Below are positions 1 through 34,496 of a DNA stretch of 34,496 nt, piece by piece. The DNA is from Candidatus Sumerlaeia bacterium (GTDB taxonomy: Bacteria > Sumerlaeota > Sumerlaeia > SLMS01 > JAHLLQ01): contig JANQSL010000270.1 of NCBI GenBank assembly GCA_028284075.1, positions 1-34,496 on the forward strand, written 5' to 3'. The notes under the pieces were generated by a model. It was not told the origin of the DNA, made no database searches, and was given only the letters and a program-made list of their open reading frames with translations. Numbering within the stretch: position 1 is the first letter of the stretch; every line of letters begins with the position of its first letter. The translations under genes and the position numbers were made by a program.

Positions 1-823
1 GATGGGGGACATCCGCGGCGAGTGCATTCCACTGGTCGGCCGGGTAGTGGCCTTGGAAGATGGGATCGTGCATCCATGCGTTGCGGTCCACAAACCCCAA
101 CCGTCCGGCCTCAATGTCTGCATCGGTATCGGACTGCGGCTCGGGAACATCCGGATTGTGTACAATCCCGAGTTGTGCGTCCGGAACTTCAGCACGCACA
201 GCCTTTACGGCACGTCCATGCGCCAACAAGACATGATGTGTCACCTGACGGATGACCTGCTCCGGATCTTTGCGGCCTGGTGCGTGTATTCCCGTTCGGT
301 GCCCGAGATTCACGATACAGGGCATTTCGTTGAATGTTGCCCACAGTTTGATCCGGTCACCCAGAGCCCTGGCCACAGTGACCGCATAGTTCGTAAATGC
401 ATCGACGATGGACCGCTCGCGCCAGCCTCCGGTTTCCTCGAGAGCCTGTGGCAAATCCCAGTGATACAGTGTTGCGCATGGGGTAATGCCGCGCGCCATC
501 ATTCCATCCGTCAGCCGGTCGTAGAAATCCAGCCCCGCCTGGTTTACGGCCCCCGTTCCCTTGGGAAAAACACGCGGCCATGCAATTGAGAATCGATAGT
601 GCGTCAGATTCAGTGACTTGATCAGATCAAGATCCGCTTCCCAGCGATGATAATGGTCACACGCCACATCGCCAGTGTCTCCATTCAGTATGGTTCCAGG
701 CCTTTCGCAGAACGCATCCCAGATCGACCTCCCTCGCCCGTCTTCACTGACGGCACCTTCGATCTGATACGATGCGGTTGCGGTACCCCAGGCGAATCCC
801 TGCGGGAATTCAAATCGTGCCAT
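1..823 (-). CDS. GH1 beta-glucosidase, 3' end cut by window edge
   Basis: Glycoside hydrolase family 1 enzyme. It probably hydrolyses terminal beta-glucosyl residues of cellobiose and short oligosaccharides. Only the first 274 residues are present; the frame is open to base 1. Seen near the N-terminus: GTATASYQIEGA (about residue 14), then HYRFSIAWPRVFPKG and LYHWDLPQAL, all classic GH1 blocks. The acid/base glutamate lies in TFNEMP, where most family members read TFNEP, so Pro is replaced by Met. The nucleophile motif (ITENG) would lie beyond the left edge. No signal peptide is seen, so it is probably cytoplasmic. The ATG at 823 begins 23 bases after the stop of the GH5 gene; the Shine-Dalgarno match is weak. 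The GH5 enzyme would release cello-oligosaccharides and this enzyme would convert them to glucose. The family is sure; the exact substrate is inferred. Confidence 0.93.
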   Translation of the reverse strand, partial: MARFEFPQGFAWGTATASYQIEGAVSEDGRGRSIWDAFCERPGTILNGDTGDVACDHYHRWEADLDLIKSLNLTHYRFSIAWPRVFPKGTGAVNQAGLDFYDRLTDGMMARGITPCATLYHWDLPQALEETGGWRERSIVDAFTNYAVTVARALGDRIKLWATFNEMPCIVNLGHRTGIHAPGRKDPEQVIRQVTHHVLLAHGRAVKAVRAEVPDAQLGIVHNPDVPEPQSDTDADIEAGRLGFVDRNAWMHDPIFQGHYPADQWNALAADVPH

Positions 824-846
824 GACTGGATGCTTTCAGGAAAGGT

Positions 847-1851
847 TTAATGAGCTGTTGGAATCAAAGCGTTCTTCAGACCCTCGCGCCATCTCTTCTC
901 ACCGGCATGGTAGATACCAAAGCCGCTGCAGAATTCCCAGTAGGCCCAGGGGATTTCCCGCGCTTCCGCTTCCTCCCGCACAAATCGGGTCCATGTCACT
1001 CGCGAATCCATGTCCGCCTTGCTGTACACGCCGAATTCTCCGAGATACAAAGGGATCTTTTTTTCTTCCGCCCATTCAACGGACCGGTCGAATGCTTCAC
1101 GCACATCTCTCGCCTGATCTTCTTCTCCCGTCCATGTTCGCCCGAGGTGCTTTTGCAGATCCGGTCCACCCCATTCAGCCCCTTGATGCGTGAATTCGTA
1201 CGGTTCATAGTAATGGAATGTCGCGACGAGATGATCGTCATCGGGCGGAACCAGAGAATCAAGCTCACGCCAGTTGTTGTAATTGCCACCTCCGACAATC
1301 ACAAAACGATCAGGATTTGAATCGCGAACCACGTCGAGCGCCTCCGCGAGAATCGGGTTCCATTTCTCATTCGTCAGCGAGCCGTGCGGTTCGTTCAGTA
1401 ACTCGAACGCCACTGTTTGCGGCCTGTCCGCGTAGCGCGGTGCAATCTGTCTCCACAGACCAAGGAAGCGCCCGTGATGACCCTCCGGGTCGGAGTACAA
1501 TTCCTCGTAGTGATGAACATTCAGAATCACTGCAAGGTCGCGCTGCGTCGCATTGTCCAGGACCCAGTCGACGCGCATGAAGAACTCAGGATTGATCGTG
1601 TATGGAATCTCCCGAGCCGCATGCGCGGACCAGCGGATGGGAACGCGAACGTGCTGAAAACCGGCTTCTCTGATCAGATCGAAGTACCCTTCCTCCAGCG
1701 TCACGCCCCATTGGCCTTCCTCCGGTGCCTCAAGAGCATTCCCCAGATTGATTCCGTGGCCGAATATCGAGGAGAAATCTTTTTCCTTTTCTTCTGCTAT
1801 AACAACGGAAGGGAGCAGAACGGCGAAGAAAAACCTGACAATGAAGCGCAC
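847..1851 (-). CDS. GH5 endoglucanase (cellulase), secreted
   Basis: Glycoside hydrolase family 5, 334 residues, likely an endo-beta-1,4-glucanase acting outside the cytoplasm. An N-terminal hydrophobic segment (residues 3-19) is a probable Sec signal peptide. GHGINLGNALEAP (31-43) is the typical GH5 N-terminal block. The acid/base Glu is in LLNEP (Glu154), HYYEP follows at 213-217, and the nucleophile Glu is in GEFG (Glu272). No carbohydrate-binding module or dockerin is present, so it is a bare catalytic domain of normal length. The start codon is GTG at 1851, preceded by GGAG seven bases upstream. It is followed at 23 bases by the GH1 gene, consistent with a two-gene beta-glucan operon. 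Activity on mannan or xyloglucan cannot be excluded because GH5 subfamilies differ in substrate. Confidence 0.9.
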   Translation of the reverse strand: MRFIVRFFFAVLLPSVVIAEEKEKDFSSIFGHGINLGNALEAPEEGQWGVTLEEGYFDLIREAGFQHVRVPIRWSAHAAREIPYTINPEFFMRVDWVLDNATQRDLAVILNVHHYEELYSDPEGHHGRFLGLWRQIAPRYADRPQTVAFELLNEPHGSLTNEKWNPILAEALDVVRDSNPDRFVIVGGGNYNNWRELDSLVPPDDDHLVATFHYYEPYEFTHQGAEWGGPDLQKHLGRTWTGEEDQARDVREAFDRSVEWAEEKKIPLYLGEFGVYSKADMDSRVTWTRFVREEAEAREIPWAYWEFCSGFGIYHAGEKRWREGLKNALIPTAH

Positions 1852-1930
1852 TGGCGACTCCGGGGCAAAGAATGACCCGAAGCCTTCGAGTATTCCCGGG
1901 TTGAGGCAAGGAAAACATTTTCCTTCCGGC

Positions 1931-2011
1931 TCAAAGTTTCCAGCGCTTGTCGGGTATCCCGCTGAAACCCCGGAGGAATTCTCTCAGGAAGTGGCGGAGT
2001 GGAGCGGACAT
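1931..2011 (-). CDS. possible 26-residue leader ORF upstream of GH5
   Basis: This short ORF lies in the 289-base gap between hemB and the GH5 gene. It reads ATG to TGA in 27 codons. A strong Shine-Dalgarno AAGGAGA (2018-2024 on the complement) sits six bases before the ATG, better than those of most annotated genes here. The peptide is basic and amphipathic, starts MSAPLRHFLREF, and has no membrane segment. It ends 79 bases before the GH5 start, so it could be a leader peptide for the beta-glucan genes or a free small protein. I recognise no family. Chance occurrence is possible because the ORF is so short. The rest of the gap holds nothing I can name. Confidence 0.3.
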   Translation of the reverse strand: MSAPLRHFLREFLRGFSGIPDKRWKL

Positions 2012-2140
2012 GGCGGGTCTCCTTCAGACGCGGACCCACACTCAGCCGATCCCACCATTTCCACAAGACACGCCGGGGCGATTTACCAGGCGGTACAATG
2101 TTCGAAGTTTTGAGTTTGTACCCGGGAAAATACGGGCCGG

Positions 2141-3145
2141 CTAGTCAGCGGCGGCAAGCAGCCTGGCTGCATCCATGGCACCGTAGGTCAGAATAACATC
2201 GGCGCCCGCACGCTTAAACCCCGTAAGGGACTCCACCAGACACTTCTCATAATCAAGCCAGCCGTTTTGTGCAGCGGCCTTCAGCATGGCATACTCACCG
2301 CTCACATGGTACACCGCCACCGGCAGCGTTGTCGATTCGCGCATGAGCCGCACGACATCAAGATACGGCAGTCCCGGCTTTACCATCAGCCAGTCGGCGC
2401 CTTCCGTTTCATCCAGGCGTATTTCGCGAAGAGCTTCCCGGGCGTTACGCGGATCCATCTGATATGTCTTTTTGTCGCCCGCACGCGGCGCCGAATCCAG
2501 TGCATCGCGGAACGGCCCGTAGAAAGCCGACGCGTACTTGACGCAATAACTGCAAATCGCCGTTTCCAGGCACCCGGCATCATCGAGGGCCGTGCGGATT
2601 GCGCCGACACGCCCGTCCATCATGTCCGAAGGAGCCACAATGTCGGCGCCCGCTTCCGCCTGAACGACAGCCATACGCGCCAGAACTTCCAGTGTCTCGT
2701 CATTCAGAATCCTGCCGTCCTCGACAATGCCATCGTGGCCATCGCTTGAATAGGGATCCAGTGCAACGTCCGTGAAAAGGAGAAGCTCCGGTACCTCCGC
2801 CTTCAGTATGCGAATCGTCCGTAGCAGCAGGCCATCGGGATTCAACGCCTCTTCGCCGTGCGGTGTCTTGAGCGAATCGGCAATGACCGGAAAGAGTGCC
2901 ACCGAACCGATGCCGAGGTCTGCTGTCCTCCGGCATTCTTCGACAAGGAGGTCCACCGACAGACGATTTACCCCCGGCATGGATGTGACCGGGACACGCT
3001 GATTTTCACCATCGATCACAAAGAAAGGCTGGATCAGATCGTCAACCCCAACACGTGCCTCCGCCACAAACGAACGCATCGCCCGCGAGGAACGATTCCG
3101 TCGGGGGCGATGCGGGATATTACGAATCCGGCCTGCTTCCGTCAT
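2141..3145 (-). CDS. hemB: delta-aminolevulinic acid dehydratase HemB (aspartate/Mg type)
   Basis: Porphobilinogen synthase, 334 residues, usual length. It condenses two 5-aminolevulinate molecules to porphobilinogen in cytoplasmic tetrapyrrole synthesis. The two Schiff-base lysines are visible: Lys203 in YCVKYASAFYGPFR and Lys256 in WLMVKPGLPYLD. The metal-site loop reads TDVALDPYSSDGHDG (125-139), with Ala and Asp where zinc enzymes carry three cysteines. This therefore belongs to the zinc-independent class, usually Mg-stimulated. The Arg-rich N-terminal arm is typical of the octamer-forming family. The start ATG at 3145 overlaps the folE2 stop in an ATGA arrangement, so translation is probably coupled. 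No other heme gene is nearby, which makes the partnership with folE2 notable. Confidence 0.97.
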   Translation of the reverse strand: MTEAGRIRNIPHRPRRNRSSRAMRSFVAEARVGVDDLIQPFFVIDGENQRVPVTSMPGVNRLSVDLLVEECRRTADLGIGSVALFPVIADSLKTPHGEEALNPDGLLLRTIRILKAEVPELLLFTDVALDPYSSDGHDGIVEDGRILNDETLEVLARMAVVQAEAGADIVAPSDMMDGRVGAIRTALDDAGCLETAICSYCVKYASAFYGPFRDALDSAPRAGDKKTYQMDPRNAREALREIRLDETEGADWLMVKPGLPYLDVVRLMRESTTLPVAVYHVSGEYAMLKAAAQNGWLDYEKCLVESLTGFKRAGADVILTYGAMDAARLLAAAD

Positions 3146-4005
3146 TGAGTGGTCCAGGAGAGCAGCGGCCCTTTTTCGCCGCGTTCGATCTGAGCATACG
3201 CATCATGATTGTGAATGCTCTCGTAATTGTTCGAAGACACGAAGAACCACTCGATCATTCCCGACTCAAGGTGCTTGTTCAGGTCCACCGCCACATCGCG
3301 AACGATGTCTTCAACAAACTTGGGATTCTCGTAGGCTTTTTCCGTCACGAACTTCTCATCCGGGCGCTTTAGAATGGGATAGAGCTGGCAGCTCGCATTC
3401 CGCTCCGCCACCTCAATCAGGTCCTCAAACCAGACGATCTCATCCGTCTCGCGCACCTTCAGAGTAATCTGCGAGCGCTGATTGTGAGCCCCGTATTCAC
3501 TGATTTCCCGGCTGCAGGGGCAGAGACTTGCCGCATTAACCTTCACCTCAACGATACGGTCGTACACACCATCCTTCGTCATGACGCCGCGGAATCCACA
3601 TTCATAATCCATCAGGCCCGGCAGGCCCGTGACCGGAGCGGGGCGCTGAAGAAACAGCGGGAATGTCATGTCGAAATACGCGCTCTCCGCATCCAGCAGC
3701 TCCAGCATGTGTGCGAGCACTTTCTGCACACTGGCGGGGGAGAGCACCTGCACTTTTTCCTGCAGCGCGATCATGAAGCGCGACATGTGCGTGCCTTTCT
3801 CGTAGTGAGGAAGGCTGACGCGCATGGACACATTGGCCACCGTGTTGACCGTGCCGCCGTCCCGCAGCGGAAACGTCACGGGATATCGTATGTTCGACAC
3901 ACCGACCTGGTCGATGGCGATGCCACGCTCGTCTTTGGTTTTCTGAATATCGGGAAGTGTGTGTGACACGTTCTTTGGCTGGGGGGGGATGGCTTCAGTG
4001 GTCAT
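3142..4005 (-). CDS. folE2: GTP cyclohydrolase FolE2 (GCYH-IB)
   Basis: Type IB GTP cyclohydrolase, 287 residues. It converts GTP to 7,8-dihydroneopterin triphosphate, the first step to folate and, in many bacteria, queuosine. Family blocks seen: SNIRYPVTF, the substrate and metal loop LCPCSREISEYGAHNQRSQ (catalytic Cys near residue 164, His near 174) and LYPILKRPDEKFVTEKAYENP. This type works without zinc, unlike FolE. I chose the ATG at 4005 because GGAG lies seven bases upstream and the following sequence matches the usual FolE2 N-terminus. A GTG at 4035 would add ten residues without a better ribosome site. The gene ends inside the hemB start codon. A 247-base gap separates it from the DUF819 gene upstream. 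Confidence 0.96.
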   Translation of the reverse strand: MTTEAIPPQPKNVSHTLPDIQKTKDERGIAIDQVGVSNIRYPVTFPLRDGGTVNTVANVSMRVSLPHYEKGTHMSRFMIALQEKVQVLSPASVQKVLAHMLELLDAESAYFDMTFPLFLQRPAPVTGLPGLMDYECGFRGVMTKDGVYDRIVEVKVNAASLCPCSREISEYGAHNQRSQITLKVRETDEIVWFEDLIEVAERNASCQLYPILKRPDEKFVTEKAYENPKFVEDIVRDVAVDLNKHLESGMIEWFFVSSNNYESIHNHDAYAQIERGEKGPLLSWTTQ

Positions 4006-4164
4006 CAAGTGCTCCAGTTCCGGAGGTTCAGACACATTCTGGAAAGCGTTTGGGTTTCGACGCGAGAGTGCTAAACAGTCCGATCAAATCTTGAATTCCT
4101 GGCTGTGGGCAAAAATTCGTTCATTCCGTCTTGGAGTAAGCCAGATATGGTCCAGAATCCTCGC

Positions 4165-4196
4165 CAGGCCCGGCCACAAAGCGAATATTCGGCCTG
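4165..4196. repeat. inverted repeat upstream of folE2
   Basis: CAGGCC (4165-4170) and GGCCTG (4191-4196) form a perfect 6-bp inverted repeat. Between them, and reaching into the right arm, lies the 10-bp palindrome CGAATATTCG (4182-4191). The element sits in the folE2 leader, about 160 bases before the start codon. It could be an RNA hairpin or a dimeric repressor operator. It does not resemble the Zur box consensus I know. No protein or ligand can be assigned. Confidence 0.35.
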
Positions 4197-4214
4197 AATC
4201 TCATCCTGTTCGAA

Positions 4215-4243
4215 AGCTTACGCAAGTTCCTCAGGTCTGCCAA
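4215..4243 (-). promoter_or_regulatory. candidate sigma-70-like promoter for folE2-hemB
   Basis: On the complement, TTGGCA (4243-4238) is followed after exactly 17 bases by TAAGCT (4220-4215). The -35 matches consensus at five of six positions, the -10 at three of six. It lies just after the DUF819 stop and would give a leader of about 200 bases containing the inverted repeat at 4165-4196. Weak evidence from sequence alone. Confidence 0.25.
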
Positions 4244-4252
4244 CAGTCAAAC

Positions 4253-5974
4253 TTACTCGCCTGCCAGCGCCTTGCACGTCGTTGCGATAATCAGAAGTGC
4301 CACCGGTGTTCCCAGCACTCCGCCAAGAATCGCCATGAGCAACCCGACCGGCGCCATGGACGAATTATAGGCGGCGGCCACCACCGGAGCCGATGCCGTT
4401 CCGCCGATATTGGCCATCGAGCTTGTTGCGCCCAGGAAAAGTGGCGCCCGGGTCAGCTTCACACCGGCAAACAGAATCGCGATATGGATGACAAGCCAGA
4501 CAAATCCGAGAGCAAAGAAAATTGGCACCTCAAGAATCGCCACCAGATTTGCACGCGCGCCATAAGTCGTCAGCAGCAGATACAAGCCCGTATAGCCAAT
4601 GGCCGATGCTCCGCAGAACTCCAGCTCACGAACCTTTGTCGTGCTCAGGAACAGACCGGCTGCCGTGATGAGCAGAATTCCCCAGCCGTAGGAGCTGAAG
4701 ATTTCAGCAAGGAACTCGATCTTCCATTTGTCCGCCACAAGAGAGTCGATCGGTTTGCCCAGAGCCATGCAGAGCTGGCTGACAAGAAACGCGATCGCGA
4801 CCATGAATGCGATATCAGCCGTGATGGGCGAGCGCGCTTTCGCATTCTGCTCCGCCTGCAGACGGGCGCTGATATCGTCAATGATACGTGCATCCGCCTT
4901 GTTCCATCGATCGATCTTCCTCTGATAGGCACTCATCGCGATCAGAAGTCCCAGCCACGAATACGCAAGCACCGTATCCACAATGACGAGCGGCCCGATC
5001 AGTCCCGGAGGCGTGCCGACCGTTTCGATCACCGCCGTCATGTTGGGTGAGCCGCCGATCCAGGAGCCCGCAATGGCGGCAACGCCCTTCCATGTGTCCG
5101 GCGGCAGGGCATCGGGCATCACTGCATTGAAGATGCCGAAGCTCGTAATGGCACCGATGGCGATGCCGGAGGTGGCGATTAACATGACAAGAATCGCCTT
5201 CGGGCCGAGCTGCACAATCGAGCGGATGTCCGACGGAATCAGAAGAAGCACCAGAATGGCCGGCAGCATGACCCGCGACATGAAGGGCGAATAGACCGGC
5301 GACGAATCAGGAATCAGCCCCGCGGTTGTGAGCACCATCGGAACAAAATACATCCAGATCAGCGGTGGCAGCAGCTCGAAGAACTTGGCGAGCGCCTTCC
5401 TTTGCGAGAGCCAGTAGATGCCTGCAACAACACCCGCCAGGACCGAAAAAAGGAGCACCGGATCAGTCACCAGCGAAAACGCCAGCGTGCCCGCGACAGG
5501 CGTTACGGCAAGCGTCGCGCTATCCGCCGAAGCCGATGCCTTTTCGATCAGGATCTGCTTGCGTGTGATGATTCGCGACGGCGCCTTGACATCGATCAGA
5601 GCAATCGTTCCTGCCGAGTCAAAATCCGACGCCATTGATTCCACCGAGAACGTCCAGGTTGCGTCACCGGTCTTCTCCATCGCCACAGTGGCTGTCGTTG
5701 AAACATCCGGACCTCGCCGAATGGAGACATCCGCGAGATTCGTGGCGCGGAAATCCGCCGTCCACTCGACTCGCACGCGCTCCGCCTCCCCCGTCTCGAG
5801 CGCTTCAAGGTCAACACCGGCCGACGCTGTCGTGCCGACACCTCCTCGAACGTCACCGATCTCAAGGGTGGGCGGGAGCACCTCCGCCGCCGCGGATTCT
5901 TCAGGGGTGGAGCAGCCGGTCAGTGTCGCCAGGGCGACTGCCAGCGCGATAATGATCAGGATCGTTTGTCGCAT
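4253..5974 (-). CDS. DUF819 membrane protein with N-terminal lipoprotein domain
   Basis: 573 residues in two parts. Residues 1-21 are a lipoprotein signal (hydrophobic stretch, then LTGC with Cys21). Residues 22 to about 165 form a soluble, Thr/Ser/Ala-rich, probably beta-sandwich extracytoplasmic region. From about 170 to the end there are ten or more hydrophobic helices that I assign to the DUF819 (YjcL-like) integral membrane family: KFFELLPPLIWMYFVP, IAGSWIGGSPNMTAVIE and LGATSSMANIGGTASAPVVA are family-like glycine/serine-rich blocks, resembling re-entrant regions of secondary transporters. DUF819 proteins normally lack the lipoprotein head and are near 380-400 residues, so this is a fusion. 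The start lies 81 bases after speA. Substrate unknown; an organic or amino-acid solute carrier is an inference. Confidence 0.85.
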   Translation of the reverse strand: MRQTILIIIALAVALATLTGCSTPEESAAAEVLPPTLEIGDVRGGVGTTASAGVDLEALETGEAERVRVEWTADFRATNLADVSIRRGPDVSTTATVAMEKTGDATWTFSVESMASDFDSAGTIALIDVKAPSRIITRKQILIEKASASADSATLAVTPVAGTLAFSLVTDPVLLFSVLAGVVAGIYWLSQRKALAKFFELLPPLIWMYFVPMVLTTAGLIPDSSPVYSPFMSRVMLPAILVLLLIPSDIRSIVQLGPKAILVMLIATSGIAIGAITSFGIFNAVMPDALPPDTWKGVAAIAGSWIGGSPNMTAVIETVGTPPGLIGPLVIVDTVLAYSWLGLLIAMSAYQRKIDRWNKADARIIDDISARLQAEQNAKARSPITADIAFMVAIAFLVSQLCMALGKPIDSLVADKWKIEFLAEIFSSYGWGILLITAAGLFLSTTKVRELEFCGASAIGYTGLYLLLTTYGARANLVAILEVPIFFALGFVWLVIHIAILFAGVKLTRAPLFLGATSSMANIGGTASAPVVAAAYNSSMAPVGLLMAILGGVLGTPVALLIIATTCKALAGE

Positions 5975-6055
5975 GGTTCGGCAGAACAGCCGCCCGAGCC
6001 AGGGAGGTCAATCGCGAACCAGGCTTGTTCCACCGAACCTCTCCTTCACCCTGAC

Positions 6056-7978
6056 CTACTCCAGGTAAGTGTACCCGTTCAGTCCGTTTTCGTAGAAGTC
6101 CATAATCTGACCTGACTCCCGAACGGTAAGACGGCCTTCCCGCAGCGCGGCCTCCACGTTCCTGCGCATCTTGTGCACAAGATTGTTTGTGTCGTACTGG
6201 ACGAACCCGAGAACTTCCTTCACCGTGTCTCCCTTGATGACATCCTCAATGACCGGCCGGCCCAGGCTGTCGACCGAGACATGTACAACATGCGTGTCCC
6301 CCAGCAGATTGTGCAGGTCGCCGAGGATTTCCTGATAGGCGCCGATCAGAAACACACCCAGGTGGTACGGCTGATCCGGCTTGAACTCATGCAGTTCCAG
6401 CGTGTTTTTGACATCCCTCAGATCCACGAACTGATCGATCTTTCCATCAGAGTCGCATGTGATGTCAGCAAGGACTCCACGACGGTCCGGCTCCTCATCA
6501 AGCCGGTGAATCGGCAGAACGGGAAACACCTGGCGGATGGCCCACGAGTCCGGCATGGACTGGAACAGCGAGAAATTGCAGAAGTAGATGTCCGAAAGAA
6601 GCTCCTGAAGTCCTTCCAGCTCATCCGGCACATAGCTCATCGTGGAGACAATACGCTGCACCTTGTGACAGATGTGCCAGAAGAACGATTCCGCATGAGC
6701 CCGAAGATCAAGATCCAGATAGCCCAGATTAAACAGATTCGCACATTCTTCCCGGGCCTGCACGGCATCGTGATACGATTCGATGAAGTTCTTCTGGCTG
6801 ATCTTTTCAGAGATATACAGCAGCTCGTGCAGAGGCTCCGGCGCTTCCTCCCCGATCCTGTCCGGCAGCTTGAACTCGTCCAGGCGTGACACACCCAGCA
6901 CGTTGAAAACCAGCACGCTGTTGAACGACATCAGTGCGCGGCCTGATTCCGACAGAATGGTCGGATGCGGTACCTTCGCATCGTCGCACACCGACATGAT
7001 TCGGAACACGATGTCACTGGCGTATTCCTGCAGTGTGTAGTTCATTGACGACTCGTAGTTCGTCTGCGATCCGTCATAGTCCACACCCAGACCGCCCCCG
7101 ACGTCCAGGTAACGCATGTTCGCACCGAGACGGTGCATTTCCACATAGATGCGTGCCGCCTCATTCACGGCCGACTTCACATGCCGAATGTTTGTAATCT
7201 GGCTTCCCATGTGAAAATGCAGCAACTGAAGGCAGTCGAGCATCTCGTGTTCCTTCAGATACTCCATCGCCTGGAGCACTTCCGGCAACGTCAGTCCGAA
7301 CTTCGACCGCACACCCGCCGACTGCTCCCAGCGCCCGCTCCCCTTCGCCGCAAGCTTCACTCGCAAGCCGATCTTCGGGCGTGCGCCATGGATTTTCGAG
7401 TGCTTCACAATGAGCTGCAGTTCGGTAAACTTTTCCACGATGGGCGTAATGTCTTTGCCCATCTTCGACGCCAGAACCACCAGCTCGATAAACTCATCGT
7501 CCTTGAAACCGTTGCAGACGATCGGCGTTTCGCCGTTCTCAGCCACTGCCATCACCGCCAGCAGTTCCGGTTTCGAGCCCGCTTCCATCCCGAAGCCGAA
7601 ATCCGCTCCGAAGCGTTTGTATTCCTCCACCAGATGACGCTGCTGGTTAACCTTGATGGGATAGATGCAGCGGTACCCGCCCTTGTACCCGTACTCGTCG
7701 ATGGCGGAGGAAAAACATCCGTGCATCTCCGTAATGCGGGTTTTCAAAACTTCAGAAAAGCGAATCAGGAGCGGCAGCCCCAGGCCGCGAGCCTGCAGAC
7801 TGTCCACCAGCTCCTTCAGATCGATCTGTTCATCCGGTTTCCGGTTGGGAAGGACCGCAACGTTGCCGTTGTCATTGATGTCGAAGAACCCCTTGCCCCA
7901 GTTGTGGATGTTATAGAGGTCCGCCGCGTCCTGCGTGGACCACTTCTCGATCTTCTTCAGAGCCTTGACGATGGTCAA
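6056..7978 (-). CDS. speA: biosynthetic arginine decarboxylase SpeA
   Basis: Fold-III PLP enzyme of 640 residues that decarboxylates arginine to agmatine, the entry to putrescine and spermidine. Seen: the PLP lysine in CIYPIKVNQQRHLVEE (about Lys109), HFHMGSQI, the phosphate loop YLDVGGGLGVDYDGS and the ESGRA block, in the order and length usual for SpeA (630-660 residues). The start is a TTG at 7978, chosen because a perfect AGGAGGT (7987-7993 on the complement) ends eight bases upstream. The frame stays open to 8068, but that extension is a Pro/Arg-rich stretch unlike SpeA. No agmatinase or agmatine deiminase gene is in the window, so the downstream polyamine steps are elsewhere. The DUF819 carrier follows at 81 bases. 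Confidence 0.96.
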   Translation of the reverse strand: MTIVKALKKIEKWSTQDAADLYNIHNWGKGFFDINDNGNVAVLPNRKPDEQIDLKELVDSLQARGLGLPLLIRFSEVLKTRITEMHGCFSSAIDEYGYKGGYRCIYPIKVNQQRHLVEEYKRFGADFGFGMEAGSKPELLAVMAVAENGETPIVCNGFKDDEFIELVVLASKMGKDITPIVEKFTELQLIVKHSKIHGARPKIGLRVKLAAKGSGRWEQSAGVRSKFGLTLPEVLQAMEYLKEHEMLDCLQLLHFHMGSQITNIRHVKSAVNEAARIYVEMHRLGANMRYLDVGGGLGVDYDGSQTNYESSMNYTLQEYASDIVFRIMSVCDDAKVPHPTILSESGRALMSFNSVLVFNVLGVSRLDEFKLPDRIGEEAPEPLHELLYISEKISQKNFIESYHDAVQAREECANLFNLGYLDLDLRAHAESFFWHICHKVQRIVSTMSYVPDELEGLQELLSDIYFCNFSLFQSMPDSWAIRQVFPVLPIHRLDEEPDRRGVLADITCDSDGKIDQFVDLRDVKNTLELHEFKPDQPYHLGVFLIGAYQEILGDLHNLLGDTHVVHVSVDSLGRPVIEDVIKGDTVKEVLGFVQYDTNNLVHKMRRNVEAALREGRLTVRESGQIMDFYENGLNGYTYLE

Positions 7979-7993
7979 TCGGGGGGACCTCCT
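7979..7993 (-). promoter_or_regulatory. speA: strong ribosome binding site setting the TTG start of speA
   Basis: AGGAGGT on the complement at 7993-7987, followed by an eight-base spacer (the complement of 7979-7986) and TTG. This is a full anti-SD match at ideal spacing and is the reason for placing the start at a TTG rather than at an upstream codon. Confidence 0.75.
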
Positions 7994-8172
7994 CGTGCGT
8001 CGTACCTGATGGGGCGGATTCCGCTGCGGCGGCCCTCGTATCGGGGGAACGACGGGCGGTCGCGTCAAGGATTACGTTGGCGGACAAACCATGAACTCAC
8101 AACGATCCGGCATGCGAAAGCCGGTCTTCCCGGCAATCCTCCCGCTTCCCGGTTGGAGTTCCGCGGTATCGA

Positions 8173-8886
8173 CTACTTCGCTCGCAGGAATGAGATCTCC
8201 ATCCTGATCCCTTTCGGATCGATCTCCGGCGTTGCGGGAAGGGTGACGCATTCCTTTTCACGCATCGCACAAATCAGTGCCACCGCAGCATCCAGTATAT
8301 CGTCTTGTCCCACACTGGAGGGACGGAACCGCGACTGTGCCCGTGAGACGGTTTCGAGAAGGTAAGGGTCGCCATGGTGCTGAAGAACCCGGAGCCGTTC
8401 CTCAGCACCTTCCGCTGTCTTTTTATTGTATTGGGCGGAGTTGCCCATAAGGCCACGGAAACAAACCTCCGGGTGAACCTCGCGAAAGCAGTTCCTTGCT
8501 TGCGGGACCGAACAGAGCAGTTCGTCCGTTTCTCGAATCTTCGGAACAATTCCCCACGCCTGCTTTGAGAGTTTTTTTCCTGTATGCAATTCGTTGAGTC
8601 GGGATGCCTCCTCGTAATTGTCCGCGTAAACCGCCTGGCGGCAGGGCACTCGAAAGACACTCGAACCGCGGGGGGATCCCAGCAGTTTGCGCGCCTCCAG
8701 GTCACACAGCCGCTCCTCCTCACCGGACTCTTTAAGACCGATGGGGACATCCACGAAGACTCGTGATTCAAATCCGAATAACTCCGTCAAATCCCGCAGG
8801 TCTCTCACTGTGCCAAACGAGTAAGCGCTTTCATCCTGGCTCAGATAGAACCACCCGCTCTTGCAGCCGTCGACGCCGACATACAT
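8173..8886 (-). CDS. DUF429 family protein
   Basis: 237 residues. The N-terminus MYVGVDGCKSGWFYL and FVDVPIGL about 45 residues later are DUF429 signatures. This family is predicted to have an RNase H-like fold, and the first Asp (in GVDGC) would be an active-site acid. KLSKQAWGIVPKIRETDE and REVHPEVCFRGL are also family blocks. The C-terminal DDILDAAVALICA helix fits the family's last conserved acidic motif. Predicted nuclease activity is unproven. The start at 8886 is set by AGGAG nine bases upstream; an upstream extension to 8940 lacks a ribosome site. It is divergent from the S13 peptidase gene. The 194 bases between it and speA contain no other gene I can support. Confidence 0.85.
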   Translation of the reverse strand: MYVGVDGCKSGWFYLSQDESAYSFGTVRDLRDLTELFGFESRVFVDVPIGLKESGEEERLCDLEARKLLGSPRGSSVFRVPCRQAVYADNYEEASRLNELHTGKKLSKQAWGIVPKIRETDELLCSVPQARNCFREVHPEVCFRGLMGNSAQYNKKTAEGAEERLRVLQHHGDPYLLETVSRAQSRFRPSSVGQDDILDAAVALICAMREKECVTLPATPEIDPKGIRMEISFLRAK

Positions 8887-8966
8887 GGGCGCTCTCCTCT
8901 GATTTGGCCGAACCCCGGAGGACACGGTACTGAAGCACAAAAGCCCTCCCTTCCTCTCATTCGGAA

Positions 8967-8994
8967 TTCAACGACAATTCAACAGTGCTTCAAC
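8967..8994. repeat. three TTCAAC direct repeats at 11-bp period
   Basis: TTCAAC occurs at 8967, 8978 and 8989, each start exactly 11 bases after the last (TTCAAC-N5 three times). Eleven-base direct repeats are the typical binding arrangement of OmpR/PhoB-family response regulators; the Bacillus PhoP box is TTAACA-like with the same period. The array lies in the divergent region between the DUF429 gene and the S13 peptidase gene, so it could control either. No such regulator gene is in the window. Confidence 0.5.
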
Positions 8995-9034
8995 GGACAA
9001 ACCACCCCTCACCAGGCGAGACTCCCTTCGACGC

Positions 9035-9063
9035 TTGCCCCTGCCTCCTGCCGGCGCGATAAG
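9035..9063 (+). promoter_or_regulatory. candidate promoter for S13 peptidase gene
   Basis: TTGCCC (9035-9040), 17-base spacer, GATAAG (9058-9063). Each hexamer matches the sigma-70 consensus at four of six positions. Transcription would begin near 9070, giving a leader of about 37 bases with GGAGAGAGGG just before the ATG at 9107. The TTCAAC repeats end about 40 bases upstream of the -35. Confidence 0.35.
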
Positions 9064-9106
9064 CAGAGGTGAGCAAACCGAACCCGCAAGTTGGAGAGAG
9101 GGACCG

Positions 9107-11812
9107 ATGAAAAAGACCACAGCGCTCCTGGCGCTGCTGCAATTCCTGACGGTCGGCGACGAGCTTCGCGCTCAGTCGCTCCAGACCGAGATAGACTCAA
9201 TACTCAACGATGGAAACGCGTGGTCCGTACTGGTCCAGTCGGACGACGCCATGGTAACCTACTACCGCCAGAACAAAGACACCGAGCGGACTCCCGCTTC
9301 CAATGCCAAGCTCGTGACAACTGCGGCCGCCTTCGGCTTGCTGGGTTCGGACCACGCTTTCGAGACACGCGTCTACACCAGTGGCTCCCTCATTGGAACC
9401 ACACTCAACGGCGACCTTAATCTCGTTGTCGAACACGACCTCACATGGAATACCTACTGCCTGAACAGCTCCGACCAGGCGCTGGACTTCCTCGCCGCCC
9501 GAATCGCTCAGCTGGGGATTCAGACCGTCACTGGAAACATCAACGTCTACGGCGCCGCCTATTACGGCCGCGGGCAGTTTGACGACGTTCGTTTCCTCGG
9601 CTCGAGCTACGACAACCAGACTGTTGCCACAACATTTCGCACATCCCTGACTCAGGCCGGTATCACAGTATCCGGCAGCGGCATTGGCCGCACGGGTTTC
9701 AACGCACCCGGCACGCTGTTCCACACACACCTTTCCACCGACCTGCTCTATGATAACGAGGAAACCGCCCACGCCTTTCTTGACGAGATGCCGCTGACCC
9801 TTGCGGCAGCCAATATTGAGATCAACCGCGTCAGCCACAACGCCATGGCCGACGGCCTTCTGTTTCATATTGGCTACAAAGTATCCGGCGTCAGCACCCT
9901 TGCGGCCGGGGCGGACGCCGTTCGCGACTGGCTCGAAAACACCGCTGGCATCGACACCGGAGATATTGTCATCGGTGACGGTTCCGGCCTTGCCCGCGGC
10001 ACAAATCCTCCCGGCAACGAATACAGCGCTCAGTTTTTTATCGATCTTCTTCGCTACATGACGGCGAACCACCCGGGCTACGACACCACACTCGCCATCA
10101 GCTGCGAGGATGGAACCATTGGCGGCCGGCTTTGCAATGCAGGTATGGCAGGCCGCGTCCATGCCAAGACCGGAACGCTGTTCACCACCATTGCCCTGTC
10201 GGGATACATGGATCATCCAACCTCCGGTGAGAGGATCTTCTTTTCCTTTCTGGCGAACAACAGCGGAGGCATCAGCTCCTCTGCAACTCGTGCAAACATG
10301 GATGCCGCACTCACCACCATCGCCAACGGTTTTCCTCCCGTCATTCCCGGTCTTTCCTCCGTCCGAAACGCCGGGACTGGCAGTTCCGTGGAGATACACG
10401 CCGCGCAGCAGGCCACTGGTATAACCTCCTGGGACATTCAATACAGCATCAATGATGGTCCCTTCTCAAATTCCATGGCACTGCCCCTGCCGGTCCCATA
10501 CATCATTGGAACGCGGACCGATCAGCCGAACTTTGGCGATTACCAGGAGATCACGGGAACCTGGGCGAACACCTCGGCAACGTCCCAGGCGCCCGGACTG
10601 ACGGGCTCCCTTGGTGGGCGCTGGGCCGTTCCCAACGACGGTGGAGCCGCGGACGTGGCCCGCTTTGTTCCCTCCGCACTCTCCGGAGGGCGTTACGAAG
10701 TCGACGTAACCACCTACGGTTTGTTCCTCAGCGACAACGCGCACCAGGTCACCTGGCGAATCAACGACGCCAATGGCCTTCGCACCGGCAGGACCGACTT
10801 GTCCTTCGAGACGACCGGTGATGTTTGGGCGCCCCTTGCAATCTGTGACTTCATTCCCGGCCAGGGCCACTACATTGAGTTCGACAACTCCACTCAGGTA
10901 AACAACGTGGGCACAACAACCGCCGGCAATTCGCGAATGGTCATGTCCGGCGTGCGTTTCATGCCGACGGCGGCTGTCGCGACCATCACCGGCCTGAATC
11001 CGGGCGATCGCATTGATGCACGTCTCATCGCGCGTAACGGAGCACAGACAAGTTCCGCCAGTGACACATACTCGGCCCGAGTCTCCGCTCAACCCTCCCG
11101 CGTCCTTCTCATCGATGGAAACGACCGGTGGGACACCCAGGGCGAAAACACCGGAGGTACGTCACACGACTTCGTGACAAACGTTGCTTCAGCAATGCCC
11201 GGAGACCTTGCTTTCGACGCGGCGGAAAATCACGCCGTCATTCGCGGCGATGTGCCGCTTGACGACTATGATCTTGTCATCTGGTTGCTTGGCGAGGAAT
11301 CGACACAGGACGAGGCTTTCTCCGACACGGAGCAGGCACTTGTCTCCGATTACATGGCTTCCGGTGGACGCATTATTATCTCCGGAGCGGAATTCGGATG
11401 GGACCTTGAAGCCCTGGGTTCATCGACCGACACCGACTTTCTTCATAATACGCTTCGTATCGACTATCTTGCCGATGACACGACGGCGGCAACGGCGGGA
11501 TTGACACCCGTGAACGGTGACATCTTTGCCGGGATAACCAACCTGGCCTATGATGCAGGTCCAATGGTCATCGGATTTCCCGATGTTCTCGGCGGTCTTG
11601 CCGGTGCACGAGTCGTTATGAACTATCAGGGCACGTCAGAAGGGGCCGCCGTTGCGTGGAAAGACGACCCTGCCGGACCAGGTGCAGTCGCCTTTGGTTT
11701 CCCCGTGACCATGATCTCCAGTGACGCTGCGCGAGCCCAGCTCCTGGACGCGGCAATCGACTACCTGCTGCAACAGCAAAACGATCCGGACGATTTGTGG
11801 ATGATTCGCTGA
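9107..11812 (+). CDS. secreted S13 D-Ala-D-Ala carboxypeptidase with golvesin-like and GATase-like C-terminal domains
   Basis: 901 residues. Residues 1-22 are a signal peptide. About 25-410 is a peptidase S13 (DacB/PBP4) domain with all three penicillin-binding motifs: Ser65-Asn-Ala-Lys68, Ser243-His-Asn245 and Lys354-Thr-Gly. It should cleave the terminal D-Ala of peptidoglycan pentapeptides, perhaps also cross-links, in the periplasm. Typical S13 proteins end near here at 450-500 residues. The tail continues with half of an FN3-like domain (about 412-460), a golvesin/Xly-type beta domain (about 465-620), the second FN3 half (about 622-665) and an alpha/beta domain starting RVLLIDGNDRW that resembles a GATase or ThuA fold. 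The start ATG follows GGAGAGAGGG. The S13 call is sure; the tail domains are inferred from sequence pattern. Confidence 0.9.
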   Translation: MKKTTALLALLQFLTVGDELRAQSLQTEIDSILNDGNAWSVLVQSDDAMVTYYRQNKDTERTPASNAKLVTTAAAFGLLGSDHAFETRVYTSGSLIGTTLNGDLNLVVEHDLTWNTYCLNSSDQALDFLAARIAQLGIQTVTGNINVYGAAYYGRGQFDDVRFLGSSYDNQTVATTFRTSLTQAGITVSGSGIGRTGFNAPGTLFHTHLSTDLLYDNEETAHAFLDEMPLTLAAANIEINRVSHNAMADGLLFHIGYKVSGVSTLAAGADAVRDWLENTAGIDTGDIVIGDGSGLARGTNPPGNEYSAQFFIDLLRYMTANHPGYDTTLAISCEDGTIGGRLCNAGMAGRVHAKTGTLFTTIALSGYMDHPTSGERIFFSFLANNSGGISSSATRANMDAALTTIANGFPPVIPGLSSVRNAGTGSSVEIHAAQQATGITSWDIQYSINDGPFSNSMALPLPVPYIIGTRTDQPNFGDYQEITGTWANTSATSQAPGLTGSLGGRWAVPNDGGAADVARFVPSALSGGRYEVDVTTYGLFLSDNAHQVTWRINDANGLRTGRTDLSFETTGDVWAPLAICDFIPGQGHYIEFDNSTQVNNVGTTTAGNSRMVMSGVRFMPTAAVATITGLNPGDRIDARLIARNGAQTSSASDTYSARVSAQPSRVLLIDGNDRWDTQGENTGGTSHDFVTNVASAMPGDLAFDAAENHAVIRGDVPLDDYDLVIWLLGEESTQDEAFSDTEQALVSDYMASGGRIIISGAEFGWDLEALGSSTDTDFLHNTLRIDYLADDTTAATAGLTPVNGDIFAGITNLAYDAGPMVIGFPDVLGGLAGARVVMNYQGTSEGAAVAWKDDPAGPGAVAFGFPVTMISSDAARAQLLDAAIDYLLQQQNDPDDLWMIR

Positions 11813-11839
11813 CCGTCCCGCATCGAGGCGGTCAGCGGG
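11805..11839. terminator. hairpin at convergent junction S13 peptidase / rsfS
   Basis: CGCTGACCG (11807-11815) and CGGTCAGCG (11829-11837) are perfectly complementary. The stem extends inward by U-G and C-G pairs and outward by two U-G pairs, leaving a loop of nine bases. It covers the TGA of the S13 gene. No T-run follows on either strand, so it is a 3' stem-loop or U-less terminator rather than a classic intrinsic terminator. Confidence 0.5.
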
Positions 11840-11858
11840 AGATACTGTCACCCGAGAG

Positions 11859-12230
11859 CTACGCCCCTGCCGCGACTTCCTCGGGAGACCACTCAACGAC
11901 ACGGCCGTCTCCCCAGAGACTCTCCAGCCGGTAGTATTCTCGCGCTTCCCGGTCCATGACATGAATCATCACGTCACCGTAGTCCATAACCACCCAGGAA
12001 GTCGTGCCCGCCATCCCATCGACAAGCGGCTTTCCGGCACCGGCATCCGCCATGCCTTCGCGAATGTTGCTCACAATTGCACGAAGCTGGAGCGAAGATG
12101 AGCCGGTGCAGACCACCAGTGAGTCGGTGAACATACAGATTCCATCAACATCGAGGAGTACCACCTCCTCGGCTTTTTTGTCATCTGCCAGACGGGCGGC
12201 CATGATGGCCTTTTCAGCGGTTTCCAGCAC
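11859..12230 (-). CDS. rsfS: ribosome silencing factor RsfS
   Basis: RsfS/Iojap family, 123 residues. It binds ribosomal protein uL14 on the 50S subunit and blocks subunit joining when nutrients run low. Seen: the DVDGICMFTDSLVVCTGSSSLQ block (written DxxxxxxxxDyfvi.tG.s in the family), WVVMDYGDVMIHVMD and REYYRLESLWGDG. The start is GTG at 12230, with AAAGGG about eleven bases upstream inside the yqeK tail; an ATG nine codons later is possible but would remove part of the first helix. The gene follows yqeK after five bases, the usual yqeK-rsfS pairing. Its stop faces the S13 peptidase gene across 46 bases. Confidence 0.95.
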   Translation of the reverse strand: MLETAEKAIMAARLADDKKAEEVVLLDVDGICMFTDSLVVCTGSSSLQLRAIVSNIREGMADAGAGKPLVDGMAGTTSWVVMDYGDVMIHVMDREAREYYRLESLWGDGRVVEWSPEEVAAGA

Positions 12231-12235
12231 GGGGT

Positions 12236-12901
12236 TCAGTTCCCTTTCTGTGCGTTGAGATGGAGCCAGTCAGCCATCGCCCTTGTGTGGGGATGTGCCT
12301 CTCGGCCCTTTTCCTGAAGTCGAACGAGCTTGCGTTGTGCCACCTCCCGGGCGGCCTCCCTGATGGGCTTTGTGAGAATATCGGCCCTGATCTGTTCCAC
12401 TCCGTCCCAGTTGCGGGACGGCTCCGTGAAATCCGCAATATAGAGAACCATTCCAACAGGAGACAGATCCTTGCGCCCTGTGGAATGATGGATCACCGCA
12501 TCAAGAATGTCATCGTCTGTTACTCCCCATCGATCCATACCTTCCTGAGCGGCGATCATTCCATGCCAGATGGAAGGATAGCTTCGGTCTTCATCCGTGA
12601 CCTGCACGATACGGCAATTCTCCAGCAACTCAGCCTGCTGGCTTTTCGGGAAGGGTTTTGCCACATCATGAAGCAGAGCGGCGAGGAGGCATTTATCCAC
12701 ATCCACTCCCCAATGGTGGGCCAAAACGACACTCATTCCCTCAACTCCAAGAACGTGAGGGATTCGAGTCCCGGGTGTCCGGGCCAACAGCTCGGACCTG
12801 ATATTGCAAGAGAGTTCGGAAACGGCAGTAGTGATAATAGGCGCTCTATCTCCGACAAAATGACCTGACTCTACTCTTTTCAACCACCCGCAGTATGGCA
12901 A
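12236..12901 (-). CDS. yqeK: YqeK-type HD phosphohydrolase (Ap4A hydrolase)
   Basis: HD-superfamily enzyme of the YqeK family, which hydrolyses diadenosine tetraphosphate symmetrically to two ADP. Metal ligands seen: His49 in PHVLGVEGM, His78-Asp79 in ALLHDVAKPFP, His in SIWHGMIAA, HHSTG and the family block LYIADFTEPSR. The start is uncertain. The ORF opens with TTG at 12901, and a second TTG lies six codons on; neither has a clean Shine-Dalgarno. A promoter candidate ending at 12924 supports a start near here. It is coupled to rsfS downstream. The nadD gene that often precedes this pair is absent; instead a divergent ABC operon lies upstream. Confidence 0.88.
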   Translation of the reverse strand: MPYCGWLKRVESGHFVGDRAPIITTAVSELSCNIRSELLARTPGTRIPHVLGVEGMSVVLAHHWGVDVDKCLLAALLHDVAKPFPKSQQAELLENCRIVQVTDEDRSYPSIWHGMIAAQEGMDRWGVTDDDILDAVIHHSTGRKDLSPVGMVLYIADFTEPSRNWDGVEQIRADILTKPIREAAREVAQRKLVRLQEKGREAHPHTRAMADWLHLNAQKGN

Positions 12902-12923
12902 CCCTTAAACGCGGATCCTGTGG

Positions 12924-12953
12924 ATTATTGCCTCATCCTGAAGAAGCTGTCAG
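12924..12953 (-). promoter_or_regulatory. candidate promoter for yqeK-rsfS
   Basis: On the complement, CTGACA (12953-12948), an 18-base spacer and AATAAT (12929-12924). Both hexamers match sigma-70 consensus at five of six positions, the best promoter match I found in the window. Transcription would start near 12917, about 16 bases before the first TTG of yqeK. Confidence 0.45.
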
Positions 12954-13046
12954 ACTGTTGGGAACAGTGGGGTTGGTCTGGTAATCGGCAGCGATTTTGC
13001 CACTATTCTCTGGCGGACCGGAAAGGCGATGTGAAAGGTTTGTGGC

Positions 13047-13988
13047 ATGATTGAATCGAAGCCCGTCATCGAAGTGAAAGACCTTGTGGTCGACTACGGC
13101 CGGGGGAAGAAAACCCAAAGAGCCGTAAAGGGCATCACTTTCGAAGTCCGCGAGGGTGAATGCATTGGTTTCATTGGTGCCAACGGGGCCGGCAAATCGA
13201 CCACCATGAAAACTCTCATGGGATTTCTTTTTCCCTCCAGCGGATCGGCCACGTTGTTCGGCCGTGACGCCCGCGACAAGGAGAGCCGCCGCCGTATCGG
13301 ATACTTGCCGGAGGTTGCTCTCTACTATCCGTTCATGAAGGCCCGCGAGCTTCTGGAACTTTACGGCGGATTGAGCGGTCTGTCGAAGTCGGAACTGCGC
13401 CGCCGTATACCTCCCCTGCTGGAAAAAGTGGGTCTTGCCGGAAAGGGCGAGGTGCTTCTGAGGAATTTCTCGAAGGGCATGCAGCAGCGTGTGGGCATTG
13501 CCCAGGCCATTATTGCCGAACCGGAACTGCTCATCTTCGACGAACTCTCCTCCGGTCTCGATCCCGTTGGCCGTCACGACCTGCGAAACGTTCTGGTGGA
13601 ATTGAAGGATGCGGGACGCACCATCTTTTTCAGTTCGCACGAACTGACGGAGGTGGAGGCACTCTGCGATCGCGTGGTGATGATCCACCGGGGTGAAATC
13701 GTGACGGAGGCCACTGTCGACGAGCTGATGAAACCGTTGAACGTCTATGAGATCACGTTTCACCTGCCGGACGGTTCACGGATTCCCGACGCCGTCAGAG
13801 GGCACGGCGTGAAAACGGACGGTCACCTGCACACGCTCACGATCACGGACGTCGAAGAGTACTCGCAGGCGGTTTCCGAACTCGCGGCGGCCGGAGTCAG
13901 TATTCAGAATACATCGTCAAAGGCGCAGAGCCTCGAGGATTACTTCATCGATCTGGTTCAATCCAGGGAGCGTGAAACGGCATCGTGA
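13047..13988 (+). CDS. ABC exporter ATP-binding protein
   Basis: 313 residues, cytoplasmic ATPase of an ABC-2-type exporter. Walker A GANGAGKS (44-51), GYLPE in the Q-loop region (85-89), signature FSKGMQQR (141-148), Walker B LLIFDE (161-166) and switch His in FFSSHEL. After about residue 225 comes an 85-residue C-terminal domain, as in CcmA/DrrA- and GldA-like exporters. The ATG at 13047 is preceded by AAAGG at eight bases. The stop overlaps the GTG start of the first permease (GTGA). Together with two permeases and a membrane-anchored repeat protein it forms a four-gene operon. The exported substrate is unknown; lipid, polysaccharide or peptide are all possible. Confidence 0.95.
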   Translation: MIESKPVIEVKDLVVDYGRGKKTQRAVKGITFEVREGECIGFIGANGAGKSTTMKTLMGFLFPSSGSATLFGRDARDKESRRRIGYLPEVALYYPFMKARELLELYGGLSGLSKSELRRRIPPLLEKVGLAGKGEVLLRNFSKGMQQRVGIAQAIIAEPELLIFDELSSGLDPVGRHDLRNVLVELKDAGRTIFFSSHELTEVEALCDRVVMIHRGEIVTEATVDELMKPLNVYEITFHLPDGSRIPDAVRGHGVKTDGHLHTLTITDVEEYSQAVSELAAAGVSIQNTSSKAQSLEDYFIDLVQSRERETAS

Positions 13989-14761
13989 ATGCAATCTGGC
14001 TCATTGCAAAGGGGGTCTTGATCGAGGCCGTTCGGCGCCGGGAAATCTACGCCGTTGTGATGGTCTCCGTTCTTTTGATCGGAGCCGTTCTGACCGTCGA
14101 CTTCTTTGATCTGGAGGGTATCGAGAAATTCTATCGCGAAGTGGCTCTGAAGGTCATGAGTTTTGCCACCGCCGCCACCGCCATCGTGCTGGCGGCGCGT
14201 CAGCTCCCCCGTGAATTTGAAACACGAACGATTTATCCCATGATGGCCCGTCCCGTCTCGCGGCTCCAGTTTTTGCTCGGCAAACTTCTCGGAGTTCTTC
14301 TCGCGACGTTGTTCTGCCTCACTATTTTCATGACCGTTTACGCCGCGGGAACCATTTATCTGAAACACGATATCCCATGGCAGCTGTTTACTCAGTACAT
14401 TTATCTTCAGCTGCTGATGATGGCCATTGTTGCCACGATGAGTTTCTGGCTCTCCATGATTCTGAATCTGGATGCGGCAATCACCATCAGTGCCATTTTC
14501 TATCTTGCGGCATCGGTGCTGTCATCTCTTGTGACCTACATTTTTCCTGATCTCAATGCCATTGGCAAGTACCTCCTGACGGGCTTTGTATATATTGTCC
14601 CGCAACTGCAGATCTTCGATCTTTCGGCGAAGGCGGTGCACGGCAATGACTGGCCCCCTCTGAAGTTTGACACCATTGGAATGCTGACCGCCTACGCATT
14701 CGTGTATTCCGGGCTCTTTATCGGTTTTTCTCTCTTCTCATTCCGAAGGAGGGCGTTGTAG
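13985..14761 (+). CDS. ABC-2 type permease 1
   Basis: 258 residues with about six membrane helices: near residues 20-40, 58-72, 95-118, 128-150, 160-180 and 232-250. It begins with a GTG that overlaps the ATPase stop and ends by sharing one base with the next GTG. The soluble loop ARQLPREFETRTIYPMMARP is repeated in the next protein as ARQIPFELENRTIYPVLAKP, so the two are tandem paralogues. They probably pair as a heterodimer with two copies of the ATPase. The segment between helices 1 and 2 carries an acidic patch, DFFDLEGIEKF. It is of the ABC2_membrane_2 kind; substrate unknown. Confidence 0.9.
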   Translation: MNAIWLIAKGVLIEAVRRREIYAVVMVSVLLIGAVLTVDFFDLEGIEKFYREVALKVMSFATAATAIVLAARQLPREFETRTIYPMMARPVSRLQFLLGKLLGVLLATLFCLTIFMTVYAAGTIYLKHDIPWQLFTQYIYLQLLMMAIVATMSFWLSMILNLDAAITISAIFYLAASVLSSLVTYIFPDLNAIGKYLLTGFVYIVPQLQIFDLSAKAVHGNDWPPLKFDTIGMLTAYAFVYSGLFIGFSLFSFRRRAL

Positions 14762-15546
14762 TGGAAAACCTTTCTCCGTTTCGTTCCGTCGGCCTCATCG
14801 GAAGAGGAGTCCTTCTCGAGACGCTTCGACGCCGTGAGATCTATGTTCTGCTGATTTTCGCCGCGGTGTTTCTCTCGGGTGTTCTGGTTGTGCGCGTCGT
14901 TGGAATCCCCAACCCGGAAACGGGTACGTTTATCCTGAACCTGGGCCTCATGCTCGCTCTCACGGCGGCACATGTCCTGACGATTCTCACGGCGGCGCGG
15001 CAGATTCCTTTCGAGCTGGAGAACCGCACCATCTATCCCGTTCTCGCGAAACCCATCACCCGCAGCGAGTACATTTTCGGAAAGTGGTGGGCTTGTACAG
15101 CCGCTGGTGCTCTTGTCCTGTTTGTTCTTGGCGCCATTGCGTGGATGTCGGTTCCAAAGCTTGAAGCTTACTCCTTTGCCATGCTGATTCAGACTGTCGT
15201 GGCGGGTGTGCTTTCTCTTGGGACTGTTGCGGCCGTCGCGCTGCTCGGTTCCGTTCTGATCCCGCAAGCGATGAACATTGTCCTGACCGCTCTTGTCGTC
15301 TGGTTTGGGCATTCGTTTACAGGGTTTGTCGTCACGCGGGTTGCGGGCGGGCCTCTCGAAGCACCCACGCGCTGGTTGACGGCCTATCTTCCGAATTTCA
15401 ACAAGCTCAACCTTGTGACGCGCTACACGGATGGTATCGGACCTCTCCCGCCGGGAGAATTTCTGGCCATGATCGTTTATGTTACAATCATCTTTGGGGC
15501 CTGTTTTGCGAGTTCCGCGCTCGTGTTTCGCAGGCGGATGCTCTAG
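14761..15546 (+). CDS. ABC-2 type permease 2
   Basis: 261 residues, six predicted helices, paralogue of the preceding permease. Both share LLETLRRREIY-like first helices and the RTIYPxxAxPxxR loop. The GTG start at 14761 uses the last base of the previous stop, so the genes are translationally linked. The C-terminal FRRRML parallels FRRRAL at the end of permease 1, suggesting recent duplication of a whole subunit. A short gap containing AGGAGG leads to the repeat protein. Expected in the inner membrane as partner of permease 1. Confidence 0.9.
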   Translation: MENLSPFRSVGLIGRGVLLETLRRREIYVLLIFAAVFLSGVLVVRVVGIPNPETGTFILNLGLMLALTAAHVLTILTAARQIPFELENRTIYPVLAKPITRSEYIFGKWWACTAAGALVLFVLGAIAWMSVPKLEAYSFAMLIQTVVAGVLSLGTVAAVALLGSVLIPQAMNIVLTALVVWFGHSFTGFVVTRVAGGPLEAPTRWLTAYLPNFNKLNLVTRYTDGIGPLPPGEFLAMIVYVTIIFGACFASSALVFRRRML

Positions 15547-15556
15547 GAGGGTCGCG

Positions 15557-16492
15557 ATGAAGTTCGCGCACTGGCAGATTCTCTCTCTTGCGGCTTTTGC
15601 CATGGTTCCGCTGCTTGCGGGAACAATAAAGCCCAATGACTACGAAGCGAGCCGCCGGGACAATCAGACGGCCCTCAAGAGGCGGAACAACAGTGCGATC
15701 GGGGCGATCCTCGGCGAGATTCGCGCGAGCATGGCGGACATGATGTTTGTGAAGACGGAAATCTATCTCCACAATGGCGTGGCCTACATGCCGCATCTCG
15801 ACATGGAAGCGATGAGCGAACGCGGGGAGATTGTGGACGACGACCATGGCGACGGCGATGACGGAGAGGAGAAGCCACCAACGGTGATTCCCGCTCCTGA
15901 AACGGACTTTCGCGGAATTATTGGTGAACTCGAGCGTCGCGTCAAGCCGTGGCAGGATCCGGACATGCCACATATTCACACGTCCGGCACGGAGCTTCTC
16001 CCATGGTACCGCGTGATGACCATCAGTGATCCGACAAACGTGCGCGCATATCAGATTGGCGCGTGGTGGCTGAAAGGACCGAAACCACAGGAAGCGCTGG
16101 ATTTTCTGCGGGAAGGCATGGCGAACAACCCCCAGGCTTTTCAGCTTCCCTATATGGCAGGTCAGATTGCCCTGAAACTTTCAGATCGTTCGGACAGCGG
16201 CGATTCCGGGGAGCATATTGCGGATGCTCGTCGTTTTTTCGATGAGGCCGCTGATATTGTAATTCGCGAGCGTCCCGCGGATTATGATCGCGATCACCCG
16301 GAGAACTTTCCGTCATGGTCGGAATACAAGGAAGAGGATGCCCGGGGAGCGGCACGGTTTGCCGTGTATCTTGAGCGCGACCATGGCAGTATCCAGGACG
16401 CCATCAAGAAGGCGGAACGTTATTCGCAGGTCTTCGGTGGAGACGGTGTGCTGGACAGGCTTGTAGAGAGGCTTGGGAGATCAGCGAACTGA
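15557..16492 (+). CDS. membrane-anchored helical-repeat (TPR-like) protein of ABC operon
   Basis: 311 residues. The start ATG at 15557 follows a perfect AGGAGG that overlaps the permease stop; the frame is open further upstream but without a ribosome site. A single hydrophobic helix (about 8-22) acts as signal or anchor, so most of the protein should be periplasmic. Residues about 92-105 are a His/Asp/Glu-rich stretch (DDDHGDGDDGEE) that might bind metal. From about 135, helices such as YRVMTISDPTNVRAYQIGAWWL and EALDFLREGMANNPQAFQLPY look like tetratricopeptide repeats. I do not recognise a named family. Its position suggests an accessory or substrate-handling subunit of the exporter. It ends next to the ALDH stop with no spacer. 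Confidence 0.75.
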   Translation: MKFAHWQILSLAAFAMVPLLAGTIKPNDYEASRRDNQTALKRRNNSAIGAILGEIRASMADMMFVKTEIYLHNGVAYMPHLDMEAMSERGEIVDDDHGDGDDGEEKPPTVIPAPETDFRGIIGELERRVKPWQDPDMPHIHTSGTELLPWYRVMTISDPTNVRAYQIGAWWLKGPKPQEALDFLREGMANNPQAFQLPYMAGQIALKLSDRSDSGDSGEHIADARRFFDEAADIVIRERPADYDRDHPENFPSWSEYKEEDARGAARFAVYLERDHGSIQDAIKKAERYSQVFGGDGVLDRLVERLGRSAN

Positions 16493-16494
16493 TC
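16479..16494. terminator. hairpin over the convergent stops of the ABC operon and ALDH
   Basis: GATCAG (16479-16484), loop CGAA, CTGATC (16489-16494): a perfect 6-bp stem. It covers the TGA of the plus-strand repeat protein (16490-16492) and two bases of the ALDH stop (16493-16495). There is no intergenic base between the two genes. No T-run is present, so its terminating role is an inference. Confidence 0.35.
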
Positions 16495-17938
16495 AGAGTC
16501 CGCCGATTCCCACCAGCTTCGTTTCCAGGTACTCATAGAGACCTTCCATACCGCTTTCGGCGCCAATGCCGCTTTGTTTCCATCCTGGGAAAGGTCCCTC
16601 GACGTGGGAGACTCCCCAGTCGTTGACCGCCACCAGTCCGAACTCAAGCTTTTCGGATGCATGAATTGCGGCTTTCAGGTTCTGCGTGAAGACATAAGCG
16701 GCGAGTCCATAGGGCGTCCTGTTCGCCAGTTCAATAACCTCATCCGTTTCACTGAAGGAAACCACCGGGAGAACCGGGCCGAAGATCTCGCTGTTGAAAG
16801 CGGAAGATGACTCTGTCACGTTCGACAGCACGGTCGGTTTATAGAAGTAGCCTTTGTCGAGGCCTGCCGGACGTGAGCCTCCCGTTTCGACTTTGACTCC
16901 TTCCGGTTCGGATTTGTCCACAATGCTCTCAACGTGCAGGCGCTGTTTTGAGTTAATGAGGGGCCCGACCTCCGTTTCGGGATTCATGCCCACACCGACT
17001 TTTAATTTTTCCACCTGCGGAACGACGGTTTCGAGGAAACGGTCCCGAGCTTTTTCATGAACAAAGAATCGCTGAGGGGAAACACACACCTGGCCAACAT
17101 TGCGATACTTGGCGGCAACGGCGTTTTGTGCAATCAGGTCCCAGTCCGCATCGGGAAAGATCACGACCGGCGCGTTGCCGCCAAGTTCCAGTGAGAGCCG
17201 GGTGACGGTGCGCGATGCGCCGTCCATCAGATGTTTGCCGACGCGAACGCTGCCGGTGAACGCGATCTTGCGGCATGCGGGGTTGTTCAGCATTTCCTGG
17301 CCCATGGGGTCCGGTTCGCCGCTGATGATGTTCAGAACTCCGGGTGGAAGTCCGGCTTCCTCCAGCAATTTCGCGATGATCATCAATGTCAGTGGCGTAT
17401 ACTCCGAAGGACGTGCCACCACCGTGCAGCCGGCCGCCAGGGCCGCGGCGATGCTGCGGCATGGATTGTAGGCGGGAAAGTTCCAGGCGGTAATGACGCC
17501 CACCACGCCAAGAGGCTGACGGAGGACGGTCAGGCGCTTGCCGGGCCGTCGTGAGGGAATCGTTCGTCCATAGGCGCGTTTGCCTTCTTCGGCAAACCAG
17601 TCCAGCAGTGCGGCTCCCGCCATGAGGTCGCCTTTTGCATCACCGATGGTTTTGCCGCTCTCGGCACTGTTCCAGGACCAGATTTCCTCCATGCGGTCTC
17701 GAATCAGGTTTGCCGCTTTGGCCAGTATGGTGGCGCGATCGTAAGGTGTTGCGGATGACCATGCCGGCAAAGCATGCTCTGCGGCTTCGATCGCGGCACG
17801 GCAGTCGTCACCGTTTCCAAAGGGCACTTTGCAGATTACATCCTCCGTTCCCGGATTAATGAGGTCCCAGGTGTTTCCGTTCGAGGCGTCAACCCACTGG
17901 CCGCCGATAAATTGCTTGAATGGATATTCCGATGTCAT
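16493..17938 (-). CDS. NAD(P)-dependent aldehyde dehydrogenase, succinate-semialdehyde type
   Basis: 481 residues, full-length ALDH superfamily. It oxidises an aldehyde to the acid with NAD(P). Seen: Asn153 in TAWNFP, Glu251 in LELGGNAP, catalytic Cys285 in NVGQVCVSPQRF, and EIFGPVLPV. The overall pattern (FTGSVRVGKHLM, WGVSHVEGPFPGWKQSG) resembles GabD-type succinate-semialdehyde dehydrogenases. The near-invariant cofactor-site Lys of the KPxExTP block is Arg176 here (ARPSEYTP), which may alter NAD/NADP preference. With GabT upstream in the same run, it would complete a GABA-to-succinate route. The start at 17938 has AGGAT ten bases upstream, overlapping the stop of a small ORF. Related alternatives are lactaldehyde or other omega-semialdehyde dehydrogenases. 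Confidence 0.9.
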   Translation of the reverse strand: MTSEYPFKQFIGGQWVDASNGNTWDLINPGTEDVICKVPFGNGDDCRAAIEAAEHALPAWSSATPYDRATILAKAANLIRDRMEEIWSWNSAESGKTIGDAKGDLMAGAALLDWFAEEGKRAYGRTIPSRRPGKRLTVLRQPLGVVGVITAWNFPAYNPCRSIAAALAAGCTVVARPSEYTPLTLMIIAKLLEEAGLPPGVLNIISGEPDPMGQEMLNNPACRKIAFTGSVRVGKHLMDGASRTVTRLSLELGGNAPVVIFPDADWDLIAQNAVAAKYRNVGQVCVSPQRFFVHEKARDRFLETVVPQVEKLKVGVGMNPETEVGPLINSKQRLHVESIVDKSEPEGVKVETGGSRPAGLDKGYFYKPTVLSNVTESSSAFNSEIFGPVLPVVSFSETDEVIELANRTPYGLAAYVFTQNLKAAIHASEKLEFGLVAVNDWGVSHVEGPFPGWKQSGIGAESGMEGLYEYLETKLVGIGGL

Positions 17939-17953
17939 CTGATGAGAAATCCT

Positions 17954-18088
17954 TTAGGCGAGTTTGAATCCGAAAATGACCATGGCGATGCAGAGCAGCG
18001 TGATGGATGAACTGACAGGCGGGGGAATGATGGATGGCCTGGTGTGCTTTTTCTCTTCCGATACTTCCGTGGAACAAAGTGAATGCAT
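17954..18088 (-). CDS. possible 44-residue single-pass membrane protein
   Basis: ATG at 18088 to TAA at 17954, lying in the 211-base gap between the amidohydrolase and ALDH genes. The first half is polar and charged (STEVSEEKKHTRP), then comes PPPVSSS and a hydrophobic C-terminal helix ending ITLLCIAMVIFGFKLA, a plausible tail anchor. G/C is frequent at third positions in the second half, like the neighbours. The stop overlaps the AAAGGAT ribosome site of the ALDH gene, which suggests an operon-style arrangement. Against it: no good Shine-Dalgarno before its ATG. I recognise no family. Confidence 0.4.
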   Translation of the reverse strand: MHSLCSTEVSEEKKHTRPSIIPPPVSSSITLLCIAMVIFGFKLA

Positions 18089-18149
18089 TAAGATGGGGGC
18101 AACCCGGGCTTGAATTGTCAAAAGAGGAATGCCTCCGAGTAAAATCGGA

Positions 18150-19730
18150 TCACAGGTCTGGAAGATTCATTGTTCCGGTTTTCGCTCCCACGATTCCTGT
18201 CGCAACGCAGTCTTGCAAAGAACGGCTGGCGGGCAATTCATTCAAAATCGCGAAGTCCGCGTCCATGCCTGGGGCAATGGTGCCGCGTTCCTTTTCGCAG
18301 CCGCTTGCAATGGCGCCACCGAGCGTGTATGCGCGGATCGCCTCGTTCACGCTGATACTCTCCTGAGGGGCGATCGGGTTGTTCGACGAATCGAGCCGCG
18401 TGACCGCGGCACAAACGCCTGCCAGGGGATTGAGGTCGCATACGACGGGTCCGTCCGTCGAGAGAGCCACGTCGATGCCTGTAGCGAGCATGGATCGCAA
18501 AGGGTAGGTTCGGGTTAGCCAGCCTTCCGGAAGATACTTGCGGAAATTCACGCCCAGTTCTCGTAAAAAAATGGCCTGAGGAACGGCTATGAACCGTCCC
18601 TCGGCCATTCGTCTCAAGTGATCCGATGAAGGGAGGCCGAAATGTTCGATGCGATGACGACAACCGGGCGTTTCGCGATGGAGAAGTTCATAGGCTGTCA
18701 ATGCGGCCTCGATGGCGATGTCGCCGATGGCGTGAGTACAGACTCGGTAGTCTTTGACATGCGCATCATGCGCAAGCTCCACAAGCTCATCGGAAGTCAG
18801 CCGTAAAACGCCGTGAGTGTTTGCATGAGAATAGGACTCTGAAAGAGCGGCCGTTGCACCACTGAGTCCGCCGTCGGCAAAAAGTTTAATGGAATCGCAT
18901 CTGAGAAAAGGATGATGAATTTTCTCGGGCAGTGGAAGCGTTTCGGTTCCACCGTCGGGCCGCCGAATTGCCAGCAGGTTCATCCGAATCGGAAGTTCAC
19001 CTCGTGTGTTGAGGGAAACGTAAGCCTCAAGCAGTTCGGGATGAACCGCCGGATCCGTTGCCGAGGTGACTCCGAGGGAGAGGAGGTGTCGGCATCCTGC
19101 CGTGATCATTCGCTCGTAATCCGTCCGGGAAGGTTTCGGAATGTGGTTGGCCACAAGTCCGAGTGCCGTCTCCCGCAGCACACCCGTGGGCTCGCCTGAT
19201 TCGTCCCGTTCAATGATGCCACCGGGCGGAGGAGCTGTGTTTCGAGAGATGCCGGCAATCTGAAGCGCGCGCGTATTGGCCACGGCAATGTGGGCGCACG
19301 TTCGGATCAGCCATGCGGGACGCTCGGGACAGGCCTCATCGAGGTCACGGCGCGTGGGATGGCGATCTTCCACGAACCGGGCTTCGTTGTAGCCTCGTCC
19401 CTGGAACCATGCACCCTCGGGCAAAGTGGTGGAGAATGCACGGATGTCCCGTATCAGTTGCTGGATGCTTTGTTCGTCCCGCACATCGAGCATCGATGTC
19501 AGCAAATGCCCCACCTTCCAGACATGGACGTGGGCGTCGTTGAAACCCGGCAGGAGTGTTTTTCCTTTCAGATCGATCTTCTCATCGTCCGGACGGAGAA
19601 GGTTCAAAACATCATGGTCTTCACCAACGGCAACGACTTTACCGTGTTCGACGGCAACCGCCCGGGCCTGGGGCTGCCTGGTGTCCTGTGTCAAAACGTT
19701 CGCGTTGTAGAGAATTCGACGAAGTGTCAT
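18150..19730 (-). CDS. amidohydrolase of the Amidohydro_3 / YtcJ type
   Basis: 526 residues, cytoplasmic metal-dependent hydrolase with the composite urease-like fold. The N-terminal beta domain (1-60) leads to PGFNDAHVHVWKVGH (His67 and His69 as metal ligands). Further metal and active-site blocks are KLFADGGLSG, THAIGD, RIEHFG and LSTDGP. C-terminal GTIAPGMDADFAIL closes the beta domain. The family (YtcJ, NfdA-like) cleaves exocyclic C-N bonds such as N-formyl or N-acyl amides; the substrate here is unknown. Its ATG overlaps the M15 peptidase stop (ATGA), so the two proteins are made together. In this operon it may release an amine that GabT then uses, which is an inference. Confidence 0.9.
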   Translation of the reverse strand: MTLRRILYNANVLTQDTRQPQARAVAVEHGKVVAVGEDHDVLNLLRPDDEKIDLKGKTLLPGFNDAHVHVWKVGHLLTSMLDVRDEQSIQQLIRDIRAFSTTLPEGAWFQGRGYNEARFVEDRHPTRRDLDEACPERPAWLIRTCAHIAVANTRALQIAGISRNTAPPPGGIIERDESGEPTGVLRETALGLVANHIPKPSRTDYERMITAGCRHLLSLGVTSATDPAVHPELLEAYVSLNTRGELPIRMNLLAIRRPDGGTETLPLPEKIHHPFLRCDSIKLFADGGLSGATAALSESYSHANTHGVLRLTSDELVELAHDAHVKDYRVCTHAIGDIAIEAALTAYELLHRETPGCRHRIEHFGLPSSDHLRRMAEGRFIAVPQAIFLRELGVNFRKYLPEGWLTRTYPLRSMLATGIDVALSTDGPVVCDLNPLAGVCAAVTRLDSSNNPIAPQESISVNEAIRAYTLGGAIASGCEKERGTIAPGMDADFAILNELPASRSLQDCVATGIVGAKTGTMNLPDL

Positions 19731-20479
19731 TTTCCCCAGTAGCGCCAGTGCCAGGGTTCACTGATGTAGCCGGTTTGTTTTACATTGTGCGGATAGTAAG
19801 AGCGCCGAAAGGCGAAGCGTCCGGCGTTTTTCTCAAGCCACCTGCCTTGCAGGGTGTCGTGGAATGCCTCAGTGAAGCTGAACTTGTCGTCGGGGTCTGT
19901 CAGGTCGACACAGGTTCCCAACTGGTGCTCGCTATGACCCGGGGGAGCGCTGTAGCGCTGCGAATGACCATCACGGCTGATTGCGTTTGTATAGAGGCGG
20001 GTTTGATATTCGCCACTGCGATAGGCGGACGTGACGCGAATATCGATACCGTCTGAGAGGGCGGCTTCAAGCATTTGCACGAGCGCTTCCGCCGTGGCTC
20101 GCCGGACTGGAAAGTCACGCTTTAATTCGACACGATGTTTCACCGGAGTCGGCACGAGATCGTCGGGTTCGTAGTCGAGCGGCAGTCCCCACCAGCGATC
20201 AACTTTCTCCGTTCCAACGGAGATGTTGCCTTCGGTGACGTTGTGCGGATGAATGCGGTAAAGGTGAACTCGTGGAACCCATGCCGATTTGTCATCGAAG
20301 ACTGTTTTGAGCCAGTCTTCATCGGTTTCCGGATTGGTCGTGTATTCTCCGAACAGCTCGGCTCCGGAAGCCAGCTCTCCCAAAGGCACGGCCTGTCGGT
20401 CCGCCACGGGATAGACGGATGCGGTGGCAGAGAACACCCGCCAGGGTGCGGTTGTTTCAATGGGGGTGCTTGCAGTCAT
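19727..20479 (-). CDS. SH3-like domain plus M15B (VanY-type) D,D-carboxypeptidase
   Basis: 250 residues. Residues about 12-76 look like a bacterial SH3 domain (ATASVYPVADRQAVPLGELA, WLKTVFDDKSAWVPR). Residues about 115-250 are a peptidase M15B domain: SAYRSGEYQTRLY (151-163), zinc ligands His185 and Asp192 in SEHQLGTCVDLTD, and catalytic Glu241 with zinc ligand His244 in EPWHWRYWG. The family trims D-Ala from peptidoglycan stem peptides. No signal peptide is visible, so it may act in the cytoplasm on recycled muropeptides, or on another D-terminal peptide. It starts in TGATG overlap with gabT and ends in ATGA overlap with the amidohydrolase. A peptidase between an aminotransferase and an amidohydrolase is unusual. 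Confidence 0.88.
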   Translation of the reverse strand: MTASTPIETTAPWRVFSATASVYPVADRQAVPLGELASGAELFGEYTTNPETDEDWLKTVFDDKSAWVPRVHLYRIHPHNVTEGNISVGTEKVDRWWGLPLDYEPDDLVPTPVKHRVELKRDFPVRRATAEALVQMLEAALSDGIDIRVTSAYRSGEYQTRLYTNAISRDGHSQRYSAPPGHSEHQLGTCVDLTDPDDKFSFTEAFHDTLQGRWLEKNAGRFAFRRSYYPHNVKQTGYISEPWHWRYWGK

Positions 20480-21840
20480 CAGCCCGCCGCCACAGGGTGT
20501 TTTCGTTGAGCATCGACAAAACTGACGGCCTCTTCAAGCGCCTCAAGTCCTTCCTTCAACTGGTCATCAGGGATGGTCAGGGGCGGCAGAAGGCGGACGC
20601 AGTTGCTGTAGAGACCCGCACGGATGAGCAACAGACCGTTGGACACACCGCGCCGGATGATTGCCATGGTTTCATCGGGCGCGGGTTCCCGGGTGTCTCT
20701 GTCCCTGACCAGTTCCATCAGCATCATTGAGCCGAGGCCGCGAACGTCCCCAATCAATTCGTAGCGCTGTTTCCACTTCTCCATGGTACTGTGAAGAGTT
20801 TGCCCGACGTGCCGCGCGTGTTCAAGGAATTCCAGAGAACGAATGATTCGGATGGATTCGATTGCGGCGACGCAGGCCACCGGCGCACCGCCATAGGTGC
20901 CACCCGCCCCGCCAGGATGTGGTGCGTCCATGATTTCCGAACGCCCCGTTAATGCGGCGATTGGCATGCCCGATCCGAGTGACTTGCCGGTCGTGATGAG
21001 ATCCGGTGCGATATCATAGTGCTCACAGGCGAACACTCGTCCCGTTCGCCCCATGCCACATTGAATCTCATCGGCAATCATGACGATCCCGTGCTCATCG
21101 CAGATGTCCCGGATTCGGCGAAGGAACTCGCGGGGAACGGGCAGGAAGCCGGCTTCTCCCTGCACCGGTTCGATGACAATCGCGGCCACGGCCGATGGAT
21201 CGACTTGAGCAATCAGTGCATTGTTGAGTTGCTGAATGCACCAGTCCACGTATTCACCTTCGTCCATACTCGCGGGACGACGGTAGACGTTGGGAACGGG
21301 AAGGCGGTAAATTTCCGATGCGTAGGGACCAAAGCCCTTCTTGAAGAGCGAATATTTGCTCGTCATGCTCAGAGTCAGAAGCGTGCGGCCATGGTAGGCG
21401 CCCTCGAAGACGATGACTCCGGAGCGTCCGGTATAACTGCGGGCCATCTTGACGGCGTTTTCGACAGCCTCCGAACCGCTGTTGGAAAGCATTGTTTTCT
21501 TCGTGAAATCTCCGGGCGCCAGTTCATTCAACATTTCGGCCAGTTCGATGTAGGGCTCGTAGGTGCCAACAAGAAAACAGGTGTGAATCAGCTGCTTTGC
21601 CTGGGCCGTCATGGCCTCCACAACTGTTTCCGGGCAGTGCCCCGCCGCAAGCATTCCGATGCCACCGGCAAGATCGATGAGCGTGTTGCCGTCGACGTCG
21701 TGAACGAGGGCGCCACTGGCGCTTTGCACAGCCACCATCGTGGAGTGGGCAACGGCGCCGCTGACGGCCTGATGACGCCTTTCGAGGAGAGCTTTGCTCT
21801 TCGGCCCGGGAATATCCGTTTTCCGTACAATGTACGTCAT
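20479..21840 (-). CDS. gabT: class III aminotransferase, 4-aminobutyrate aminotransferase-like
   Basis: 453 residues, PLP-dependent class III omega-aminotransferase. Seen: DVDGNTLIDLAGGIG, the PLP phosphate block SNSGSEAVENAVKMAR, FEGAYHGRT, EPVQGEAGF, Asp257 in ADEIQCGMGRTG and the PLP Lys286 in TTGKSLGSGMP. The pattern fits GabT, which moves the amino group of 4-aminobutyrate to 2-oxoglutarate and yields succinate semialdehyde. A semialdehyde-type ALDH three positions downstream supports this. Other omega-amino acids (5-aminovalerate, beta-alanine) remain possible. It starts four bases after the GNAT stop, with AAGGAT ten bases upstream, and its stop overlaps the M15 start by one base. Confidence 0.92.
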   Translation of the reverse strand: MTYIVRKTDIPGPKSKALLERRHQAVSGAVAHSTMVAVQSASGALVHDVDGNTLIDLAGGIGMLAAGHCPETVVEAMTAQAKQLIHTCFLVGTYEPYIELAEMLNELAPGDFTKKTMLSNSGSEAVENAVKMARSYTGRSGVIVFEGAYHGRTLLTLSMTSKYSLFKKGFGPYASEIYRLPVPNVYRRPASMDEGEYVDWCIQQLNNALIAQVDPSAVAAIVIEPVQGEAGFLPVPREFLRRIRDICDEHGIVMIADEIQCGMGRTGRVFACEHYDIAPDLITTGKSLGSGMPIAALTGRSEIMDAPHPGGAGGTYGGAPVACVAAIESIRIIRSLEFLEHARHVGQTLHSTMEKWKQRYELIGDVRGLGSMMLMELVRDRDTREPAPDETMAIIRRGVSNGLLLIRAGLYSNCVRLLPPLTIPDDQLKEGLEALEEAVSFVDAQRKHPVAAG

Positions 21841-21844
21841 GAGC

Positions 21845-22522
21845 TCATGAATCCTTTTGAGTTTCCTGGTCGAAGGGAACAGCAGAGCCGGCGGGCAGCA
21901 CGATCAGAATGCCGCAATTTCCGCAGACCGGGTCGTTGAGATAGTTTTTCATCAGGCCTCGAATCTCGAAGCCAATGCGCAACTGGGATGAGACGGTTGG
22001 GTCCACAAGACGGCCGGATCGCAGCTGCTCATAGTATTCGTCGGGTGACATGCTGTCTGAAACGGCGCCGTATCCGCTCATCATTCCCACCGTCACCTGT
22101 CCCTCCAGACCCTGGGCGCAAACCGTTTGGTGCCGCGCGGCATAGAGGGCGCGTGCAATGCCGCGGCGCCGATACTCCGGGTGAGTTCCCACGTCCGCTC
22201 CATACAGCCACTTGCCGTTCGGGTTGTGGCTTGTGAGCCAGCCTCCCTGGATGATTTCAGAAAAAGTGTGTCCATCGTGTTCGAAATCAAAGTTCAATCG
22301 GATGGTTGTTGTCATTCCCACCACGCGATCGTTATCGAGGGCAACAAACTGGCCTTCCGGGTACATCTCAATGTGGTGGAGATAGTGCTCCGCCCGAAAA
22401 AGCTCCTCCTCCGCAAGCGTGGGAAAGACGATCCTTTGCAATTCGCCGAGTTGTTCGGCGTGTTCCGGAAGAGAACGGACGATTTCGATCCCTCCGGCCA
22501 GTCTGTGGAGAGTTGTCTTCAT
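21845..22522 (-). CDS. GNAT acyltransferase of the GNAT/nitrilase-fusion type, stand-alone
   Basis: 225 residues, GNAT fold. The acetyl-CoA motif A is GTHPEYRRRGIARALYAAR. The tail SPDEYYEQLRSGRLVDP followed by LRIGFEIRGLMKNYLND matches the GNAT half of proteins in which GNAT is fused to a carbon-nitrogen hydrolase; here the hydrolase half is absent and the protein stops at QKDS. GNAT enzymes transfer acetyl groups from acetyl-CoA to amines; the acceptor is unknown. The start overlaps the antiporter stop (ATGA), and gabT follows after four bases. The amidohydrolase later in the operon could supply the C-N hydrolysis normally given by the fused nitrilase, which is speculation. Family-level recall, not a search. 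Confidence 0.85.
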   Translation of the reverse strand: MKTTLHRLAGGIEIVRSLPEHAEQLGELQRIVFPTLAEEELFRAEHYLHHIEMYPEGQFVALDNDRVVGMTTTIRLNFDFEHDGHTFSEIIQGGWLTSHNPNGKWLYGADVGTHPEYRRRGIARALYAARHQTVCAQGLEGQVTVGMMSGYGAVSDSMSPDEYYEQLRSGRLVDPTVSSQLRIGFEIRGLMKNYLNDPVCGNCGILIVLPAGSAVPFDQETQKDS

Positions 22523-23919
22523 TTCGGTATCGTAACAAATCCCAGAACAATGTATCCTGCAACGGCAATGGTTCCGGCCAGGAGTCCGTAAGGCAGCTGC
22601 GTGCGAACATGGCTGATGTTATCGCACCCCGCGCCGGCGGAAGAGAGGACGGTACAGTCGCCGTAGGGGCAACAGTGGCTTCCGAAGGCACCGGCGGAAA
22701 TCACGGCACCCGCGGCCAGCCAGGGGTTGGTTCCAAGGGCCTCCGCAAGAGGCAGAATCACCGGCAGCGCAATGGCGTAAACACCCCAGAACGAGCCTGT
22801 TGCGAACATGACAAGGGCCATGGAAACGAAAGCCACAGCCGGAAGAAGCCGCGGACTCATGAAAGGTTGAACGGTTTCGATGATAAACGGCGTCAGCCCC
22901 AGGATTTTGTTGGCTTCCACAAGAACATAGGAAATGGCGACAATCGCGATCGGGTAAACGAGGGTTCGAAAGCCCTGGAAGGCGGTGTTGAAAAAATCCG
23001 CCGGTTTCATTACGCCGCGAAAGGTGAAGAGCAGAAACGTGACGGCCAGGGCGACGATAACGCCTTTGAGGGCGTCAGCTCTGAAAAACAACGTGGCGGC
23101 GATCAGTACCACGATGGGAATTGCAAAGTTTCTGATTTCAGGGCGGACACTTTCGTCATGAACAAGTTCCTCTCCAAGAGGGGTTGTCTTTCCCGTCTCC
23201 GGCGGAACCATCACGCCTTCGTTGCGCGCGCGTTGCTCAGCCTTTTTCATGGGGCCGAAAAGAGGAACGATTCCCAAAGCAACAAGCGGGACGAGGAGCA
23301 TTGCCGCAATGGCATAGAGATTGTAAGGGATTGTCTTGAGAAAGGCCTGCAGACCCTGGCCTTCCGAAGCCAGGCCGTTGTCGATCAACAGGCCGGCCGT
23401 ATACAGGCCCCAGGTGGAGATCGGAACCAGGACACAGATGGGCGCTCCCGTGGAGTCAACAACGTATGCGAGCATTTCCCGGGATACGCGGAACTTGTCC
23501 GTAATGCGCCGCATTGAAAAACTGACGGTCAACGCATTGAGATAGTCGTCTATGAATATTGCGAGGCCAAGGATCCAGGCCAGGAACAGTGAACCCTTTG
23601 CCGTTTTTACGCGGCCCGCTACAAAGTCGCCAAAGGCCAGGGTGCCGCCGGATCGGATCAATATGGCGATGAGGCTGCCGAACAGACCGCAGACCAGCAG
23701 AACAAACCCGAAGACATCTGAAGCAATCACCTTGTAGCAGGCGTTCACGAAGCCGGTGAGAAAGTTTGCGTCGTCGGGGCTGATTCCAAGGATCTGGATC
23801 AAAACGAACCCGACAAGGCAGGCACCAAGAAGCGACTCAAAGGTGCGCTTTGACCAAAGGGCCAGAACGAGGGCTGTGAGGGCGGGCACGAACGCCCAGA
23901 ACCCCTGATGTTCTTCCAT
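22519..23919 (-). CDS. NhaC-family Na+/H+ antiporter-like transporter
   Basis: 466 residues with about eleven or twelve membrane helices. Family blocks: ILGLAIFIDDYLNALTVS (a conserved DD pair in a helix), VDSTGAPICVLVPISTWG, and FATGSFWGVYAIALPVILPLAEALG, which are typical of NhaC (TC 2.A.35). ISAGAFGSHCCPYGDCTVLSSAGAGC near the end carries four cysteines. The family exchanges Na+ for H+, and some members exchange organic anions such as malate/lactate. First gene of the operon, ATG at 23919 with weak GGGAAG upstream. Being coupled to catabolic genes, it may be the importer or exchanger for their substrate, or a pH/Na+ balancer. Gene-level substrate is not decidable here. Confidence 0.9.
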   Translation of the reverse strand: MEEHQGFWAFVPALTALVLALWSKRTFESLLGACLVGFVLIQILGISPDDANFLTGFVNACYKVIASDVFGFVLLVCGLFGSLIAILIRSGGTLAFGDFVAGRVKTAKGSLFLAWILGLAIFIDDYLNALTVSFSMRRITDKFRVSREMLAYVVDSTGAPICVLVPISTWGLYTAGLLIDNGLASEGQGLQAFLKTIPYNLYAIAAMLLVPLVALGIVPLFGPMKKAEQRARNEGVMVPPETGKTTPLGEELVHDESVRPEIRNFAIPIVVLIAATLFFRADALKGVIVALAVTFLLFTFRGVMKPADFFNTAFQGFRTLVYPIAIVAISYVLVEANKILGLTPFIIETVQPFMSPRLLPAVAFVSMALVMFATGSFWGVYAIALPVILPLAEALGTNPWLAAGAVISAGAFGSHCCPYGDCTVLSSAGAGCDNISHVRTQLPYGLLAGTIAVAGYIVLGFVTIPK

Positions 23920-23951
23920 ATTGTACTGCTTCCCGGCAGAGGAGCGCCGTG

Positions 23952-24003
23952 ATTCTTCCGGCGCCTGCGAACGGTTGCAAAGACGAGATTTGGCGTATTG
24001 TAT
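23952..24003. promoter_or_regulatory. candidate overlapping divergent promoters sharing a palindromic -35
   Basis: TTGCAA (23975-23980) is its own reverse complement. Leftward, AAGAAT on the complement (23957-23952) lies 17 bases away and would serve the antiporter operon. Rightward, TTGTAT (23998-24003) lies 17 bases away and would serve the serine hydrolase. Each hexamer is only a partial match (three or four of six). If both are real, the two promoters exclude each other. Confidence 0.25.
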
Positions 24004-24080
24004 GTTTGTGGCTTGCGGGCACTTCCGAATGAGTCCGACATTAAGGGCGATTTCCTGTCAGAGGTCATTCGACGACTTCC

Positions 24081-24905
24081 ATGCTTGCCCGTATTTGTAA
24101 AGCTGAGGAAAAACGGATCGGCGCACGGATTGCCGTGTCCGTGATTGACTCCTCAAGTGGTGATTCCTGGGGATATCGGGAAAATGACCAGTGTCCCACC
24201 GCCAGTCTGATCAAGCTTCAGATTCTTTGTGCGCTGATGGAGCGCGTGAAGTCGCGTGAGATCGATCTGGCGGAGAGCATTGTCCTGCGCAGGCGCGATC
24301 TTGTGAAAGGTTCAGGAGTGCTTCGGGACCTGACGCCTGGTCTCTCGCTTTCTTTGCGGGACATTGCGGTTTTGATGACGATTGTTTCCGACAACACCGC
24401 CACGAACATGTTGATCGACCGCCTGGGACTGAAGGACATTAACACGGCGATTGAGTCCTGGGGATATGTGGACACGGTTCTTTGGCGGAAAATAGATTTC
24501 CGGGTCGATGTCAGAAAACCGAAGTGGCTTGGCCAGTCCACACCCGCTGAGACCTCTGACCTTCTTGCGAGAATCGCGTGCCGCGAATTCCTCGGGAAGC
24601 GTTTTGATGCAAAGATTGAGGATATTCTTGCGGGCCAGAAGTATGATACGGCCCTTCCGAGGCTTCTTCCCGGCAGCGGAACCTGGCGGGGAGCGGATTC
24701 CGATATTGCAGTGGCTCACAAGACCGGCTCCATCGAGGGGGCGCGTATTGACGCGGGTATCGTGACGGCGCCGTTTGGCCGCTACGTCATCTCGGTTTTC
24801 GTGCGTGATCTGAAGGACAACAGGTACCACCCGGATAACGCCGGAATTGTGTCCATCTCACGCATCAGCAAAGTGGTTTATCGCGAGCTTGAGAAACGAC
24901 TCTGA
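24081..24905 (+). CDS. class-A-beta-lactamase-like serine hydrolase, no signal peptide
   Basis: 274 residues. All three serine penicillin-recognising motifs are present: Ser42-Leu-Ile-Lys45, Ser103-Asp-Asn105 and Lys214-Thr-Gly in AHKTGSIEG. The region that in true class A beta-lactamases carries the ExxLN omega-loop Glu166 reads LWRKIDFRVDVRKPKWLG and has no such glutamate. Efficient beta-lactam hydrolysis is therefore unlikely, and a peptidase, esterase or amidase role is more probable. There is no signal peptide, so it is predicted cytoplasmic, which is odd for the fold. The ribosome site is poor (GAGGT about fifteen bases upstream). It is divergent from the antiporter operon and convergent with the TPR gene, two bases apart. 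Confidence 0.85.
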   Translation: MLARICKAEEKRIGARIAVSVIDSSSGDSWGYRENDQCPTASLIKLQILCALMERVKSREIDLAESIVLRRRDLVKGSGVLRDLTPGLSLSLRDIAVLMTIVSDNTATNMLIDRLGLKDINTAIESWGYVDTVLWRKIDFRVDVRKPKWLGQSTPAETSDLLARIACREFLGKRFDAKIEDILAGQKYDTALPRLLPGSGTWRGADSDIAVAHKTGSIEGARIDAGIVTAPFGRYVISVFVRDLKDNRYHPDNAGIVSISRISKVVYRELEKRL

Positions 24906-24920
24906 GATTAGAGAGAGTCG
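24897..24920. terminator. hairpin over the convergent stops of serine hydrolase and TPR gene
   Basis: CGACTCT (24897-24903) and AGAGTCG (24914-24920) are perfectly complementary around a ten-base loop. The element includes both stop codons (24903-24905 and 24908-24910). On the minus strand it is followed by TTTCTC, a short weak T-run, so it may terminate the smpB-HEAT-TPR transcript. On the plus strand there is no T-run. Confidence 0.4.
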
Positions 24921-26602
24921 AGAAGCCGGCGGATCTCCCGGTCGAGTTTTTCAGACCGTTTCAGCGTGACGTGAGACACTGCGAGTTCGAAGGAGGGCAC
25001 TTTGTTGCGCCGCCCCTCCAAAAGCTGAAGTTCAAACAGTCTGGCAACGTCCGGAAGCAGCGCTGCCGCCCGTTCCGCCGCGGGAGTTTCCGGAAACTTC
25101 CGCATGATCAAATCAATCAGCGCCCAGCTTTCGTCGGCCTCGTTCAGGAAATAGGCTCTCTCGGCCTGTTGATAGAAAACTTCCGCCTGGTAAGGTTTCT
25201 GTTCCTCCGCGAGATGAAGTTCCTTTCTTGCCAGTTCCGCCAGTTCCCGAATCTCTTTCAGGTGTGGAGATTCGCGTCCTTCGTCAAGGTCGATGCGATT
25301 GCAGATGTCGATCACTTCGTTCATGAGCCCGGCCTCGTAGTAGTCGACGGCTTCTTCAAGGACCATCAGATCCCGGCGTTCCTTGATGAGGCCCGACTGG
25401 CGGCGGGCGGACTCCTTGAGCACTTCGTTCGCCTCCAGTTCCCGCAGCAGCATGAGTGCCTGACGTTCAAGGCCATGCTCGCCCGCCCACTGCGCCAGTT
25501 CGAAGAGGGTTATGGGATCGGACTCTGAAATTTCGCGCCGGCGTTTTTCAAATTCCGCGCGGTTCCAGAGTGTGACCAGTTTCTCCGGCCGTTCGTCTTC
25601 CGGGATTTGTTGCAGCAGGAGGAGAACCCGTTCGGGACGCTGACCACGGAGCAGTGATTCCGCTTCCGAGGCATAGAGTTCATAGCCCGCGGTCAGGGAT
25701 TCCATGGGAAGTCTCGACGCGATTCCCTGATTGATCCAACGCCGGGCGTCCCGTTCGCGATTGTTGTAGGAGGCCCACTCGGTCATTTCCCGAAGTGTGA
25801 GAAGTGCACGGTTACGCGCGATTTCAGGACAGCGCGGCCACAACTCCTGAGAGATGAGTGCGAATGCACCTTCATAGTCGCGCTGCGCACGGGCACGGGC
25901 CGCCGCCGCCAGATGCAGCATTGGGTATTGTGCGGAGGCCTCGTCGCTGTCCAGCAGTTCCAGCCTTTCGATTTGTTCAACAGCCTCGTGGTAACGCCCC
26001 TCCTGAACGAGCCGGCGAACCAGACGTTTGAAAAAAATGCGCGCCCACTGGCGAGTCTCGGGGTTATCCAGGGCCTGTAGTCCCGCGCGGGAAAGCGCAT
26101 CACTGGCTTTCAAGCCGTCTTCGAGCTCCAGGTAGATCCGGGCGGCGAGGAGAGAGCCTTCCGGCGCGAGGAATCCGGCCTCTTCCAGTTGTTCGAGCTG
26201 TACAAGCGCATCCGTGCGGTCGCGCGGTTTGAGTAACGACGAGCTTCCCATGAAGAGAGCTTCGTGCTCAAGAAAGGCCGCGTTCAAATCCTCACCCTTC
26301 GCGCCGGCCTGATGCGCCTCGAGGATTGCCCTCAGGTTCTCCGGAACGTTCGCGCCTTTCAGCGCGGTGCGAAGATTGATCAGTGCGTTGCCGGCATCGT
26401 CATCCCGGTCGATGCTCGCGATAACACTGCGGGGGAGAGTCACCTGTCCGCCGGACATTCGAACCACCACCCGCTCTTCATCCTCGGAAACGACGACACC
26501 GAGAATCTTCTGGCCATTGACGTGGTGAACGATATCCCCCTGCACCGTGAGACAGGTGGAAAGGCAAATGAGGAGCGATGTCGAAACTCTGCCCGCGATC
26601 AT
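24908..26602 (-). CDS. secreted TPR-type helical repeat protein with N-terminal Sm/SH3-like domain
   Basis: 564 residues. The start is placed at the ATG at 26602, with GAGG nine bases upstream; the frame opens at a TTG at 26632 that lacks a ribosome site. Residues about 1-22 form a signal peptide. Residues about 23-65 (GQKILGVVVSEDEERVVVRM, GGQVTLPRSVIASIDR) form a small beta domain in which a glycine-rich strand pair ends with IxxIDR, common at the N-terminus of exported proteins in planctomycete-like lineages. The rest is alpha-helical, with repeated A/L/E-rich units such as EGRYHEAVEQIERLELL, PYQAEVFYQQAERAYFLNE, ESWALIDLIMRKFPETPAAE. These look like degenerate TPRs. It is the last gene after smpB, HEAT and the DUF6843-like gene. 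Function unknown; a periplasmic scaffold is possible. Confidence 0.8.
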   Translation of the reverse strand: MIAGRVSTSLLICLSTCLTVQGDIVHHVNGQKILGVVVSEDEERVVVRMSGGQVTLPRSVIASIDRDDDAGNALINLRTALKGANVPENLRAILEAHQAGAKGEDLNAAFLEHEALFMGSSSLLKPRDRTDALVQLEQLEEAGFLAPEGSLLAARIYLELEDGLKASDALSRAGLQALDNPETRQWARIFFKRLVRRLVQEGRYHEAVEQIERLELLDSDEASAQYPMLHLAAAARARAQRDYEGAFALISQELWPRCPEIARNRALLTLREMTEWASYNNRERDARRWINQGIASRLPMESLTAGYELYASEAESLLRGQRPERVLLLLQQIPEDERPEKLVTLWNRAEFEKRRREISESDPITLFELAQWAGEHGLERQALMLLRELEANEVLKESARRQSGLIKERRDLMVLEEAVDYYEAGLMNEVIDICNRIDLDEGRESPHLKEIRELAELARKELHLAEEQKPYQAEVFYQQAERAYFLNEADESWALIDLIMRKFPETPAAERAAALLPDVARLFELQLLEGRRNKVPSFELAVSHVTLKRSEKLDREIRRLLDSL

Positions 26603-26659
26603 GGCCGTCAGCCTCGTCCGGCGCGGTCGCAAGTCAACGGCAACGGGAGAATCGGCCGT

Positions 26660-27247
26660 CTAGTAGTCGTCGCGGACAATCATCAGCTCGTAGTGAATCA
26701 TATCCGCGGGATCTTCGGATTCCGTTCCGCCGAGAAGAATCCCGCCATCCTGCCCAACCCATCCGCGGCGGCGCATTTCCTGGCGCCACAACTCGGTTTC
26801 CGAAGGACTGTCGTAGTATTCATTGTCATCCCCCACCACGCCGATTTTCCGCTCCTTCAGGTGGTTTCCGTGGAGATGCTCCATAGTGCCATCCTCCAGC
26901 TCACGGAAGAACTGGTCACGAGCTGTTCCGTACTTAAACGGAGTGGATGTTTCAAACATTCCACTCAGAGGCAGGTCGACAACGAGATGATCCTCCTCGA
27001 GGGGGAGAGCTTTCGCTCCGGCGACGTTATAAAGAATGCGAATCTTGCCGGTAAAATCCTGGGGCAGAAGGTAGCGATGAGGCGTTCGTTCGCCTGGTGC
27101 TTCGACCGTTGCCTGGATTTTGAAAAAGAACGCGACACTTGTCAGTAAAGTGACGCCCACAACAGCCAGGGGCAGCCATGAACGTTTGGACGGTGCCGAG
27201 GAGGCCGGGGCCATTGCTTCGGGGGCGGATATCGTGGTACCTGTCAC
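26660..27247 (-). CDS. single-pass membrane protein with DUF6843-like domain
   Basis: 195 residues. The N-terminal 22 residues are Pro/Ala/Ser-rich and cytoplasmic, then comes one membrane helix (about 24-42, LPLAVVGVTLLTSVAFFF) and an extracytoplasmic domain. The stretch YLLPQDFTGKIRILYNV with LPLSGMFETSTPF resembles DUF6843, a small beta domain seen in exported proteins of unknown function. The ending DMIHYELMIVRDDY is hydrophilic. The start is GTG at 27247, six bases after a GGAG that itself overlaps the TAG stop of the HEAT gene. No enzymatic motif is visible. It sits between the HEAT and TPR genes in one operon. Confidence 0.7.
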   Translation of the reverse strand: MTGTTISAPEAMAPASSAPSKRSWLPLAVVGVTLLTSVAFFFKIQATVEAPGERTPHRYLLPQDFTGKIRILYNVAGAKALPLEEDHLVVDLPLSGMFETSTPFKYGTARDQFFRELEDGTMEHLHGNHLKERKIGVVGDDNEYYDSPSETELWRQEMRRRGWVGQDGGILLGGTESEDPADMIHYELMIVRDDY

Positions 27248-27256
27248 GAATTACTC

Positions 27257-28390
27257 CTAGTCGATACTGTCGATGTCACGACGCAATCTTTTTGCCTGAG
27301 CGCGGAGAGTTTCGCTCTCCGTGTTTCGCTCAATTCGTTTCATGACCTTCCTCGCGTCCCGGGGCGCTGCCGCCGCGTACCATTCCATGGCAGAGGCTCG
27401 AATATCGATGTCCTCAAGAGGGTCTTCCGCAATTGTCTTCAGCTCCGTGGCAAGGGACGGACCTCTTTGGGACAGATACTGGCGGGCGGACCAGCGGCGA
27501 TCATAGTCGCGGAACTGGCGAACGGCTTGCAAGGCCCCGCGGAGGCTGGTGACCGGCAACTCCGTCCGAATAACGCCTTCCTCGCGGCGTCTGAGAATGG
27601 ACCGCCGGGCGGGTTCAAAGGATCCGGCATTGACAGCGGCCCATTCCTGAAACTGACGGATGGCTTCGCGCTGGCGGGGGAGCGACGTGTTTTCTGAAAT
27701 GTCGTAGTTTCTACCCGTTAGAAAATAGATTGCCGCGAAGGCTTCGCGAAGCAGGTCGGCGTCTTCCCGTGTAATGTACTCAGCAAGGTAACGCACGCCG
27801 TCGGGGCTTCCCACCAGACCCAGTGCGACAGCCCCCTCAACGATGAAGGATGGCTGCGTTTCACGATCAATGGTATCGCGAATGGCGCTGCCGGTGGCCG
27901 GATCGCCGATCAGTCCTGCTGCAACGATGGCGTTGTAACGAACAAAGCGCAGAAAGACGGCGGCGCTGAGGTCTCGGTTTTCCAGGGGCATGCGTTCCAT
28001 GTCTCGGTCGAGAACCGCCAGAACTCCCCGGGGCATTTCATTGTTCAGGATATCGATCAGGACGGGAACGGCTTCCGCCGCCTGGCGAAATCCGAGTTCC
28101 TGAATGGCGGCGTTAACGACTTCCGTTTTGATCCTGGGATCCTGGGGAAGGCCGCGAGAAACAGCCGCCTGCGGAAGGCCTTCTGTCAGCAAACGCAGGA
28201 GCCCTTCGGTTTCAGGGCCTATTCCGTGAGCCATCAGAGTTTCCATCCGCTCGGGACCCGCCACCCGAGCCGCCCGGACGATTTGAGGATCGCGTTGTGT
28301 CGTGGCGGCAGAGACCATTGTGTCCTGGCCGCAAACAGCGACTGTGGCGATGAGCACCGCAAATGCGAGCACTGCCGTGCGGGCTCTCAT
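27257..28390 (-). CDS. secreted HEAT-repeat-like protein
   Basis: 377 residues with an N-terminal signal peptide (about 1-21, AVLAFAVLIATVAV). The remainder is helical: repeated units such as EAVPVLIDILNNEMPR, AAVFLRFVRYNAIVAAGLIGDPATG, FIVEGAVALGLVGSPDGVRYLAEYI and LEDIDIRASAMEWYAAAAPRDARKVM have the AxxALGxxGDP pattern of HEAT/PBS-lyase-type repeats. These usually make protein-protein interfaces. No catalytic motif is visible. The ATG at 28390 overlaps the smpB stop (ATGA), so expression follows smpB. Its product is exported, which is unrelated to tmRNA function, so the link with smpB is probably transcriptional only. Confidence 0.8.
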   Translation of the reverse strand: MRARTAVLAFAVLIATVAVCGQDTMVSAATTQRDPQIVRAARVAGPERMETLMAHGIGPETEGLLRLLTEGLPQAAVSRGLPQDPRIKTEVVNAAIQELGFRQAAEAVPVLIDILNNEMPRGVLAVLDRDMERMPLENRDLSAAVFLRFVRYNAIVAAGLIGDPATGSAIRDTIDRETQPSFIVEGAVALGLVGSPDGVRYLAEYITREDADLLREAFAAIYFLTGRNYDISENTSLPRQREAIRQFQEWAAVNAGSFEPARRSILRRREEGVIRTELPVTSLRGALQAVRQFRDYDRRWSARQYLSQRGPSLATELKTIAEDPLEDIDIRASAMEWYAAAAPRDARKVMKRIERNTESETLRAQAKRLRRDIDSID

Positions 28391-28866
28391 CGGACCTTGT
28401 ACTCCCGGGCCAGCTCCCGTTTCAGGTCACGTTCCTTGATATCGTCTCGTTTGTCCCGGGCATCCTTGCCTTTGCCGAGGGCTATCTCCACTTTGATAAG
28501 CCCCTTTTCCGTCAGATAGACTCTCAAGGGAATCAGCGTCAGGCCCTTCTGTGACACTGCGCCGGAAAGACGGTCGATTTCCCGTCGATGAATCAGGAGT
28601 TTGCGATCGCGAGTGGAGGCTTCGATCCATGCGCTCGCTTTCGAATACGGAGGGATGGTCATGCCTTTGATGAACATTTGATTGTTCATGGGAGTGACCC
28701 AGGCCTCCACAATGGAGCCGCCTCCGTCCCGCAGAGACTTGACTTCCGAGCCCTTCAACTCAATTCCCGCCTCCAGCGTCTCCAGAATATGATAGGAATG
28801 CCGCGCGCGCCTGTTGCGCAGCAGGTCTTTCGGTTGGTTTGCGTTTTTTTCCGTTGTTGCGGCCAT
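28387..28866 (-). CDS. smpB: SsrA-binding protein SmpB
   Basis: 159 residues, normal length. SmpB binds tmRNA and delivers it to stalled ribosomes for trans-translation. Family blocks: NRRARHSYHILETLEAGIEL, GSEVKSLRDG, PYSKASAWIEASTRDRKLLIHRREIDRL, GLTLIPLRVYLTEKGLIKVEIALGKGKDARDKRDDIKERD and the basic C-terminal tail REYKVR, which enters the ribosome. The start ATG at 28866 has AGGGAG a few bases upstream, shorter spacing than usual. No ssrA gene is visible nearby. Upstream lies the FMN reductase gene after a 71-base spacer with no recognisable terminator. Confidence 0.97.
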   Translation of the reverse strand: MAATTEKNANQPKDLLRNRRARHSYHILETLEAGIELKGSEVKSLRDGGGSIVEAWVTPMNNQMFIKGMTIPPYSKASAWIEASTRDRKLLIHRREIDRLSGAVSQKGLTLIPLRVYLTEKGLIKVEIALGKGKDARDKRDDIKERDLKRELAREYKVR

Positions 28867-28937
28867 GGGACTCCCTTGCGGCGGTTGTCAGTTACAGGGA
28901 CTCGCCCGGGGGGATCAAGGATAGGCAGGGGAGAATG

Positions 28938-29522
28938 TCAGGAGCGGCCCCGACCGGACGGCAACTCCGGCTCGCGCCTCAGCAATCGCACATACTTCAC
29001 CACGTCCCTTCCGACGCGCTCAACGCGACGGTGGAGTTTCTCGTCTTTGAGGGTTCCGTCGGGGTTGAATGCGCTGTACGCGGCTCCCACAGAAGCCTGA
29101 TGAGGAATAACCCATGCATGGACCCAGCGGCAGATGACCCGCAGGTGGTTCAGGGCGTTCGCATTGGAGGCACCCCCGAGAACGCTCAACAGGCCTGTTA
29201 CTTTATCTTCCATCTCGTCGAAGCCGACAAGGTCGAGCGCGTTCTTGAGCACGCCGGAGCAGGAACCGTGATACTCGGGTGTGCAGAGTATGAGGCCGTC
29301 CGCATCGGCGGTCATGCGCTTCCATTCATCGCGGTTGGCTTCCAGCTTCTCGTCGGCAGGACCATAGCAGAATGGCAGAGGGCGCTCTGAGGGGTCGAAA
29401 ACCTCAACCACGGCTCCAGCGGCCTCCGCCGCCCGCACGGCAATCATAAGCGCCTGCAAAGAATGGGAGCCCTCGCGAAGGCTTCCGCAAAGGGCGACAA
29501 GTTTGACAGGATCATCATTCAT
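28938..29522 (-). CDS. NAD(P)H-dependent FMN reductase (flavodoxin-like)
   Basis: 194 residues of the FMN_red/NADPH-dependent quinone reductase type. It reduces FMN, quinones or azo compounds with NAD(P)H in the cytoplasm. The phosphate loop CGSLREGSHSLQAL (12-25) and the flavin block TPEYHGSCSGVLKNALDLVG (about 80) are diagnostic. VLGGASNANALNHLRVI is the usual third block. The start overlaps the YfhO stop by four bases (ATGA), and it belongs to a run with envelope genes. No clear functional link to them is seen, so redox housekeeping is assumed. Confidence 0.92.
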   Translation of the reverse strand: MNDDPVKLVALCGSLREGSHSLQALMIAVRAAEAAGAVVEVFDPSERPLPFCYGPADEKLEANRDEWKRMTADADGLILCTPEYHGSCSGVLKNALDLVGFDEMEDKVTGLLSVLGGASNANALNHLRVICRWVHAWVIPHQASVGAAYSAFNPDGTLKDEKLHRRVERVGRDVVKYVRLLRREPELPSGRGRS

Positions 29523-31855
29523 GGGGGCGTCCGCTTCTCTTCCTGTTCAACATGCAAATGACGGCGATTTCGATACCTGACCATAACGGTTCCCGCGAAT
29601 GCAAGGAGCCAGCCAATCCAGGACAGGCTTCCGAGAAGAAGCCCGAGGCGTCCCGCTCTGTCGACGTAAACGAGTTTGACAGTGTGCTTCCCGGTGGGAA
29701 CGTCGACCGTCACCAGGTGATCAAATTCGCCGACAGGAACCGGCATGTCGTCCAAAGAAGCCCGCCAGCCCGGATTTGTGAACTCCCGAACGATGAGTAC
29801 CACCTCCGCGGAAGTATCGACCTCGACGCTGACCGATCCATCCTGCCACGATAACACTCGAGCCGTGCCGGCAGGCCGGTCCGTTCGGGGATCAACGAGA
29901 ACGGCATAGGCGGGCCGCTCCCAGCGGCGAATGGAATAACCGTCCAGAACCTCTTCGTTTGGATCCGGTTTTGGACCGGACCGGCCGGAGATGATCGCGG
30001 ATGTTCCGGTTCCGACAACGAGTTCGTGTGTCACGCGCCGGATTCCACTGTCGAGTTGTGAGGCGGAATCCACCTCGCCCTGAACCCTGTTCAGCCATCG
30101 ACCGTACTTGAGGCTCATGTTGGAATCGACACCACTGACACTGCGAACGTTGTCGAAAAACAATGGAAAGGTTGCCAGTTCACGCGGAGCCGCGAGAATC
30201 GTCAAGGGTTCCGGTGTCACATCATTGCGTTGCTTCTCAATCCAGGCGGCAAGTTCAGGATAGGAGTCCTTTGTCAAGAGGCTGTGCCGCCAGGGTATGT
30301 GCATATTGGCTATTTTGATGGAGTCGACCAGAATAACGACACCAAAGAATACGGGAAGAACAAACCGGCGCCAGTGGGCGGGACCCGGAGCCGCTCGAAC
30401 AATGAAAGCAACGGCGGCAATGCCGAACAGAGTGCCGGTCAGTATGAACTCCCGCAGGAAATCAGACACGACCGTTGCCGGCGTCAGCCCCGACTCGTCG
30501 TGGGGAATTCCATACCCGAGGTTGCGTGCTGTTTCGAAGAGGTCTTCCGGTGCAGCGTTAAGATGCGTCATGAGGCGCAATGAAATGGATGCAATGAGCA
30601 GCGCGCATCCCGCTGCGAAAAAAACAGGAATGCGGTAGTGTTTGGAGGGTGACAAGAGGGCTCGGGCGCCCTCGGCGGCGAGAAGGAAAAGGCCGAGTTG
30701 TGCAACGGCGAGTGTGCGGCCCCATGCGCGGAGCATTCCATAGAGTGGGAGAGTATCGACGAGTTCGTCGACGATCTCTGTCGCGGCGCCCACTGAGAGT
30801 AGAAAACCGACAGCCACGAGAACGATTGGCAGCGCGAGCCGCCCGTAAAACAAACGCGGTCGAACGATGCCGGTGCACAGTCCCGCGATCGCCAGAAGAA
30901 CGATGAACCGCGAGGTCAACAGGGTCGATTCGCTGGGATACGAATCTCCGTAGAACTGGTGGACGGACTCTCCGAACAGAATGAACGGAGAAACAACGGA
31001 CACCAGATTAATCGGTGTGGCGGAGAAGGCCTGAGCCATTTCAGGACCCCGCATCAGCTGGCGGAAGGAATTCTCCATACCCGCGAACATTGGCAGGAGC
31101 GGTGAGGCGGCGAGCAGTGCAAAGACTCCAACGCATCCGGCAAGCAGAGGAATCCGTTTGCTGATTGGTAACAGGCGGTGACGTCGGAATGCGCGTATTA
31201 CTTCGAGAAAAAGAAAGGAGAGAGCCAGAGCGTAAAGAAAATGTGGTGTTTGATTGATCGTGACCAGAGCTCCGGCGGCGGAGGCAAGAAGCAGAGGCCG
31301 CGTTCCATCCCTGAGTCCGCGGACACGATCAAGACGGTCCCAGGCGGCCACCAGCCATGGCAACAGTGCCGCTTGATGCAGAATTGTCCAGTGGCCGAGG
31401 ACACGTGCCATGAAGACTCCACTTCCGGTCCATGCAACTCCCAGAACAATGCAGACCAGAGGATGATGGCCGCGACGGAACGTCAGCCACGCCATACCGA
31501 GGGATGACACAACCGCATGAATCAGGAGATCCAGTTGGAAGTAAATTGTGTGCGGAAGCTGAAGAACCAAACCGGCCACGACTGTGGGGTAGGGAAGCAT
31601 GTGCTGGCCGAAGCGCATCACCGGCTGGCCCAGGTAATAGCCGGAAACGAGATCCGGGAAGTTGCGGGTCTGGAATGCTCGAAGCAGGCCTTCGCGGTAC
31701 GCCACAAAGCAGACGTTTGTGTCTCCCGTTAGATCACCGGGAAGAGTGCCTTCGACAAACAACCGTGCAAAAAAAACTCCCCACAGAACGGCAAAAAGAA
31801 GCATGGCCCGGAGAAGATACCCTGTTGCTGTGCAGGCTGACGGGATTCGGATCAT
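29519..31855 (-). CDS. YfhO-like multi-pass membrane protein
   Basis: 778 residues with about twelve hydrophobic helices in the first 530 residues and a soluble C-terminal third. The early periplasmic region (GDTNVCFVAYREGLLRAF, YYLGQPVMRFGQHMLP) and the tail SVSVEVDTSAEVVLIVREFTNPGWRASLDD followed by PTGKHTVKLVY match YfhO-family architecture. A final membrane segment follows. YfhO proteins are GT-C-like and linked to glycosylation of envelope polymers such as lipoteichoic acid; the donor and acceptor here are unknown. The ATG at 31855 has a poor ribosome site. It lies 50 bases after the solute-binding protein and near the WecA-like transferase, so a role in surface polysaccharide is plausible. 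Confidence 0.8.
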   Translation of the reverse strand: MIRIPSACTATGYLLRAMLLFAVLWGVFFARLFVEGTLPGDLTGDTNVCFVAYREGLLRAFQTRNFPDLVSGYYLGQPVMRFGQHMLPYPTVVAGLVLQLPHTIYFQLDLLIHAVVSSLGMAWLTFRRGHHPLVCIVLGVAWTGSGVFMARVLGHWTILHQAALLPWLVAAWDRLDRVRGLRDGTRPLLLASAAGALVTINQTPHFLYALALSFLFLEVIRAFRRHRLLPISKRIPLLAGCVGVFALLAASPLLPMFAGMENSFRQLMRGPEMAQAFSATPINLVSVVSPFILFGESVHQFYGDSYPSESTLLTSRFIVLLAIAGLCTGIVRPRLFYGRLALPIVLVAVGFLLSVGAATEIVDELVDTLPLYGMLRAWGRTLAVAQLGLFLLAAEGARALLSPSKHYRIPVFFAAGCALLIASISLRLMTHLNAAPEDLFETARNLGYGIPHDESGLTPATVVSDFLREFILTGTLFGIAAVAFIVRAAPGPAHWRRFVLPVFFGVVILVDSIKIANMHIPWRHSLLTKDSYPELAAWIEKQRNDVTPEPLTILAAPRELATFPLFFDNVRSVSGVDSNMSLKYGRWLNRVQGEVDSASQLDSGIRRVTHELVVGTGTSAIISGRSGPKPDPNEEVLDGYSIRRWERPAYAVLVDPRTDRPAGTARVLSWQDGSVSVEVDTSAEVVLIVREFTNPGWRASLDDMPVPVGEFDHLVTVDVPTGKHTVKLVYVDRAGRLGLLLGSLSWIGWLLAFAGTVMVRYRNRRHLHVEQEEKRTPP

Positions 31856-31905
31856 GCTCTGAAGGACATGTCAAAAAGACTGGAGTATTGAAGCTGCGGC
31901 CGTCT

Positions 31906-33279
31906 CTATACCGCGCCCGCGGTTTCGCGGATGACCCGGGCCCGTTCGAGAGCACTCTGCAGCGCCTGCTCAGGCTCCTTGCGGCCGTTGAGAACACTTC
32001 CCACCTCACGGTTCAGAGCCGTGCGGATTGAATCCCACCAGATGGGTTTTGGTTCAAACATGGCTCGATCCATTTCCCCAAGGGCTGCTGCAAAGTTGAT
32101 GTTCCGCTCCAGATATTCCTTTAGCACCGGTGTTTCACGGGCGGATTTGCGGACCGGAAGATAGCCCGTGTCGACAGACCATTTTGCCGTCATTTCGCGG
32201 CTTGTCATGAACTTGAAGAATTCCCACGCCCCCTGCTGGACTTCTTCCGGAATGCGGCTGCCATCGCTGAATCCCTTGCGGAAAATACCGACGTTCGTTC
32301 CCTGGGAGAGTGCCCTGCCCGCCGTCGATTCGTCCCGGCTGGGAATCGGATACGCCCGCCAGATAAACTTGTTTCCGACAGCGCTGTCGTTGTAGGGAAA
32401 GGATGCTGTCGAACCGATGTACATTCCGATGCGGCCGGTTCCGAAGGCGCTGTTCAGATAGGCGGACTCGACATATCCCGATCGGTTTTCGCCGAGGACA
32501 AGTTCCTCAAGAATTTCGAAGGACGCCAGACCTCCATCTTCAGCGAAGGTGAAGTTGCCTTCATCATCCATGTAGTTTGTGCCCGCCGCGAAGAGCATTG
32601 TCGTGAAGGACTCAATAAACGGGCGTGCGGCAAATCCATACTGGTCATTGTCAAGATCGGTCATGGCCGCGCTGAGAGTCTTCATCTCTTCCCAGGTTCG
32701 TGGCGGCTCGGTGAAGCCTTCTTCCCGCATGAGCGTGTCATTGACAAAAAGCAGATAGACGGACTTGTTGAAGGGCAGCGTTGCGAGTGTCATCTCGCCC
32801 GCTGGATCGGGGCGATACACACCATTCTCATCGACGACCATTCGATAGGAATTGTCTTCGATGAAGGGAACGGGAATGTCGGCAAAATCGTCGTCGGTGA
32901 ACTCATCGTCATTCCGGGCAAAGTGTTCCACCGGCTGTAGACATCCATAGCGAAGGAATCGCGTTGTCCATGACTCGTACATCTGAGAACAGGCCGGCTG
33001 CCTGCCACCGTAGAGGGACGCGATGAGTTTCTGGCTCAGACTGTTGTAGGCGCCCTGGTAGATGCCTTTGACGATATAGGTTTCCTGGCTGTTGTTGAAC
33101 GCATCGATGATTTCGTTCAGTGATCCGGCCTGGCGGCCCGCCATGGCGTGCCAGAATTCCACTTCGATGCGGCCGTCCTCCCGCTGGTAGTAGGAGAGGT
33201 CACTCCGTTCGCTGCTGCAGGCGGAAAGCAGGGCGGCGCAGACGGCAAATACAAGTGTGGCAAGTCGAGCTGGTTTCAT
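31906..33279 (-). CDS. family 1 extracellular solute-binding lipoprotein (sugar type)
   Basis: 457 residues. The ATG at 33279 follows CTGGAG, five bases upstream; a longer frame to 33318 has no ribosome site. Residues 1-21 are a lipoprotein signal ending LLSAC (Cys21). The mature part has the UgpB/MalE-type pattern: VEFWHAMAG, LPFNKSVYLLFVND, GTGRIGMYIGSTASFPYN and AWEFFKFMTSREMTAKWSVDTGYLPVRKSA. It should bind glycerol-3-phosphate or an oligosaccharide for an ABC importer. No permease or ATPase gene for such an importer is in the window, so it is an orphan here. A small hairpin (ACCGC-gggc-GCGGT on the minus strand, 31910-31923) ends just before its stop codon. Confidence 0.9.
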   Translation of the reverse strand: MKPARLATLVFAVCAALLSACSSERSDLSYYQREDGRIEVEFWHAMAGRQAGSLNEIIDAFNNSQETYIVKGIYQGAYNSLSQKLIASLYGGRQPACSQMYESWTTRFLRYGCLQPVEHFARNDDEFTDDDFADIPVPFIEDNSYRMVVDENGVYRPDPAGEMTLATLPFNKSVYLLFVNDTLMREEGFTEPPRTWEEMKTLSAAMTDLDNDQYGFAARPFIESFTTMLFAAGTNYMDDEGNFTFAEDGGLASFEILEELVLGENRSGYVESAYLNSAFGTGRIGMYIGSTASFPYNDSAVGNKFIWRAYPIPSRDESTAGRALSQGTNVGIFRKGFSDGSRIPEEVQQGAWEFFKFMTSREMTAKWSVDTGYLPVRKSARETPVLKEYLERNINFAAALGEMDRAMFEPKPIWWDSIRTALNREVGSVLNGRKEPEQALQSALERARVIRETAGAV

Positions 33280-33334
33280 GACGGCTCCAGAAGATTTGCT
33301 GACCTCCCGGCGAGCCAAGCCGAATCAGACAATC

Positions 33335-34496
33335 TCACGAAATCCTGTTTTGCTCCGCGCTTTCCCGCTTTGGAGCGGTTCCTGATGCGCTCTCCCGTTT
33401 CTTTTCGAAGTACTTCAGGTACTCGATCAGCATAATCAGTCCGATCCCGATCATCACCACGTTGATCAGGATCAGAAAGGAGCGGAACTGGGCGAGGATG
33501 ACGGAATTTACTCCGAGGTAAAGGGTCGCATAGAGGAAAATCAGAACCGTCCGGCGTTGATCGAGACCCGCGTCAATGAGCCGGTGGTGCAGGTGCCGGC
33601 GGTCAGCCTTGAAGGGGTTTTGGCGCCTGAGGATTCTTCTCAGAAAAGAAAAGGACGTTTCGAAGAGGGGGAGTGCCAGCGCCACCATGGGTACCAGCAA
33701 TGCCATGAGAGCGGGAGCTTTGGTGCTGGCGGCAAGGGACGCTGTTGCCAGCACATACCCGATTGCAAGAGATCCACTGTCTCCCAGAAACATCTTCGCG
33801 GGGTGCCAGTTCTGGGTCAGGAAGCCGACAAGAGCGCCGCCGAGAACGAACGGAATCGCGACTCCCGGGACCAGCCAGCCGTCCTGCGGATTTGTCAGTC
33901 CCGTGAAACCAAGCGCCAAAGCCGCAATGAGAGCCACTCCGCCTGCAAGACCGTCGAGGCCGTCGATCAGGTTAATCGAATTCATCAGGGCCGCATACCA
34001 GCCGATGGTAATGATCAGGCTTGGGATGGCTGTGGCAAGAACCAGCAATGCGTGGCCGTCAATCCCCGCCATCAGCTCCACCGGATTGCCGAAGCCGATA
34101 CTGATTCGTTCGATGCGCACCCCGGCATACCAGAGGCCGGTTGCCACGGCGATTTGAAGCCCGAGCTTGATCAGTGGCCGCAGGCCAATTACGTCGTCCC
34201 AGAGCCCGATCAGAAAAATCGCGACCAGACCGTATACAAAGGCGTCGATCAGGACTCGGTTTCGAAGGGCATCCAGCGGCGCAAGCCATGCATAAACGGC
34301 CGTGCCGAGAAGCACCGTGGCTGTGACGCCAAGGCCACCCAGATAGGCGATCTCCTTGCGGTGGGCTTTGCGGGCGTCCGGGCGGTCGAGGATGCCCGTG
34401 GCATGGCTCAGGCGGCAGGCTGCAAATGCGCCGAGGGTGCCGATCACCGCGGATACGGCGAAGAGCAGCAGACAGGCCACGATAGGGGTCAAAGCG
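33335..34496 (-). CDS. WecA-like undecaprenyl-phosphate sugar-1-phosphate transferase, 5' end at window edge
   Basis: Polyprenyl-phosphate N-acetylhexosamine-1-phosphate transferase family (WecA/TagO/MraY superfamily), about 385 residues, about eleven membrane helices. It starts O-antigen or other polymer synthesis by moving GlcNAc-1-phosphate from UDP-GlcNAc to undecaprenyl phosphate at the inner membrane. Seen: ILDRPDARKAHRKEI, the Mg-binding LWDDVIGLRP, NSINLIDGLDGLAGG, FLGDSGSLAIGY and the cytoplasmic His cluster DRRHLHHRLIDAGL. The first codon inside the window that can start is TTG at 34492, but the frame is open to the edge, so the true start may lie outside. Sugar specificity (GlcNAc versus QuiNAc or FucNAc) is not decidable. 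Confidence 0.92.
   Translation of the reverse strand, partial: ALTPIVACLLLFAVSAVIGTLGAFAACRLSHATGILDRPDARKAHRKEIAYLGGLGVTATVLLGTAVYAWLAPLDALRNRVLIDAFVYGLVAIFLIGLWDDVIGLRPLIKLGLQIAVATGLWYAGVRIERISIGFGNPVELMAGIDGHALLVLATAIPSLIITIGWYAALMNSINLIDGLDGLAGGVALIAALALGFTGLTNPQDGWLVPGVAIPFVLGGALVGFLTQNWHPAKMFLGDSGSLAIGYVLATASLAASTKAPALMALLVPMVALALPLFETSFSFLRRILRRQNPFKADRRHLHHRLIDAGLDQRRTVLIFLYATLYLGVNSVILAQFRSFLILINVVMIGIGLIMLIEYLKYFEKKRESASGTAPKRESAEQNRIS

Follow-up and report, generated by a model that had tools for sequence, protein, structure and literature searches.

Carbohydrate-binding modules (CBMs) of the xanthan lyase/golvesin type are known from the Bacteroides lectins Cbeg4 and Cbeg5, whose isolated CBMs (IPR033803) bound members of a 609-glycan array (PMC9166713). 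A DUF4960 clone predicted to be flavodoxin-like bound levan in single experiments (PMC10076258). According to a review, an additional and unclassified xanthan-binding module lies at a terminus of the xanthan lyase PXL, whose activity fell when XBMs were deleted from it (PMC10881899).

The S13 head and its setting

The window, i.e. the whole stretch of 34,496 nucleotides that was analysed, is most likely from an uncultured bacterium of the phylum Sumerlaeota and encodes an S13 peptidase with a composite tail. Its features are listed below, with residue numbers referring to the protein.

9107..11812, +, S13 DD-peptidase gene (ATG at 9107; 901 aa, stop included in the coordinates)
9107..9175, +, signal peptide, residues 1-23 (judged by eye from the sequence)
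9179..10324, +, Peptidase_S13 domain, residues 25-406 (Pfam, NCBIfam, PDB relatives)
9299..9310, +, motif SxxK, residues 65-68 (within PASNAK, starting at 63)
9833..9841, +, motif SxN, residues 243-245 (SHN at 243)
10166..10174, +, motif KTG, residues 354-356 (within AKTG, starting at 353)
10331..10492, +, first part of FN3, four strands, residues 409-462 (alignment, profile, model, fold match)
10499..10960, +, golvesin-like jelly roll, residues 465-618, between FN3 strands four and five (profile, alignment, fold match)
10967..11086, +, second part of FN3, three strands, residues 621-660 (alignment, profile, model, fold match)
11096..11776, +, GATase/ThuA-like alpha/beta domain, residues 664-890, with no Cys at the supposed elbow (alignment, profile, model)
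11789..11809, +, C-terminal segment DDLWMIR, with Trp kept at position -4 (sequence comparison)

The full open reading frame (ORF) covers 9035..11812 (+), its longest option starting at an in-frame TTG at 9035. An earlier reading of the DNA from its letters alone (the sequence-only reading) had called the product an S13 carboxypeptidase. This was confirmed by PF02113 in a Pfam scan (161.4 bits, cut-off 22.8, E 4.1e-47), by the NCBIfam model TIGR00666 for PBP4 (124.9 bits, cut-off 107.8), and by PDB relatives of the head that are annotated as PBP4, DacC and D-alanyl-D-alanine carboxypeptidase. The catalytic motifs of S13, SxxK, SxN and KTG, are kept in this order. The protein is accordingly annotated as an S13 DD-carboxypeptidase/endopeptidase, with both export and activity predicted from its sequence.

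Ten ORFs between positions 847 and 13988 of the window were scanned with Pfam, giving GH5, ALAD, FolE2-type, DUF819, arginine decarboxylase, DUF429, RsfS, HD and ABC transporter matches, with one ORF lacking a match. GH5 apart, none of these ten suggests a system for making or degrading a wall or a polymer, and a local gene cluster was rejected because no link was seen among them. In the orthologue (L009), a GHL10-FN3-golvesin gene lies directly downstream (its frame is open from 10923, with the start probably at 11271), and the corresponding place in the window is occupied by RsfS on the opposite strand.

The tail was matched at ten other places in the window's own genome. Five of these loci were scanned with Pfam: Amidase_3 was found in L014 and L015, M14 in L013 and M1 in L011, and L021 gave golvesin and fn3 with no amidase match. 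The loci L020, L022, L023, L024 and L026 resemble the same amidase type, as judged by eye. In L014 the golvesin match (259-385) precedes an Amidase_3 match that begins only at profile position 70, from which golvesin seems to have been inserted in an amidase too.

The split FN3 domain and its insert

Two flanks, at residues 412-460 and 622-665, had been proposed to fold as one FN3 domain around a golvesin-like block. The limits obtained here (409-462 and 621-660) agree with this, and the model and the comparison with relatives support an FN3 domain that is split by a golvesin-like insert. The AlphaFold model of the tail was built from 3 sequences and has a mean pLDDT of 55; means over ten residues were 55-80 at positions 21-80 and 111-250, 31-40 at positions 81-110, and lower beyond 380. 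Strands at positions 11-17, 24-29, 37-44 and 51-55, and then at 218-223, 231-240 and 251-254, make seven in an FN3-like arrangement, with golvesin-like strands in between. The FN3 domain 3f7q_A matched this model with Z 13.0 and rmsd 1.7 for 91 residues over 6..258 (VIA-align). The program gives only the first and last aligned residues; the match must be discontinuous because 91 residues fall in a span of 253, as the strand positions also indicate. By this match and the strands, the two flanks in the model together form the seven-strand sandwich of one FN3 domain, and not separate unrelated domains.

Pfam fn3 had no match in the window protein, whole or in pieces. An FN3 profile was made from nine plain-FN3 paralogues of the own genome (nine of the ten tail paralogues, L011 being left out). 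On this profile the joined flanks of the window protein scored 9.5 bits, the second half alone 8.4, and the best of 180 shuffles 7.2. The joined flanks of nine proteins with the nested arrangement scored 28.0, 26.7, 21.3, 17.6, 15.4, 15.1, 9.9, 9.5 (window) and 7.2 bits; eight of them beat every shuffle and one tied. In L027 the joined flanks (9.9 bits) scored less than the second half by itself (11.1). When left uninterrupted as queries, two of the nine (L030 and L055) gave both FN3 halves in order around the insert, with weak profile matches at positions 2-52 followed by 67-97 in L030, and at 2-53 followed by 73-94 in L055.

Golvesin and FN3 could instead be separate domains lying side by side, the FN3 likeness of the flanks being due to chance. 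The low scores of the window protein, which come largely from one half, would fit this, as would the seven nested proteins that did not show both halves in order when uninterrupted. It is hard to reconcile with the recovery of a whole FN3 from two flanks in the model, with the weak halves found on either side of the insert in L030 and L055, and with the whole FN3 of L033 (see below). We regard side-by-side domains as extremely improbable, and reject them on the alignment, the FN3 profile and the fold match. As the window's own FN3 sequence is weak evidence, the claim of nesting rests on relatives and structure.

With the whole window protein as Pfam query, golvesin was not matched. Residues 460-632 alone matched PF25275, presumably the same domain as IPR033803, with E 1.3e-5 and 25.7 bits, below the curated gathering score of 31.6. 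The orthologue, at 25.2 bits, was likewise below it. Because of these scores the domain is named golvesin-like. The GHL10 protein adjoining the orthologue holds a domain that is 48% identical to the window insert, and passes the PF25275 cut-off with two stretches (36.3 bits). In a model of moderate to low confidence, the insert (model 58..218) matched residues 902-1040 of the xanthan lyase 6f2p, assumed here to be PXL, with Z 13.6 and rmsd 3.1 over 131 residues (VIA-align). Foldseek gave 6f2p at E 3.7e-6 and the MiXBM 7ehg at E 2.3e-4 (probability 1.00). Judged by the model, the insert has the jelly-roll fold of Golvesin_C and the xanthan lyase C-terminal domain. The architecture proposed from the letters thus proved correct in almost all details, with a golvesin block that is recognizable by profile and by fold inside an FN3-like domain.

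Among the matches listed for 40 genomes of the phylum, down to E ~1e-17, at least nine S13 proteins in seven genomes carry the insert at one site: the window protein, L027 (the same contig as the orthologue L009, judged by length and sequence), L028, L029, L030, L031, L032, L054 and L055. A single-sequence scan of genome contigs, which detects close relatives only, returned 11 stretches and one relative, 66% identical to the window protein over almost the full length. On viral contigs, none of 45 pattern stretches was confirmed. The own genome gave 11 S13 matches, some of which are pieces of one protein. The S13 protein L033 of genome G014 has an FN3 without interruption and a GATase-like domain, and no golvesin; nine further proteins of the own genome likewise align as a plain FN3 followed by the same GATase-like domain.

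All nine nested proteins group together on a 23-row S13 tree (92/96; 90% of 200 bootstrap trees), the bootstrap of 92 being below the tool's mark of 95. L033 falls outside this clade, with a tentative place among the mini-S13 proteins. The single clade, with L033 outside, favours a single insertion, but the insert may instead have been lost in the line of L033.

Golvesin matches are frequent in the phylum (31 of 40 genomes, 43 matches in the own genome, against 1 of 14 control genomes). On a first golvesin tree, in which one GHL10 row (L062) was over-long at 328 aa, the S13 inserts grouped with GHL10-linked golvesins (100/100), apart from the golvesins of amidases and mini-S13. A second tree, with GHL10 rows at fixed lengths and 13 amidase and mini rows left out, did not resolve the finer branching order. 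On these two trees the nine S13 inserts were monophyletic in 0 of 200 bootstrap trees, and one clade was not rejected in the second analysis (p-AU 0.34). Repeated gain or gene conversion of the insert may also have taken place.

A literature search, which included golvesin, inserted FN3/CBM and S13 with carbohydrate-binding, found no description of such nesting. Taken with the uninterrupted relative, a putative binding domain lodged in a loop of a spacer-like FN3 is a clear-cut example from nature of how one domain is inserted in another. It also shows a possible way for wall-cutting enzymes to gain targeting modules.

The GATase/ThuA-like domain and the reading of the tail

The C-terminal domain had been called GATase-like from the letters. 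A low-confidence model gives tentative support for the fold, and no catalytic Cys was seen at the supposed elbow. Of the golvesin and ThuA profiles proposed for searching the tail, golvesin matched below its curated score (described above); Pfam ThuA gave E 0.0061 (domain alone) to 0.047, below its cut-off. The model was built from 2 sequences (pLDDT 57.9, pTM 0.67, residues 127-187 under 50). Its best 50 fold matches (Z 8.0-10.4) include the alpha/beta domains of beta-mannosidase 7bob, GH42 and GH164, ThuA-like proteins (4jqs_A, Z 9.8), class-I GATases such as HisH, and the levan utilisome chain 8aa2_G (Z 9.4), as well as IFT52, oligosaccharyltransferase subunits and others. Foldseek found nothing at E up to 0.001, its best E being 1.5e-3.

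Of 36 candidate rows, 29 were taken into an alignment. ThuA was matched at E up to 1 by 10 of these 29 members and DUF4960 by 7 (best 0.0047); the window domain is not among the latter and did not reach the DUF4960 gathering score. A profile of the domain had one match among PDB sequences, the DUF4960 protein 8aa2_T (E 0.54). We place the nucleophile elbow, from the model and the known fold, at positions 98-101, which read S/T-G-A/S/N-E/Q/N. Cys was absent from positions 93-107 in all 29 sequences. Twenty-one of them share a His at position 26, and the residues that never vary are Tyr, Trp, Glu, Gly, Asp, Leu and Phe.

Since no Cys occurs at the supposed elbow in any member, glutaminase activity appears unlikely, and we read the domain as a probable binding domain. 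Alternatively, it could have ThuA-type or amidotransferase activity and act jointly with the S13 head. The ThuA-like and GATase fold matches, the ThuA profile matches and the common His would agree with an enzyme, against which stand the missing Cys and the lack of any invariant His; an active partner enzyme is for these reasons considered very unlikely. This GATase-like tail recurs behind amidases and peptidases throughout the phylum and, as a putative binding domain, may represent a new family of binders without catalytic function.

By analogy with the described binders, the tail may be seen as two binding modules that keep a wall-cutting S13 enzyme on a glycan, a reading to which we assign a probability of about 0.6. 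The CBMs of Cbeg4 and Cbeg5, the DUF4960 clone and the PXL module all suggest that the tail could bind glycans and hold the S13 head near its substrate, and it may anchor the enzyme to a polymer. FN3 would act as spacer and scaffold, in one loop of which a golvesin-like carbohydrate-binding jelly roll would have entered, most simply once, in an ancestor already ordered S13-FN3-GATase. Two chain crossings, as opposed to one flexible linker, would then hold the insert. The GATase-like domain would be a catalytically dead flavodoxin-like domain serving binding, and the modules together would keep the active site on a glycan, be it the own wall, a foreign wall or a matrix polysaccharide. In the own genome the FN3-GATase tail also follows heads of amidase, M14 and M1 type, which would fit a set of secreted degrading enzymes.

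The C-terminal motif and comparison with known systems

Several C-terminal sorting tags are known, among them GlyGly-CTERM, PEP-CTERM and the T9SS CTD. Many of the tails compared here end in Trp-x-hydrophobic-aromatic-stop. The C-terminus is intact in 45 of the proteins that bear the tail or golvesin, the window protein included; Trp was found at position -4 in 21 of these and within the last eight residues in 26, as against 1.6% to 7.5% with Trp at -4 in crude background ORF sets. Searched as a DNA pattern that also admits TGG as stop, [DN]-W-x-[LF]-Y-stop was matched 128 times across 32 of 40 genomes, with true stops in 116 cases; reversing the order of the codons left 23 matches (9 true stops), and the backwards string gave 54 (summed). 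The stricter V-x-D-W-x-[LF]-Y-stop was matched 79 times, in 23 of the 40 genomes; 78 of these matches have true stops, and the backwards-string control gave 1. At 30 loci of the looser pattern, 27 had true stops and 24 an open frame of at least 60 aa; the remaining three true-stop matches are chance. In another comparison a looser form of the tag gave 8 matches, of which two resemble chance hits, and its reversed form 2.

Val at -7 was not part of the first pattern, with which 20 full ORFs were picked (7/7 matches of genome G019, 7/7 of G030, the 4 true stops among 5 of G035, and 2/6 of G033). All 20 nevertheless have Val at -7, and all 20 have A, S or T at -9; among 24 further ORFs, Val stood at -7 in 19. 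A signal peptide was called by a home-made rule in 16 of the 20 tag ORFs and in 93 of 452 crude background ORFs, which came from stretches of genomes G013 and G000 and were counted as without signal peptide when open at a stretch edge. Endings of the type W.[LIVM] in 452 crude gene calls were slightly enriched in exported-like proteins (3/53 and 3/40, against 2/190 and 5/169 of the others), a weak signal. Ten scanned tag proteins carried unrelated domains or none (FG-GAP, LTD, TIG, endonuclease (nuclease), NAGPA, M23 and the glycosidase GH57). No Pfam or NCBIfam family was matched that would name the tag, an element so short that it could escape such scans.

The tag occurs a few times per genome, with two strict copies in the own genome. 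The two genomes of family f3 hold golvesin proteins and gave no match to either tag pattern; three f3 proteins end differently, e.g. in VPIELSVFSAD (L036). No description of the tag was found in the literature searched on Sumerlaeota and C-terminal sorting signals. From these patterns the tag looks like an undescribed sorting signal, which would call for a partner protein. Exosortase, present in 4 of 40 genomes, was rejected as this partner. Peptidase_C25 is present in 38 of 40 genomes and is no more than a lead, as these include tagless ones. The T9SS tail model TIGR04183 had no match in the own genome and one match each in 4 of the 40 genomes, and a search for SprA_N, which gave no match anywhere, the controls included, is uninformative.

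The segment DDLWMIR of the window protein is perhaps a weakened form of V-x-D-W-x-L-Y-stop, and its membership in the tag set is uncertain. Tentatively, and at a little less than even odds, the S13 family may be cargo of an undescribed Sumerlaeota sorting or processing route that is marked by this motif, with no transmembrane helix. In a rival reading, the inner domains of the tail could be mainly spacers, and the placement of the enzyme could depend on the tag, directing it to the cell surface or to a secretion system. That the tag stands behind unrelated domains and linkers, that Trp at -4 is so common among the tails, and that the orthologue L009 and the relative L030 end in GSGWVLY would suit this possibility. 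The weakened end of the window protein does not, nor do the nested L054 and L055, which stop directly after FN3 with neither a GATase-like domain nor a tag, nor the tagless L033. We hold placement by the tag to be unlikely, and keep to the reading of the tail as two glycan-binding modules. If the tag is a sorting signal, some of the surface proteins of this uncultured phylum could be listed from sequence alone, and it would point to a machine yet to be found. As a by-product of this work, the tag is more surprising than the nested architecture.

Compared with family S13/PBP4 (DacB, DacC), the window protein has all three active-site motifs and scores above the Pfam and NCBIfam cut-offs, but it carries an extra tail. 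Its distance from SxxK to SxN is 180 residues, whereas it is 253-265 in four of seven canonical rows, the ones that could be measured. The insert resembles Golvesin_C and the xanthan lyase C-terminal domain (PF25275; 6f2p, 7ehg) in fold and profile match, but scores under the Pfam cut-off and sits within an FN3 loop. Like GlyGly-CTERM, PEP-CTERM and the T9SS CTD, V-x-D-W-x-L-Y is a C-terminal element on many exported proteins, but it comes without a transmembrane helix or basic end. DUF4960 is a non-catalytic binder of levan that is predicted to be flavodoxin-like (PMC10076258), and the GATase-like domain matches a levan utilisome chain in fold, whereas its sequence relation to DUF4960 is weak (E 0.54 for the PDB match; E up to 1 for 7 of the 29 members). 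The lectins Cbeg4 and Cbeg5 share with the window protein FN3 and the same type of CBM, which alone binds glycans in the lectins; they have no enzyme domain, and the part of their report considered here mentions no nesting (PMC9166713). The parts are known; their arrangement appears to be new.

C-terminal tag, Peptidase_C25 and the T9SS tail model

A C-terminal V-x-D-W-x-L-Y-stop tag was present in 23 of the 40 Sumerlaeota genomes, on proteins that mostly carry signal peptides, and the Pfam and NCBIfam scans performed returned no name for it. The tag was located as follows (coordinates here and below are those within each locus):

L142-L161: tag at ORF ends
L009:18544-18564: tag in the locus of the window S13 orthologue

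The tag was absent from genomes G001 and G002, in which other C-termini were observed:

L036: VPIELSVFSAD
L056: VPVGLTLLGDQ
L064: IPAGITMLGQD

Peptidase_C25, the PorU/gingipain family, was detected in 38/40 phylum genomes and in none of the 14 controls, with many of the phylum frames being ~800, ~1500 or ~1800 aa long. The T9SS tail model was nearly missing from the same phylum genomes.

Golvesin and GATase-like architectures

In the protein at L014:215-3016, the Amidase_3 catalytic domain is apparently interrupted by a golvesin domain, and this part is followed by FN3 and then a GATase-like tail. By eye, L020-L024 and L026 also appear to have this golvesin-in-Amidase_3, FN3 and GATase-like build. 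Single proteins with two GATase-like units, preceded by FN3-like sequence, were also observed:

L034:1-2682
L035:400-3900
L043:2-2695

Mini-S13 enzymes

Five mini-S13 enzymes were identified:

L010:1248-3047
L012:513-2222
L025:1157-2521
L068:794-2572
L069:720-2621

Golvesin was detected by Pfam in L012 and L025, and recognised by reading the sequence in L010, L068 and L069. The SxxK to SxN spacing was 40-43 residues (four of five measured) as compared to 253-265 in canonical S13 enzymes, and SxxK to KTG was 138-144 (5/5) against the canonical 355-373.
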